Part shown: piece by piece, positions 1-64,000 of the stretch
How the letters are laid out: each line of letters begins with the position of its first letter
Position numbering within the stretch: position 1 is the first letter of the stretch
From: Candidatus Vallotiella sp. (ex Adelges kitamiensis)
Lineage (GTDB): Bacteria > Pseudomonadota > Gammaproteobacteria > Burkholderiales > Burkholderiaceae
Assembly (NCBI RefSeq): GCF_020342435.1
Contig: NZ_CP080504.1
Coordinates: 273,698-337,697 of the forward strand
Length of the DNA stretch: 64,000 nt
Reading direction: 5' to 3'
Position numbers and translations under genes: made by a program
Notes under the pieces: model-generated
Seen by the model: the letters and a program-made list of their open reading frames with translations, nothing else
Database searches by the model: none
What the model was told of the DNA's origin: nothing

Positions 1-2
1 AG

Positions 3-515
3 GCAACCGACGGTTCTGCATCACAAGAGCTTAGACAACCAGTGCGCACCTCGATGTCTACGTCAAGCGGTACATTCCAGTTCATACGTCCAGGGAAGTT
101 TATATGGGCATATCAGAAACCGTACAAACAGTTGCTACACTCTGACGGCCATACGTTATACATTTGGGATAAAGATCTAAATCAGGTAATTACGCTGTCA
201 CTTAGTAATGCGCTAGGTACTAGTCCAGCTGCTATCCTGTTTGGTAGCGACAAACTAGAAAAAAACTTTTCGCTTCACGATACAGGCGTTAAACAAAGCT
301 GCGACTGGCTCAAGCTCATTCCAAAAGAAAAAAATACTCAGTTCGAGTATATCGATATTGGTTTTCAAGATGGTAACCTCAAGATGATGGAGCTGCATGA
401 CGTATTTGGAAATATAACCCTCCTCTCGTTCTCAAACATCCACAAAAATCCGGAGCTATCCGCCGATACCTTTAAGTTTTTAATGCCACAAGGGGTCGAC
501 ATAATCAATAACTAA
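3..515 (+). CDS. lolA: Outer-membrane lipoprotein carrier LolA, 5' end outside window
   Basis: LolA carries lipoproteins across the periplasm from the LolCDE transporter to the outer-membrane receptor LolB. The frame is open from the left edge, so this is the C-terminal part of the protein and the signal peptide is off-window; the first GTG or ATG codons inside the window are internal. Visible family features are the core [20 protein letters not shown], then [19 protein letters not shown] and the ending [20 protein letters not shown], all close to Burkholderia LolA. The next intact gene is serS; the decayed rarA between them matches the usual lolA-rarA-serS order. Identification is secure; completeness cannot be judged. 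Confidence 0.9.
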
Positions 516-639
516 CTGCCATTAAGCGATATACTGCACGATAGCATCTATCTTTATAAACTAATTAAATATTATTTACTAGCATAGTATTATGCTGGCA
601 ATTTCACTGATTAGTAAGTGGATCGCGTAACTAAATCTA

Positions 640-770
640 TAACACCTTTATCGTCTAACTCTGATAATACGCTTGATATATAGATACATTCCATGCTGAA
701 TTATGCCATTCGCTATGTCTTGAACTGTTAAGGATATTAGAGAATCGGCCGATCTAGCGGCAGCTTCTCT
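640..770 (+). pseudogene. rarA: Remnant of rarA (replication-associated recombination ATPase)
   Basis: The 535-base gap between lolA and serS has no usable reading frame. In free-living Burkholderia this slot holds rarA (about 1.3 kb). Reading the plus strand across frame changes gives TL, then HAEL, then AMS, a stop, and TVKDIRE, which lines up in order with the RarA segment TLARLMADAF, AEFIALSA, SGVKDIREA just after the Walker A loop. The Walker A region itself is not convincingly readable, and the rest of the gap shows nothing I recognise. Most of the gene has been deleted. The call rests on position plus one short match, so it is moderate. Confidence 0.55.
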
Positions 771-1050
771 GTAATATCTAGGTAACGAGTTAACTAAGTT
801 AATAAGGGGGCTTATCTATGATCGTTTATACGTGCTATCGCATGACAAACCTAACCTTTATAAGCGTAAAGAAGAAAGTTAAATAGGTACTCCGTCTTAA
901 ACGGCGCACGCTGAGGTATCACGGTAGCACTATATAACAGCATAATAGCAGGTAGTGCCGTGGTTCTATTCAGTCTTTAAGCTGCTAAAGCTCGTACAAT
1001 TAGTAAGGTAAAATCGTAGTTTACCTTATAGCAGTAGCGTAAAGCTTCCC

Positions 1051-2364
1051 ATGCTCGATATTAACCTGCTCCGCAAGGATATGGACGTGGTTGCCAATCG
1101 ATTGGTCGATCGCGGCTACATACTTGATATTTCTACATTTCAGGCGCTTGAATCTGAGCGTCGTCAACTCCAAACGTATACCGAGGATTTGCGATCCCGT
1201 CGCAACATCTTTTCCAAGAAAATTGGCAAAATGAAGGGATGTAGCAAGGATACATCTTCAATAATGAAGGCAGTTACGAGCATCAGTCATGCTATGAAAG
1301 CATCTGATCTGAATCTGGATAAGATACAGGCTAAACTATCTGATCTAATACTTGATATCCCAAATATTCCACATGAATCTGTGCCAATTGGCATAAATGA
1401 GACTGGAAATATTGAGGTGAGGCGCTGGGGTACGCCAAGAACGTTTACTTTTGAAGTAAAAGATCACATAGACCTGGGTATGCCGCTAGGAGTTGATTTT
1501 GAGATAGGTGCAAAGTTAGCTGGTACTCGATTCACATTGCTGCACGGACAGGCAGCCCGCTTGCATCGGGCCCTTACAGGGTTGATGCTCGATACGCACA
1601 CGCAGAATCACAACTATACCGAGTGCTATATTCCTTATATCGTAAATTCAGAGATTTTGTACGGCACTGGTCAGTTGCCTAAGTTCGGTAATGATATGTT
1701 CCGTGTCGAAAAAGGGGGGGTCGATAATAAAGTGACACAATATTTGATCTCAACGGCGGAAATTGCGCTGACTAATACGGTGCGAGACAGTATTATTGAC
1801 GTAAATAAATTACCTATCCGGTTGACTGCACATTCGCCCTGCTTTCGATCTGAAGCCGGCGCGTATGGGAGAGATACGCGTGGTATGATCCGACAGCATC
1901 AATTTGATAAGATCGAGATGGTACAGATTACATCTCCGGACAGCTCATACCAAGCATTAGAGGAAATGGTAAAACATGCTGAAACTATCTTACAGAAGCT
2001 AGAATTGCCGTACCGCGTGATTGAGTTGTGTACCGGAGACATAGGGTTCTCAGCGGCAAAGACATACGATCTCGAGGTGTGGCTGCCAGGGCAGAAAACC
2101 TATCGTGAAGTTTCATCATGCTCAAACACTGAGGCATTTCAGGCTCGTCGTATGCAAGCGCGATTCCGCAATCAGCAAGGCAAGCTCGAGTTAGTTCATA
2201 CGTTAAACGGCTCTGGGCTAGCAGTCGGGCGCACGCTGGTAGCCATTCTGGAGAATGGCCAGAACGCCGATGGGTCGATCACAATTCCAGCGGAATTACA
2301 TCCATACATGGGAGGCATCACCCGGCTAGAGCCCGTGTGTAGGAGTAAAAAATCGTCGCCCTAA
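1051..2364 (+). CDS. serS: Seryl-tRNA synthetase
   Basis: Class II synthetase that activates serine with ATP and charges tRNA-Ser in the cytoplasm. At 437 residues it has normal length. The N-terminal part (about 1-110) is the coiled-coil arm that recognises the long variable arm of tRNA-Ser. The catalytic core has the serine-binding STAEIAL near 234-240, motif 2 [17 protein letters not shown] near 265-281 and motif 3 [16 protein letters not shown] near 386-401. The gene is followed by a tRNA-Ser gene 72 bases downstream, so enzyme and one substrate tRNA are neighbours. A run of seven G at 1714-1720 lies inside the coding region without breaking the frame. Confidence 0.97.
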
Positions 2365-2436
2365 AATATGCTTGGAGTTGTTCAATAGATTGTTTATAGT
2401 GCATTATTACGCTTAGCAGAAACCATAAATATTATG

Positions 2437-2527
2437 GGAAAGGTGGCAGAGTGGACGAATGCGCCGGACTCGAAATCCGGTATACGGTTTTCCCGTATCG
2501 AGGGTTCGAACCCCTCCCTTTCCACCA
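2437..2527 (+). tRNA. tRNA-Ser (anticodon CGA)
   Basis: Seven-base acceptor arms GGAAAGG and CCTTTCC pair fully, the anticodon loop CTCGAAA carries CGA and reads UCG codons, and there is a long class II variable arm typical of tRNA-Ser. The 3' CCA is encoded. It directly follows serS. Confidence 0.97.
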
Positions 2528-3508
2528 GAAAAGTTATTTATAACAAACTTTATTTCACATAGTTAAATTTTGGGTATAGATTTCCACGGTGGTTTATTAC
2601 ATGGAAGTGTAACCTGCATCTTTAAGATGCATCCCTCACTTTAATAAGTGTATGCAATTGTTGACTATTTGCTTGTCATTACTACTACGTCGTTGATTTT
2701 TATAACGGTTTGCTTTTATCAGACTAAATACTCTATTTAGTTTGTATAAAAAAGTTGCTCTTATCTAATTCTCTACTCTGAAGACTTTGGTATTAATACA
2801 ACGAGTATCATTTTCTCTATGTTTTGTTTCTAAACGTACACAGATTTCTACATTCTTTTAAAAGATCACTAATATGTGCGTTTAGTCCATTCTACTCTAG
2901 CTAGAGCGTTAATATTAATCATCGTAAGGTCGACTCTGATAAAGCTTCTCAATCCACTATAACAGTGTATTAGTTCATGATTCCGATAATATTATGTAGA
3001 GAAAGAGGTGACTCTCTAAAAAGTAGGTCTTAAGTTTTTTGATATAGCTTAAGATAATCTATCTAGTTAGATGCTTTAGTCTATAAACCTTTAGTCATCC
3101 AGATCCTGCTATCTTATCTATAGCTTCATCGCCGTGTATATCTGTGTGATATAGATGCATGTTTACTATTTCCCTTAGGCTTAATATCGTGTTTGAGTGC
3201 ATTATTGCCAGATAAAGCGTCTCTAAATCCTAATTTATTTTCTTGTGCACGTGTTTGATACTCCATGTTAAGCCTACGGTCTTCTTTTGTAAAATTTTCT
3301 ACTGCTTCGCATGGCCGCTCCCAATACGTTATATTCTTATTTTTTTAAGTTTTTAAGAGCGCGATTGCTATCCTTATATAGAAACTAAGTTCTTCATGAG
3401 TAAGGCTGAGAACCGTTACGTTATCATTTTAAGGAAATACGATTAATCTTTCTCGCCGTAGTCGAACAACAGGCCTGTAGAATATAGAAAAATTTTCTGT
3501 GGTCTTTT
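2528..3508. other. Non-coding stretch between tRNA-Ser and minC
   Basis: Nearly 1 kb with no reading frame of useful length on either strand and strong AT bias. I recognise no gene remnant. It contains several short perfect inverted repeats, including arms ACTAAATA/TATTTAGT at 2723-2741 and the 12-base palindrome CTCTAGCTAGAG at 2895-2906. A minC promoter should lie in the last 100 bases, but I cannot single out convincing hexamers. Confidence 0.6.
2723..2741. repeat. Perfect inverted repeat, 8-base arms, 3-base loop
   Basis: Arms ACTAAATA and TATTTAGT flank CTC. Outer segments TTTTAT and ATAAAA extend it as an imperfect palindrome. No T-run follows, so it does not look like a terminator. 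Confidence 0.7.
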
Positions 3509-4297
3509 ATGTCGGCTAAAACCCCCCCCCTTTTTGAACTTCGCAGCGGTACGCTAGACACGCTTTTGTTTGTGGTGAAAACAACTGATCTAGCTAAGAT
3601 GCGAGCTGAACTAAATCGACGTTTCGATATGACACCCGAGTTTTTCGCTGATGACCTAGTAGCGATTGACGTGCGGCGCCTGCCATCGGTTCAACGTATT
3701 TTGGTATCAGAAGTAGCCGAAATGCTAAAGACATTCCGGATGCATCCGGCTGGTATCATCGCAAATGATGCACAGCGACCGTGGTTGCAACTTGATACAC
3801 TACCCTTCGTCGAATTGCGTGAAAGCTTTATTACTCGTAGAAACGAGCCTGCTAGTAGAACGCTTTCAGAAGGAGCATCAAAGGTATTACAGGTTATACC
3901 GCACGACGTGATAGCTAATCTACATAGCACTTTTCAAGGCGAAATTAAGCCGATCGGAAATAGCACAACACTAGTGATAGAGAAACCGCTACGCTCAGGG
4001 CAGCAGATCTATGCAAAAGGCGATCTTGTAGTATTAGATTTAGTTAGTTACGGTGCAGAAGTAATTGCTGAGGGCAACATCCATATCTATGCCCCACTAC
4101 GGGGGCGCGCACTAGCAGGCGTGCATGGCAACTGTAACGCCCGGATTTTTTGTATGTGCCTAGAGCCTGAACTGATTTCAATTGCTGGTATCTATCGTAC
4201 GACTGAAACACCACTTAGCCTCGATATACTTAGTAAGTCAGTACAGATTCGGCTGGCAAATGAGAAGTTGATTATCGAGCCGTTGCGTCTGACATAA
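3509..4297 (+). CDS. minC: Septum-site inhibitor MinC
   Basis: MinC blocks FtsZ ring assembly away from mid-cell; MinD recruits it to the membrane and MinE displaces it. At 262 residues the length is normal. The N-terminal FtsZ-antagonist domain starts with [20 protein letters not shown], and the C-terminal beta-helix domain that binds MinD carries the family pattern [20 protein letters not shown] and [20 protein letters not shown]. Codons 5-7 sit in a run of nine C at 3522-3530, a slippage-prone tract right after the start. minD follows 73 bases downstream. Identification is secure. Confidence 0.96.
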
Positions 4298-4370
4298 AGA
4301 CTAATTTATATTAGAAGATAATATTTGTGATGACAATAGCAGAGCATATTACCGAATACAAGGTAACATT

Positions 4371-5186
4371 ATGACAAAAATTATTGTAGTAACTTCTGGA
4401 AAGGGTGGGGTCGGAAAGACAACAACAAGCGCGAGTTTTGGGGCTGGACTCGCGATGCGCAAGCATAAGACTGCTATTATTGATTTCGATGTTGGTCTGC
4501 GTAATCTTGATCTCATTATGGGTTGTGAGCGTCGTGTTGTATACGACTTGATTAATGTAATCCAGAGTGAAGCAAACCTGAACCAAGCGCTTATTAAAGA
4601 TAAGAAGTGCGAGAAGCTATACATACTGCCGGCGTCTCAGACTCGCGATAAAGATGCCTTGACCCTGGAAAGCGTTGGGAAAGTGATCGACCACTTAATT
4701 GAAATGAGCTTTGAGTACATTGTTTGCGATTCGCCGGCCGGGATTGAGTCCGGTGCATTAATGGCAATGCATTTTGCTGATGAAGCATTAGTCGTTACAA
4801 ACCCTGAAGTATCTTCAGTCCGAGATTCGGACCGTATTCTCGGAATTTTAGCATCTAAGACACGCCGCGCGATTCAGGGTAAAGAACCAGTCAAGGAACA
4901 CCTACTAATTACGAGATATAACCCCAAACGTGTTAGTGAAGGTGAGATGTTGTCACTAAATGACATCCAGGAGATTCTTCGGATACCATTAGTTGGCGTG
5001 ATCCCAGAATCTGAGTCGGTACTACATGCATCAAATCAGGGCGTGCCAGCAGTGCATTTAGATGGGACCGACGTCGCGGAGTCGTACAAGGATGTGATCG
5101 CCCGTTTCCTTGGAGAACAGAAGCCGCTTCGGTACGTTGACTATCACGAACCGGGATTATTGCAACGTTTGTTCGGCGGTAAGTAA
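4371..5186 (+). CDS. minD: Septum-site ATPase MinD
   Basis: Membrane-cycling ATPase of the ParA/MinD family that carries MinC to the cell poles and oscillates under MinE control. The deviant Walker A motif [16 protein letters not shown] lies at residues 9-24, Walker [11 protein letters not shown] near 39-48, and the C-terminal amphipathic membrane anchor reads [10 protein letters not shown] at the very end, so the protein (271 residues) is complete. It is the middle gene of minCDE; minE starts 10 bases after its stop. Confidence 0.97.
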
Positions 5187-5194
5187 GGGGGGGG
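5187..5194 (+). promoter_or_regulatory. Unusual all-G ribosome-binding tract for minE
   Basis: Eight consecutive G bases end two bases before the minE ATG, directly after the minD stop. It can pair with the CCUCC end of 16S rRNA only through GG runs and is too close for a standard AGGAGG site. It also fixes the minE start, because the upstream-extended frame runs into minD. Confidence 0.6.
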
Positions 5195-5196
5195 AA

Positions 5197-5451
5197 ATGT
5201 CGATTCTTTCTTTTCTGCTCGGCGAAAAACGCAAGTCTGCATCAGTTGCAAAAGAGCGCTTGCAATTAATTATTGCACATGAGCGTGCAGCTGGACGAGC
5301 GCCAGCTGACTATTTACCTGCGCTGCAGCGCGATCTTGTTGCAGTAATCTCTAAATACGTAAAGATTACGAACAACGACATCAGGGTTCATATAGAGTGT
5401 CAGGAAGACCTTGAGGTTCTCGAAGTCAAGATTGAGATTCCGCAGACTTAA
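5197..5451 (+). CDS. minE: Cell-division topological specificity factor MinE
   Basis: MinE stimulates MinD ATPase and drives pole-to-pole oscillation. I chose the ATG giving [20 protein letters not shown], because a longer open frame upstream overlaps the minD end and has no family similarity; the result is 84 residues, the usual length. The N-terminal anti-MinCD segment contains [14 protein letters not shown], and the C-terminal half ([15 protein letters not shown]-like ending) is the topological specificity domain. It is the last gene of the min operon; more than 2 kb of non-coding DNA follows. Confidence 0.96.
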
Positions 5452-7581
5452 TCACGCTAGCTAGGTATTCTCCGCTTTAAAGCAGTTTATTCTATGTAGC
5501 GGTGTTACGTATCTAAATTATGGAAAGCATATTAATAGTGATAGCGTGAAAGCGCGAGAGATGCGTACCGCAATCATCATTGCTTTTTTAACAAGATTCT
5601 AAGTATAGGGTAGTTATCATGAATGTTGACCATAACAGTAGTAATTAAGCTTTACGTAAACACTGATAAGTAGCTACTTATGATCGACGCTGGGGTGTGT
5701 ATAAATACTAAAATAGTAGCCATATATCTTTCTCTAACGGCGCATGACTATGTTTTCTTTCTCGAAAATCTTATTCGACATATAAAGCCCGTATATTGAT
5801 CGGGTAGTGGAGTAGATGGCCTGTGCTAGCGGGCGTTGGAAATACTGCGCTAGAAGTGATTATTGAAACTACTGGAGTTTCCATTGACCTTCTAGTGGAA
5901 GTACTGTCCGGGCATTAGGACGACTCTCACGCGCCATAAAAACTGCGCGTGATCTTCTCAATCGAGAAAACTTTTTTGGTCAATGATTTACTAAACTCAG
6001 TCGCGCAATTTATGATGACACTTACTATGAAAAGTACAGTAGTGCCTTTACAAGCGATAATCAGTTGTACAAGTACTCTTTTTAGTACAGTAGTATACCC
6101 CTACACAGAATTTCAACAATTTTTGGAAAATTGACGCCTACAGCGCTAAAAAAGAAATAATACACTTATGCCATGTACAGCGCGTCCACAACAGGCGTAA
6201 TTATTACGCGAAAATTATGGATAATGGGACACAGCCAAATCGATTGGCTAAGTATGTAAACATCGAGAGAAAACAGCTCGAATTGTTACTTGACTAGAAT
6301 ACACTGTAGTGAGTGCGTGCCCTATTACCGCACTGACATGCAACGATACCACATTAAAGTAATGATAGTTTCATATCAATTTAAACTATACTTAATGACA
6401 ATAAGAGCTATCTTTGAATAGCTATAACTTCCTTAACGTTAACTTTGCATTAATATTCGATATCTACCACAAGCGGAGCCAAGTAGTTGTATAGTGAAAT
6501 GTAGTTAGTATTAACATAAACAATGTTATATATTTCTCCAGCTCTTTTCGGATTTAATTATATTAGCAAGTACGCATAAAGAGAGGTGCTTTGCCTATCA
6601 AAATAGAATTTATTACGGATCAATCGTCTTAACTAAGCTTACTTAATATTAGATTAGCTATGCTCTCAGCGGTTTCTGTGTTAGATAATCACTATATTGA
6701 GGGGGTGAGTTTAAAGGAAGATAAAGCGAAGCTTAATTAAGCTGGGTGAGAGTACTTTAGACTGTAAGCACTTCTGTGTATATTGTATTATGTTTAACAT
6801 AAGTGAGGAATCGTTCAAATTTTTAAAGCCCTGCAACGTCTAAAAAAATAATAAGCACATACATTTTTTCATAAAAGAGAATTTATGTGCCCACTACTAT
6901 CGTAGTATAAATATATAATATACGCTGACTAGTAATTAATAATAGCCTATTCGGGGCTGAGGCGCCATTGTATATATGTGTGTAATTTTTTGATAAAAGA
7001 GTTTAATCGTTAATTGTGGTTAATTGTGCTGCATTTTTATGATTAGAATTTTGAGTCATGATACTTCGAAAATGAATAAATGATAAGCCCATACACCAAC
7101 GCAGATGAGGACTACCGAAAGCAGGCTGGAAAACATTCGGCGCTTATGCTATCTCTGGCGCACATGGAAGGTTTATTTCGATGTTATGCTATTGCGCTAT
7201 TTAAATTAGCTAGCCACTTCTAATTGAAAATTATTTCAAGACAGTTAGCTCGTTACATGATCAATAGTTAACTCATATATTTTTATATAAACTTACTTAT
7301 GAAAATGTTTAGTAACTCTTGATTAAAAATATACAGAGTATGTTTCTAACTGGAATTTTGTAAAAAATTCATCTTATTTTCCAGAGAAAGGAAACGACTA
7401 ATCTTGATGCACAATTAATAATTTATATACAAGAGACTCTCGAGAAAAGTTTTGCGTATCGTAAGACCAAATTGTACGATCAAAAGTCTCTAAGCTAGTT
7501 TAAGTTAGGGAGACTAGTTTAACTTTTGTAAGTTAAATTTAAAGTAGTAATTTTCAATTACTCAATGTAAAAATATGTTTG
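5452..7581. other. Long non-coding stretch between minE and tRNA-Ser
   Basis: About 2.1 kb without an intact gene, the longest gap in the window. A short section near 5815-6020 still looks coding-like on the plus strand across one frame change (LAGVGNTALEVIIETTG, then ALGRLSRAIKTARDLLNREN), but I do not recognise the family. A 61-codon frame at 5949-6134 looks like chance. A 10-base tandem duplication GTTAATTGTG occurs near 7008-7028, and perfect palindromes occur at 5666-5681 and 6730-6743. The rest is AT-rich and featureless. Confidence 0.6.
5666..5681. repeat. 16-base perfect palindrome
   Basis: ATAAGTAG is followed immediately by its reverse complement CTACTTAT. It sits in non-coding DNA with no T-run and no nearby gene start. 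Confidence 0.7.
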
Positions 7582-7666
7582 CGGAAGCGGTGAGATTCGA
7601 ACTCACGGACAGCTACCTGTCGCCGGTTTTCAAGACCAGTGCCTTAAACCACTCAGCCACACTTCC
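7582..7666 (-). tRNA. tRNA-Ser (anticodon TGA)
   Basis: On the minus strand the acceptor arms GGAAGTG and CGCTTCC pair with one G-T pair, the anticodon stem CTGGT/ACCGG encloses TGA, and a long variable arm is present, as expected of tRNA-Ser. The discriminator is G, and CCA is not encoded (CAA follows), so CCA addition by the nucleotidyltransferase is needed. Confidence 0.95.
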
Positions 7667-7783
7667 AGTGTGCGTAAGATTATACGCCGATAAGTAATAA
7701 CATATGCAGCAAATCAGGTATATCTTGACCGTCTATTATAGACTGTATGAACGTGGGGGCCTCGAGGATGAGGGGTGTGTCGT

Positions 7784-9046
7784 TTATAAGTCGCTCTTAA
7801 GAAATAATGACTGTAGGTCGTTTAAAAAACGCTGCCCGAGCGGGGTTGGCGCGATATTCATATAATCTCTATAAAGTAATCCGCGGAGTTCGGCTTCCGC
7901 AAGAGCTGGCTCAATTAACGTCATTGCTAGCCCAGTCCGCTCGATAAATCGATATGCCGGAAAGCCCTCAGTCAGTCGCAGCGCATTCAGCATAAATTCG
8001 AATGGTAGATCAAGCTCACTAATTTCATGTTGTTCCTGAATAGGTATTTCTAAGGCAGTTTGTGATAAATATCTGATAGGGTGTTTATAACGTATCTGTC
8101 GTACTATTTTTTCCGGAAAAGACAATTTTGAATGCGCGCCTGCGCCAATGCCCAAGTAGTCGCTAAATTGCCAATAGTTTAAATTGTGGCGGCTTTTCCG
8201 ATGTTCCTTAGCATACGATGATACTTCATAGTGCTGATAGCCAGCCTCACGCATACGTATATGGATCCAATCCTGCATGTCAGCTGACGTATCGTGGTCA
8301 GGCAGCACAGGTGGATATTTGTAGAAATAGATATTAGGCTCAAGTGTGAGGTGATATAACGATAAGTGGGGCGGGGAAAATGATAGTGCAGTTTCTATAT
8401 CTTCGCAGCATTGTGCGAGCGTTTGATGCGGCAATGCAAACATTAAATCTAGATTAAAGTTATCAAAATTTAAACACGCAATTTCTACTGCGCGCCGGCA
8501 TTGGGCCGAATTATGAGTGCGGCCCAATGCTCTCAAGTGAGAGTCATTGAAGCTCTGAATGCCAATCGAAAGTCGATTAACACCACTATTACGAAAACTT
8601 GCAAACTTAGAAGCTTCAAACGTGCCGGGATTTGATTCAAGCGTGATTTCTGTATCTACATCTATCAATAGTAGAGTGCGTAGGTCCGATAACAGTCGGT
8701 CAATCGCTTGTTCCGAGAGGAGACTTGGAGTCCCTCCACCAATAAACACGGTATGAACCGGCCGTCCCCAGATCAGTGGCAACGCCGCTTCTAAGTCAGC
8801 ACGTAGCGCGTTTATATACTCGATTTCAGGAAAGTGTGTATTTTCTAGGGTACGTGCGAGTGCATGCGAATTGAAGTCGCAGTATGGGCACTTTCGTATA
8901 CACCATGGAAAATGTACATATAGGGACAGCGGGGGTGGAGTAGTAAGCCGAATACGTCCTGGTGCTCTACATGTTGTAGATAGCGCTTCGATTAATCTCG
9001 CTGAATTATTATTTTCAAACGGTGTCGGGCGTTCGTATTTTACCAT
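7784..9046 (-). CDS. hemW: HemW, radical-SAM heme chaperone
   Basis: HemW (often mislabelled HemN-like coproporphyrinogen oxidase) binds heme and an iron-sulfur cluster and is thought to insert heme into membrane proteins such as cytochromes. The radical-SAM cluster cysteines C49, C53 and C56 sit in WCIRKCPYCDFNSH, followed by the SAM-binding GGGTPSLL. The length (420 residues) is somewhat longer than E. coli HemW because of a 35-40 residue N-terminal extension that I believe is common in Burkholderiaceae. The start overlaps the rdgB stop by seven bases (ATGGTAA), indicating translational coupling. With hemF decayed elsewhere in this window, it should not be read as a replacement oxidase. Confidence 0.92.
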   Translation of the reverse strand: MVKYERPTPFENNNSARLIEALSTTCRAPGRIRLTTPPPLSLYVHFPWCIRKCPYCDFNSHALARTLENTHFPEIEYINALRADLEAALPLIWGRPVHTVFIGGGTPSLLSEQAIDRLLSDLRTLLLIDVDTEITLESNPGTFEASKFASFRNSGVNRLSIGIQSFNDSHLRALGRTHNSAQCRRAVEIACLNFDNFNLDLMFALPHQTLAQCCEDIETALSFSPPHLSLYHLTLEPNIYFYKYPPVLPDHDTSADMQDWIHIRMREAGYQHYEVSSYAKEHRKSRHNLNYWQFSDYLGIGAGAHSKLSFPEKIVRQIRYKHPIRYLSQTALEIPIQEQHEISELDLPFEFMLNALRLTEGFPAYRFIERTGLAMTLIEPALAEAELRGLLYRDYMNIAPTPLGQRFLNDLQSLFLKSDL

Positions 9047-9660
9047 TCGTCGTTTAGTCGACGAATCAACTCTGTTACTGCTAATGCACGATGACTATAG
9101 GCGTTTTTTACTTGTAAATCTAACTGAGCTACGCTTCTCTGTAGCATGGGAATATAGAATAGTGGATCGTAGCCAAAGCCATTTCCGGCCGCGGCCTCAG
9201 TTAGGATTTCACCGTGCCAACGACCATCGGTGATTAGGGGCTCAGGATCATCGACACAGCGTAGTAACACTAGTGTACAGTAATAGTAAGCACGCCGGTC
9301 ATTATGGACACGTAACTCCTCGAGCAAGCGAGCATTGTTAGCTATATCGGATTTTTCACCACTTTCTAAATGTGCGTAGCTGGACGAGGAGACGCCCGGC
9401 GCTCCTCCAAGCGCACGTACACACAGCCCAGAATCATCGGCGAGAGTGGGTAAACCAGTGACGTGTGCTGCGTGCCGCGCTTTTTCTAGTGCGTTTTCGA
9501 TAAATGTAGAGTGTGGCTCGGGCGCTTTATCTACGAACAATGTATGCTGTGGTATAAGATCGATTCCAAAAGTATTCAGTGCAGAAAATTCGCGTAGCTT
9601 GCCAGGGTTATTCGATGCTAGCACGATACTCGACAGAGCACATCTAAGATGGTTATTCAT
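9040..9660 (-). CDS. rdgB: dITP/XTP pyrophosphatase RdgB
   Basis: Cleans the nucleotide pool by hydrolysing dITP, XTP and related non-canonical triphosphates. The Ham1/RdgB signature VLASNNPGKLREF lies near residues 13-25, the catalytic acidic stretch LADDSGLCV follows, and GNGFGYDPLFYIP marks the substrate loop; about 206 residues. A GTG six bases upstream also opens the frame, but I prefer the ATG because it overlaps the stop of the decayed rph as ATGA, the coupling expected in the ancestral rph-rdgB-hemW operon. This gene and hemW stayed intact while rph decayed. Confidence 0.94.
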   Translation of the reverse strand: MNNHLRCALSSIVLASNNPGKLREFSALNTFGIDLIPQHTLFVDKAPEPHSTFIENALEKARHAAHVTGLPTLADDSGLCVRALGGAPGVSSSSYAHLESGEKSDIANNARLLEELRVHNDRRAYYYCTLVLLRCVDDPEPLITDGRWHGEILTEAAAGNGFGYDPLFYIPMLQRSVAQLDLQVKNAYSHRALAVTELIRRLNDEW

Positions 9661-10352
9661 ACCCACGGTACTGTTTGGGGGAGACCGATGAATTGCATGA
9701 TGCCTGATTCTGCAATATCGAGTGGTGTATTAATCTCATGTTGCTGAGTGGTTTGCCTTCGGCTGTGCCCTGTATTTCGATAAAGCGGGGACTACCCCTC
9801 TGTTATCACGATATTTTCATAGTATAAATTAAGCACCGGTGTCGCACTGAAGATACCTGCTGATATTAGGCGATACGATTAATTGGCATCGTTGCAATAC
9901 TTTCCATGCGCTGGTAGCATACTTATCTCATTACGTGGGACGAAAATGCGCAAGCGAGAGTTGCACAACGTGTACAACCATCAGTTTAGACAACATCGCA
10001 GTCGACGTGCATCGTGCGCACACCCAATTTTACAAGTTAAACATTATGTATAGTGCACGCTCGATAAATCTCTTGATTTCTTGAGTGCGACTGCTCTGTT
10101 TTCCACTTATTGCCTCACACTTATTTCGTATATGTATCGTGCGGTTGGCATGCCGCACTCAGCAGTAAGCCGGCTACGGCTGAGATCTCACAGGAATTTG
10201 GATACTTTCTTAGTATACTAGCAGTGCTAGGTTAATTGTGCATCGCCATTCAATTAATACAAATATTCAGTATGATCTATGTAGTGTCACGCAAACACAT
10301 ATCTGGGGAGAATTAACACATGGTTACTGTGCCGCGGATTAGAAACTTTCAT
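9657..10352 (-). pseudogene. rph: Decayed RNase PH gene
   Basis: RNase PH trims tRNA 3' ends. On the minus strand the family can be followed from start to stop through several frames: LTAECGMP (normally VTAEYGMLP), GKQSSRTQEIKRFIERAL (normally GKQSGRTQEIQRLIGRSL), LGVRTMHVDCDVV (normally LGERTIQVDCDVL), TPVLNLYYEN, RFIEIQGTAEG (normally FVEVQGTAEG) and a tail LDIAESGIMQFIGL. Stop codons and at least three frame shifts interrupt it. Its 696 bases compare with about 740 for an intact gene, so decay went mainly by substitution and small indels. Its stop still overlaps the rdgB ATG. Confidence 0.93.
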
Positions 10353-10536
10353 ATCTAGTTAGAAAGTATGTATGGCTTCTAAGCTAACGTAGCCAACACG
10401 AAAACTACATCTTAACGATAAATTCAGATTGCTTTATTGCATAAACTTATCTCGTTATCGATTTTTAGCACTAAAGCACAAGTAGGCATTTAGTGCGATA
10501 ATAACTCTTTAACAAAAATTGTCGTGAGATGCAACA

Positions 10537-11478
10537 ATGATCTGCAGCATGACAGGCTATGCGAGTGTAACGCAAGAACTACTCGTCGATGGAATGCTTG
10601 AGGTCGGTAGTAGTGCCTATACCGCTAGCGTATCAGTCGAGTTACGTACTGTAAATTCTCGGTTTCTCGACTTCAATTTCAGAATACCCGAAGAAGTTCG
10701 AGCATGCGAAATAGCCTTGCGCAAAATGATAATGAACCGCCTCTCGCGAGGCAAGATCGATATCTACATTAACGTACAGAACAGCAAGCCAGTCGCGATG
10801 ATCGAGTCTCTAGATCGCAATACGCTATTACAACTAGCAGCACTGGAGTGTGCTGTGCTTGATGTGTTTCCCAAAGCGAGTAGCCTGCACATTGGTGAAA
10901 TCTTGCGTTGGCCTGGCGTCATTTCTGATAGACCACTATCAACAACATTGCTGCACGATACGATACTATCCTGTAGTAAAAAAGCTCTCAATGAGCTCAT
11001 TAGTTCTCGTAGACGAGAGGGAGAGCAATTAGCTACAATTCTATTGGCTAATATAACCGAAATGGAAGTGATGGTTAGTCGTATTACGCCATTAGTGCCC
11101 GAGCTAGTCACACGTCATCAAAACAAGATTATTGAGCGATTGAAAACAGCACTGAGTATGGCGATGTCGGATAGTTCCCAGAAACTCGTCTTGCATGAGG
11201 AAATTATCGAACGGATCCGACAAGAAGTCACTATGTACAGCATTCGTATCGATATCGCTGAGGAGCTGTCTCGGTTAGGTATGCATTTAGCTGAGACTCG
11301 CTATATGATTACAAAGGGCGGCCAGCTTGGAAAGAAACTTGATTTTATGATGCAAGAACTCAACAGGGAAGCGAATACTCTTGGCTCTAAGGCTGCGACT
11401 AAAGAATTGGCCGATGCATCTATGATGCTGAAACTATTAATTGAGCAGATGCGTGAACAGATCCAAAATTTGGAATAG
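10537..11478 (+). CDS. yicC: YicC/YloC-family endoribonuclease
   Basis: YicC-family proteins are stress-linked endoribonucleases found next to gmk in many bacteria. The start MICSMTGYASV is the family N-terminus, followed by VELRTVNSRFLDFNFRIPEE (YicC N domain) and the C-terminal DUF1732 part ending LGSKAATKELADASMMLKLL, in 313 residues. It is the first gene of a yicC-gmk-rpoZ run and the stop is nine bases before gmk. In Burkholderia a phosphatase and kinase pair usually precedes it; those are gone, leaving about 180 bases before the rph remnant. Confidence 0.9.
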   Translation: MICSMTGYASVTQELLVDGMLEVGSSAYTASVSVELRTVNSRFLDFNFRIPEEVRACEIALRKMIMNRLSRGKIDIYINVQNSKPVAMIESLDRNTLLQLAALECAVLDVFPKASSLHIGEILRWPGVISDRPLSTTLLHDTILSCSKKALNELISSRRREGEQLATILLANITEMEVMVSRITPLVPELVTRHQNKIIERLKTALSMAMSDSSQKLVLHEEIIERIRQEVTMYSIRIDIAEELSRLGMHLAETRYMITKGGQLGKKLDFMMQELNREANTLGSKAATKELADASMMLKLLIEQMREQIQNLE

Positions 11479-11487
11479 TCTGTCGCA

Positions 11488-12141
11488 ATGACAAATAATC
11501 AAAATTTTTACGCTAGAGCATATCCGGGTAATCTGTTTATGGTAGTTGCACCATCTGGTGCGGGTAAGTCGACACTAATCAGTGCGCTATTAGCTTGCGA
11601 CTCTCTGATCCGGATGTCCGTGTCGTACACTACGCGACCGCCGCGGCTGAATGAAGAAAATAATGTGCAGTACCATTTTATCTCAGTATCTGATTTCCAG
11701 GAACTCTACGCCCAGGATAAGTTTCTTGAGAGTGCTGTGGTCCATGGTCATTACTATGGTACATCGCGCGCATGGATTGAAGAACAAATGGAGAACGAGG
11801 TAGATATACTGCTTGAAATCGATTGGCAAGGCGCACAGCAAGTGCGTAAGAAGTTCCGAAATGCGGTCGGTATCTTTATACTGCCCCCGTCGCTCGATGC
11901 ACTAAGGATGCGTTTACATAAGCGAGGGCAAGACGAGCAGAACGTGATCGCCGATCGGCTATTGACCGCTCGTCGTGAAATATCTCATGCACCTGAATTC
12001 GAATACGTCTTAATCAACGAGACTTTCGATCATGCGTTGACTGAAATGCAGAGTATAGTCACCTCAAGACGTCTGTGTTTCTTATCACAGCGCGCACGCC
12101 ACGAAAATCTATTCGTCGAATTAGGTATTCACTCACCGTAA
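11488..12141 (+). CDS. gmk: Guanylate kinase
   Basis: Phosphorylates GMP to GDP using ATP, an essential step of guanine nucleotide synthesis. The P-loop APSGAGKST lies at residues 21-29 and the GMP-binding stretch [13 protein letters not shown] near 44-56, followed by [15 protein letters not shown] and the lid region [12 protein letters not shown]. At 217 residues it has normal length. It is tightly spaced after yicC and followed by rpoZ, the order usual in Proteobacteria. Confidence 0.96.
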
Positions 12142-12171
12142 ATAGATTTATAAATGATAAAGGATCTTAAT

Positions 12172-12375
12172 ATGGCTCGCATTACAGTCGAAGACTGCTT
12201 GAAACACATTTCGAACCGATTCGAGCTTGCGCTCGCAGCAACGTATCGGGCACGCCAACTCGCGCAGGGACACACACCGCAAATCGAAAGCAAGGATAAG
12301 CCTACAGTACTTGCTCTTCGAGAGATTGCTGGGGAAAAAGTTGGCATCGAGATGTTAAAAAAAGTTCCGATTTAA
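12172..12375 (+). CDS. rpoZ: RNA polymerase omega subunit
   Basis: Small subunit that helps assemble beta-prime into RNA polymerase and forms part of a ppGpp site in E. coli. I place the start at the ATG giving [20 protein letters not shown], the family N-terminus, rather than six codons upstream; this gives 67 residues, the normal betaproteobacterial length, ending with GVEMLKK-like [11 protein letters not shown] site AAAGGATC lies upstream. The downstream spoT, its normal partner, is a remnant. Confidence 0.96.
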
Positions 12376-12569
12376 TCGGTATACATGCTATGCCTGTTTG
12401 CACAGCAGTAGTCCTGGAGGGCATAAGTAAGCTCGCAATTTCTGTGAAACTCCGATGTAGTTTATAGCGCGATCTCAGCTAATGTATCTACGATGTACCG
12501 TCCGTCCTCTATAGAGCTAATCTAAGTTATATCGCGAGCCCGTGTAGGTGTTGCAGGAAAAGGGGTCAG

Positions 12570-13960
12570 TGCAGCGATAGCTATACGCGAGTATATCAAT
12601 ACGGTGCTTGAACAGTTATATCAATCCAATTAATACATCTGAGTAGTTGCATAAGTACAATGTTATTCGCTTTGAAAGCTGACTAAAGAGCTATAAAATA
12701 AAGAACCAAGCATTACAAAAACAGATCTAGCTGAGCGTTTCTAACTAAAATAGTCGAACTAGTCGACTGCTATCTCAGTTGGATAAGATAGAGTTCCGAA
12801 ACCGCGAGGAGGCGCAGGTAGAAAATTTCAGAGAGATCCTGCTAGCGATGGCGCGGGACATGCGCGTTATTCTAATTAAGCTTTCTGACCAGCGGTATAA
12901 TTGCCTACCTGGGTACAGTGCTACTGGAGAAATATCGGTAGGTAATGCGCGAGATAATTGATATTTATGAACTGATTACGCATCGTCTCGGACTCAACAT
13001 ATGTATTGTGAGCTACAGGAGCCAACTCTCGAGAATTTAAGTCTTTACCCAATTCTATAATCCTAGAAAAGCTTTAAGTGTCAATCAGCTGGAAATAATC
13101 AGAACAATTCTAGAGAGCCAATAATATTCTTTAGCTAACGCCAACGCTCTGCCGACATGATGGGGCATGAAAGACGATTTACTGTATTTATCGAAAGATG
13201 TGTGATTAAGCTGTTATCGTTTTCTCGGGTGCTTGACGCGTACGGTTTTCAAGTAGTTGTTAGTACTCTAATAAAGTGCTACATGATAGTTAATGCGTTA
13301 TATTAAGTACCTAAGCCAATGCTAGAGAAGTTTAGGGATTAAATAGCAATTTCGAAGGCCGATGGATTGGATCCCAGTATTTCATACTACACCAGCCAGC
13401 CTATTCAGTATGATAGTCGAGTTCTAAATTCAATGCTTAAGATGCATGAGATCGCTAAAGTAGACGATGTAGAACTTAGATAGATAAGCATGCATATAGA
13501 CTACAACATCCAAAAGTAGCCCCCTGAGGGGGCATCAAATCGCTGTTTAAAATCAGATCGGGGGCAAGCGACTCTAGCGAGCTCCTCGAGCACCTAAAGA
13601 TAGATTTATCTTTAGGTGCAGTGTACGTTTTCATACCAAATCCAACTTGACTAGAGCTTATATGAATCAGACCCAGCACATTCGACGATTTGTCATTTCT
13701 TAAAGATGAAATGCTTAAATAAGTCGGTGAAACTTAGATAGCATCTAATGGAGCAACTGTTAAGTCTTATAGATTATCGTGCGCTGAAGTTAAGATGGAG
13801 GTCTAGAATAAAATTGTATACCAGCATAGAGATTTTGAGAGAACTTAGTTTCTAGGACGCTGTCCGACGCTATTAGCGGATACTTCTATGGATTATAGGC
13901 ACTATTATCTTGCGGTCATATAGATCAACGCATCATCGACGTCATACCGGGAGCTGTGTT
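12570..13960 (+). pseudogene. spoT: Decayed spoT (ppGpp synthetase/hydrolase)
   Basis: The bifunctional RelA/SpoT protein makes and degrades ppGpp. Ordered fragments remain on the plus strand: REYINTVLEQL near 12586 (N-terminus), VELVD then LDKIEFRNREEAQVENFRE and ILLAMARDMRVILIKLSDQ near 12780-12890, IYELITHRLGLN, then YGFQVVVSTLIKCYM and KPMLEKFRD-stop-IAISKADG of the synthetase domain near 13240-13370, SSELLEHLKIDLSLGAVYVF of the TGS entry near 13575-13630, and a faint CRPIPG-like trace near 13940. Stops and frame shifts are frequent. Sequence up to about 14270 probably belongs to the same gene but is unreadable. It lies directly after rpoZ, the usual place. Confidence 0.93.
13590..13619. 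repeat. Perfect inverted repeat, 13-base arms, 4-base loop, inside the spoT remnant
   Basis: Arms GCACCTAAAGATA and TATCTTTAGGTGC flank GATT. The left arm encodes the conserved HLKI of spoT; the right arm replaces the conserved FPDA-coding bases with SLGA. No T-run follows. Confidence 0.85.
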
Positions 13961-14278
13961 AGTGTCATATAGAGCTGTCATAGACAGGATATTTATTCAA
14001 TGTAGTAGTCAAAGACAGCCAAAACATGTGGCGTTTTTCTTGGGCAGCCGTTAATAATATTGCAGTGGCCGATACAAGTATAAGGATCTAAACAAAGAAT
14101 TAGTAGCGTTGCGTTTCCTAATTCAGATTAGTAACTAAGTCAATTTGATAAATGGAACTAGCGTACTCTAGCCAATCTCAATATGCTTCGAATAGATTAA
14201 GCGGAAGTTAACTCAGATGGCAGTTGAACCCGTATTAGTCGTTAGAAATAGCCACTGATTAGAAGGCTGTTGAAAATA

Positions 14279-14355
14279 TGGCGCGGCTGGCAGGATTTGA
14301 ACCCACGACCCCTTGGTTCGTAGCCAAGTACTCTATCCAACTGAGCTACAGCCGC
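14279..14355 (-). tRNA. tRNA-Arg (anticodon ACG)
   Basis: Acceptor arms GCGGCTG and CAGCCGC pair fully, the D-arm is GCTCAGTTGGATAGAGT, and the anticodon stem CTTGG/CCAAG encloses the loop CTACGAA. CCA is encoded. The ACG anticodon (A34 to inosine) reads CGU, CGC and CGA. Confidence 0.97.
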
Positions 14356-15007
14356 GCGAAGAAATAGAATTATAGCAACTTTTCTAAAGAAAAGAGGGCC
14401 TAGTACGATTTTTTTACATACAGTTGTTCCGTAAAAAGGAAACTAATAACGACTAGCAGGCTCTCTCTTATTTATAAAAGAATATAAAATAAATTAAATA
14501 GTTTAAGTTAGTCGTACTATAAATAATAATATTTGATAGAAATTTATTATTCAACACGAAATAACTTTCGTACTTTAAAATGTTAGCTGATGTAAAAACT
14601 TTATAATATAAAAGGTTTCTATAATAATTATTTCTGAACTTTTTCTAGTTTTAGACTATTAATATTATATTTAGTAGTGTAAATATCAGTATATATTAAG
14701 AGCAACTCAATCGATTTTTATCGTGAATCTATATACCTAATTGTAGTTGTTTTATAGTCAAATTGACGTTTAGATGCAATGTTGTTTTTCTATATTTTGG
14801 GTTAAAAAATAACTCACTCTTGCACAATTTTGATTAAATATAGGCACTATACTAGCTTCGTAAAACAGCTTGTTTAACTTTGATTATTAACCCTGGGTGC
14901 TTATGTCGTCCCCTATGGCTGTTGTCCTTACTTACCGCTATACAATCATAATGTTTAGATATTGAATACATCGTATCTGTAGAGCTTTTTTAGAAATCAA
15001 TGCATTA
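14356..15007. other. Very AT-rich non-coding stretch between tRNA-Arg and nth
   Basis: About 650 bases with long A/T runs and no recognisable remnant; by eye it is richer in AT than the spoT remnant beside it. If the ancestor had a gene here it is beyond recognition. An AT-only inverted repeat (AATAATAA/TTATTATT) is present but carries little information. Confidence 0.55.
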
Positions 15008-15649
15008 TTAAGTGAAAACACACGTTTTACTCTTAAATTCGCAGAGTGTTTCAATTATACAATCCTGGCATTTAGGTATTCTCGCGCGGCATACGTATCG
15101 GCCATGCAAAATCAGCCAGTGGTGTGCACTGTACCGGAATTCGGCTGGTGTAAGCTTCTCTAGTGCTGCTTCTACTACCCGAACGTCCTTGCCGGGCGCT
15201 AGCTTAGTGCGGTTTGCGACACGGAAGATATGTGTATCGACAGCAATAGTTGGGTGTCCGAATACTATATTTAGTATAACGTTTGCTGTCTTTCGGCCTA
15301 CTCCCGGAAGAGCTTCAAGTGCTTCGCGATTAGAGGGCACTTCTCCCTGATGCTGGTCAAGTAACATTCTACACGTCGCGATTATATTCTTAGCCTTGAT
15401 TCGATATAGTCCAATCGTCTTAATATATTGCGCGACACCCCCCTCTCCAAGTACCAAAATAGCTTGTGGTGTATTAGCGATCGGAAACATTTTATACATT
15501 GCTTTATTAACAGAGGCGTCAGTTGCCTGAGCTGAAAGCATCACTGCGATTAGAAGTTCGAACGATGTTGTATACCTTAGCCCCATAGTCGGATGGGGGT
15601 TCAGGTTTCGTAGTGTTTCGTAGATTGCACGACGCTTTATAGCGTTCAT
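15008..15649 (-). CDS. nth: Endonuclease III (DNA glycosylase/AP lyase)
   Basis: Base-excision repair enzyme that removes oxidised pyrimidines and cuts the abasic site. The helix-hairpin-helix reads ALPGVGRKTANV with catalytic lysine K120, and the catalytic aspartate D138 lies in AVDTHIFRVANR. The four cysteines of the [4Fe-4S] cluster are present with standard spacing: C187, C194, C197 and C203. At 213 residues it is complete. The rsxB gene lies 28 bases upstream on the same strand, as in Burkholderia relatives. Confidence 0.96.
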   Translation of the reverse strand: MNAIKRRAIYETLRNLNPHPTMGLRYTTSFELLIAVMLSAQATDASVNKAMYKMFPIANTPQAILVLGEGGVAQYIKTIGLYRIKAKNIIATCRMLLDQHQGEVPSNREALEALPGVGRKTANVILNIVFGHPTIAVDTHIFRVANRTKLAPGKDVRVVEAALEKLTPAEFRYSAHHWLILHGRYVCRARIPKCQDCIIETLCEFKSKTCVFT

Positions 15650-15677
15650 GAAGATTCGTCAATTTTAATACTAAAGA

Positions 15678-16574
15678 TTATCCGGCATCGGGATCGGAGT
15701 TATTTCTACGCGGTTTGAGCAAGCATGATGGGTCCGACTGAACACGATTGTCTCTGGCCCAGTTTAAGCGCTGCTGCTGTGCTTTGAGTGCATCGATTTT
15801 TGATCGTGTAACTAGGCTCACGTCTGATGTGTTATGTAGCCTAATTTCTTGCGAAGTTTGTTCCTCTTTTTTCTTGCGAGCACGTGATACCGCCATTTCG
15901 ATAATGGCTTTTTTCTGTGCGTCAGTATAGTTTTTAGACAACGCTATTGGCCTTGCCTCTAGTGATCCGGCTGAAGTAGTAGAAAGTGGAGCTGTCGATT
16001 CTAATGTTGGCGGAATCTGCGTGAGAATTGCGCGACGGGTGGCTGCACGCTGCTTTGCCTTGTCACGCTCTTCCATGAGCCGTATATTTCGCTGCTCGTG
16101 ACGATGTCTAGATTCTAAGGCTTGCTGTGGAGACCATGCGTCCCATCCAGTATCAATGATAGTCACGGGAATCATTTTAATACAATTAACGGGGCACATA
16201 GAAACGCATAGGTCGCAGCCGGTACACCAATCTGCTAACACTGTGTGTAGCTGCTTTGGAGCACCGACAATGGCGTCAACTGGGCATGCTTTTATACATA
16301 GTGTACAGCCGATGCAGAGGTTTTCATTAATTACCGCCCGTGGGCGTGCTCGCTCAACGCCGTTAACTGGGTTGAGTGGGATAACTGGCTTGTTGAGCAA
16401 TGATGCCAGTCGGCTAATACCTTGCCACCCCCCGGGGGGGCACTGATTATAGCTTGCTGTACCGTTTGCAACGGCATTCGCATAAGGTCGGCATCCACTA
16501 TAGCCGCATTTAGTGCATTGGGTTTGAGGAAGTAGATCATTAATCTGATTAGCCAGCGACGGAGAGGCGGTCAC
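15678..16574 (-). CDS. rsxB: RnfB/RsxB-type ferredoxin protein
   Basis: Iron-sulfur electron carrier related to RnfB/RsxB of the Rnf/Rsx complex. The N-terminal Fe-S domain has C20, C23, C28 and C45 (LLPQTQCTKCGYSGC, QCPPGG), followed by two ferredoxin-type clusters with C87/C90/C93/C97 and C117/C120/C123/C127. The C-terminal third is basic and charged with low complexity, common in the betaproteobacterial form. No N-terminal membrane helix is present, and no other rnf/rsx gene is in the window. The best start is a GTG without a clear ribosome site. A C6-G7 block lies at 16428-16440 within the coding region. Confidence 0.88.
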   Translation of the reverse strand: MTASPSLANQINDLLPQTQCTKCGYSGCRPYANAVANGTASYNQCPPGGWQGISRLASLLNKPVIPLNPVNGVERARPRAVINENLCIGCTLCIKACPVDAIVGAPKQLHTVLADWCTGCDLCVSMCPVNCIKMIPVTIIDTGWDAWSPQQALESRHRHEQRNIRLMEERDKAKQRAATRRAILTQIPPTLESTAPLSTTSAGSLEARPIALSKNYTDAQKKAIIEMAVSRARKKKEEQTSQEIRLHNTSDVSLVTRSKIDALKAQQQRLNWARDNRVQSDPSCLLKPRRNNSDPDAG

Positions 16575-16597
16575 GGTATCGGAATTTGGGCAATTTT

Positions 16598-16619
16598 TAC
16601 CAAAATGTAGATTTTGGTA
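16598..16619. repeat. Perfect inverted repeat, 9-base arms, 4-base loop
   Basis: Arms TACCAAAAT and ATTTTGGTA flank GTAG, 24 bases upstream of the rsxB start. Because of this position it could in principle be an operator for rsxB, but similar repeats occur in unrelated non-coding DNA here. Confidence 0.7.
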
Positions 16620-17073
16620 GCGAAGTTAAAGTTGCGTAACGTAATCTAGCTACTTTTTGTACAAACTTTTGGGAGACAGTAGAGCATGCTACTTTCTCAA
16701 CTATCGTGCTTTTTACTAGAGATATAATACCTTATTAATACAGCTACTGTGCATAATCAGAACGCAAATTATCTCAAGTCTATAAAAACTGTGAAGATGG
16801 ATACAACATATTTTTCGAAGCTGCTATATAGCAATTAGCGAGTAACTGGATTATTAGGTCGGTCATACAGACTAAATTGTTCATTATATGGGGACTATAT
16901 AATGGATTTTATGCTACTTACTTCAGTAGATAAATAGTTGTTTAAACAGTACGAGAATAAGCGTCGACTGAGAGTATAGATGCAGAGAAAAGAGAACACC
17001 AGTAAATAGACTAGTACCTATAGAAATTTATTGTGAACTTATCTTCTTTATTATTTGGCGTTTCATATTAGAT

Positions 17074-17104
17074 AGTTCTCCTAGATTATTTCTCTAGGAG
17101 AACT
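17074..17104. repeat. Perfect inverted repeat, 12-base arms, 7-base loop
   Basis: Arms AGTTCTCCTAGA and TCTAGGAGAACT flank TTATTTC. No T-run follows on either strand, so an intrinsic terminator is unlikely. Confidence 0.8.
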
Positions 17105-17155
17105 GAACGAATAGATAATGATACGCCAGCACTGTACTAAGAAAGTAGTGTAATT

Positions 17156-17183
17156 CAGTACTTTTCTTTATAGAAAAGTACTG
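17156..17183. repeat. Perfect inverted repeat, 12-base arms, 4-base loop
   Basis: Arms CAGTACTTTTCT and AGAAAAGTACTG flank TTAT, about 50 bases from the preceding repeat. No adjoining gene or T-run explains it. Confidence 0.8.
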
Positions 17184-18299
17184 CTTGAACCCACGACTAT
17201 CATCATAAAAACAGTAATGCACTGTGCACGGTATCGTATTGCGTATGATTTAGGATCTAAAATCTAATGCGAATATCCCTGTAAGGAGCTTTGTATGCTT
17301 AAAATCTGTAGAAGCTTTCTGCTCTATGCCGGAATAGTTCTAAACAACATCGCATAGATGTACGTTGTTATTGATCAATTTCGCTGTGATCGGCACCAGT
17401 ATTCATTGATGCCAATATTCCGGCTTTCTCAGAATACTCTTACAAGAGCTTTATACTTCCTATAGTGACATAGTATGATTCTTAATCATGTCGCATGACC
17501 TAGGGTAGAGTTAAGACAGTTATCAGGCAGTAGCTGTCTTGCTCATTTTTCTTCACTCTAAAGAAGATATACCTGAATATTTATTAGCAAGATATGGAAA
17601 AATTCCTGAAGAAGGATATCGACTACCTAACCTGCAATGTAGTTCTAGCTAAAATTTATACGTACTTCTACTAAGTGTTTCTTTATAGAAAAACGCGCGC
17701 GTATAAGCATGATAAATAACTTTTATGCAGACTATACTTTTCGTTACTGCTCGTGAGATAAAATGTCTACGTTCGCGTTATTTCTAGCGAAAACGCTGTA
17801 GAGAGATTACAGATATATCAGCTAAAGGTACCACTTGGATATCTGAAGCCGCGTGATGTTCTATCAGAACATAAATAAGATACCTGATGCCAATAAATAA
17901 GCGTCATTAGCTAGATCTGCCGCACTAACCGATGAAGTTGTCCCCAGAGATAGAATACGTTGCTTAGCAAGCTTCCAATGCTGAATAACTAGATAAGAGC
18001 ATTTTCTCTTTTAGGCTAATATTGATTTGTAGGAGAAATTCTACAAAAGACTAACAGTCTTAGCTACTTAATAGCTCTTTCACTAGGCATTGCGTTAGAT
18101 TATTTTTGAATAAAATTAAGCAAAGAGAGCAAGTGCTACGATGCCGAATCATGCTTGCAATAGTATAAACCAAGACCAAGTTTAATAGCTCAATATGAAT
18201 ACTATGCCAATTATTAGCTTTATCTGCGCACTAATATAATTGTCAATATTATATGTTCAGAAAATACCCTCAGCACAGAGATAAAGACTAATATAGTTG

Positions 18300-18313
18300 A
18301 ACCTAGCTAGGTT
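18300..18313. repeat. 14-base perfect palindrome
   Basis: AACCTAGCTAGGTT; a related 10-base palindrome AACCTAGGTT lies at 18418-18427. Both are upstream of rhlE and could be a repeated operator-like motif or chance. Confidence 0.55.
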
Positions 18314-18531
18314 TCCGAAGTATTCCACTGCACCGGTAAATTACCGAAAATTGCACAAAAACTCAGTTAACTCATACTAACCTACACTCTGTGTAGCTAG
18401 GCTTGTTTTAAGGGGCTAACCTAGGTTGCTGCCGGAGGATTCTGCATAATATATGACCTTATCAGATCAAAACTAAGTTCATAAGGTGCTATAATTTATA
18501 TTACTCTAGGCATTTCATCGAAGGCAGCCGC

Positions 18532-20052
18532 ATGGGCGAACGCCCACATACGTTATCAGATCTCGCTATTACCTCCTATCCCACTCAAACTGACAGGCGC
18601 ACTTCTAGTAGCGCCACCTCTTCCGACTCCGCGCCAGCGGTTTTTCCACTATCGTTCAATGAATTCGGCTTTTCCGCGTCGATTATGCAAACGATTGTCG
18701 AACAAGGCTACATAAAACCAACGCCGATTCAGGCGCAGGCGATTCCTATTGTTCTAGCCGGTCGTGACGTTATGGGCGCAGCACAAACGGGTACAGGTAA
18801 GACAGCTAGTTTTTCTCTCCCAATCATTCAGCGATTATTGCCCCTTGCTAATCTTAGTGCATCTCCTGCGCGTCATCCAGTGCGGACATTAGTTTTGACA
18901 CCTACACGAGAACTCGCGGATCAAGTAGCAACTAATGTTCATGCGTATGCCAAGTATACATCATTGCGCAGCACAGTCGTGTTTGGCGGCGTCGATATTC
19001 ATCGACAGACAGCCGAATTGAAGCGTGGTGTTGAGATCTTAATTGCGACACCTGGGAGGCTACTCGATCATATTCAGCAAAAAAATACATCTCTAGCCCA
19101 GGTGCAGATACTTGTACTTGATGAAGCTGACCGAATGCTCGACATGGGCTTCTTACCAGACTTGCAACGGATCTTGAATTTATTGCCCAGAGAAAGACAG
19201 ACGTTGCTATTTTCCGCGACCTTCTCCCCCGAAATCAAGAAGCTTACAGCAACCTACCTACTCAATCCAGTTACAATTGAAGTCGCCCGCAGTAATTCGG
19301 CTGCTACTAACGTGCGTCAGATCGTCTTCGAGGTGTCTGAGTTCGATAAACAGGCGGCGGTTTTACAGCTAATCCGTCAGCGTGAATTGAGGAAAGTTAT
19401 TATTTTTTGCAACAGTAAGATTGGAGCAAACCGTGTTGCAAGGCAACTCAAACGCGATGGTGTGATAGCTACTGCAATTCATGGTAATCGTTCTCAAGGG
19501 GAGCGAATGCAAGCATTAGAGGCGTTTAGGTGCGGCGCGATTGAGGCATTAGTTGCAACTGACGTAGCCGCGCGCGGGCTAGATATCGCTGAATTGCCAG
19601 CAGTAATTAATTTTGATTTACCGTTTAATGCAGAAGACTATGTACATAGAATCGGGCGAACAGGACGTGCCGGCGCATCCGGTGATGCACTGTCGCTGTG
19701 CAGTGGAAACGAGGGCAAGCAACTGACGGACATCGAAAAGTTGATTAATAGGAAGCTCACTATCCAACCACTTGAATTAGAGCGATTGACACCTCATAAG
19801 CACTCACATTGTCGTGTCGATTTCGACGATTACCATCGCAATAAAAACCACTTCGCTTCTAACAGAGGCCGCTCATTAATACCTGATGCTCAGCCAATTG
19901 ACGACTTCTTCACAAAGCCGTATGAGCCTTCATTTTCGTTCTGCCAGATGACGGAACGAAAGGAACAGAGTCCGGCTCTCAACGAAGAGTCACCCAAGCG
20001 ACGATTAGCTGCGCTGCTAGGTGGTTTTGGCAAGCCGCGCCGAGATTCTTAA
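18532..20052 (+). CDS. rhlE: ATP-dependent RNA helicase, RhlE type
   Basis: DEAD-box helicase acting on RNA structure, in ribosome assembly and RNA decay. Motifs in order: Q-motif FGFSASIMQTIVEQGYIKPT with PTPIQ near 63-67, Walker A AQTGTGKT near 84-91, PTRELADQ, TPGRLLDH, DEAD at 197-200, SATF near 228, and HRIGRTGRAG of motif VI. The first 40 residues are a serine-rich low-complexity lead and the tail after about residue 420 is variable and basic, as in the RhlE group. The start is preceded by GAAGG. Other DEAD-box family members (DbpA, SrmB) are less likely. Confidence 0.88.
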   Translation: MGERPHTLSDLAITSYPTQTDRRTSSSATSSDSAPAVFPLSFNEFGFSASIMQTIVEQGYIKPTPIQAQAIPIVLAGRDVMGAAQTGTGKTASFSLPIIQRLLPLANLSASPARHPVRTLVLTPTRELADQVATNVHAYAKYTSLRSTVVFGGVDIHRQTAELKRGVEILIATPGRLLDHIQQKNTSLAQVQILVLDEADRMLDMGFLPDLQRILNLLPRERQTLLFSATFSPEIKKLTATYLLNPVTIEVARSNSAATNVRQIVFEVSEFDKQAAVLQLIRQRELRKVIIFCNSKIGANRVARQLKRDGVIATAIHGNRSQGERMQALEAFRCGAIEALVATDVAARGLDIAELPAVINFDLPFNAEDYVHRIGRTGRAGASGDALSLCSGNEGKQLTDIEKLINRKLTIQPLELERLTPHKHSHCRVDFDDYHRNKNHFASNRGRSLIPDAQPIDDFFTKPYEPSFSFCQMTERKEQSPALNEESPKRRLAALLGGFGKPRRDS

Positions 20053-21063
20053 TAATATTAAGAGGGCTTAGCTTGCGCACTTCCTAATCTGGCCCGAACT
20101 CTTGATAAATACCTCTGCTGTATATGCGTTTTCAAATAAAGATAACACGGGACCCGAGACTTTTTCTGGGGGTTGTTAGTCATAGTCACGTGCAAATCAG
20201 CGTATTTATAGTACATATCTGCTCTGATTTTTAGATAGCAAACAGATGTTGTTTGCCTATCTCTAAACAGCTCGATAGTAATATAAAGAAAATGATTATG
20301 ATGTAGTTAGTGCAACAATTAGGTAACACTTGAAGCTCTGCATAAGGTTAATTAACTTGGGTTCAAGTTGCGCTACTTATTTTTAGGGGAGGTGAACGCC
20401 CACTAATTTTGCTTTCTCTAAAAGTTATAGAGAGGCGATAAAAATCGTATGGGGCAGCATTTACGCTGAGTCTGGCACAATAACTAATGTATAGCCTCTT
20501 TGTGCCCACGAATAGCTATCGTTTCAGGGTAAACGTATTGATCTGAAGGTGCTAACATGAGGTTAACTTCATGATAAAAAGCTTGCGTCTGAGTCTAATT
20601 AGCATAGCTTACTATGCTACAAGCCCCACTTAAATAGAAATTTAATTAGTTTACTATCAAATGTTGAGTGGTATACGGTAAAGATAGTCGATTAATTAGC
20701 ATATTAGTTCCCTCGAGGTAGAAGTGCAGTACTGAACTGCTGTGTGTAGATTTCAGAAAAATAAACCTTTAGGTAGAAAAGTCACCCATATTAGGGTGGG
20801 CTGTTCTTTATGAAAACAAGGATTAGTGTGCACGCGAAGTTAACCCTGTATAGGATGATATTTGAGCTGCTAATTGATTGAGAAATAACTGAGTTATATG
20901 CTCATATTATTACTGATTTGTTAAAAACACGTATTTGATAGATAGTTAGTAAATAGTCAAGCTCGTTTAGACAAGCCGTTTAGCTGCCTGATAGTTAGCT
21001 GTTGTTAGGATAGCGCTTCGGCAACAACAGTTATTAGCGTTCCCCGTAAGGTAAAACACAGAT
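20053..21063. other. Non-coding stretch between rhlE and dnaE
   Basis: About 1 kb without an intact gene or a remnant I can name. Inverted repeats occur at 20233-20262 (AGATAGCAAAC with an imperfect partner), 20571-20588 area (near-perfect palindrome around GTTAAC) and 20600-20619. Just before dnaE, CTGTTGTT and AACAACAG near 21000-21030 form an 8-base stem with a 16-base loop. Confidence 0.55.
20600..20619. repeat. Perfect inverted repeat, 8-base arms, 4-base loop
   Basis: Arms TAGCATAG and CTATGCTA flank CTTA in non-coding DNA; no T-run. Confidence 0.7.
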
Positions 21064-24000
21064 ATGTCTGATCCACGATTTGTCCATCTGCGAGTTTACT
21101 CTGAGTTTTCTATTTTTGACGGCATTATTCGACTTGACGACGTAGTCAAGCAGGCAGTGGAAGACGGGCAAAGCGCGCTGGCACTAACTGATCTTTCTAA
21201 TGCCTTCGGTCTAGTGCGTTTTTACAAGGCTGCGCGCGCGCGCGGCGTTAAGCCGATCGTCGGCGCTGACGTTTGGATCTCAAATCTAGAGGATCGCGAC
21301 AGGCCGGCGCGGCTTCTGTTGCTTGTTAAGGACCAGAATGGCTATCTGAATCTATGTAAACTTCTCAGTCGTGCTTGGTTGACGAATCAGTATCGTGGCC
21401 GCGCCGAGATTAACTTCCACTGGCTTGAGGCAAGCTTTTCTAAAGGTTTACTAGCATTGTCTGGCGCACAGCAGGGTGATATTGGTATTGCGCTAGCAAC
21501 AGGTAATGTGAAAGCAGCTATACGCCATGCTCAGCGTTGGGCCGCTATTTTCCCAAACGCGTTCTATATCGAGCTGCAGCGGATGCGGAAACCAGGTGTC
21601 GCAGCTTATTTACAGCAGGCTGTAGAACTTGCTGCACGGTTGAGGCTACCCGTAGTAGCAACGCATCCGGTTCGGTTTATGAACCCAGAAGACTTTGCTG
21701 CGCATGAAGCTCGCGTGTGTATCTCTGAGGGGGACATATTGGCTAATCCCAGACGCGTGAAACGCTTCTCTACCGATGAGTACTTTTTCACGCAGCAGCA
21801 GATGTGTGAGCTATTCGCTGACATCCCATCAGCACTTAAAAATACAGTACAAATTGCTAAACGTTGCAACCTAACGCTTGAGCTAGGCAAGCCTAGATTG
21901 CCGTTATTCCCGACACCAGCTGGGATGTCGCTTGATGATTACCTTATTCAATTATCTAATGCTGGACTCGAAAAGCGTCTCGAGCGGCTATTTCCCGACG
22001 TAAAGCAACGAGATCTACGCCGCCCAACGTATAAAGAAAGACTAGAATTTGAGTGCGACACTCTTATCAAGATGGGTTTTCCGGGCTATTTCTTAATTGT
22101 TTCAGACTTTATTAATTGGGCTAAAAATAACGGAGTTCCAGTAGGGCCGGGACGAGGATCTGGCGCGGGCTCTTTAGTTGCTTTCGCACTTGGGATCACA
22201 GACCTAGATCCATTGCGATACAATCTGCTCTTCGAGCGGTTCCTGAATCCCGAGCGTGTTTCAATGCCGGATTTCGACATCGACTTTTGTCAGAGTGGTC
22301 GCGATCGTGTGATTCAATATGTGAAGAGCAAATATGGTGCAGATGCAGTATCGCAAATCGCAACATTTGGTACCATGGCAGCAAGAGCTGCAGTGCGCGA
22401 CATCGGTCGCGTGCTAGACTTGGGATATAACTTTACTGATAGTATTGCAAAGCTGATTCCTTTTAAATCAGGAAAACATATAACTATTGCTGATGCAATT
22501 AAGGAAGAACCTCAGCTACAGGAGCGATTTGACAACGAGGATGAGGTGCGCCAATTACTTCAACTCGCACAACGTGTTGAAGGATTAACACGCAATGTTG
22601 GAATGCACGCCGGTGGCGTACTGATTGCACCTGGTAAACTCACCGACTTTTGCCCACTGTACACGCAAGCTGACGATAGTAGCATCATTAGTCAGTACGA
22701 TAAGGATGACGTTGAGGCTGTCGGGCTTGTTAAGTTTGACTTTCTCGGGTTGACTACGCTGACAATTCTCGATTGCGCTGAACGATACATTCGACGACTA
22801 GACCCATCCAAACAGGAGTGGGCACTCACACAGGTATCCCTAGAAGACCCTGCGTCGTTCACAATCCTGAAGAATGCTAATACAGTAGCTGTATTTCAAT
22901 TAGAAAGTCGTGGTATGCAAGGCATGCTTAGAGATGCGCGGCCAGACCGTTTCGAGGAAATTATCGCATTAGTTGCGCTATATAGACCGGGCCCAATGGA
23001 TTTAATTCCAAGTTTTTGCGCGCGTAAGCATGGACGAGAAACAGTAAAATATCCAGATCCGCGCGTTGAACCTGTTCTGAAAGAAACCTATGGCATTATG
23101 GTTTATCAAGAGCAGGTAATGCAAATGGCACAAATTATTGGTGGCTATTCGCTCGGAAGTGCAGATTTACTGCGCCGAGCAATGGGTAAAAAAAAGCCTG
23201 AGGAGATGGCCCAGCATCGTAAACTATTCCGTGAGGGGGCAGCTAAGAATGGTTTAAGAAAAGAAAAAGCTGATGAAATTTTCAGCTTGATGGAGAAGTT
23301 TGCTGGCTATGGTTTTAACAAATCACATGCAGCGTCGTATGCATTACTTGCGTATTATACAGCCTGGCTCAAGGTACATCATCCGGCTGAATTCATGGCG
23401 GCTAATATGTCTCTTGCTATGGATGATACCGATAAGGTGAAGATTCTTTTCGATGATTGTACAGCAAATAATCTAGTAATTCTGCCGCCCGATATTAATC
23501 AGTCAGTCTACCGTTTCGAGCCAGTAGCTGATATTTTAGGAAAGCGTTCGAAGATAATCCGCTACGGCTTAGGTGCAATTAAGGGTAGTGGGCAAAATGC
23601 GATTGAGGAGATTTTACGGGCTCGAGCGTTGCAGCCATTCAAAGACTTATTCGACTTCTGCGAGCGCGTCGATCGCCGTATTGTAAATCGCCGCATAATC
23701 CAAGCTCTAATTAAAGCAGGCGCATTTGATTCATTACACGAGAATCGAGGGCAACTACTGGCGTCGGTACGACTTGCAACAGAGGCGGCCGAGCAGGTAG
23801 GCGCTAATACACTGCAAGGTAGTCTGTTCGATATGCTAGATGGCTCACGCGGATATCAACATGAGTTGGTCGTTAGTCCGGCATGGAGTGACAAACGCAA
23901 GTTGCAAGAGGAGAAAGCAGCACTTGGCTTCTATATCTCCGGACATCTGTTTAATGCATACAAGCTTGAAGTGCGGCATTTCGTGCGGCAGACAATAGGA

Positions 24001-24597
24001 GAATTAAAAGAGGGGCGCGACCAGCTAATAGCCGGCGTTATTACTACGATGCGTACGCAGATAACGCAACGCGGTAAAATGCTGGTCGCGGTGCTAGATG
24101 ATGGTACTGGCCAGTGCGAAGTTACGGTATTTCATGAGATCTACGACGCGAAACGCGCGATCTTCAAAGAAGATGAGCTGCTAATTGTACAGGGACAGGT
24201 GCGTAATGATAGCTTTACTGGAAGCTTGCGATTCATCGTTAATATTGTTATGGATTTAGAGTGTGCACGCCGCCGCTTCGCAGACTCACTACTGCTCTCG
24301 ATCAATAGAAATACAGATCTGACGCGGCTTCGTAATCTGCTGGAACCGTATCGGTTTACGGCGACATTACAGTCTAAACAGATACTAGCAGCTTCTAGTA
24401 CGCAAGGCCGATCTCTTAATAAGAGGGGCCTAGAGCCTGGTGGATTGCAGGTCAGAATACGATACCAAGGCATTAGCGCGCAATGCGAGTCGCTATTAAG
24501 CGACGCGTGGCGCGTGAGTTCCAGCGATGACCTGCTTAATTTGCTACGCGCGGAATTTTGTGAAAGTGCTGTTAGGATTCTATATCCAGAATGCTGA
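21064..24597 (+). CDS. dnaE: DNA polymerase III alpha subunit
   Basis: Catalytic subunit of the replicative polymerase. At 1177 residues it is full length. The N-terminal PHP domain begins FVHLRVYSEFSIFDGI. The catalytic aspartates D403 and D405 lie in MPDFDIDFC and the third, D559, in KFDFLGLTTL. The finger region contains LYRPGPMDLIP, and KSHAASYALLAYYTAWLK precedes the tandem HhH segment. A C-terminal OB fold (IAGVITTMRTQITQRGKM) follows. msbA starts 18 bases downstream. No proofreading exonuclease domain is in this protein, as expected for DnaE. Confidence 0.97.
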   Translation: MSDPRFVHLRVYSEFSIFDGIIRLDDVVKQAVEDGQSALALTDLSNAFGLVRFYKAARARGVKPIVGADVWISNLEDRDRPARLLLLVKDQNGYLNLCKLLSRAWLTNQYRGRAEINFHWLEASFSKGLLALSGAQQGDIGIALATGNVKAAIRHAQRWAAIFPNAFYIELQRMRKPGVAAYLQQAVELAARLRLPVVATHPVRFMNPEDFAAHEARVCISEGDILANPRRVKRFSTDEYFFTQQQMCELFADIPSALKNTVQIAKRCNLTLELGKPRLPLFPTPAGMSLDDYLIQLSNAGLEKRLERLFPDVKQRDLRRPTYKERLEFECDTLIKMGFPGYFLIVSDFINWAKNNGVPVGPGRGSGAGSLVAFALGITDLDPLRYNLLFERFLNPERVSMPDFDIDFCQSGRDRVIQYVKSKYGADAVSQIATFGTMAARAAVRDIGRVLDLGYNFTDSIAKLIPFKSGKHITIADAIKEEPQLQERFDNEDEVRQLLQLAQRVEGLTRNVGMHAGGVLIAPGKLTDFCPLYTQADDSSIISQYDKDDVEAVGLVKFDFLGLTTLTILDCAERYIRRLDPSKQEWALTQVSLEDPASFTILKNANTVAVFQLESRGMQGMLRDARPDRFEEIIALVALYRPGPMDLIPSFCARKHGRETVKYPDPRVEPVLKETYGIMVYQEQVMQMAQIIGGYSLGSADLLRRAMGKKKPEEMAQHRKLFREGAAKNGLRKEKADEIFSLMEKFAGYGFNKSHAASYALLAYYTAWLKVHHPAEFMAANMSLAMDDTDKVKILFDDCTANNLVILPPDINQSVYRFEPVADILGKRSKIIRYGLGAIKGSGQNAIEEILRARALQPFKDLFDFCERVDRRIVNRRIIQALIKAGAFDSLHENRGQLLASVRLATEAAEQVGANTLQGSLFDMLDGSRGYQHELVVSPAWSDKRKLQEEKAALGFYISGHLFNAYKLEVRHFVRQTIGELKEGRDQLIAGVITTMRTQITQRGKMLVAVLDDGTGQCEVTVFHEIYDAKRAIFKEDELLIVQGQVRNDSFTGSLRFIVNIVMDLECARRRFADSLLLSINRNTDLTRLRNLLEPYRFTATLQSKQILAASSTQGRSLNKRGLEPGGLQVRIRYQGISAQCESLLSDAWRVSSSDDLLNLLRAEFCESAVRILYPEC

Positions 24598-24615
24598 CAA
24601 TATTGAAGGAGTAAC

Positions 24616-26400
24616 TTGACTATACCCCAGGATGGAATTGTCAGTAGGATAGCTAAACCCCTTGCATATTCTGATGTGCTGTCTCGTATTGACTGTATTA
24701 TACGGCCATATTGGTGGGCTGTTATGCTTTCGATCATATCGATGGGACTAGTAGCTGGGGCTGAGGCCGGTATACCGGCGTTGCTTAAGCCATTGATTGA
24801 TAATAGTCTGGGTCTAAAAGACTCAAATTTATCGGTTTGCTGGTATATGCCAGTGGCAATCATTGGACTTGCGCTAGGTCGCGGGCTTGCCCAGTATGCA
24901 TCCAGTTATCTACTATCCTACGTATTAAATCGTATCTTGTTAAACTTGCGACTACAGATGTTTAAGACAATGCTGCGCGCACCTGCTAGCTTCTTTCAGA
25001 GAGAAACAGCTAGTACGATTATCAGTGCAATTGTGTTTGAGGTGAATCAAGTGCTTAACGTGCTGATGACTGTCCTGGTTACACTCGTGCGCGATTCATT
25101 AACGGTAGTGTTCCTGCTTGGCTATCTGTTTTATCTAAATTGGCGGTTAACGTTGATTGTTGCGGTAATCCTGCCTATGATTGGCTGGTTAGTAAGTAAG
25201 ATTAATCGGCGCCTGCGCTGGCTCAATCGTGAACAGCAGATGCTGACAAATCAGCTTTCCTACATCGTCGAAGAGACAGTAGGTGGTCACAAGGTTGTAA
25301 AAGTGCATAACGGTGAATCATATGAAATGCGCCGTTTTGCGCATATGAGCCAGCTCCTTCGTGGCTATGCAATGCGAGTGGCTATTTCCGGTGGGCTCGC
25401 GCAACCAATGACCCAGTTTTTCGCATCGATTGCTCTAGCGGTAGTAGTTGCAATTGCAGTAATCCAGTCGACTAATGATCAAACAACGGTCGGCGGATGT
25501 GTCGCGTTTGTTACGTCAATGCTACTTGTAATTTCGCCATTAAAGCACTTGATTGATATCAATCAACCGCTGACACGCGGTATGACAGCCGCCGAATTAA
25601 TTTTCGGCCTAATTGATGAACCAGTAGAAAACGCCGGTGAAGGACGAAGAGTTGTTCGTGCAAAGGGTAGTGTTGAATTCGAACATGTAAGTTTTAAGTA
25701 TGGGGCAGTACATCAGCCGACGCTCTACGATATCTCTTTTAAGATTTCACCTGGCGAGGTAGTGGCGCTAGCCGGCCCATCCGGCGGGGGTAAGACCACA
25801 CTGGTAAACTTGTTACCCCGCTTCTTTGATCCGTCTGCTGGACGTATATTAGTTGACGACGTGTCATTGATTGAGTATCGATTGTCGGACTTACGCAAAC
25901 AAATTGCATTCGTTACTCAAGATGTCCTATTATTTAATGATACGATTGTGGCTAACATTGCCTATGGAGAGCAGATAGACTATAAAAAAGCAGAAGCCGC
26001 GCTGCATGCAGCTAGCCTTATAGAGGATGTTTCGATAATGCCAGCAGGGATCAATACGTTAGTTGGTAACAATGGTATGCGCTTGTCTGGTGGCCAGCGA
26101 CAACGCCTCGCAATTGCTCGTGCGATCTACAAAAATGCGCCTATCTTAATACTTGATGAAGCCACGTCAGCCCTTGATTCAGAGTCAGAGCGTCATGTGC
26201 AGGCTGCACTTTCAGTGCTTATGCGCGGGCGGACTACGCTGCTTATCGCACATCGACTATCAACAATTGAGCGCGCCGATCGTATACTCGTGCTTGATAG
26301 CGGTCAGATTGTCGAACAGGGTACACATACGCAACTGCTCCGCCAAGACGGCTTATACGCGAACCTACATAGAATACAACATCGACAAAATACTATATAA
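24616..26400 (+). CDS. msbA: Lipid A export ABC transporter MsbA
   Basis: Homodimeric ABC exporter that flips lipid A-core across the inner membrane; it implies that the cell still makes lipopolysaccharide or a lipid A precursor. About six transmembrane helices occupy residues 30-320. The ATPase domain has Walker [10 protein letters not shown] at 387-395, signature LSGGQ at 490-494, Walker [13 protein letters not shown] and the switch histidine in IAHRLST; 594 residues. The start is TTG with AAGGAG six bases upstream; no in-frame ATG is near. It likely forms an operon with dnaE. Confidence 0.94.
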
Positions 26401-26498
26401 GGGCAACAGAACTTAACCTAACGAGGTAACTTTTATTAAGGTTTGCGTACAATATCAGTTGTGCTTATTAGTTTTTATCTGCTAGGAATAAAGAGCAG

Positions 26499-26518
26499 AG
26501 CCTTTTTTAAAAAAGGCT
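26499..26518. repeat. 20-base perfect palindrome downstream of msbA
   Basis: AGCCTTTTTT followed directly by AAAAAAGGCT. It could fold as a stem with an A/T loop and so might weakly terminate dnaE-msbA transcription, but there is no separate T-run after the stem. Confidence 0.6.
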
Positions 26519-26593
26519 TGCATCACGACAGGCAGGCTTGCATAAGTTAGTTTTTAAAATTAGATTTTTTTAAATGTTTTACTGTGGATCGGG

Positions 26594-26667
<74 letters not shown>

Positions 26668-27280
26668 CCTGTAGGGACAAATTATAGTAGACTCTAATGA
26701 CTAGGTCAAATATTTATTGTAATTAATGTACAGTCAATGATGAATAGCCGTGCTTTGAGCTCCTGCTTCTCTTTCTCTGGGGAAGCTCAGAGACCATATT
26801 CTCTCTATGTACGCGCTATAGATATATGCGAAACGTTCACGGGGTGATTGAAATTATTAAATTTAGCAATTGAGAGGTTTGCAGAAATTGTGCAATATTA
26901 ACTTTACTAGTTAAGATAGCTAGGCTATTAATCAGCTATTTTTACTCTTAAGATCAGTATCCCTAATATCAAAACAGATCGACGCTCTCGTAGAAACGAT
27001 GAAATATAAGGATTATAAAATACAGATGCAGTTAGGGTTTTTTATTCCCTATCGGATGGGATGCTCTACTTGGTAATTGCTATAACTTATATAAAATACA
27101 ACGGAATCACGAGGGTATCCCATACAGTGTTATTAAGCTTAGGCTGTATATAGATGAAAACATGCTTCAGCAGCATCTTTTCAAGAATTAGCAGGCTGTG
27201 TGATTGAAGAAGAATAAATAGCCATAAAATTTTCGACGACATCGTATACACAAAATAGACGGGTGAGTATAGTATCCCTC
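26668..27280. other. Non-coding stretch between tRNA-fMet and rng
   Basis: About 610 bases without an intact gene or identifiable remnant. At the right end CTCCT/AGGAG form a short hairpin that overlaps the rng stop codon; with no T-run I do not call it a terminator. Confidence 0.55.
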
Positions 27281-28747
27281 CTACATCAGGAGGATCTCAT
27301 ACTGTTCTGGGTTCAAATTTGATTCAACCTGTAACGATACTGGCCTGCCGATAAATTCACAAAGTGTCGCTAAGTGTCGTGACTCCTCCTCGAGGAGGAG
27401 GTTAACTACTTGCTGTGTTGCTACGATACGGAACTCGCGAGCATTAAACCGCCTGGACTCATGCAATATTTCTCGAAGAATGTCGTAGCATACTGTTCGT
27501 GCCGTTTTCACCTGTCCTCTGCCTTGGCATACTAGGCATGGTTCACATAATATATGTGCAAGCGATTCACGCGTGCGTTTTCGGGTCATTTCGACCAGAC
27601 CAAGCTGTGAGAAACCGTTAACGGTGACGCGTGTTCGGTCTTGGCTAAGTACTGTATTTAACTCGTTTAGAACCGCATTGCGATGCTGAACATTTCCCAT
27701 ATCGATGAAATCGATAATAATAATTCCGCCTAAGTTACGTAGGCGTAATTGCCGTGCGATCGTATAAACAGCTTCGAGATTAGTTTTGAAAATTGTGTCA
27801 TCAAAGTTATGTGTACCAACGTAGCCTCCCGTGTTGACGTCGATTATCGTCATTGCCTCAGTCTGGTCGATTATCAGGTAGCCACCAGACTTCAAGTCAA
27901 CACGGCGAGATAGCGCGCGCAGGATTTCGGTTTCGATATTATAAAAATTGAATAGCGGATGCTCGCCAGTATAGTACTGTAGTTTATCGGAGATACTGGA
28001 CATGAATTCATTTGAAAACTTGACGAGCATCTTCAACATATCATGAGAATCAACTTGGATCCATATTGTGTCGTCGTTAACAAAGTCGCGTAGTACGCGC
28101 TGCGCTAGGTTTAGGTCTTGGTACAGCAGTATCGGTGGCACCTGCATTGTCTGAGCTTGAATTTTAGACCATATCTTTCGTAGGTAAGTAACATCGTTCG
28201 ACAGTTCTTCACTGGATACATATTCGGCAAGCGTACGCACAATGTAGCCTCCTTTTTCATCAGCAGGAAGAACAGATATCAGGCGAGCACGAACTGCTTT
28301 GCGTTCCGCTTCGCCTTCAATTTTATGAGAGATTCCAATATACGGCTCCCGGGGCAAATAGATAAGCGTTCGGCCGGCAATACTAATCTGGGTAGATAGA
28401 CGCGCACCTTTTGTGTTAATTGGGTCTTTAATTACTTGGACTATTAATATTTGTCCTTCGTATACGATTTTTTCAATCGGTTCCCGTGGGGTACTAGCTG
28501 CTGCATCTAGCGGCGGCCGAGAATGCCATACATCAGATCCGTGCAGGAATGCAGAGCGCTCTAGCCCAATATCAATAAATGCTGATTGTATGCCCGGCAG
28601 CACGCGAACGACTTTACCGAGGTAAATATTTCCAACGCAGCCACGTGACAGCTTTCTCTCGATATAAAGCTCTTGTACTGCACCTTGTTGGACGATAGCG
28701 ACGCGGGTTTCGTATGGGGTGACGTTGATCAGAATTTCTTCAGTCAT
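27281..28747 (-). CDS. rng: Ribonuclease G
   Basis: Endoribonuclease of the RNase E/G family that matures the 5' end of 16S rRNA and takes part in mRNA decay. The S1 domain covers about residues 36-120 (GNIYLGKVVRVLPGIQSAFIDIG). The catalytic DNase I-like part carries AMTIIDVNTGGYVG and, about 45 residues on, IIIIDFIDM, the two metal-binding aspartate positions. The zinc link CEPCLVCQGRG follows. At 488 residues there is no RNase E-type scaffold tail. The upstream maf is a remnant whose stop lies a few bases before this start. Confidence 0.94.
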   Translation of the reverse strand: MTEEILINVTPYETRVAIVQQGAVQELYIERKLSRGCVGNIYLGKVVRVLPGIQSAFIDIGLERSAFLHGSDVWHSRPPLDAAASTPREPIEKIVYEGQILIVQVIKDPINTKGARLSTQISIAGRTLIYLPREPYIGISHKIEGEAERKAVRARLISVLPADEKGGYIVRTLAEYVSSEELSNDVTYLRKIWSKIQAQTMQVPPILLYQDLNLAQRVLRDFVNDDTIWIQVDSHDMLKMLVKFSNEFMSSISDKLQYYTGEHPLFNFYNIETEILRALSRRVDLKSGGYLIIDQTEAMTIIDVNTGGYVGTHNFDDTIFKTNLEAVYTIARQLRLRNLGGIIIIDFIDMGNVQHRNAVLNELNTVLSQDRTRVTVNGFSQLGLVEMTRKRTRESLAHILCEPCLVCQGRGQVKTARTVCYDILREILHESRRFNAREFRIVATQQVVNLLLEEESRHLATLCEFIGRPVSLQVESNLNPEQYEILLM

Positions 28748-28753
28748 TATTTA

Positions 28754-28860
28754 TTAGAGCGTCACACAAGGCTGCATACAGAACGCGGCGATCTTAGATA
28801 GGGATATGACGATAATACTAGAATAAAACCCATCAATCTGACCAATAACTTTGGGGTCTT
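28754..28860 (-). pseudogene. maf: Remnant of maf (septum inhibitor/nucleotide pyrophosphatase)
   Basis: Only the last 30 or so codons remain readable on the minus strand: QIDGFYSSIIVISLSKIAAF matches the Maf C-terminus IDGSYSGIMGLPLFETAxLL, and the frame ends in a stop just before rng, as in the Burkholderia order rsfS-rlmH-maf-rng. Upstream the frame is lost. The remaining 300 bases up to nadD are too short for rlmH and rsfS to survive intact. Confidence 0.7.
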
Positions 28861-29029
28861 ATCCTTAGGGAAGTTAGTAGGCATATTATTTACAGAAAGC
28901 GCAATGCTACATATGCTTTAATCAAATAATATATTTTTTATTTGCAGTCAATTATAGACATGACACAGATAGAGTAGGGGTGAAAGTGCTATAGCAAAGC
29001 TGATAGTAATCAATACTTATTAGCTAGAT

Positions 29030-29177
29030 TGTCTGGAGTTTATCTACTAAATAAAACGGTAGTAGTCTTCACCAGGATTCTTTACCGTGACGTACTAGGT
29101 ATGATAGTTAGTCCTACCGTGTATAGGTAGCTGTTTCCTTAGCAGGTATCACGCATATAAGACTAACTAGTCTATGT
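29030..29177 (-). pseudogene. Possible remnant of rsfS (ribosomal silencing factor)
   Basis: Directly downstream of nadD, where rsfS sits in relatives, the minus strand gives GEDYYR and, after a one-base shift, FYLVDN, resembling the RsfS stretch GEDTGEWVLVD. The match is short and broken, so the identification depends mainly on position. No trace of rlmH was found. Confidence 0.35.
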
Positions 29178-29846
29178 TTAGGTTTGATAAAGATGGTGTC
29201 GATGAATATATTTCCATACCACGTCTGGCACATTAGAAATCTCCCTGGAGAAGTTACATTCCCGTTCGCGTATCGACTGGCGTATATCTGTTGCCGAGAT
29301 ATCTAGAGACAGTGTTGTATCACGAAAGACATAGCCGTGGGTTGTTGAACGTAGCGTGTCAGCCGACACGCTACGTTGCCAGATTTCATTAAGCACTGTT
29401 GCGTCCGCCTGAGATAGGTCAAAACCAGGACGCGTTGCAATACCAATATGGGCAAATTCAAATAATCTCCGCCAGTTTTTCCAGGTGTGCAGCCGAAGCA
29501 ATTGATCGGCCCCAATCAATAGTGTTAATGATGCCGAGGTACCGTGATACTTGCGCCATGCCGATAGCGTTTTAGTCGTATACGATGGACTGGAATGATA
29601 AATTTCATCGGTCGACACAGTCACTCGTGTAGTAGATAACATTCGTGCTGATGCCAAGCAAGTCATCGCGAGTCTATGCCGAGCAGCAGATACATCGCTC
29701 TTTTGCCACGGTTGCCCAGCTGGCAATAGCACAAGTTCAGTCAATCCAATGCATCGAGAAAACTGGCGTGCGAGTGCTAGGTGGCCAATATGGATTGGGT
29801 CGAACGTGCCACCCAGGATACCGATCCGCTTAGATAGAGGGGGCAT
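29178..29846 (-). CDS. nadD: Nicotinate-nucleotide adenylyltransferase
   Basis: Adenylates nicotinate mononucleotide to deamido-NAD, the penultimate step of NAD synthesis. The nucleotidyltransferase signature GILGGTFDPIHIGHLALA (HIGH motif at residues 18-21) is near the start and the second motif ISATDIRQSIRE near residue 188. At 222 residues it has normal length. It is the downstream survivor of the ancestral purD-hemF-nadD order; hemF upstream is decayed. Confidence 0.95.
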   Translation of the reverse strand: MPPLSKRIGILGGTFDPIHIGHLALARQFSRCIGLTELVLLPAGQPWQKSDVSAARHRLAMTCLASARMLSTTRVTVSTDEIYHSSPSYTTKTLSAWRKYHGTSASLTLLIGADQLLRLHTWKNWRRLFEFAHIGIATRPGFDLSQADATVLNEIWQRSVSADTLRSTTHGYVFRDTTLSLDISATDIRQSIRERECNFSREISNVPDVVWKYIHRHHLYQT

Positions 29847-29933
29847 ATTGAGTGTAAAGACGATATTCAGTGGTTTAGGTTCAAAAACTCGATTTTCACT
29901 AATTAAAAAATGAAATAAAGATAGTACCGTAGA

Positions 29934-30110
29934 TTAAATCCAGAGACGCACGACTAAAAAGTCGCGATATATAATTAGGCATAAAGCGAGCTAGCATCCG
30001 AATGCTAATCATACTGCCATTTTCTTTTGGAAAAAATAGATAACATCTCGGTATGCCAGTCACTTCATAAAGAAAACAGTAAGATCTAGTCGAAGACTAG
30101 ATTAGAGCGG
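29934..30110 (-). pseudogene. hemF: Remnant of hemF (aerobic coproporphyrinogen III oxidase)
   Basis: Between nadD and purD only 327 bases remain where relatives carry the roughly 900-base hemF. The minus strand shows the C-terminal part in order: TEMLSIFSKRKWQYD (normally TESILMSMPPVVKWRYDW), stop, HSDASSLY (normally near GSPEARLY), then DFLVVRLWI and a stop (normally DFLVxRDWV). The N-terminal two thirds are deleted. The repeated agreement in order makes the call fairly firm. Confidence 0.75.
30084..30102. repeat. Perfect inverted repeat, 8-base arms, 3-base loop
   Basis: Arms ATCTAGTC and GACTAGAT flank GAA at the upstream end of the hemF remnant. Smaller perfect repeats (CGACT/AGTCG, TAGCAT/ATGCTA) lie within 100 bases. 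Confidence 0.65.
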
Positions 30111-30173
30111 GGCGGCACGCTTGTTAAGGACGAATCAGGAGAGTATTAATCTTAAACAGTAGTTTATGCTGAA

Positions 30174-31448
30174 TCAGTGGTTACAGTTTAGAGCGCGGCA
30201 ACCGATATCACGGCGATACTGCATGCCATTAAAGTGAATACTATGAATTGCTTCATAGGCAATAGACTGCGCCTCACGTACCGAGTTTGCTAACCCAACC
30301 ACACACAATACACGTCCACCCGAGGTGACTAGCTTACCATCGACTAGTGTAGTGCCGGCATGGAATGTAACGACAGTTTCCGTCTGTTCCGGAATATAAT
30401 GAATACGGTCCCCCTTTCTAGGGGCGTATGGATACTGATGCGCTGCAAGTACAACGCCTACTGCTGTACGCTGATCCCATTCAAGTTGGACAGTATTCAA
30501 CGTGCCAGAAAGTGCATGCTCAAGGACATAAGCAAAGTCACCTTTTAGTCGCATCATAATTGGCTGCGTTTCAGGGTCGCCCATTCGACAATTAAACTCA
30601 AGCGTCTTTGGGTTACCCTGTGAATCGATCATCAATCCAGCATAGAGAAACCCGGTATAACGTAGGCCTTCTTGCTCCATAGCACGCACAGTTGGCAGGA
30701 TAATTTCACGCATAATGCGCGCATGCAGTTGTGGTGTGATAATGGGTGCCTGCGAGTAGGCACCCATGCCGCCAGTATTTGGACCTTTGTCGCCTTCAAG
30801 CAACCTCTTGTGATCTTGGCTCGATGCTAGCGCGAGTACGTGCTTTCCGTCTACCATCACAATAAAACTAACTTCCTCCCCCTGAAGATATTCTTCAATA
30901 ATCACACGTGTGCCTGCAGCGCCGAGCTTATGCTCTGTGAGCATCATTTTAATCGCACAGTGTGCTTCATTTAGAGTTTGTGCGACCACGACGCCTTTAC
31001 CGGCTGCAAGTCCATCTGCTTTTATTACGATTGGTGCACCTTTTTCCTGGACATATGCGTGCGCCAAGTTAGCATCGGAGAACGTTTTGTATTCAGCGGT
31101 CGGAATGCCGTAGCACTTCATCAATGTCTTCGCGAAGTCTTTTGAGCTTTCTAGCTGAGTTGCCTCACGCGTCGGCCCGAAAATCTCTAAGCTGCGCGAG
31201 CGAAATAGATTTACAATACCGCCCGCGAGCGGTGCCTCCGCTCCAACAACGGTGAATGTGATCTGATTTCGTTCAGCAAAATCGGCTAGCGCATGAAGAT
31301 TAGTAATATCAACGTTGTACAAACCCTTTTGAAGCGCTGTCCCCCCATTGCCTGGCGCTATATAGACGGCTGTGACTTGTGGCGATTGAGCGAGTTTCCA
31401 CCCGAGTGCATGCTCGCGCCCGCCTGAACCGACGACCAATACCTTCAT
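30174..31448 (-). CDS. purD: Phosphoribosylamine-glycine ligase
   Basis: Second enzyme of de novo purine synthesis, joining glycine to phosphoribosylamine with ATP. The N-terminus MKVLVVGSGGREHALGWKLA is the family start; the ATP-grasp core contains VIKADGLAAGKGVVVA and KTLEFNCRMGDPE, with PNTGGMGAYS between them. At 424 residues it is complete. yebC lies 42 bases upstream on the same strand, suggesting one transcript yebC-purD. Confidence 0.97.
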   Translation of the reverse strand: MKVLVVGSGGREHALGWKLAQSPQVTAVYIAPGNGGTALQKGLYNVDITNLHALADFAERNQITFTVVGAEAPLAGGIVNLFRSRSLEIFGPTREATQLESSKDFAKTLMKCYGIPTAEYKTFSDANLAHAYVQEKGAPIVIKADGLAAGKGVVVAQTLNEAHCAIKMMLTEHKLGAAGTRVIIEEYLQGEEVSFIVMVDGKHVLALASSQDHKRLLEGDKGPNTGGMGAYSQAPIITPQLHARIMREIILPTVRAMEQEGLRYTGFLYAGLMIDSQGNPKTLEFNCRMGDPETQPIMMRLKGDFAYVLEHALSGTLNTVQLEWDQRTAVGVVLAAHQYPYAPRKGDRIHYIPEQTETVVTFHAGTTLVDGKLVTSGGRVLCVVGLANSVREAQSIAYEAIHSIHFNGMQYRRDIGCRALNCNH

Positions 31449-31490
31449 AGAACTCCCCCTAAAAAGCGAAGAAATTTTCTGCGCGGGTTG

Positions 31491-32219
31491 TTATCGATCT
31501 ATGATGGCTGCGTTCGTGTAAACTTCTTGCACGTCGCTAAGGTTTTCCAACGCACTGAGCAGATTTTGAAGTTTGATCGCATCGTTTCCAGTAAACTCAA
31601 TCTCGACCTGTGGTTTCATTATTACTCCGGAAAATTTCGCCTTGAAACCTCTAGCTTCAAGCATAGCCTTAACATGAGAGAAATTGTTTGGTGGACAGAC
31701 TATTTCAACACTTCCATCTCCATTGGTCGTTACGTCATCGGCATCAGCTTCTAGAGCCGCCTCTATTAGTTTATCCTCCGACATACCCGGAGAGAATAAG
31801 AAATGGCCAGTATGATGGAATAGGAATAAGACTGAACCGTCTGTACCCAGATTACCACTATGCTTGGAAAACGTGTGACGCACTTCCGCGACCGTGCGCG
31901 CACGGTTGTCGGTTATCGTATCGACAATTATTGCCACACCGCTAAGGCCATACCCTTCATAGCGGATTTCCTCATAGTTTAAACTTTCGATGTAACCTAC
32001 GCCGCGCTGAATCGCTTTATAAACATTATTTTTGGGTATGTTAGCATCTGTTGCTTTATCGATCGCCAGCCGTAGTCGAGGGTTCAATCTGGGGTCGCTA
32101 CCCCCTAGTCTCGCCGCAACGGTAATTTCTTTAATTAACCGTGTCCATATATTGCTACGTCTTATATCTGCTGCGGCTTTCTTATGCTTAATATTAGCCC
32201 ATTTCGAGTGACCAGCCAT
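31491..32219 (-). CDS. yebC: YebC/PmpR family protein
   Basis: Cytoplasmic DUF28 protein annotated as a transcription regulator; recent work ties the family to ribosomes and proline-rich stretches. The signature start [18 protein letters not shown] is unmistakable, with [20 protein letters not shown] next, in 242 residues. It is encoded just upstream of purD. In a reduced genome its retention alongside translation genes fits a role in translation more than in gene-specific regulation, which is inference. Confidence 0.95.
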
Positions 32220-33156
32220 AATAATTTCTCCGACGGAGCACGAAACGCACGCATTTTTGACTGAAATATTGCGATATATTGTGGCGAAAACTATAGAACG
32301 TTTATGAGAACAGCAGCAATCTACTTCCGGTAGGAAAGCTCTATAACTTTATCATGCTATCTGTACATATAATTGACGCAGCCGTAATTTAGACTCTAAA
32401 CCTCATGCTGTACTCAAGCCTAGATTATTTTCTAGCTACGCCCTTAATCTCAGTGAAAAACTTGCCTGTACAGTACTAGATCGGGTAGTGTCTTTTAAAT
32501 AGAACGTCAGAAGCCGTTCCTCTATATGAAAGGGGCTGCATGAGCGATACGCAAGCCGAACAGCGCGGTCGATATTACAGTTCTTATAGTCAATCTTATG
32601 GCGCCGCATTTTTGGAGGCACATATTCATAGAATAATAAACAGAAAGAAAATCCGCAATATAAATACTGATTTAAGCACGGCTACTTTATCGGAGTAATA
32701 TATCGATCTCAATAAATTAACTGCTGTGAGTCAGAATAACAAAATCTATTTGTTTAATGACGTGTAGGCTATTGCGTGTTTTGTTTGAACTTTGTTAAGT
32801 TCTCACATAGGGATTATTAATATAGTAGTTAATGTTGCTAGCTTTATGTACTAGTAGATGAAGGCGCTTAAATAATAGTGATAAGTGCCGGCCTCCTCTA
32901 TAACGAATATTGTTAACTAAATTACGAGCGCGCTAAGCAAAATCCGTTTGTTTTTTGTCGTATAGTTAGCATATGTACACCTTCTGGTATATGAAATATA
33001 CGGTAGTCAGAGTCGTTCTCATGCGGTCACACGTCTTGCAGACATAGAAAAGGTATACAAAGTATTGTTCTAAGCATTTACTACAGCTGTTCGGCATACA
33101 TGTCGATGGAGAACAGCAGCGCTAAGATGTGATTAAACTACTTCACGCTTTTTCAA
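32220..33156. other. Non-coding stretch between yebC and the LOG-family gene
   Basis: About 940 bases without an intact gene. A possible grxD trace is listed separately. Near the right end GCTGTTC and GAACAGC (around 33090-33118) pair across an 18-base loop. The remainder shows nothing I can name. Confidence 0.5.
32460..32720 (+). pseudogene. Possible remnant of a monothiol glutaredoxin (Grx4/grxD)
   Basis: On the plus strand, opposite to its neighbours, KPFLYMKGAA, stop, then PNSAVDITVL resembles the Grx4 core VVLFMKGTAQFPMCGFSGRA followed by IQIL, and further down YFIG and RSNISI resemble GEFVGGSDIM. The active-site cysteine position is lost and frames shift. The similarity is partial, so this is tentative. 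Confidence 0.35.
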
Positions 33157-33720
33157 CTACTTATTGCTGATCGGTGAAACATAGTGTTGTAGCTTATCAA
33201 GCAACGTATCAGCATCTGATGTTACTTGCAGTAGTCCGATATAGTCGTGTCGCATGAAGCCTTCGTTAGCGGCGTGGTGTAACATTGCCAGCAATAGATC
33301 ATGATAGCCAGCGACGTTAAGCAAACCCACTGGTTTTTCGTGATATCCGAGTTGAGCCCAAGTATATATCTCGAATAACTCCTCAAAAGTACCGGTGCCG
33401 CCAGGTAAAGCAACGAAAGCATCGCTTAAGTCAGCCATCATCTTCTTTCTCTCGTGCATATTTTCGACAATATGCACCTCAGTCAGATTACGGTGACCAA
33501 CCTCCTGTTCAATCAATAGCTTAGGAATCACACCGATCACACAACCTCGTGCTTGAAGTACGGCATCCGCGATCTCGCCCATCAAGCCACGCTGACCTCC
33601 GCCATAAACTAGCGTGATACCTGCATGTACCAGCGCGCTACCTAATGCCCGTGCTGCCTGCCGGTATTCGTCCCGATAGCCAACAGCAGAGCCGCAGTAT
33701 ACGCATACTGAACTAATCAT
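33157..33720 (-). CDS. LOG family nucleoside-5'-monophosphate phosphoribohydrolase
   Basis: Lonely-guy family enzyme (TIGR00730 type) that releases the base from nucleoside monophosphates, known for cytokinin activation in plants but widespread in bacteria, where it may handle AMP-type substrates. The Rossmann start SVCVYCGSAVG, the phosphate-binding GGGQRGLMGEIADA and the catalytic PGGTGTFEELFE are all present; 187 residues from the chosen ATG. That start follows AAGGAAGGAGAG directly; a start eight codons upstream is possible. It is flanked by non-coding DNA on both sides. Confidence 0.9.
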   Translation of the reverse strand: MISSVCVYCGSAVGYRDEYRQAARALGSALVHAGITLVYGGGQRGLMGEIADAVLQARGCVIGVIPKLLIEQEVGHRNLTEVHIVENMHERKKMMADLSDAFVALPGGTGTFEELFEIYTWAQLGYHEKPVGLLNVAGYHDLLLAMLHHAANEGFMRHDYIGLLQVTSDADTLLDKLQHYVSPISNK

Positions 33721-34794
33721 CTCTCCTTCCTTCGGATGTTTCACCCTAGTTTTCCTGTAACGTATTGTATCTTGTCCTCACCAGTAGACGGCATTGGGAT
33801 TAATGTTAAGCCCTAAAATTTTTAATTGATATAAACTTCTGTACAGACAAGTCGCGCATCAGTAATAACCTGCATAGGTTTGATTAAAGAAATTCATCTC
33901 AGATTATCTATTGGTTGTTGTATCTGCACGAGTGCATTAAGAATAGTACGCTTTATATAATAAATATATTAATCTGCTTGAAGCGAGTCTCCAATATCTA
34001 GTTGCGTGTTATAAACCATTGAGTCCAGAATAGAAAAATACAGAATGTCTACAGGTAAATTAGCCATGTAGTCGTATCACAATCTTAACAATTAGCATTG
34101 TATATTTGATGCACCAAACCTATACAGGCAGTGGAAACGACAATTTAGAGACTCAGATATCAAGTACGATAAAGCGATGTATATTTTATGCGTTTACTCT
34201 GTTATTGAAAACTTCAGCTATCCAGCTTAGATGAGTAAGGCTTGCCTATTATGGGCAACTATGAGATATAAGATTGCTAATCTCTAATAAATTAATAAAT
34301 GCAGTCGACTGATGCGGAAGCAGGCACCCATAATAATTTACTTCTTATTAGTGCCTAAATTATTGTATATCTCGATTAGGAGTGATAGAAGCAGCAGATT
34401 TAGATTGTATAACGAAGAATGCTTCGATATTGGTGTCGGCGATAGGCAGTATGTTAATCGTGAACAGTGATAAAGATGTACGGCGCTCCAGTGTCCAGAA
34501 CTTAAGTTAGGAACGTCTGCATTGCTGCATGCAGTATAAAACTGGTGCGATAGTCATAAGATGTTTTTGCGCTTGGTACTATAGCTCCTACTCGAGGCAG
34601 ATATGGAATGCTACTAGCCGTATACTATGGGTCTTTCCACCAATAGAAAGCATAACCTCTACTAGCGGTCGAATGTAAAACTAGCGTCGGAAAAACTATG
34701 TTTTAGATACGAGTAGTGCCGCGCTCGCTATCGCTCCAGAGATAAAACTCTGACGCGTGGAAGGTCATGGTGACATCAGCGCGCTCGCGCTTAC
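33721..34794. other. Non-coding stretch upstream of the LOG-family gene
   Basis: About 1.1 kb without an intact gene. The left two thirds are AT-rich; from about 34690 the composition becomes clearly GC-richer, merging into the decaying minus-strand gene at 34795. No remnant could be named in the AT-rich part. A 10-base palindrome CTGCATGCAG lies near 34525. Confidence 0.5.
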
Positions 34795-35309
34795 CTAGTC
34801 TTTTGTGCTACGCTTATTGGTGGGCGCGCTATTCTCAGCATAGTCGAGGGGCGTTTCACCTTCTAGAAAGGTTGCTAGCTTGCACTTCAATTCGTCGGAC
34901 AATTCTTTAATGCGCCCTCCACGTTTTAGCACGGCGCTATCTGTACTGAAAGTTTCTTAGATAACCAATGGTCTTCACACGCGACATGTGCGCTACCCAT
35001 AACTTGGCGAGCGCTTGATCACTGTTGTTTCAAGTGCGGAGCACATAGTGTTATTTCTTTCGACTTTCTCAAGATAAGCCGCACGCGCGCGGTACGGTGG
35101 CGTATATAAAATTGATCTTAGCTCTGCTCTCTGTATGAATATCCCCACATCACAGCCAAAAGTTTTACAGCTGCCTCCAGAAAGTCTAAGTGTTCCTTAT
35201 CTAAGGCTACCTGCATGGAATGAGTGCGCCCATCGAAGCTGTTCAAGCATAACAGAAACGATAAAATATCGAGAATCCAGGTAGAAAGCCCTTCACAGGA
35301 GGCCTGCAT
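34795..35309 (-). pseudogene. Recently broken minus-strand gene, family not recognised
   Basis: Protein-like stretches run along the minus strand with few breaks: LDKEHLDFLEAAVKLLAV near the start, then EKVERNNTMCSALETTVIKR, QALAKLWVAHMSRV, ETFSTDSAVLKRGGRIKEL and finally LATFLEGETPLDYAENSAP before a stop at 34795-34797. Two or three frame shifts and internal stops separate them. It is GC-richer than other gaps (GCGCGCG-type words), so decay looks recent. I do not recognise the family and assign no function. It lies between the LOG gene and ilvI, diverging from ilvI. Confidence 0.55.
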
Positions 35310-35489
35310 TTTTCTTGATCCTTGTTGCGTTATTCAATAAATGATATCGTCGCGGGGTGCTGTGATTGCCTCAATGAGGCGACGCTCATAGAACTTGCAT
35401 TCTCTCTAAAAGGCGCCGCTTAAACCCGAGCCACAAGCCCGGTAGAAAGCCCCCGATCAATTTTTTGCCGAAAATTCGAAAGGCGAATA

Positions 35490-37259
35490 ATGAATATAAC
35501 AAGCGCAAAATGCCCTACGTCAAATACTCCTCCCCTGGCTGAAGCCGAAATAGGCTCAATCGGCGCGACCGTGTTAATGCGTTCACTTGCTGACGAAAAT
35601 GTCAAATTTATCTGGGGATATCCTGGCGGTTCAGTACTTTATATCTACGACGAACTATACAAGCAAGATAAGATCCAGCATATTCTAGTACGCCATGAGC
35701 AAGCTGCGGTACACGCCGCAGATGCTTATGCGCGCTCCACTGGCAATGTCGGCGTCTGTTTGGTGACCTCTGGGCCCGGTGTGACAAATGCCGTGACCGG
35801 TATCGCTACTGCATACATGGATTCTATTCCGTTAGTTGTTATCAGCGGCCAGGTTCCAATGACAGCAATCGGCCAGGACGCTTTTCAGGAGTGTGATGCG
35901 GTTGGAATTACGCGACCATGTGTAAAGCACAACTTCCTTGTAAAGGACGTTCATGAGCTTGCTATAACAGTTAAAAAAGCATTCTATATTGCTAAAAGCG
36001 GCCGCCCCGGGCCGGTGCTGGTAGACATTCCTAAAGATGTATCTAAAGCGCCGTGTCAATATGAGCAAATCAAGCATATTACGCTACGCTCCTACAATCC
36101 AGTTATGAAAGGTCATTCAGGCCAGATTCGTAAAGCGGTTGCGTTGCTGCTCTCTTCGAAGCGACCATATATCTATACTGGCGGGGGTGTTATCTTGGCA
36201 GAAGCCTCACGCGAGTTGAACCAGTTTTCAGATTTACTTAATTACCCGGTAACTAATACGCTGATGGGTCTTGGTGGCTATCGCGCAACAGATCGCAAAT
36301 TTCTCGGTATGCTAGGCATGCATGGCACGTATGAGGCTAACATGGCGATGCAACACTGCGACGTGTTAATTGCGATTGGCGTTCGTTTCGACGACCGCGT
36401 TATTGGTGACCCCGCACATTTTGCGAGTACCCCGCGTAAAATCATCCATATTGATATCGATCCTTCATCAATTTCTAAGCGAGTTAAAGTCGATATTCCA
36501 ATTGTAGGTGACGTAAGGGAAGTGCTCAAAGAACTAATTGAGCAGTTGCAGACTGCCCCAAACGGCCCAGATGGTGCTGCGTTAGATGCATGGTGGAAGC
36601 AAATTGAGCAGTGGCGTGCCCGAGATTGCTTAAAGTACGATCGCGACAGCGAGATTATAAAGCCGCAGTACGTTATTGAAAAACTTCACGAGTTAACTGA
36701 CGGCAACGCATTTGTGTGCTCGGACGTCGGACAACATCAAATGTGGGCAGCGCAGTTCTATCGCTTCGATAAACCACGTCGCTGGATTAATTCCGGGGGG
36801 CTGGGGTCGATGGGTTTCGGTTTACCAGCTGCGATGGGTGTGAAAATGGCGCATCGTGATGCTGACGTAATCTGTATTACAGGTGAGGGCTCGATCCAGA
36901 TGTGCATCCAAGAATTATCTACATGCAAACAGTATAAGACGCCGATCAAGATCGTATCTCTAAATAACCGCTACCTAGGTATGGTTCGACAGTGGCAGCA
37001 ACTTGAGTACAACAAGCGTTATTCGCATTCGTACATGGATGCGCTGCCAGACTTTGTAAAGCTTGCCGAAGCGTATGGCCATATTGGTATTCGCATCGAG
37101 TGCGCCGTTGATGTTGAGCCGGCGTTGAAAGAGGCATTACGGTTAAAGGAGTGTACTGTATTTCTAGATTTCCAGACCGACCCTACAGAAAACGTCTGGC
37201 CGATGGTTCAGGCCGGAAAAGGCATCACCGAGATGCTGCTTAGTGCAGAAGATCTCTAA
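35490..37259 (+). CDS. ilvI: Acetolactate synthase large subunit
   Basis: Thiamine-diphosphate enzyme that makes acetolactate (valine, leucine) and acetohydroxybutyrate (isoleucine). The ThDP-activating glutamate lies in VRHEQAAVHAADAYAR, the central domain has GGGVILAEASRELN, and the C-terminal ThDP-binding motif reads GEGSIQM to NNRYLGM, with GEG instead of the commoner GDG. At 589 residues it is full length. The start is preceded by AAAGGCG. It is the first gene of the ilvI-ilvH-ilvC cluster. The upstream region has no readable leader peptide. Confidence 0.96.
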   Translation: MNITSAKCPTSNTPPLAEAEIGSIGATVLMRSLADENVKFIWGYPGGSVLYIYDELYKQDKIQHILVRHEQAAVHAADAYARSTGNVGVCLVTSGPGVTNAVTGIATAYMDSIPLVVISGQVPMTAIGQDAFQECDAVGITRPCVKHNFLVKDVHELAITVKKAFYIAKSGRPGPVLVDIPKDVSKAPCQYEQIKHITLRSYNPVMKGHSGQIRKAVALLLSSKRPYIYTGGGVILAEASRELNQFSDLLNYPVTNTLMGLGGYRATDRKFLGMLGMHGTYEANMAMQHCDVLIAIGVRFDDRVIGDPAHFASTPRKIIHIDIDPSSISKRVKVDIPIVGDVREVLKELIEQLQTAPNGPDGAALDAWWKQIEQWRARDCLKYDRDSEIIKPQYVIEKLHELTDGNAFVCSDVGQHQMWAAQFYRFDKPRRWINSGGLGSMGFGLPAAMGVKMAHRDADVICITGEGSIQMCIQELSTCKQYKTPIKIVSLNNRYLGMVRQWQQLEYNKRYSHSYMDALPDFVKLAEAYGHIGIRIECAVDVEPALKEALRLKECTVFLDFQTDPTENVWPMVQAGKGITEMLLSAEDL

Positions 37260-37328
37260 CGCAGTAAGCATCTGTACTTGGAAAACCATACTAGACGCAG
37301 GAATATCGAAACTAAGAAGAGAAACAAG

Positions 37329-37820
37329 ATGCGATATATTATTTCCGTGCTTCTAGAGAATGAACCTGGTGCGTTATCACGCGTGGTCGGCCTGTTTTCA
37401 GCGCGTGGGCATAACATTGAAACCTTAACCGTTGCACCGACTGAGGACCGCTCTCTATCGCGTATGACGATTGTAACAATTGGCTCGGACGAAGTAGTTC
37501 AGCAGATTATGAAGCATTTAAATCGTCTGATCGAGGTGGTGAAGGTAATCAACCTGACCGAAGGAGCCCACATCGAGCGGGAACTAATGTTGATCAAAGT
37601 TCGAGCAGTTGGAAAAGAAAGGGATGAGATGAAAAGAATGTCAGATATTTTTCGTGGTCATATTATTAATGTTACCGAAAAAACCTATACGATTGAATTA
37701 ACCGGGGCTACTGGAAAACTTGACGCGTTTATTGCTGGGATTGACGCCACAGCGATTCTAGAGACAGTGCGAACCGGAGGATCTTGTATTGGACACGGCG
37801 AACGGATTCTCAAAATTTGA
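37329..37820 (+). CDS. ilvH: Acetolactate synthase regulatory subunit
   Basis: ACT-domain subunit that activates the large subunit and mediates valine feedback. I start at the ATG giving MRYIISVLLENEPGALSRVV, the family N-terminus, not at an ATG 17 codons earlier; this yields 163 residues. The ACT domain contains FSARGHNIETLTVAPTEDRS, and the C-terminal part has DIFRGHIINVTEKTYTIELT. It lies 69 bases after ilvI. Retention of the regulatory subunit suggests that valine control may persist. Confidence 0.95.
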   Translation: MRYIISVLLENEPGALSRVVGLFSARGHNIETLTVAPTEDRSLSRMTIVTIGSDEVVQQIMKHLNRLIEVVKVINLTEGAHIERELMLIKVRAVGKERDEMKRMSDIFRGHIINVTEKTYTIELTGATGKLDAFIAGIDATAILETVRTGGSCIGHGERILKI

Positions 37821-37849
37821 CCTGTTCTAATACCGCTGTCGTTATATAG

Positions 37850-38923
<1,074 letters not shown>

Positions 38924-38980
38924 ACACATGATTTCACTACATGCGAGCGATTGCATGTGTAAACCATCTTAGAAGGTGAC

Positions 38981-39004
38981 GTGCCCGATCCCTATCGCGG
39001 GCAC
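38981..39004. repeat. GC-rich hairpin between ilvC and psd
   Basis: Arms GTGCCCG and CGGGCAC flank a 10-base loop, starting 57 bases after the ilvC stop. There is no T-run directly after it; it might attenuate read-through into psd-pssA, but that is uncertain. Confidence 0.55.
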
Positions 39005-39057
39005 GGTCGCGGGTTGATATCCTTTTTCTTTATCTTCCTGAAAGCAGCGCTTCCTAT

Positions 39058-39696
39058 ATGACCTATCCTCACCCGATTATTGCCCGCGAAGGTTGGCCCT
39101 TCATCGCGATTGTACTTGTCGTGGCGCTTCTAATACATACTTTGTTGAGTTTTAGCTGGGCATGGCCTTTCTGGCTGCTGACCCTATTAGTTGTGCAATT
39201 TTTTAGGGATCCGAAGCGGCTGGTACCGCAGCAGCCAAATGCAGTATTGTGCCCAGCTGATGGGCGTATCATCACAGTTGAGACTTCGCATGATCCGTAT
39301 ACGAACCGAACCGCACTAAGGATTAGTGTGTTTATGAGCGTATTCAATGTTCATTCGCAGCGCTCTCCGATTGATGGTTTAGTCACTGAAATTAAATATT
39401 TTCCTGGTACATATCTCAAAGCGTCAATCGACAAAGCGTCGCTGGAAAACGAGCGGAATGCTATTATTCTAAAATCTGCAGACAATCATATTATCACCTT
39501 AGTTCAAGTAGCTGGATGTCTTGCTCGGCGTATTCTTTGTTATACCCGAGCGGGCGACCAGCTCGCACGTGGGCAGCGCTACGGCTTTATTCGATTTGGC
39601 TCGCGTGTAGATATTTATTTACCGTTAGGCAGTAAACCGCGAGTTTCAATTGGTGAAAAAGCGCAAGCATCGACGACAATCTTAGCTGAGCTTTGA
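39058..39696 (+). CDS. psd: Phosphatidylserine decarboxylase, short form
   Basis: Makes phosphatidylethanolamine from phosphatidylserine at the inner membrane. This is the small archaeal-type form (212 residues) used by Burkholderia. A hydrophobic N-terminal segment spans about residues 15-45. Self-cleavage should occur at Gly181-Ser182 in [11 protein letters not shown], with Ser182 becoming the pyruvoyl cofactor of the small alpha chain. It lies 16 bases ahead of pssA, so the two consecutive phospholipid steps are co-transcribed, inserted between ilvC and leuA. Confidence 0.94.
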
Positions 39697-39712
39697 GCGT
39701 CGTGAGGAGTGC

Positions 39713-40627
39713 TTGATGACTGGTTTTAAACCACGAAGACCCCGTTTAGCTGGATCTCGACCGACGAAGTTATTCCGACACAAACACACAGTACAGGAGC
39801 GGATTGCACGACGCGGTCTTCGAGTTGCTCGCCAACAATTATTACGCAAACGCAGCGTCTATCTACTGCCTAACGCTTTCACAACTGCTGCGTTATTTTT
39901 TGGTTTCTTCGCCATAGTTCAGGCGATGAATGAGCGCTTTGAAATTGCTGCTATTGCGATTTTTGTCGCGATGGTTTTAGATGGAATGGATGGTCGCGTT
40001 GCACGTATGACGCATACACAAAGTGCGTTCGGTGAACAATTCGATAGCTTATCGGATATGGTGTCTTTTGGTGTTGCACCGGCATTAGTGATGTATGAAT
40101 GGGCGCTTAAAAATCTGGGCCGATGGGGATGGCTTGCGGCGTTTATCTATTGTGCCGGTGCAGCGCTGCGCTTAGCGCGCTTCAATACGAATATCAGCGC
40201 ACTGGATAAGCGCTACTTTCAAGGCCTACCGAGTCCTGCTGCCGCAGCACTGGTAGCTGGTTTTTTATGGTTAGCGACCGATAATAGAGTTCTGCTGAAG
40301 CCTCATTACTTATCGTGGGTTGCATTTATCTTGACGATCTACGCTGGCGTTACTATGGTCTCTAATGCGCCGTTCTACAGCGGTAAAGCGCTTGACGTCC
40401 GGCATCGCGTTCCATTTGCGGCGGTACTTCTGGTTGTAGTCGCATTTGTGTTAATCTCATCTGATCCACCACTAATTCTATTTGGACTGTTCGTACTATA
40501 TGGTCTATCCGGATATATGCTATGGATATGGCAAGCAATGTCGAACAAGCTTAATCCAGCTAGATCTGATTCTGATGCATCTAATTCGAGTAGCCGCGAG
40601 CATATCCCCGATAGGGATATCAGATAG
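39713..40627 (+). CDS. pssA: CDP-diacylglycerol-serine O-phosphatidyltransferase
   Basis: Integral membrane enzyme joining serine to CDP-diacylglycerol, giving the substrate of Psd. The CDP-alcohol phosphatidyltransferase motif is exact: DGRVAR, eight residues, G, three, D, three, D (ending GEQFDSLSD). About eight membrane segments are predicted after a basic N-terminal tail of about 50 residues that includes many arginines. At 304 residues the length matches the betaproteobacterial form. It follows psd closely. Confidence 0.94.
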   Translation: MMTGFKPRRPRLAGSRPTKLFRHKHTVQERIARRGLRVARQQLLRKRSVYLLPNAFTTAALFFGFFAIVQAMNERFEIAAIAIFVAMVLDGMDGRVARMTHTQSAFGEQFDSLSDMVSFGVAPALVMYEWALKNLGRWGWLAAFIYCAGAALRLARFNTNISALDKRYFQGLPSPAAAALVAGFLWLATDNRVLLKPHYLSWVAFILTIYAGVTMVSNAPFYSGKALDVRHRVPFAAVLLVVVAFVLISSDPPLILFGLFVLYGLSGYMLWIWQAMSNKLNPARSDSDASNSSSREHIPDRDIR

Positions 40628-40952
40628 AGTGCACGTGTTAGAAATATCTTTCTCGGAAAAACACATCGCAAAAAGCGACAATAACAAGCGGTAGGTGGAT
40701 AAATGTTTATGGTCACGGATTATTGGCCGATAGCGAAGTTAGGTCTCGTTGTGCTTTAGTCTAATTGACGCTATAGTCATCTGAGTAAACATAGCTGAAA
40801 AGCTTCACTATCTCTGCTAGTTGATGCGTCTATTGTGCTAGATCGATCTCAGCTTCGTTTCGTCTCGCCTATTCAAGGCGCTGTTACCTGCGTTGATGCC
40901 GACATATAAATGTTATTGCTTACCCACCACTGATTCGAGTCCGGAGACTGAC
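40628..40952. other. Short non-coding gap between pssA and leuA
   Basis: About 325 bases. An open frame reaches 20 codons upstream of the chosen leuA start, but has no family similarity. No remnant or terminator could be identified; leuA may have its own promoter here. Confidence 0.5.
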
Positions 40953-42497
40953 ATGGCAGACAGGTTGATCATATTCGATACGACATTACGTGATGGCGAG
41001 CAATCGCCGGGTGCCTCGATGAGGAGGGAAGAGAAAATCCGGATTGCTCGACAACTCGAGCGCATGAAAGTAGATGTAATCGAGGCGGGCTTTGCAGCTA
41101 GTTCAAATGGAGATTTCGATGCGATTCAAGCGATTGCCTTACAGATTAAAGATAGCGTAATCTGTTCGCTAGCGCGTGCTAATGAGAGAGATATCGCACG
41201 TGCAGCTGAAGCACTTAAGCCGGCAGGGCAGTTTAGAATTCATACATTTATTGCGACTTCAGCGCTGCATATGGAAAAGAAGTTGCGTATGACGCCACAG
41301 CAAGTGCACGAACAAGCGCGGCTAGCGGTGCGTTTTGCCCGACGGTTTACGAATGATATTGAATTTTCATCTGAAGATGGCAGCCGTTCAGACATAGATT
41401 TTCTATGCCGGATACTAGAGGTAGTGATCGCAGAAGGCGCGACTACTATTAATATTCCGGATACTGTCGGCTATTCTGTACCGGACGGTTATGCAGCGTT
41501 AATTCGAAAGATTCGTGAAAGAGTTCCAAACTCAGACAAAGCGATGTTCTCGGTGCATTGCCATAATGATTTAGGTATGGCGGTTGCGAACTCGCTAGCA
41601 GCGGTGAAGTTAGGTGGAGCACGTCAGATTGAATGCACAGTAAACGGTCTTGGTGAGCGCGCTGGAAACACCTCACTAGAGGAAGTAGTAATGGCAGTAA
41701 AGACGCGTCGTGATTACTTTGGATTAGAGATGAGTATTGATACAACACAGATCGTCCCTACTTCGAAGCTAGTGTCGCAGACGACAGGTTTTGTGGTGCA
41801 ACCGAATAAAGCTGTGGTAGGCGCTAATGCGTTTGCGCACGCGTCAGGAATTCATCAAGACGGAGTACTCAAAGCGCGGGACACGTACGAGATAATGCGT
41901 GCAGAAGATGTGGGCTGGAGTGCAAATAAAATTGTTCTTGGTAAACTATCAGGCCGCAGCGCGTTTAAACAGCGACTGCAAGAATTAAGCGTAGCATTAG
42001 ACAGTGAAGCAGAAATTAATAATGCTTTCGAGCGCTTTAAAGAACTAGCAGATCGCAAGGCAGAGATCTTTGATGAAGATATTTTGTCCATCCTCAGCCA
42101 AGAAGAACATGGAGTACTTGATCACGAGACTTATCGATTTATTTCGTTGTCGCAGCATTCAGAAACTGGTAAGAGACCGCCTGCGAAAGTAGTGTTTGCT
42201 ATTGACGGCAGTGAGACAGTCGGCGAAGCTCACGGCAATGGCCCAGTTGATGCTACGCTGCACGCGATCGAGTCGAGAGTTAATAGCGGTGCGGAATTGA
42301 TATTGTATTCGGTAAATGCGATTACGACCGGCACGCAAGCGCAAGGCGAGGTAACTGTACGCCTATCTAAAGCAGGACGTATTGTCAATGGTGTCGGCAC
42401 TGACCTAGATATCGTGGCTGCTTCTGCAAAGGCTTATATTGCAGCGTTAAATAAGCTGAGATCAAACGTCGAAAGGCTTAATCCACAATGCTCGTAG
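40953..42497 (+). CDS. leuA: 2-Isopropylmalate synthase
   Basis: First committed step of leucine synthesis: condenses 2-oxoisovalerate with acetyl-CoA. I choose the ATG giving [20 protein letters not shown], 514 residues, preceded by CCGGAG; an upstream ATG adds 20 non-conserved residues. Conserved parts are the catalytic [12 protein letters not shown] at 8-19, [14 protein letters not shown] with its metal-binding histidines, and the C-terminal LeuA dimer domain ([20 protein letters not shown]) that senses leucine. leuBCD and ilvD/ilvE are not in this window and must be elsewhere if the pathway is complete. Confidence 0.96.
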
Positions 42498-43434
42498 TCA
42501 TCCAGCGCGGCATATCTTATCCGCTATTAATACTGAGCATAGCCGTCGCCGCTTCTGATGCGGCGCTACCCAACTAGGAGAGAGCATCACCCTAGATTAC
42601 ATAATCTGACAAATATATTATATGCAAGCAATAACACACTCTGTTGTCAGGGTAGAGTGTAGTACAGTCAATATTAGTTAGGTTGACCAGTTTACTGCTC
42701 TTATTTAGCATAGAGATTTATATCCCTTACTGGATGCTCTGATCAATACATGGTCGCTAGGCATAAAGAACTGTAATATAATAACCGCATGGCACCAGTA
42801 CAGAAAGACCGGCAAGACTTATGCTTAAGTGAGTACGCTGTATATCAGATACGTAAATAAACTAAAAAATTTTGCACATGATAAAAATACATCACTTTTG
42901 CTAAGTAAGGAGTGTTAATCTATAATCTTATGCTTTAATACGAACAAAAAGCCTGTATGAGGTATTTCGAGTCTAGACATAATAGTTAAGATTCTCCTAA
43001 GTTTGTAGTTGAATTAATCTGATTGTATATCTCATTGGTTATAGCTTTTGCTTAAGTAATTAAAGCTACAATCGATAAGATGCTCATTGACTGACTTACA
43101 TTAGATAAATTTGATGATTTTATAATGTCTACCATAGTCTAATATGCTCGACAACTATTATAAGCTAGCACAGTGCTTTTACTTATTCTAAGTGCAGAGT
43201 AGTAAAATTATAATCCGTGCTAGAATCGGACCAGCATTTTAGAATGCTCTTAAATATAGAGCTGAGCGGGTGGCTGCGTTCTATACAGAGTTTTAATATA
43301 ATATTCAGTCAATACAATACGTGTCTTATGCGTTAGCCATAAACCAGCTTGGCTATGCTAGAATTAAAACCTTGCTTAAACACACGGCACGGCCTTTCTT
43401 CTGTGACCGCCTGTTGATCAATACAAAGAAAATT
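42498..43434. other. Non-coding stretch between leuA and rpsO
   Basis: About 940 bases without an intact gene or remnant I can name. Shortly after leuA, GCCGC and GCGGC flank TTCTGAT (near 42550) without a T-run. A perfect repeat AGCATT/AATGCT with a TTAG loop lies at 43233-43248. The rpsO promoter region forms the right end. Confidence 0.5.
43357..43364 (+). promoter_or_regulatory. Probable extended -10 element for rpsO
   Basis: TGCTAGAAT-type sequence (TG, one base, TAGAAT) about 70 bases before the rpsO start. No good -35 hexamer at 16-18 bases is visible, which is tolerable for an extended -10 promoter. Confidence 0.4.
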
Positions 43435-43704
43435 ATGTCTGCAGCAAATATTAATAAATCAGAAATTATTGCGCAATTTGCCAGTAGCATGAAAGACACT
43501 GGTTCCACGGAAGTACAAATTGCGTTGCTCACAAGCCGTATTAATACATTAACAGTACATTTCAAGGCTCACATAAAAGATCACCATAGCCGCCGTGGTT
43601 TGTTACATATAGTAAGCCGCCGCCGCAAGCTGCTTGACTACCTGAAGGCTAAGGATGCTAATCGCTACCGCACATTGATCCAGAGGTTGGGTCTGCGCAA
43701 GTAA
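43435..43704 (+). CDS. rpsO: 30S ribosomal protein S15
   Basis: Primary 16S rRNA-binding protein of the platform. The start chosen gives [20 protein letters not shown] and 89 residues, the standard length; an open frame extends 38 codons upstream but is unrelated to S15. Signature stretches are [20 protein letters not shown] and [20 protein letters not shown]. The Shine-Dalgarno site is weak. pnp follows after a terminator-like hairpin, the conserved rpsO-pnp order. Confidence 0.96.
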
Positions 43705-43723
43705 GTGCTTCGATGAAAACCTT

Positions 43724-43760
43724 TGCCTGCATCAGGAAATCTGATGCAGGCATTTTATTT
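43724..43760 (+). terminator. Intrinsic terminator between rpsO and pnp
   Basis: A perfect 12-base stem TGCCTGCATCAG/CTGATGCAGGCA with loop GAAAT is followed by TTTTATTT, starting 20 bases after the rpsO stop. Such hairpins between rpsO and pnp commonly allow partial read-through. Confidence 0.88.
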
Positions 43761-43960
43761 AGCATTTCTAATGACGTATCCCGAACGCACTTGCGCGACC
43801 GTCTACTAAGCAGACAGAGTCTTGTGTTATTCCTCAGTGACAGAGTTACTTTGCTGTCGTGTTTAAATAATAAAACTTCCCTGTTTCGGGCGAATATAGC
43901 AGTTAAGGAACAGTCGATGGACCAGCCGCGTATAGATCGCGGTGTCTCGAAGGAGTAAAA

Positions 43961-46057
43961 ATGTTCAAAAAGATTATTAAAGAATTTAAATGGGGCCAAC
44001 ATAAATTTCGGATTGAGACGGGCGAGATTGCTCGTCAGGCAAGCGGTGCAGTTCTTGTTCATGTTGAAGATACTGTTGTTCTTGCGACAGTGGTGGCAGC
44101 TAAGACAGCTAAGGCAGAACAAAACTTTTTCCCACTGACTGTTGACTATATTGAGAAGACATATTCAGCCGGTAAAATTCCAGGCAATTTCTTTCGTCGA
44201 GAAGGTCGTCCTTCCGAGGGCGAAACGATGATCTCAAGACTAATCGACCGCCCATTACGTCCGTTATTCCCGGAAGGTTTCTACAATGAAGTACAGGTAG
44301 TAATCCATGTTCTGTCAATTAATCCAGATATCCCAGCGGATATTCCGTCAATGATTGGCGCATCAGCAGCCTTAGCAATCTCTGGTATACCATTCAATGG
44401 ACCGATCGGCGCAGCGCGAATTGCTTATATCGATAATCAATTTGCACTTAATCCAACACGCTCACAACTTAAGACATCAAAGCTAGATTTAGTGGTTGCT
44501 GGAACTGAGCGCGCGGTACTAATGGTCGAGTCCGAGGCAGACCAGTTGCCAGAGGAGGTAATGCTTAGCGCGATTATATTTGGGCATGAACAGATGCAGG
44601 TAGCAATTGATGCGATTTATGATCTTGTCAAGGAAGGAGGGAAGCCCGAATGGGATTGGCGTCCAGCGCCGAAGAACCAGGCGCTAGTTTCGCGCGTGAC
44701 GGAGTTCGCGCTAAACAAGCTAAAAGCAGCATACCAGATACAGCAGAAACAACAGCGCTCGGAAAAGCTTGGGGAGGTATATACATCGGTCATAGCTAAA
44801 CTCGATGAATATGATGGAACGTCTAGTGTTGATATTGAGTCGGTTAACAACATTCTATTTGAGCTTGAAGCTAGGATCGTGCGCAGTCAGATCCTAAATG
44901 GCGAGCCGCGGATCGACGGGCGCGATACTCGCACTGTACGCCCGATTGAAATCCGGACTGGGGTATTACCACGCACGCATGGTTCAGCGCTGTTCAGCCG
45001 AGGCGAAACTCAAGCACTAGTAATCGTTACGCTTGGCACAAGAGGCGATGAGCAAATAATAGATGCAATCGAGGGTGAATATCGCGAGCGGTTTATATTG
45101 CATTACAACATGCCTCCATTCGCGACCGGCGAAACAGGTCGCGTCGGTTCGCCAAAGCGCCGCGAAATTGGTCATGGCCGACTCGCCAAGAGAGCCCTTG
45201 CCGCATGTCTAGCAAGTGATGATACGTTTGGTTATACGATCCGTGTCGTATCTGAGATCACCGAGTCGAACGGCTCTTCATCTATGGCGTCCGTGTGCGG
45301 CGCCTGTTTAGCACTAATGGATGCAGGTGTTCCTATGAAGGCTCACGTAGCAGGCATTGCAATGGGGCTAATTCTGGAGGGTAACAAGTTCGCAGTACTA
45401 ACTGACATCTTGGGTGACGAAGACCATCTTGGAGATATGGACTTCAAGGTAGCAGGTACAGCACAGGGGGTGACAGCATTGCAAATGGATATAAAAATAC
45501 AGGGTATTACGAAAGAAATCATGCAAGTCGCGCTCGCGCAAGCGAGGGAAGGACGCTTACATATCCTAGATAAAATGATTGCGGTAGTGCCATCAACGAA
45601 TACACAGCTGTCGTTGTTCGCACCGAGAATTATTACAATCAAGATTAATCCAGAAAAGATTCGCGATGTAATCGGAAAGGGCGGTTCAGTAATCCGGGTA
45701 CTCACAGAGGAAACTAATACAACTATCGATATTTCTGATGACGGTATCGTCACCATCGCGAGTACAAGTTCTGAAGGCTTAGCTGAGGCAAAAAAGCGTA
45801 TCGAGAATATCACAGCGGAAGTAGGGGTCGGCCAGATTTATGAGGGTGCGATCTTAAAACTTCTAGATTTTGGTGCGATCGTAAATATTTTACCAGGACG
45901 CGATGGATTACTGCATATTTCTGAGATTGCAAACGAGCGGATCAAAGATATTAACGATTACCTAAAAGAAGGTCAGCATCTAAAAGTAAAAGTGATTCAG
46001 ACCGACGAAAAGGGTCGTGTGCGATTATCCGCAAAGGCATTGCTTAATGAAGTATGA
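43961..46057 (+). CDS. pnp: Polynucleotide phosphorylase
   Basis: Phosphorolytic 3'-5' exoribonuclease of the RNA degradation machinery. Two RNase PH-like domains occupy about residues 1-220 and 310-545, with the catalytic aspartate region [16 protein letters not shown] in the second. The KH domain ([15 protein letters not shown]) and a C-terminal S1 domain ([16 protein letters not shown]) follow. At 698 residues it is slightly short at the C-terminus, ending soon after the S1 domain. GAAGGAG precedes the ATG. With rph lost, this is the only phosphorolytic nuclease visible here. Confidence 0.96.
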
Positions 46058-46156
46058 GTGTTTCTATCTAGAACGCTGAGGAAACACCCAAAAATCTGAA
46101 TAGTACAACTAGAGGTAATAGTAAGCTTATATAACTGGAGTGTTTCACATACTACT

Positions 46157-46178
46157 GGCTGTTTTATAACAGCCTTTT
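46157..46178 (+). terminator. Intrinsic terminator after pnp
   Basis: Stem GGCTGTT/AACAGCC with loop TTAT, followed by TTTT. It separates pnp from the broken oxidoreductase gene. A second stem GTGTTTC/GAAACAC lies just after the pnp stop (46058-46087). Confidence 0.75.
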
Positions 46179-46206
46179 GTCAATATGAAACTGCACAGAA
46201 TTCCGA

Positions 46207-47214
46207 ATGAAAGCGATCAAGATTGCAGAATACGGCCATCCTAATGTATTAAAAATTAGCGAACGGCTCAATACCCGAACTTAAGCTTGGTGAAGTGCCA
46301 ATTAAAGTAGCGGCAGCCGGGGTGAATCGACTAGATATTTTTCAGTGCATAGGCCAATTATTTCGTACCACAAGGAGCGTCTGACGTTCCTTGTCTTGAA
46401 GTTTTTGGCGAAATCATCGATGATGCTCTTAACGGATCAAATAATCCATTTAACTCAAGATAGGGACAACATATTTGTGCTTTAGTGCAAGGTGGGGATA
46501 CTCTGAATATGTAAACGTACCACTCGTATAGTGCTTCCTTACACCAGTAGGTTGGTCGGATGTGCAGGCAGCATCGTTACCAGAGACGTTTTTTACCGTT
46601 TGGAGAATGTGTTCGATCTTAGTCGCCCTCGGTGCGGGTAAGAGCGACTCTAAGGCAGTGTTGTTAATGCAGAGCGGAGCCAGTGGGGTTGGTATGACAG
46701 CGATTCGGCGGGCGCATGCGCCCGGTCATCTAGTATCTGCTATAGCCGGTAATGCACGGAAGTGCGTTGCATACGAAGTGTTAGGTGATAAGCGCGAGCT
46801 TAACTATAAAACCGAGAACTTTGTTACGATTATAAAATTGTTAACCCACGACCGTGGTGTCGATGTAATCCTAGATATGGTTGGCGGCTCTTATATAAAT
46901 CATGAGTTAAATACGCTAGCTGGTGGTGAGCGTATCTTACTAATCGCACTGTTTAGGGGAAGTAAAGCACAGCTTAATTTAAGCAAGATATTACATCGGA
47001 ATTTAATTATAACTGGCTCGATGCTTCGGCCGCGTCTAGTGAATTTTAAAGCCGCTATTTCCGCGCAATTATATAAGCGAGTATAGCCTCTAATAGAAAA
47101 AGTGTGATCAAGCCAGTAATTCACCAGGTGCTTCTAACTCGCCATGCGGCCGTAGCACATACGATGATGGAGATAGGAGAGAACATCAAAAAATTGTATT
47201 CATATGGTAAATAA
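46207..47214 (+). pseudogene. Broken NAD(P)H:quinone oxidoreductase (zinc-independent MDR family)
   Basis: The start MKAIKIAEYGHPNVLKISE is followed within 30 codons by stops and a frame change; PELKLGEVPIKVAAAGVNRL resumes in another frame. The middle is open for 174 codons (46562-47086) with SGASGVGMTAIRRAHA (NADPH-binding) and THDRGVDVILDMVGGSY, then a final shift leads to IKPVIHQVLLTRHAAVAHTM and a stop. Position between pnp and tpiA matches the quinone oxidoreductase gene of Burkholderia. The long surviving frame suggests recent inactivation. Confidence 0.92.
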
Positions 47215-47313
47215 ATAGCACCTTGACCATTATTCGCACTACACAGTAGACTAAAAAGTTTGTGTACGCTCTATTTTGTTGAGTGACACATACGCGTCAC
47301 AGGTACAAAATGT

Positions 47314-48105
47314 ATGTTGAAAAAACAACAATCTAAACTTCTAGTTGGAAACTGGAAGATGCACGGGCGCCTTGCTAGCAATGCAGTGCTACTGCATACG
47401 CTTGTACAGCGTGCTGCCACGCTGGGGCCGCAAGTACAGCTTGCTGTATGCGTACCATATCCGTATCTTGCACAGGCCCAAACGTCGCTTGAAAATACTC
47501 CAATCGATTATGGAGTGCAGGATGTATCTGCGTACATGCATGGCGCGTATACAGGCGAAGTTTCTGCTCCAATGGTCGCTGAGTTTGGTGCAACACTAGC
47601 GATTGTTGGTCACTCAGAACGTCGTATATTTCATTCGGAATCTTCTGAATTGGTAGCGGTGAAAGCGCAGCGTGCCCTTGAGGCTGGTATTACACCAATT
47701 ATCTGCGTCGGTGAAACACTAGATGAGCGGAGAGCTGGGCAGACTGATAACGTTGTGTATACGCAGCTCTCAGCAGTGCTAAACGTTCTAGAAAAAGCTG
47801 ACGTGGCGCGACTGATTATCGCATACGAGCCATTTTGGGCTATTGGTACAGGGCGGATCCCAACTGCGCAACAGATGCAAAAAGTCTACACTGTAATACG
47901 GACGCAACTTATGGCGGAAGTAAATGTACACGTCCCACTCTTGTATGGGGGTAGTCTTAAGCCGAGTAATGCGCAGGAATTGTTTTCGCAATCAGAGATT
48001 GATGGTGCTTTGATCGGTGCTGCATCATTGTCTGCTATTGATTTTCTTGCGATTGCTAAGGCCGCCAGCACTGTACTTTCCGAAAATCTAGATTATTTTA
48101 AGTAA
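47314..48105 (+). CDS. tpiA: Triosephosphate isomerase
   Basis: Interconverts dihydroxyacetone phosphate and glyceraldehyde 3-phosphate. Active-site parts are present: LLVGNWKMHG near the N-terminus with the lysine, VGHSERR with the catalytic histidine, and YEPFWAIGTG with the catalytic glutamate; LYGGSLKPSNA binds phosphate. 263 residues. Its stop TAA shares its last A with the ATG of secG, indicating coupling of the two genes. Confidence 0.97.
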   Translation: MLKKQQSKLLVGNWKMHGRLASNAVLLHTLVQRAATLGPQVQLAVCVPYPYLAQAQTSLENTPIDYGVQDVSAYMHGAYTGEVSAPMVAEFGATLAIVGHSERRIFHSESSELVAVKAQRALEAGITPIICVGETLDERRAGQTDNVVYTQLSAVLNVLEKADVARLIIAYEPFWAIGTGRIPTAQQMQKVYTVIRTQLMAEVNVHVPLLYGGSLKPSNAQELFSQSEIDGALIGAASLSAIDFLAIAKAASTVLSENLDYFK

Positions 48106-48506
48106 TGCATTTTTTATTCCTGAAAACTTTAATTATCGTGGTACAGATACTATCTGCGCTTGGTGTAATTGGGCTTGTTTTACTACAGCATAGCAAGGCT
48201 ACTGACATAGGCGCAGGATTCGGCAGTGGGGCTTCGGGCAGTTTATTTGGCGCTAGTGGCTCAGGCGACTTTCTATCCCGTACAACAGCGATTTTTGCTA
48301 CCGTATTTTTTACTAGCACGCTGTTGATGAGTATGCTGGGCAATGGTAGCTCTCTTCCGAAAATAGCCAGAAATAGCTTTTTAAGCAATACTTCGCCACT
48401 AGCGGAGGGTATTTCGAGGAGGCATTCAGTACTGACGTCTGGTACTGAAGTACTGAGCGGCACAGCATTCTCTATAGCTGCGCCTGTATTACGATCTAGT
48501 TCATAG
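48105..48506 (+). CDS. secG: Preprotein translocase subunit SecG
   Basis: Small accessory subunit of the SecYEG channel. Two membrane segments are seen: residues 5-25 (IIVVQILSALGVIGLVLLQH) and about 58-77 (AIFATVFFTSTLLMSMLG), linked by the conserved glycine/serine loop GAGFGSGASGSLFGASGSGD. At 133 residues the variable tail is serine-rich. It directly follows tpiA, as in many Proteobacteria. Confidence 0.94.
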   Translation: MHFLFLKTLIIVVQILSALGVIGLVLLQHSKATDIGAGFGSGASGSLFGASGSGDFLSRTTAIFATVFFTSTLLMSMLGNGSSLPKIARNSFLSNTSPLAEGISRRHSVLTSGTEVLSGTAFSIAAPVLRSSS

Positions 48507-48637
48507 TGCATAGAAAAAATGCTTTGTACATTGAATAAAGAACTTAACCAAGTTACAATCGAGACACTAGACGTAGTGCGCGGTAACAGTGGTAACAAAA
48601 ACTTACGCTCATAATATCCTCCCATATTACAAACAGT

Positions 48638-48722
48638 GCCGATGTGGTGAAATTGGTAGACACGCTATCTTGAGGGGGTAGTGGCGCAAGCCGTATGAGT
48701 TCGAATCTCATTGTCGGCACCA
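48638..48722 (+). tRNA. tRNA-Leu (anticodon GAG)
   Basis: Acceptor arms GCCGATG and TGTCGGC pair with two G-T pairs, the anticodon loop TTGAGGG carries GAG and there is a long variable arm. CCA is encoded. It lies between secG and nuoA, as in Burkholderia. Confidence 0.96.
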
Positions 48723-48731
48723 ACGTTATCT

Positions 48732-48777
48732 AATGCCAGCCGCTTGCATTTACGCTTCGGCTGGCATTATTTTTTGG
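48732..48777 (+). terminator. Intrinsic terminator after tRNA-Leu
   Basis: Stem AATGCCAGCCG/CGGCTGGCATT with a 15-base loop, followed by ATTTTTT. It separates the secG-tRNA transcript from the nuo operon. Confidence 0.87.
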
Positions 48778-48886
48778 TACTATTTTGTATGATGCTTAGG
48801 TTTTAAAGTGAAGCATCCTCACGGGACATCTTAGTCAGATACAGCTGTTGGGACAAAACCTATCAAACAATTAATAGAGAATTCTC

Positions 48887-49246
48887 TTGAACCTTGCCGC
48901 CTATTTCCCCGTTCTGCTATTTCTTCTTGTTGGCCTTGGTTTTGGGGGGGGATTAATTAGTCTTGGTAAGCTCCTGGGTCCGAAAAAACCGGATATTAAC
49001 AAAAATTCTCCATACGAGTGTGGTTTTGAGACATTCGGAGATGCGCGCATGAAGTTTGACGTGCGTTATTATTTGGTAGCCATCCTTTTTATCATTTTTG
49101 ATCTGGAAACGGCTTTTATGTTCCCTTGGGCCGTTGCATTACGCGATATCGGTTGGCCGGGCTTCATTGCAATGATGATCTTTCTGCTTGAGTTTATGCT
49201 AGGCTTTGCTTATGTCTGGAGACGTGGTGGGCTAAGCTGGGAATAA
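48887..49246 (+). CDS. nuoA: NADH dehydrogenase I subunit A
   Basis: Membrane subunit of complex I at the hinge with the peripheral arm. Three membrane segments (about 5-27, 64-84, 90-110) and the conserved [20 protein letters not shown] loop are visible in 119 residues. The start is TTG ([11 protein letters not shown]), which matches the conserved N-terminus; no ATG is available. Eight G at 48944-48951 lie in the coding region. It is the first of 14 contiguous nuo genes. Confidence 0.95.
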
Positions 49247-49302
49247 TCGTGAATTGCGCTTTAATAGAGCGCAAGAATTACCGCCCATTTGGAGTCAGAA
49301 AA

Positions 49303-49782
49303 ATGAGTGTTGAAGAAATGCCAAATAGAGGATTTATTACCACGACAGTTGATAAGCTTATCAACTGGACAAGGACCGGCTCCCTATGGCCAATGACGTT
49401 TGGGCTTGCCTGCTGTGCGGTTGAGATGATGCATGCCGGTGCTGCCCGCTATGACCTAGATCGTTTCGGTGTTGTGTTCCGGCCGAGCCCACGTCAGTCC
49501 GATGTTATGATTGTGGCTGGAACACTCTGCAATAAGATGGCTCCCGCACTTCGTAAGGTTTATGATCAGATGGCCGAGCCACGATGGGTAATATCTATGG
49601 GTTCATGCGCTAATGGCGGAGGTTATTATCACTACTCGTATTCGGTTGTGCGTGGATGTGATCGGATCGTACCAGTTGATATATACGTACCCGGTTGTCC
49701 GCCGACTGCCGAAGCGCTAGTGTATGGAGTTATCCAGTTGCAGGCTAAAATTCGCCGCACCAATACTATTGCACGGCAGTAA
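49303..49782 (+). CDS. nuoB: NADH dehydrogenase I subunit B
   Basis: Peripheral-arm subunit carrying the N2 [4Fe-4S] cluster that passes electrons to quinone. Tandem cysteines in [14 protein letters not shown], the cysteine in [10 protein letters not shown] and the one in [15 protein letters not shown] complete the cluster set. I start at [11 protein letters not shown] (159 residues) after GGAG, because the 18 codons upstream are not conserved. Confidence 0.96.
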
Positions 49783-49797
49783 TATGGGATATCCAAC

Positions 49798-50400
49798 ATG
49801 AAAAGAAAACTCGATACCCTAAAAGAGAGCCTCGATAAAGCGTTTGGCAACAAGCTCAAAAGTATGAGCGAATCGCTTGGGCAATTAACTATTATTGTCG
49901 ATGCTGAAGATCTAATTACTCTTGCGACCCAGTTGCGAGAAGATCAGACTCTTGGCTTCGAGCAATTAATTGATCTATGTGGTGTTGATTATTCAAGATA
50001 CGGTAATAGCGGATACGACGGTCTACGCTTTGCTGCAGTATCACATTTATTATCGATCAGAAATAATTGGCGCCTACGCGTTCGCGTATTTGCGCCGAAT
50101 GACGATATGCCAGTTTTACCATCGCTAATTAACATATGGAATTCAGTAAATTGGTATGAGCGTGAAGCATTCGATCTGTATGGGATCATATTCGAAGGTC
50201 ATCCTGATCTCCGTCGCATCCTTACCGATTATGGTTTTATCGGTCATCCATTCCGTAAGGATTTTCCGCTATCTGGCTATGTCGAGATGCAGTATGACAC
50301 AGAAAAAAAACGCGTGATCTACCAACCTATCACTATCGAATCACGTGAGATCACGCCGCGTGTGATTCGTGACGAATGCTACGGCGGCTTTAAGCACTGA
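49798..50400 (+). CDS. nuoC: NADH dehydrogenase I subunit C
   Basis: Peripheral-arm 30 kDa-type subunit without cofactors, next to NuoD. The signature [20 protein letters not shown] followed by [19 protein letters not shown] is exact. 200 residues. It is a separate gene, not fused to nuoD as in E. coli, which is the betaproteobacterial arrangement. Confidence 0.96.
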
Positions 50401-50483
50401 TAGCTTACTATTGATCTATAGGCTATTGCACAAGTGAAGGCGGGTTCGTCCGAGTCACTCAATTTCCAGTAAACCATGAGAAA

Positions 50484-51737
50484 ATGGCTGATATCAAGAA
50501 CTACACGTTGAACTTCGGTCCTCAACATCCTGCAGCTCACGGCGTGCTGCGCCTCGTACTCGAATTAGATGGCGAGGTGATCCAGCATGCTGATCCGCAT
50601 ATCGGTTTATTACATCGTGCGACTGAGAAGTTAGCTGAGCATAAGACGTTTATCCAGTCAATACCGTACATGGATAGGCTCGACTACGTATCAATGATGG
50701 TTAATGAACATGCGTATGTCATGGCAATTGAAAAGCTGATCGGGATTGATGTAACCATCCGGGCAAAATATATCCGTGTAATGTTCGATGAGATCACTCG
50801 GATTCTTAATCACTTAATGTGGATTGGAGCTCATGCGCTTGATGTCGGTGCGATGGCCGTATTTCTCTACGCGTTCCGTGAACGCGAAGACTTGATGGAT
50901 ATCTATGAAGCGGTATCTGGTGCACGCATGCATGCAGCATACTATCGACCAGGTGGCGTCTACTCAGATCTACCAGACAAAATGCCGCAATATAAAGCCT
51001 CAAGAGTTCGAAATAAGAAAGCGCTTACTCGACTCAACCAAAATCGACAGGGTTCTCTACTTGATTTCATTGAAGACTTCACGAACCGTTTCCCCGGCTA
51101 TGTCGATGAGTACGAAACGTTACTAACCGACAACCGTATCTGGAAGCAACGATTAGTAAGTATAGGTATCGTTACGCCAGAGCGTGCACTGCAATTAGGT
51201 ATGACTGGCCCGATGCTGCGCGCTTCAGGTATTGAATGGGACTTACGTAAAAAGCAGCCCTATGAAGTATATGATCAACTTGACTTTGATATCCCGATCG
51301 GCGGACACGGTGATTGCTATGACCGATATCTCGTTCGCGTTGAGGAGATGCGTCAATCAAATCGCATCATCAAACAGTGTGTTGTATGGTTACGTAAGAA
51401 TCCAGGGCCGGTAATGATTAGCAATCATAAAGTCGCGCCGCCGTCTCGGCTATATATGAAGTCGAATATGGAAGAGCTTATTCATCATTTTAAGCTTTTT
51501 ACAGAAGGTATGCACGTACCCGAGGGGGAAGCCTATGTTGCCGTTGAGCACCCCAAAGGTGAGTTTGGTATTTATCTAATTTCAGATGGCGCGAATAAGC
51601 CATACCGACTAAAGATTCGCGCGCCTGGCTATGCTCATCTCTCTTCGCTTGATGAGATGGCTCGTGGTCATATGATCGCTGATGCGGTCACAATTATTGG
51701 GACACAAGATATTGTGTTCGGAGAAGTTGACCGATAG
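50484..51737 (+). CDS. nuoD: NADH dehydrogenase I subunit D
   Basis: 49 kDa-type subunit that forms the quinone pocket with NuoB. The N-terminal [20 protein letters not shown] contains the quinone-binding HPAAHG histidine, and [12 protein letters not shown] and the ending [12 protein letters not shown] are conserved. 417 residues, full length. It starts 83 bases after nuoC. Confidence 0.97.
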
Positions 51738-51858
51738 CGTTACTACCTTAAGTATCGAGCATAATATAATATTACCTTATCAATACAATAAGCGGTAGAT
51801 TTCCTAGTTGTAGTCTATAGATTTTATTTTAGTAAACATAGAATGAGTTGTGTTTAAA

Positions 51859-52335
51859 ATGATCTCTCCTGAAGGTCTTAAGGAAATAGATCGGGCGGTA
51901 GCCAAATACCCTGCCGGTCACCAGCAATCCGCCGTAATAGCGGCACTTGCAATTGCGCAACGAGAGCGAGGTTATCTATTGCCAGAACTGATGCAATTCG
52001 TCGCCGACTATCTAAAAATTCCGGCTATCGCAGTACAGGAAGTTGCGACGTTTTATAACATGTATGAGACTACGTCAGTCGGTAAATACAAGATTACATT
52101 ATGCACAAACTTGCCATGTGAACTGGGTGGTGCGGAAGAGACCGCAGATTATCTCAAGCAGAAACTTGGAATCAATTTTGGTGAGACGACCTTAGATGGC
52201 AAGTTCACTTTAAAAGAGGGCGAGTGTTTCGGCGCCTGTGGCGATGCGCCAGTAGTGTTGCTGAACAATCATCGGATGTGCGGTTTCATGAGCCGCGATA
52301 AAATTGACCGGTTGATCGAGGAGCTCTCTAAATGA
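51859..52335 (+). CDS. nuoE: NADH dehydrogenase I subunit E
   Basis: 24 kDa-type thioredoxin-fold subunit holding the N1a [2Fe-2S] cluster. The four ligands are in CTNLPC and [10 protein letters not shown] with the normal spacing. I prefer the ATG giving [11 protein letters not shown] over a GTG three codons upstream, since family members start this way; ribosome sites are weak for both. Its stop overlaps the nuoF start as ATGA. Confidence 0.93.
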
Positions 52336-53657
52336 CATCTTTGCATGGTCGGCATATTAATCCACTAATTCTCGCAGGCCTGAACGGTGAGAACTGGCGT
52401 TTACAAGACTATGTTGCGCGTGGTGGCTATCAGCAACTCCGTTACATTCTCGAGAAGAAGATCCCACCAGAGCAAGTAATTTCAGACGTGAAAGCCTCCG
52501 GTCTGCGTGGTCGCGGCGGAGCAGGATTTCCAACGGGACTTAAGTGGAGTTTCATGCCACGTCAGTTCCCGGGACAAAAATATTTAGTATGCAACTCCGA
52601 TGAGGGGGAGCCCGGTACATTCAAGGACCGTGATATCCTGCGCTGGAATCCACATGCATTAATCGAGGGCATGACAATTGGCGCATACGCGATGGGTATT
52701 ACTGTTGGTTACAACTATATTCATGGCGAAATTTGGGAAGTCTACGAGCGTTTTGAGATAGCGCTAAACGAGGCAAATTCTGTTGGTTATCTAGGCCATA
52801 ACATTCTAGATAGCAAATTTTCGTTTGAGTTGCATGCGCACCACGGCTATGGAGCCTATATTTGCGGCGAAGAAACCGCACTGCTCGAATCTCTTGAGGG
52901 AAAGAGAGGGCGACCACGTATTAAGCCGCCGTTTCCCGCTAGTTATGGTGTATTTGGTAAACCAACGACAATTAATAATACCGAGACGTTTGCAGCAGTA
53001 CCATTTCTTCTAGCGATCGGCCCACAGCAGTACCTAAAACTAGGAAGACCAAACAACGGTGGCACGAAGATTTTCTCGGTGTCCGGAGACATACACTTTC
53101 CAGGTAATTACGAAGTACCGCTTGGAACTCCATTCATGAAGCTAATGGAGCTAGCTGGCGGCGTGTGCGGAAAAATTAAGGCTGTAATCCCAGGTGGTTC
53201 ATCTGCACCGGTGGTACCGGGCGAGCAGATGATGCAGACCGAACTAGACTACGATTCGCTCGCGAAAGTTGGTTCGATGCTTGGCTCTGGTGCAGTGATC
53301 GTAATGAATGACACGCGTTGCATGGTACGCTCGCTTCTACGTCTATCGTACTTCTACTACGAGGAGTCTTGCGGACAGTGCACGCCATGTCGTGAAGGCA
53401 CCGGCTGGCTTTATCGAATAGTGCATCGAATAGAACATGGCAAGGGACGTCCAGAAGACTTAAACTTATTAGATTCAGTCTCTGAGAATATAATGGGGCG
53501 GACAATCTGTGCGCTAGGAGATGCAGCAGCAATGCCTGTGCGCGGGATGCTAAAGCATTTTTGGAACGAATTTAAGTATCACATTGAGAACAAGAATTGC
53601 CTCGCCACAATGCAACGTGGTAAACGCAGCGATGCAACGCCCACTGCGATCGTATGA
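52332..53657 (+). CDS. nuoF: NADH dehydrogenase I subunit F
   Basis: 51 kDa-type subunit: binds NADH and FMN and carries the N3 [4Fe-4S] cluster. The glycine-rich NADH/FMN segment [18 protein letters not shown] lies near residues 57-74, [10 protein letters not shown] follows, and cluster ligands are in [13 protein letters not shown] plus a downstream cysteine in [11 protein letters not shown]. 441 residues. Translationally coupled to nuoE by a four-base overlap. Confidence 0.97.
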
Positions 53658-53726
53658 ACAGGCTTTTAAACGCGAAATCGTCCATTAAAAACGGACTCAC
53701 AAGATTAGGTTGGGGCACTTATTAGT

Positions 53727-56063
53727 ATGGTTGAACTTGAAATAGATGGCAAGAAAGTTGAGGTACCGGAAGGTAGCATGGTAATCCAGGCTGCCCACAA
53801 GGTTAATACGTACATTCCTCATTTCTGCTATCACAAGAAGTTATCAATCGCGGCGAACTGTCGAATGTGCCTAGTAGAAGTAGAAAAAATGCCAAAAGCC
53901 TTACCTGCATGTGCGACCCCGGTATCCGCTGGTATGGTTGTACGGACAACATCGGAGAAAGCGGTGAAAGCGCAGCAGTCCGTAATGGAGTTTCTGCTAA
54001 TTAATCACCCGCTAGACTGTCCGATCTGCGACCAGGGTGGCGAATGCCAGCTTCAAGACTTAGCGGTCGGCTATGGTAAGCCTGCATCACGATACTCAGA
54101 AGAGAAACGTATTGTACTCCATAAGAATGTTGGGTCGCTGATCTCAATGGAAGAGATGTCACGCTGTATTCACTGTACACGTTGCGTGCGCTTTGGGCAG
54201 GAAGTAGCTGGGATTATGGAGCTTGGTATGCTAGGTCGTGGTGAGCGATCAGAGATTGCAACGTTTCTTGGTAATACAGTTGACTCTGAATTATCAGGTA
54301 ATATGATTGATCTATGTCCAGTTGGTGCTATTACCAGCAAGCTTTTCCGCTATAGCGCACGCCCGTGGGAATTATCGCATTGTCCTTCAGTTAGCCCACA
54401 TGACTCGGTTGGCGCAAACCTTATTGTTCAGGCGAAGAATAATAGGGTTATACGTGTACTACCTCTAGAGAATGAGTCAATTAACGAGTGCTGGATTTCG
54501 GATAAAGATCGCTTTTCTTATGAAGCGCTAAATAGTGAAGAGCGACTGACGCAGCCGATGTTGAGGCAAAATGGGAAATTGTGCAGAGTAGACTGGGAAA
54601 TTGCACTATCCTTTGTCATAAATAGCCTAAAGGATATTAAGACTGCATATGGATCAAATGCAATCGCTACATTTATTAGTCCGCATAGCACGCTTGAAGA
54701 ATTATTCTTGCTCAAGAAGTTAACGCGTGGACTAGGTAGTACGAATCTAGATTTTCGGTTGCGCCAAAGTGATTTTTCGATGCTGCCGCAAGGTGTACCG
54801 TGGCTTGGCATGTCTCTTGCAACGCTGTCTAACGTTGATGCTGCATTCGTGATCGGATCTTTTCTGCGTCATGATCATCCGTTGATAGCCGCACGGCTGC
54901 GGCTAGCCGCTACTAACGGTGCTAAGGTGAGCTTGCTACACGCGAGCGCTGATGATTCGTTAATCCATGTTGCACATAAGATTGTTGTACCGCCATCGGC
55001 TTGGGTTGACTCGCTAGCTAGCGTGGCTGTTGCGCTAGCTGAAATCTGTGGTACAGCATCTCCAGTTGAGCTAACTGGTATACAGTCGAATACTACTGCA
55101 AAGCATATCGCTACCTCCCTATCAAATGGTGAGCACCGCGCGATCCTGTTAGGTGCGAGCGCAGCCAACCATCCTGAATTTTCAAAACTGTACACTATTT
55201 CGCAGTGGATTGCTCAGGCAAGTGGTGCAACGCTTGGCTTTCTGCCGGAAGCGTCTAATACTGTCGGGGCGTATTTGGTTGGTGCACTACCCGGCGAAGG
55301 CGGTTCTGATGCCGCACGTGCATTCTCATCACCGTGTCGCTCATATGTATTGTTTAATGTCGAACCGCCCTTCGACGTTGCGAATCCACATCAGGCCCGT
55401 ACAGCGCTGGCTCAAGCTGATATGGTTGTTGCATTATCGTCGTTTAAAATCGGTGCTGATTATGCAGACGTATTACTGCCAATTTCACCTTTCACGGAGA
55501 CAGATGGAACATTTGTTAATGCTCAAGGCACAGTACAATCGTTCAGAAATGCCGTACGGCCACTAGGTGAATCCCAGCCAGGTTGGAAGGTGCTTTGCAT
55601 GCTAGGTAATCTACTTGGACTACAGAATTTTAACTATGCTAGTGCCGAAGAGGTAGCTACTTCAGCATTAAAGAACATTGACGTACAGTCCCGTCTATCG
55701 AATGTTCCAATGCACCGTGTACCGTTAGAACGCGGAGCATCAGCACGTTCGATTAGGGCATTTGAGCGGATTTCTGACGTATCAATCTATGACGCCGATT
55801 CGTTAGTTCGGCGGGCACCATCACTACACATGACCAAGACGGCCCAAGCTTCTCTACATGTTTCCTTACCAACTACATTATTTAAACAACTTGGACTAAG
55901 AGAAGGAGATGCTGTGTGCGTGCGACAGGGCGAGTCATCTATAACGCTACCTGCAGCGCTAGATTCTAGGCTACACGATGTAGTAATACGCGTGCCAGCA
56001 GCCACATCTGTCGCTGCCAAACTGGGCAGCTTGTTTGGTGATTTGCTAGTGGAGAAGGCCTAA
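53727..56063 (+). CDS. nuoG: NADH dehydrogenase I subunit G
   Basis: Largest peripheral subunit. N-terminal ferredoxin-like domain ligates a [2Fe-2S] cluster (FCYHKKLSIAANCRMC and CATP), followed by a His/Cys [4Fe-4S] site (NHPLDCPICDQGGECQLQD) and the CIHCTRCVRFGQEVAG site with CPVGAIT. The rest is the molybdopterin-oxidoreductase-like fold without cofactor. 778 residues, normal for betaproteobacteria. nuoH starts immediately after its stop. Confidence 0.96.
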   Translation: MVELEIDGKKVEVPEGSMVIQAAHKVNTYIPHFCYHKKLSIAANCRMCLVEVEKMPKALPACATPVSAGMVVRTTSEKAVKAQQSVMEFLLINHPLDCPICDQGGECQLQDLAVGYGKPASRYSEEKRIVLHKNVGSLISMEEMSRCIHCTRCVRFGQEVAGIMELGMLGRGERSEIATFLGNTVDSELSGNMIDLCPVGAITSKLFRYSARPWELSHCPSVSPHDSVGANLIVQAKNNRVIRVLPLENESINECWISDKDRFSYEALNSEERLTQPMLRQNGKLCRVDWEIALSFVINSLKDIKTAYGSNAIATFISPHSTLEELFLLKKLTRGLGSTNLDFRLRQSDFSMLPQGVPWLGMSLATLSNVDAAFVIGSFLRHDHPLIAARLRLAATNGAKVSLLHASADDSLIHVAHKIVVPPSAWVDSLASVAVALAEICGTASPVELTGIQSNTTAKHIATSLSNGEHRAILLGASAANHPEFSKLYTISQWIAQASGATLGFLPEASNTVGAYLVGALPGEGGSDAARAFSSPCRSYVLFNVEPPFDVANPHQARTALAQADMVVALSSFKIGADYADVLLPISPFTETDGTFVNAQGTVQSFRNAVRPLGESQPGWKVLCMLGNLLGLQNFNYASAEEVATSALKNIDVQSRLSNVPMHRVPLERGASARSIRAFERISDVSIYDADSLVRRAPSLHMTKTAQASLHVSLPTTLFKQLGLREGDAVCVRQGESSITLPAALDSRLHDVVIRVPAATSVAAKLGSLFGDLLVEKA

Positions 56064-57128
56064 ATGGGCGTGCTCGAAGCTATCAATTCTACTGGCAACC
56101 ATCTGTTAGGCAGTGCCTGGATAACTATATGGGCGCTGGTACGTATTCTTGTCATGTTAGTTGTGATTCTACTGTGTGTTGCCTATCTTATTCTGTGGGA
56201 ACGTAAGCTAATTGGTTGGATGCATGGGCGCCTTGGGCCGAACCGAGTCGGCCCAAAAGGGCTGTTACAGCCGATTGCTGATGTGATTAAATTACTACTT
56301 AAGGAAGTAATTCTGCCGGTACAGGCCACTAAGTGGCTTTATCTTATTGCACCAGTCATGGTCGTCGTGCCGGCATTTGGCGTTTGGGCGGTAATTCCCT
56401 TCCAAACTAAGATAGTGCTAGGTGATATTAATGCGGGTTTATTGTACGTAATCGCAATTTCTTCACTCGGAGTATATGGCGTTAGCCTCGCAGGCTGGGC
56501 TTCAAATTCGAAGTATGCATTCCTTGGTGCGATGCGTGCAGCTGCTCAGATGATTTCCTATGAAATTCCGATGGGCCTGACTCTGGTCGTTGTGCTGATG
56601 ACATCAGGCAGCCTAAACTTATCCGATATAGTATATTCACAACAGCGTGGATTATTTGCCGGACTTGGACTAAACCTCTTGTCATGGAACTGGCTACCGT
56701 TGCTGCCAATGTTTATTGTCTACTTCATCTCGGGTATTGCCGAAACTAACCGTCACCCCTTCGATGTTGTCGAAGGAGAGTCAGAGATTGTTGCTGGGCA
56801 TATGATCGACTACTCAGGTATGGCGTTTGCTCTGTTTTTCCTAGCAGAGTATATCAATATGATTGTGATATCTACTCTTGCAGCGACACTATTCTTTGGT
56901 GGCTGGAGCGCGCCGTTTGCGTTTTTATCGTTTATTCCTGGTATTGTCTGGCTGCTGCTAAAAGTTTTTTTCTTGTTGTCGATATTTATTTGGGTTCGTG
57001 CTACTTTCCCGCGTTATCGCTATGACCAAATTATGCGCTTGAGTTGGAAAATCTTCATTCCAGTATGTGTTATATGGCTAATAATAGTTAGCTTCTGGAT
57101 TGTGTCCCCACTAAATATTTGGGAATAA
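56064..57128 (+). CDS. nuoH: NADH dehydrogenase I subunit H
   Basis: Membrane subunit that lines the quinone chamber and links it to the proton-pumping arm. Eight or so membrane helices in 354 residues. Conserved loops [28 protein letters not shown] and [16 protein letters not shown] are present. It is adjacent to nuoG with no spacer. Confidence 0.96.
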
Positions 57129-57137
57129 GGTGTTGCT

Positions 57138-57626
57138 ATGAACATGATTCAGAGTTTTTTTAAAACATTTTTTTTAATTGAGTTGCTCAAAGGACTTGTC
57201 ATAACTGGAAAGTATGCGTTTCGTCGAAAAATTACTGTGCAATTTCCAGAGGAGAAAACACCAATTTCGACGCGCTTTCGCGGATTACATGCATTGCGTC
57301 GCTATGAAAATGGAGAAGAGCGCTGCATTGCGTGCAAACTATGCGAAGCAGTCTGCCCGGCACAGGCGATCACGATAGAATCTGAAATGCGTACTGATAA
57401 CACACGCCGCACGACACGCTATGATATTGACTTAACAAAGTGTATTTTTTGCGGCTTCTGCGAAGAGAGCTGCCCAGTCGATTCAATTGTTGAGACTCAA
57501 ATCCTTGAGTATCACGGCGAAAAGCGTAGTGACCTATATCTCACAAAGGATATGCTACTTTCGATTGGCGATCGTTACGAATCTCAAATTGCGGAAGCAA
57601 AGGCAATGGAGGCACCATACCGGTAA
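57138..57626 (+). CDS. nuoI: NADH dehydrogenase I subunit I
   Basis: Peripheral 23 kDa-type subunit with clusters N6a and N6b. Two [4Fe-4S] motifs are visible: [16 protein letters not shown] and [16 protein letters not shown]. 162 residues; the N-terminal amphipathic helix rests on the membrane. It follows nuoH by nine bases. Confidence 0.97.
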
Positions 57627-57699
57627 TTAACTATCGCATAGGTCTGTTATCCCGATATGCGATACGCGCTACAACACGCCTAAAGATAATCCGGTAAAT

Positions 57700-58356
57700 A
57701 TGAAATTCACAACCGCTCTTTTCTATATATTCGCGCTTCTGATGATCGTGTCAGGTCTTAAGGTTATTACCTCTCGCAATCCAGTGAGCTCGGCACTTTT
57801 TTTAGTATTTGCGTTCTTTAACGCCGCAGGCATTTGGATGCTGCTGGAAGCTGAGTTTCTTGCAATTATGTTAATACTCGTCTACGTTGGTGCTGTGATG
57901 GTACTGTTCTTATTTGTCGTAATGATGTTGGATATTAACCTTGACGTATTACGGTGCAATTTCTGCCGTTTTGTTCCAATGGCAACGATTATAGGCACAA
58001 TTATTATAATCGAAACTACGCTGATTATCTGGCATAGTTACGGTACGATCGTTTCGCCAGCACATAACTTTATGCAATCGATGCAAACGACTGGAGTTAA
58101 GGAAACGCTCTCTAACACCCATCTGATTGGCCAGATCATGTACAACGATTATATTTTCGCTTTTGAAATCGCGGGTCTAGTACTACTAGCTTCGATCATT
58201 GCAGCGGTTTCCTTAACAATCCGCGGTAGTAAGGACGTAAAGCGACAACGTGTTAGTGAGCAGATACGGGTACGCCGTGAGGAACGACTTCGTCTTGTAT
58301 GCATGGCTTCCGAAAAGCAGTCTTCGGATATTATGAATGCAAGCGAAAATGCCTAG
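57700..58356 (+). CDS. nuoJ: NADH dehydrogenase I subunit J
   Basis: Membrane subunit with five helices in the first 175 residues, including the conserved VSSALFLVFAFFNAAGIWML and AEFLAIMLILVYVGAVMVLF (the pi-bulge helix region). The hydrophilic, basic C-terminal tail of about 40 residues is variable. 218 residues. Confidence 0.95.
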   Translation: MKFTTALFYIFALLMIVSGLKVITSRNPVSSALFLVFAFFNAAGIWMLLEAEFLAIMLILVYVGAVMVLFLFVVMMLDINLDVLRCNFCRFVPMATIIGTIIIIETTLIIWHSYGTIVSPAHNFMQSMQTTGVKETLSNTHLIGQIMYNDYIFAFEIAGLVLLASIIAAVSLTIRGSKDVKRQRVSEQIRVRREERLRLVCMASEKQSSDIMNASENA

Positions 58357-58412
58357 AAATACCGGTACTGAAGCGGGCAGTGATACTTGCTGACTAAGAT
58401 AAGGAAAAAACT

Positions 58413-58718
58413 ATGTTGACTCTCGCTCATTACCTAATACTTGGTGCGAGCTTGTTTACGATCTCGATCGTTGGGGTTTTTATAAACCGCCGTAACATAA
58501 TTCTAATTCTGATGGCAATCGAGTTGATGCTTCTCGCTGTAAATACTAATTTCGTTGCATTCTCGCACTATCTTGGCGACGCACATGGTCAGATTTTTGT
58601 GTTTTTTATACTAACTGTGGCCGCTGCAGAAACGGCAATTGGCCTTGCCATATTAGTTACATTATTCCGTAATCTCAACACAATTAACGTTGAAGATCTT
58701 AACCGACTCAAGGGTTAA
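58413..58718 (+). CDS. nuoK: NADH dehydrogenase I subunit K
   Basis: Small three-helix membrane subunit with conserved buried glutamates used in proton transfer, here in [19 protein letters not shown] and [12 protein letters not shown]. 101 residues, standard length. AAGGAAAAAACT precedes the ATG. Confidence 0.96.
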
Positions 58719-58736
58719 GGAAAGGCTCTGACTGTT

Positions 58737-60764
58737 ATGGCAATGACACTTAATCCCAACCTGCTACTAGCAGTCCCATTAGCGCCCTTAGCCGGTTCAC
58801 TAATTACCGGCCTGTGTAGCAAGACTATCAGCCGTTATAACGCGCATCGCGTGACAATTTTTGGCATAGCGATTGCATTTATAATTTCTGTAAGAGTCCT
58901 TCTCCAGGTAATGGACTGTGCTAGTTTTAATGGCACGATCTATGAGTGGGCTATATTACCAGGTATCGCGTCCGGGCAAGCTACTTTAAAGCTTGAAATT
59001 GGTTTTCTAGTTGACTCACTAAGCGCGATGATGATGTGCGTAGTCACTTTTGTCTCCCTGATGGTGCACATCTACACGATTGGCTATATGGCTGAGGATC
59101 CTAGCTACCAACGTTTCTTCTCGTACATCTCATTATTTACATTCTCAATGTTAATGCTTGTAATGAGCAACAACCTTCTGCAGCTGTTTTTTGGATGGGA
59201 AGCGGTTGGATTAGTATCTTATCTTCTAATTGGCTTCTGGTATAGTCGTCCAACCGCAGTTCACGCGAATCTAAAAGCGTTTCTTGTGAACCGCATCGGC
59301 GACTTTGGCTTTTTGCTTGGTATTGGCCTAGTTTTTTCTTATGTTGGTTCATTAAACTATGGCGATATATTCTTGCATCGGGAGATGCTGACTAGCGCAG
59401 GTGTTTTGTGGGGAACGCAGTGGCAGCTAATCACAGTAACTTGCATCTGCTTATTCATCGGTGCTATGGGTAAGTCCGCACAGTTCCCGTTGCATGTATG
59501 GTTACCTGACTCAATGGAGGGCCCAACTCCTATTTCTGCACTAATTCATGCTGCCACAATGGTAACTGCAGGAATCTTTATGGTGACACGCATGTCGCCG
59601 TTATTTGAGTTGTCAGATACTGCGCTATCATTCGTGATAGTAATCGGCTCGATTACTACACTCTTTATGGGATTTCTTGGCATCGTTCAGAATGATATTA
59701 AGCGAGTTATCGCATACTCGACATTGTCTCAGCTTGGATATATGACGGTAGCGCTTGGCGCTTCCGCTTACTCAGCAGCAGTATTCCATTTAATGACACA
59801 TGCGTTCTTCAAAGCGCTACTGTTCTTAGGTGCAGGTTCAGTAATTATCGGCATGCACCATAACCAGGATATTCGGGATATGGGTGGGTTGCGTAAGTAT
59901 ATGCCTATTACCTGGTGTACTTCTCTCATTGGCATTCTTTCGCTGATTGGCACGCCTTTCTTTTCAGGATTTTATTCTAAAGATTCAATTATCGAGGCGG
60001 TGAAATTATCACATTTGCCAGGCTCTGGATTTGCATATTTTGCGGTCAGTGTTAGCGTGTTTGTGACTGCCCTATACTCATTCCGGATGTTTTTTATGGT
60101 GTTTTACGGTCATGAGCGTTTCCGTGGCTTACATCATCAACCGCGCTATAATTATAATCACAGCGTGCATGAGCCGTTTGAGCCCTCATGGAGGATTACA
60201 CTACCGCTAGTAGTACTTTCAATTCCGTCTGTTGTAATTGGTGCAATTGCAGTTGGCCCAATGATTTCTGGTGACTTTTTTTCGCATGGTGTTGTACTGG
60301 ATAAAGTTATATACGTTAGCGAGTACCATGGGGCAATTCGTAAGATGACTATGGAATTCCGTGGTTGGATTCCGATGGCGTTTCGTTCTATTTTAGACTT
60401 GCCAGTCTGGCTTGCGCTTGCTGGTAGCATTTCTGCTTGGTTTCTATACCTAAAGCAACCGAATATTCCTGCTGTAATTTGTCAGCGTTTCTCAATCATT
60501 TATACGCTTCTAGACAATAAGTATTATATAGATAAAATTAATGACATCGTGTTCACTAAAGGCGTGGTGACGTTTAGTAAAAAACTCTGGAGAGGATGCG
60601 ATGTCATAGTCATTGACGGTTTAGTCAATGGTAGTGCGCGCGCGGTTACAAGATTCGCTAGCGTAATTCGTCTTTTACAAACCGGTTACATATACCACTA
60701 TGCTTTTGCTATGGTTATTGGCATGTTAGGGTTGCTAGCCCTGTTCGTTACCCTAAGAAGATAA
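58737..60764 (+). CDS. nuoL: NADH dehydrogenase I subunit L
   Basis: Distal antiporter-like subunit whose long C-terminal helix braces the membrane arm. About sixteen helices in 675 residues. Conserved antiporter parts are FFGWEAVGLVSYLLIGFWY, FPLHVWLPDSMEGPTPISAL with IHAATMVTAG, and KRVIAYSTLSQLGYM. Full length, no frame damage. Confidence 0.97.
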   Translation: MAMTLNPNLLLAVPLAPLAGSLITGLCSKTISRYNAHRVTIFGIAIAFIISVRVLLQVMDCASFNGTIYEWAILPGIASGQATLKLEIGFLVDSLSAMMMCVVTFVSLMVHIYTIGYMAEDPSYQRFFSYISLFTFSMLMLVMSNNLLQLFFGWEAVGLVSYLLIGFWYSRPTAVHANLKAFLVNRIGDFGFLLGIGLVFSYVGSLNYGDIFLHREMLTSAGVLWGTQWQLITVTCICLFIGAMGKSAQFPLHVWLPDSMEGPTPISALIHAATMVTAGIFMVTRMSPLFELSDTALSFVIVIGSITTLFMGFLGIVQNDIKRVIAYSTLSQLGYMTVALGASAYSAAVFHLMTHAFFKALLFLGAGSVIIGMHHNQDIRDMGGLRKYMPITWCTSLIGILSLIGTPFFSGFYSKDSIIEAVKLSHLPGSGFAYFAVSVSVFVTALYSFRMFFMVFYGHERFRGLHHQPRYNYNHSVHEPFEPSWRITLPLVVLSIPSVVIGAIAVGPMISGDFFSHGVVLDKVIYVSEYHGAIRKMTMEFRGWIPMAFRSILDLPVWLALAGSISAWFLYLKQPNIPAVICQRFSIIYTLLDNKYYIDKINDIVFTKGVVTFSKKLWRGCDVIVIDGLVNGSARAVTRFASVIRLLQTGYIYHYAFAMVIGMLGLLALFVTLRR

Positions 60765-60777
60765 GACAAGGATAGGT

Positions 60778-62271
60778 ATGCACGCTCATTTTCTTGTTTT
60801 AACTTTATCAATCTGGATGCCAATTTTGTTCGGTATCATCGTTCTTATAGTCGGCGCGTGCAAGACGCCAGATATTGCACGCTGGACCGCGCTGAGCGGC
60901 GCAGTGCTTAGCTTCATTGTTACATTGCCCTTGATTAGCGGTTTTGATGCAAATACGTCTGCACTACAGTTTGTTGAGGTCGTTCCTTGGATTGCACGTT
61001 TCAAAATTACGTACCATCTAGGTGTCGATGGACTATCGGTGTGGTTCGTTGTGCTTACTGCTTTTATTACAGTTCTCGTTGTGATTTCTGGATGGGAGGT
61101 GATTACAGACCATGTAGCGCAGTATATGGCCGCTTTTCTGATTTTATCAGGTCTCATGGTAGGTGTATTCTCAGCAGCTGACGGAATGCTGTTTTACAGC
61201 TTCTTCGAGGCAACGTTAATTCCGATGTACTTAATTATTGGAATTTGGGGTGGCACGAACCGTATATATGCAGCATTCAAATTTTTCCTGTACACGCTGG
61301 CTGGCTCGTTATTAATGCTAATCGCATTAATCTATTTGTATATCCAGTCTCAATCATTTGAGCTGTCAGCTTGGCATGTATTGCCGATTCGGATGATGCC
61401 TCAAGTATTGTTATTCGTCGCACTTTTCTTTGGGTTTGCAGTAAAAGTGCCTATGTGGCCACTACATACGTGGTTACCTGATGCGCATGTCGAGGCACCG
61501 ACCGGCGGTTCTATTGTGCTAGCAGCGATTATGCTGAAGCTAGGTGCCTATGGTTTCCTCCGGTTTTTATTGCCTATTACGCCGGATTCTAGCCACTTAA
61601 TGGCGCCAGTTGTGATTACGCTTTCGCTCTTCGCTCTAATCTATATAGGCTTTGTCGCATTAGCACAAACGGATATGAAGAAGCTAGTTGCATATTCATC
61701 AATTGCACACATGGGCTTTGTTACACTTGGTTTCTTCTTATTTACTCAGCTTAGTATTGAAGGGGCTATTGTGCAGATGATTTCGCACAGTTTCGTATCA
61801 AGCGCAATGTTTCTCTGTATCGGCATTTTATATGAGCGTATGCATTCTCGCCAGATTGTCGACTATGGTGGCGTTGCAAACACGATGCCGAAGTTTGCCG
61901 CATTCGCGGTGCTATTTTCTATGGCGAACTGTGCTCTGCCAGGCACATCAGGGTTCGTAGGCGAGTTTATGGTCATTCTGTCAGCTATTAAATTTAATTT
62001 TTGGATTGGATTTCTTGCGGCAATCACCTTAATTCTAGGCGCTGCGTATACGCTGGGGATGGTTAAGCGTGTTTATTTTGGTGTAGTCAAGAACGACTAT
62101 GTCGCAAAGCTCGTTGACCTAAATTGCCGCGAGTTCTTAGTATTAACTACTCTAGCTTTTCTAGTCCTATACATCGGTATTTTTCCAAAGCCATTTATGA
62201 ATCTGATGCACGAATCAGTTATCAATTTGCTATTCCATCTAGCGCAATCTAAACTGCCAACGACGCTCTAG
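60778..62271 (+). CDS. nuoM: NADH dehydrogenase I subunit M
   Basis: Antiporter-like proton-pumping subunit with about fourteen helices in 497 residues. Key features are FYSFFEATLIPMYLIIGIWG with its channel glutamate, PLHTWLPDAHVEAPTGGSI, and KKLVAYSSIAHMGFVTLG. It starts 13 bases after nuoL. Confidence 0.97.
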   Translation: MHAHFLVLTLSIWMPILFGIIVLIVGACKTPDIARWTALSGAVLSFIVTLPLISGFDANTSALQFVEVVPWIARFKITYHLGVDGLSVWFVVLTAFITVLVVISGWEVITDHVAQYMAAFLILSGLMVGVFSAADGMLFYSFFEATLIPMYLIIGIWGGTNRIYAAFKFFLYTLAGSLLMLIALIYLYIQSQSFELSAWHVLPIRMMPQVLLFVALFFGFAVKVPMWPLHTWLPDAHVEAPTGGSIVLAAIMLKLGAYGFLRFLLPITPDSSHLMAPVVITLSLFALIYIGFVALAQTDMKKLVAYSSIAHMGFVTLGFFLFTQLSIEGAIVQMISHSFVSSAMFLCIGILYERMHSRQIVDYGGVANTMPKFAAFAVLFSMANCALPGTSGFVGEFMVILSAIKFNFWIGFLAAITLILGAAYTLGMVKRVYFGVVKNDYVAKLVDLNCREFLVLTTLAFLVLYIGIFPKPFMNLMHESVINLLFHLAQSKLPTTL

Positions 62272-62292
62272 TAGAAAAGAGGGGATAAACAT

Positions 62293-63768
62293 ATGCACAA
62301 TGCTCCTCTGAGTGCTTTATTACCAGATGTATTTCTAATAATCGTGACCATTGCTATATGGCTGAACGATATTATTACGGGTAAGAGAGGACGGAGTTTA
62401 ACTTATGTGGTTACAGTTACCTCTACTTTCATCGCCGCGATCTGGTATGCGGCAATCGTAATTGATCCGCATTTATACTACTATTTTCATAGTACATATG
62501 TAGTCGATCCGTTTGCGAGTCTAATGAAGTTACTCATTTCGCTTAGCTTTGCTGTTTCGTTAGTCTATTCACGCAAGTATCTTGAAGAACGTGACCTATT
62601 TTGTAGCGATTTTTATCTTCTAGCGTTATTCTCGCTACTAGGGCAGCTGATAATGGTGTCAGGCAATAGTTTCTTGACGCTCTATTTAGGATTAGAGTTA
62701 ATGTCGCTATCCCTCTACGCACTTATCGCATTGCGTCGTGATACTCTACAGTCGACCGAAGCAGCAATAAAGTACTGTGTGTTGGGAGCACTATCGTCTG
62801 GTTTTCTGCTGTACGGCATTTCAATGATATACGGGGCAACCGGCTTATTTAATCTGAATGATGTATCTGCTTCAATTATATTGGGTAGTACTAACTATGC
62901 TGCTTTATTATTTGGCGTAGTATTTGTTGTTGCTAGCATCTCTTTTAAAATGGGGGTTGTACCATTCCACATGTGGGTTCCTGACGTTTATCATGGCGCA
63001 CCAACAGCAATGACATTGCTTACGGGTGGGATGGCAAAAGCTGCCGTATTTGCATGGGCATTCAGGTTCCTTGTGGTAGGACTATTACCACTAGCAGTAG
63101 ACTGGCAAGTAATGTTTTCTATTCTAGCCGCACTATCATTGATAGTAGGTAATATCACCGGTATTGTTCAGCGTAATATAAAACGCATTCTTGCCTACTC
63201 AGCGATATCAAATATGGGTTTCTTATTACTTGGACTGCTGTCTGGTGTTATTTGTGGCAAAACAACTAATTTAGCAGACTCATATGGATCTGCAGTTTTT
63301 TATAGCATCGCGTATATGCTGCCTACGCTAGGCGCGTTTGGTATAGTGATGCTGCTTGCACGCCGTAATTTTGAGGCTGATACGCTAGATGACTTCAGAG
63401 GCTTAAATAAACGCAGTCCAGTCTTTGCATTCATGATGTTAATAATGATGCTCTCCTTAGCTGGTATTCCCCCTACAGTTGGTTTCTATGCAAAATTAGC
63501 AGTGCTTGAAGCTACCGTCAATGCAGGCTTGATATGGCTAGCCGTGCTTGCAGTTATCACATCCTTATTTGGTGCATTTTACTATCTTCGCATTATTAAG
63601 CTAATGTATTTTAGTAAGCCAATAGATATAACGCCAATTATTGCATATAGCGCTAGTCAAGTAATGCTTGCATGTAATGGTCTTATAGTACTATTTCTAG
63701 GCATATTTCCTGGACCGTTAATGTCAGGTTGTTTGCAGATAGTACGCCGGACATTATTGTCCTCATAA
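62293..63768 (+). CDS. nuoN: NADH dehydrogenase I subunit N
   Basis: Third antiporter-like subunit, nearest the peripheral arm; 491 residues with about fourteen helices. Conserved parts are LTLYLGLELMSLSLYALIAL, VPFHMWVPDVYHGAPTAMTL and KRILAYSAISNMGFLLLG. It ends the nuo operon. The DUF2818 gene that commonly follows in Burkholderia is missing; only 144 bases separate it from the next gene. Confidence 0.97.
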   Translation: MHNAPLSALLPDVFLIIVTIAIWLNDIITGKRGRSLTYVVTVTSTFIAAIWYAAIVIDPHLYYYFHSTYVVDPFASLMKLLISLSFAVSLVYSRKYLEERDLFCSDFYLLALFSLLGQLIMVSGNSFLTLYLGLELMSLSLYALIALRRDTLQSTEAAIKYCVLGALSSGFLLYGISMIYGATGLFNLNDVSASIILGSTNYAALLFGVVFVVASISFKMGVVPFHMWVPDVYHGAPTAMTLLTGGMAKAAVFAWAFRFLVVGLLPLAVDWQVMFSILAALSLIVGNITGIVQRNIKRILAYSAISNMGFLLLGLLSGVICGKTTNLADSYGSAVFYSIAYMLPTLGAFGIVMLLARRNFEADTLDDFRGLNKRSPVFAFMMLIMMLSLAGIPPTVGFYAKLAVLEATVNAGLIWLAVLAVITSLFGAFYYLRIIKLMYFSKPIDITPIIAYSASQVMLACNGLIVLFLGIFPGPLMSGCLQIVRRTLLSS

Positions 63769-63912
63769 AAAATCTCACTTTAGTTGAGTCATTTAAACTA
63801 TTTATTTATGATATTTAGACACCTCTCTCTAGTTTAGACTAGACAATATTTCTTGAGTCACTATATGCTAACCGAAAGCTAGATAATTGCTTAGAATAAA
63901 GCAGACTTTTAT

Positions 63913-64000
63913 ATGAGTAAAATAACTAACGATGCGCATCTAAGCGAGATTCGTCTTGATGGACAAATTTTATATGAAAGTAATTTTTTAACTCTCAAAC
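63913..64000 (+). CDS. NUDIX hydrolase (ADP-ribose pyrophosphatase type), 3' end outside window
   Basis: The frame is open from the ATG to the right edge (29 codons). Residues HLSEIRLDGQILYESNFLTL resemble the N-terminus of the ADP-ribose pyrophosphatase that follows nuoN in Burkholderia. The catalytic NUDIX box would lie beyond the window, so the call rests on position and this short match. No clear ribosome site is visible, so the gene could also be a remnant. Confidence 0.55.
   Translation, partial: MSKITNDAHLSEIRLDGQILYESNFLTLK

Follow-up and report, generated by a model that had tools for sequence, protein, structure and literature searches.

How does a perfect palindrome come to lie in the middle of a gene that has died? 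The question is raised by positions 13590-13619 of a 64-kb stretch of DNA (the window, by which we mean the whole stretch analyzed) from a Burkholderiaceae genome of 1,172,651 bases in two contigs, probably that of an insect symbiont of the Vallotia group. Vallotia is a symbiont of adelgids (PMC8692619), V. tarda being the earlier-studied larch species (PMC8857208), and it is placed under Mycetohabitans by GTDB (PMC12696581). The locus has the following parts.

12154-12375, + strand: rpoZ (TIGR00690, above cut-off), upstream; used as locus marker in relatives
12770-14153, + strand: remnant of the spoT pseudogene, in tblastn pieces with stops, frame changes, and gaps
13590-13602, + strand: left arm of the hairpin, GCACCTAAAGATA, read as (E)HLKI in the old spoT frame
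13603-13606, + strand: loop, GATT
13607-13619, + strand: right arm of the hairpin, TATCTTTAGGTGC, where intact relatives encode LFP(D/A)A
14279-14355, - strand: tRNA-Arg (anticodon acg), downstream; used to locate the locus in relatives

The hairpin and its locus

The relatives carry an intact spoT gene at the equivalent place, between gmk-rpoZ and the tRNA-Arg gene. The intact protein of one of them, G003, which belongs to the RelA/SpoT family (TIGR00691, above cut-off), was used as a tblastn query and aligned to two pieces, 12770-13459 and 13534-13638, interrupted by stops, frame changes, and gaps; past 13638 the remnant was matched only weakly (E 0.02-0.03). Also inside the remnant, at 13519-13533, lies a GC-rich hairpin, GCCCCCTCAGGGGGC, followed by TACTTTTGGA on the minus strand, which is terminator-like by consensus only.

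The initial annotation had described a perfect 13-base hairpin with a GATT loop in the spoT remnant, and this description was confirmed. All 13 of 13 pairs form without a mismatch across a loop of 4 bases, one arm being the exact reverse complement of the other, and the 30-mer GCACCTAAAGATA-GATT-TATCTTTAGGTGC has a single exact copy in the window and turned up in none of 100 shuffles. A wider search of genome contigs, which may exclude its own genome, gave no exact match to the hairpin. Five inverted repeats were reported within 12370-14290 (distance up to 200 bases), and the one at 13590-13619 was the only perfect one. It is also among the two longest perfect inverted repeats of the window (loops of 3-30), in which six perfect repeats with arms of at least 12 were observed versus 0.2 expected from 40 shuffles. 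Folded as single-stranded DNA, the surroundings of the hairpin reached -15.2 kcal/mol versus -3.61 for shuffles (standard deviation 1.76, z -6.6).

Base changes relative to the spoT genes of relatives

The genus sample comprised eight genomes, four of about 1.1-1.2 Mb (G000, which is the genome of the window, G002, G004, and G005, called reduced below; the G002 chromosome has 1,123,864 bases) and four others of 3.3-3.8 Mb (called large). Intact spoT genes were available from eight relatives, namely five congeners and three family members serving as outgroups. In a gmk-rpoZ tree G000, G002, and G004 grouped together (support 1.0) with G005 next outside (0.97), while the position of the outgroup G015 was weak (0.34), so that the genus is not rooted by it. 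From the rpoZ match to the tRNA match G004 has only about 1.05 kb (C1:355045-356093) versus about 1.9 kb in G000 and G002, and thus much of its spoT remnant is gone.

The site of the hairpin reads LLEHLKIDLSLGAVYVF versus FLEHVKIDLFP(D/A)AVYVF in all eight intact relatives, which bears out the earlier statement that relatives have FPDA-type residues at the right arm while the reading on both sides still matches. The corresponding arms of these relatives form 4-7 of 13 pairs, and in none of the eight is the palindrome perfect. About five right-arm changes, all favoring pairing, had been proposed. Compared with G003, G006, and G007, 6 of the 13 bases differ (13608, 13610, 13612, 13613, 13616, and 13617), all six changes being transitions and each gaining a pair; the difference amounts to 5/13 from G001 and to 7/13 from each of the other four intact genes. 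Five of the right-arm states are absent from every intact relative, in fair agreement with the number proposed, and the sixth, T at 13617, occurs in the three outgroups and in G001. We also looked for the right-arm bases in relatives whose spoT is intact, and the whole arm was present in none of the eight, the base at 13617 alone being shared by 4/8.

The left arm had been described as coding HLKI at the conserved place. It does encode HLKI, but relative to G003, G006, and G007 it differs at 3 of 13 bases (13594, 13596, and 13602), so it is not simply the ancestral sequence, and the changes are not confined to one arm. The A at 13596 occurs in G005 as well, and two left-arm states are absent from every intact relative. 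With G003 as the reference, the original arms form 6/13 pairs, the derived left arm with the old right one 7, the old left arm with the derived right one 10, and the present arms 13. Four of the nine states, three in the right arm (13608, 13612, and 13617) and one in the left (13602), also occur in the G002 pseudogene, and part of the changes may therefore predate the event that completed the hairpin. If the states common to G000 and G002 are ancestral, a 10-of-13 quasipalindrome pre-existed, leaving three changes in the right arm and two in the left to be accounted for; the common states could instead be parallel changes. The left-arm changes are allowed to have come before the event, which is compatible with a template switch, and we do not claim a single clean one-arm event.

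The proposal that the changes form one cluster was not borne out, the density in the right arm (6/13) being not significantly different from that in the aligned flanks (22/75; Fisher p=0.19). The non-random aspect of the site is its complete pairing rather than the clustering of changes. Aligning the segment with its closest relatives thus gave a divided answer: the right arm is lacking in the intact genes, while no significant cluster emerged and some states recur in G002. The hairpin may be newly made, as described, but the nearest of the genus genomes, about 77% identical to G000 across gmk-rpoZ, are too distant to date the change.

Probability of complete pairing at the site

We calculated how often full pairing would be reached by independent substitution, using a substitution matrix measured on the remnant. 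The probability was 1.8e-7 from the G003 state and 4e-5 to 3e-6 from a G002-informed ancestral state. Among 20,000 simulated substituted copies of the whole gene, 3 hairpins (arm of at least 13, loop 3-8) appeared, about 1.5e-4 per copy. Since the feature was chosen among all those of a 64-kb window, this site-level improbability is by itself suggestive, not decisive. The kind of change points the other way: six transitions out of six have a probability of 0.013 under point mutation (measured transition share 0.49) and of about 0.0014 if a template deals the changes randomly, so the transition-only pattern favors point mutation three- to tenfold, depending on the number of changes in the event.

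Perfect inverted repeats in reduced and large genomes

Perfect inverted repeats (arm of at least 12, loop 3-30) were then counted in genome samples, with dinucleotide shuffling as the null and crude ORF calls. A first census (G000, G002, and G003) used ORFs of at least 150 aa and a T-tail of 5 of 8 T; a second used ORFs of at least 100 aa and a T-tail of 4 of 8 T, with low-complexity arms removed beforehand. The G000 sample of 464 kb (400 kb plus the window) held 34 repeats versus 1.3 in shuffles. Outside ORFs of at least 150 aa and free of a T-tail there were 18 versus 0.3 expected outside ORFs, or 14 versus 0.1 with arms of at least 13, and the longest repeat of this sample had 28 bp. By the census, the odds are roughly 100 to 1 that a hairpin as large as the one in spoT, outside ORFs and free of a T-tail, did not arise by chance. 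G002 (400 kb) gave 45 versus 1.3 in all and 29 versus 0.3 outside ORFs without a T-tail, and the second census found 62 repeats in G004 and 40 in G005 (400 kb each). Mirror repeats of equal size, which served as a composition control, numbered 0, 1, 4, and 0 in G000, G002, G004, and G005, respectively; close direct repeats, the second control, numbered 5, 0, 3, and 9 in the same genomes and 25 in G003.

Among the outside-ORF repeats, those with a T-tail made up 6/24 in G000, 13/33 in G002, 25/46 in G004, and 21/33 in G005. Such repeats, over half of the set in G004 and G005, may be terminators, which would therefore contribute to the excess in these two genomes. Repeats both T-tail-free and more than 80 bases from a stop accounted for 17/24 of the outside-ORF set in G000 and 20/33 in G002. 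The large congener G003 had 17 repeats versus 2.7 expected in 400 kb, none of at least 18 bp. In 200-kb samples G024 had 5, all T-tailed or close to a stop, and G016, a reduced member of the family, had 15. The density of far-from-stop, T-tail-free repeats per kb outside ORFs was about 0.12 in G000, 0.15 in G002, 0.12 in G004, and 0.07 in G005, as compared with 0.12 in G016 (4 repeats in 33 kb outside ORFs), 0.04 in G003 (2 repeats), and 0 in G024. The similar density in G016 means that the excess is not special to the genus, and the simplest reading of the census is a general process that becomes visible where DNA is free to decay.

Two further perfect repeats of the window lie outside ORFs of at least 100 aa, in a 2-kb stretch (16575-18531) for which no match was found in 7 congeners at E<=0.001.

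17074-17104, no strand assigned: perfect 12-bp hairpin, loop 7, no T-tail
17156-17183, no strand assigned: perfect 12-bp hairpin, loop 4, no T-tail, 51 bases past the preceding one

Repeats inside coding genes

The four reduced genomes held 44 repeats inside ORFs, of which 33 could be aligned (orthologue of more than 50% identity covering the site) and 11 were dropped. The gene names used here (gyrA, fumarase, ispA, leuC, hemW, rpoZ, gmk, adenylyltransferase) rest on one family-assignment search. For most of the 33 both arms differ from the nearest orthologues, so that a single event is unreadable. Two coding repeats of the window are the following.

8498-8530, no strand assigned: 11-bp perfect inverted repeat, loop 11, inside hemW; G002 has a 14-bp perfect repeat at the same place
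29348-29377, no strand assigned: perfect 13-bp hairpin, loop 4, in a 251-aa ORF on the - strand (nicotinate-nucleotide adenylyltransferase); the site forms 10/13 pairs in G002 and 9/13 in G004

A repeat in gyrA of G005 (L125:15305-15340) forms 16/16 pairs versus 7-10/16 in the seven other congeners, the differences from these amounting to 7-8 in one arm and to 1-3 in the opposite one. Because the seven congeners are imperfect and the differences fall mostly on one arm, the repeat is derived in G005, where HELLADIDKETV of G003 reads HGLLIDIDKETV, and it alters two residues of gyrase subunit A within a conserved stretch. In ispA (farnesyl diphosphate synthase) G002 and G004 have 21, G000 18, and G005 17 of 21 pairs, as compared with 8-11/21 in the large genomes, the differences lying mostly in one arm; the 7/21 pairs of the family member G016 suggest that this repeat, too, is derived.

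A class I fumarase-type gene (L058:18443-18490 in G000) forms 21-22/22 pairs in the four reduced genomes and 15-17/22 in the large ones. The two groups differ on both arms, and the change may have run in either direction. Between G000 and G002 four positions differ on each arm and both repeats are perfect, that is, the changes match, and matching arm changes were likewise seen in leuC among G000, G002, and G004. The pairing in these two genes could be kept by copying between the arms or by selection on RNA.

Origin of the hairpin

The hairpin at 13590-13619 was probably produced by template-switch perfecting of a quasipalindrome, and it is best explained as a mutational product, a scar in a dead gene, rather than a working element. 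Its chief competitor is that independent point mutations in a fast-decaying pseudogene completed the palindrome by chance. The six transitions among six right-arm changes speak for such a course, as do the comparably diverged flanks and the recurrence of several states in G002, G001, G005, or outgroups. Set against this are the simulated gene copies, so few of which gained such a hairpin, and the 14 T-tail-free hairpins outside ORFs in 464 kb where about 0.1 would be expected, and on balance we consider chance completion unlikely, though worth keeping in mind. A sequencing or assembly artefact, a fold-back chimera, was also considered, as chimeric by-products are reported from strand-displacement amplification (PMC9484634). 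Yet each of the four reduced genomes, separately assembled, shows the excess, the repeats in ispA and fumarase are present in several assemblies, and for the Vallotia assembly G002 closure by Illumina plus Nanopore reads is reported, at 323x (PMC8692619), so that we give an artefact very little credence.

Selection for a functional hairpin (a terminator, a small RNA, or a protein site) would agree with the stable fold (z -6.6) and with the terminator-like, T-tailed repeats that form part of the census. It is nevertheless highly improbable at this site, which is flanked by no T-run on either strand, is surrounded by the sequence of a dead gene, and has no hairpin counterpart in the intact genes or in G002; a terminator scan of 12370-14290 gave four other sites and not this one, and at the gathering threshold an Rfam search over 10000-18500 yielded tRNA alone. 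Least credible of all is an origin from a mobile or dispersed palindromic element (MITE or REP) of which a remnant is left. REPs are described as making many hairpins in some genomes (PMC3733652), but at E<=0.001 the 30-mer, single-copy in the window, matches only the site itself and its own complement in its own genome, and Vallotia is reported to have a single IS21 element that makes up 0.2% of its genome (PMC12696581). Moreover, 180 repeats (arm of at least 12) from the four reduced-genome samples contained only 4 pairs alike over at least 16 nt, three of them leuC or fumarase sites of different genomes and the fourth a T-tailed repeat near a stop at 43724-43752 of the window together with a G002 repeat. 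The terminator, RNA-family, and mobile-element readings of 13590-13619 were accordingly dropped for want of a T-run, of any Rfam hit other than tRNA, and of a second copy.

Under template switching, a weak inverted repeat would have been present or have arisen in the decaying spoT gene (4-7/13 pairs in intact relatives, or 10/13 should the bases common to G000 and G002 be ancestral). While the DNA was being replicated, the nascent strand would fold back on itself, and the polymerase would copy one arm using the other as template and then resume on the normal template, thereby replacing the remaining mismatches and leaving 13 perfect base pairs around a loop of 4 bases. One such event presumably completed the hairpin, with the left arm as template and the right arm rewritten, a direction suggested by the greater number of changes in the right arm. 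Lost selection in non-functional DNA probably helps the hairpin persist.

This reading is grounded in the hairpin itself, which all eight intact genes lack, in a degree of pairing that exceeds chance, and in the excess of such repeats across the clade in the DNA sampled; together with the G005 gyrA case, the census suggests that the process is active in the lineage. The template-switch origin put forward initially is thereby upheld in its main point, with many such hairpins present in G000 and its reduced relatives, and weakened in its particulars, namely the lack of significant clustering and the change in both arms. As few as three right-arm changes are left for the event once the shared states are removed. 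Three observations led us to lower the odds given by the census to a probable origin only: the transition-only pattern, the states shared with other genomes, and the fact that both arms changed. The bases at 13617 and 13596 that occur in intact genes, and the 4-7/13 pairing range, leave this estimate as it was, 13617 having been treated as old in the G002-informed calculation.

The spoT pseudogene of G002 has an inverted repeat of its own beside the place of the window hairpin, a perfect one of 24 bp with a loop of 7 (C1:637210-637264, reverse strand), whose right arm occupies the stretch that encodes PKSKIMALPRGAT in relatives. It represents a scar like the window hairpin, with longer arms.

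Relation to known systems

The perfecting of inverted repeats by template switching and the excess of inverted repeats in prokaryotes are both known already, and the spoT site is a further example. As reported for E. coli (the thyA hotspot and lacZ reporters), quasipalindrome-associated mutation makes imperfect inverted repeats perfect by intramolecular copying (PMC7202029). The spoT site is like that system in that an imperfect repeat becomes perfect or more so, and unlike it in that the E. coli events were selected and directly seen, whereas the spoT event is deduced from diverged relatives in non-functional DNA. In genes of Saccharomyces cerevisiae multinucleotide changes are described that equalize the arms of inverted repeats (PMC8604942), and the gyrA case of G005 is of this arm-homogenizing kind; the yeast strains are close enough for placement of the changes on branches, which the relatives at the spoT site are not. 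A single template switch has also been reported to create or complete an RNA stem, with compensatory changes arising in step (PMC8794818). The fumarase repeat suggests such in-step changes, although that report concerns rRNA, whereas nothing here points to a functional RNA. Finally, an excess of inverted repeats in prokaryotes was ascribed to template switching by Ladoukakis and Eyre-Walker, as reported in PMC4060949; it concerned repeats of 6-9 bp in coding DNA, whereas the arms here reach 28 bp and are more frequent outside ORFs than inside.

Among the matches listed for the open-access literature, judged by titles and the beginnings of abstracts, none treated the density of such repeats in decaying symbiont DNA or the gyrA case. 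The words inverted, palindrom, and hairpin are absent from the text of PMC8857208, and "inverted repeat" is absent from that of PMC12696581.

The consequence for the spoT site itself is small, and the point of interest is the density of such events in decaying symbiont DNA. Pseudogene-rich symbiont genomes record mutation under little selection, and in the decaying genome of G000 template-switch mutation seems unusually easy to see. If it is this frequent, it would explain clustered substitutions and perfect stem-loops that are otherwise taken for selected RNA structures or rapid adaptive change. We put forward, as a conjecture that we hold tentatively and do not yet favor, that fold-back template switching is a leading mutational force in reduced symbionts, one that makes long palindromes (up to 28 bp) in decayed DNA, rewrites residues of essential proteins (two in G005 gyrA), maintains full pairing in some coding palindromes (fumarase and leuC) as one arm is copied from the other again and again, and brings about compensatory change without selection on RNA, and that it has become visible through relaxed selection and perhaps a lack of SbcCD.

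Repair genes

We also asked which genes acting on hairpins are present. Exonuclease VII large subunit (PF02601), RecJ, and RecA were found without stops in all eight congeners, and loss of exonuclease VII or RecJ was therefore rejected as the cause of the excess. SbcD (TIGR00619) gave no match in either the reduced or the large congeners (0 of 8). Its apparent absence from the genus may contribute to the persistence of hairpins such as that in spoT, but a lack of SbcCD does not separate the reduced from the large congeners, and because the large G003 is also without SbcD and yet has no repeat of at least 18 bp in 400 kb, this absence alone does not explain the excess. If template switching is this frequent, one could also learn from it whether it is held back in nature by hairpin nucleases such as SbcCD. 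In the family the distribution of SbcD is patchy, with a match in 28 of 60 genomes, 9 of them above the cut-off.
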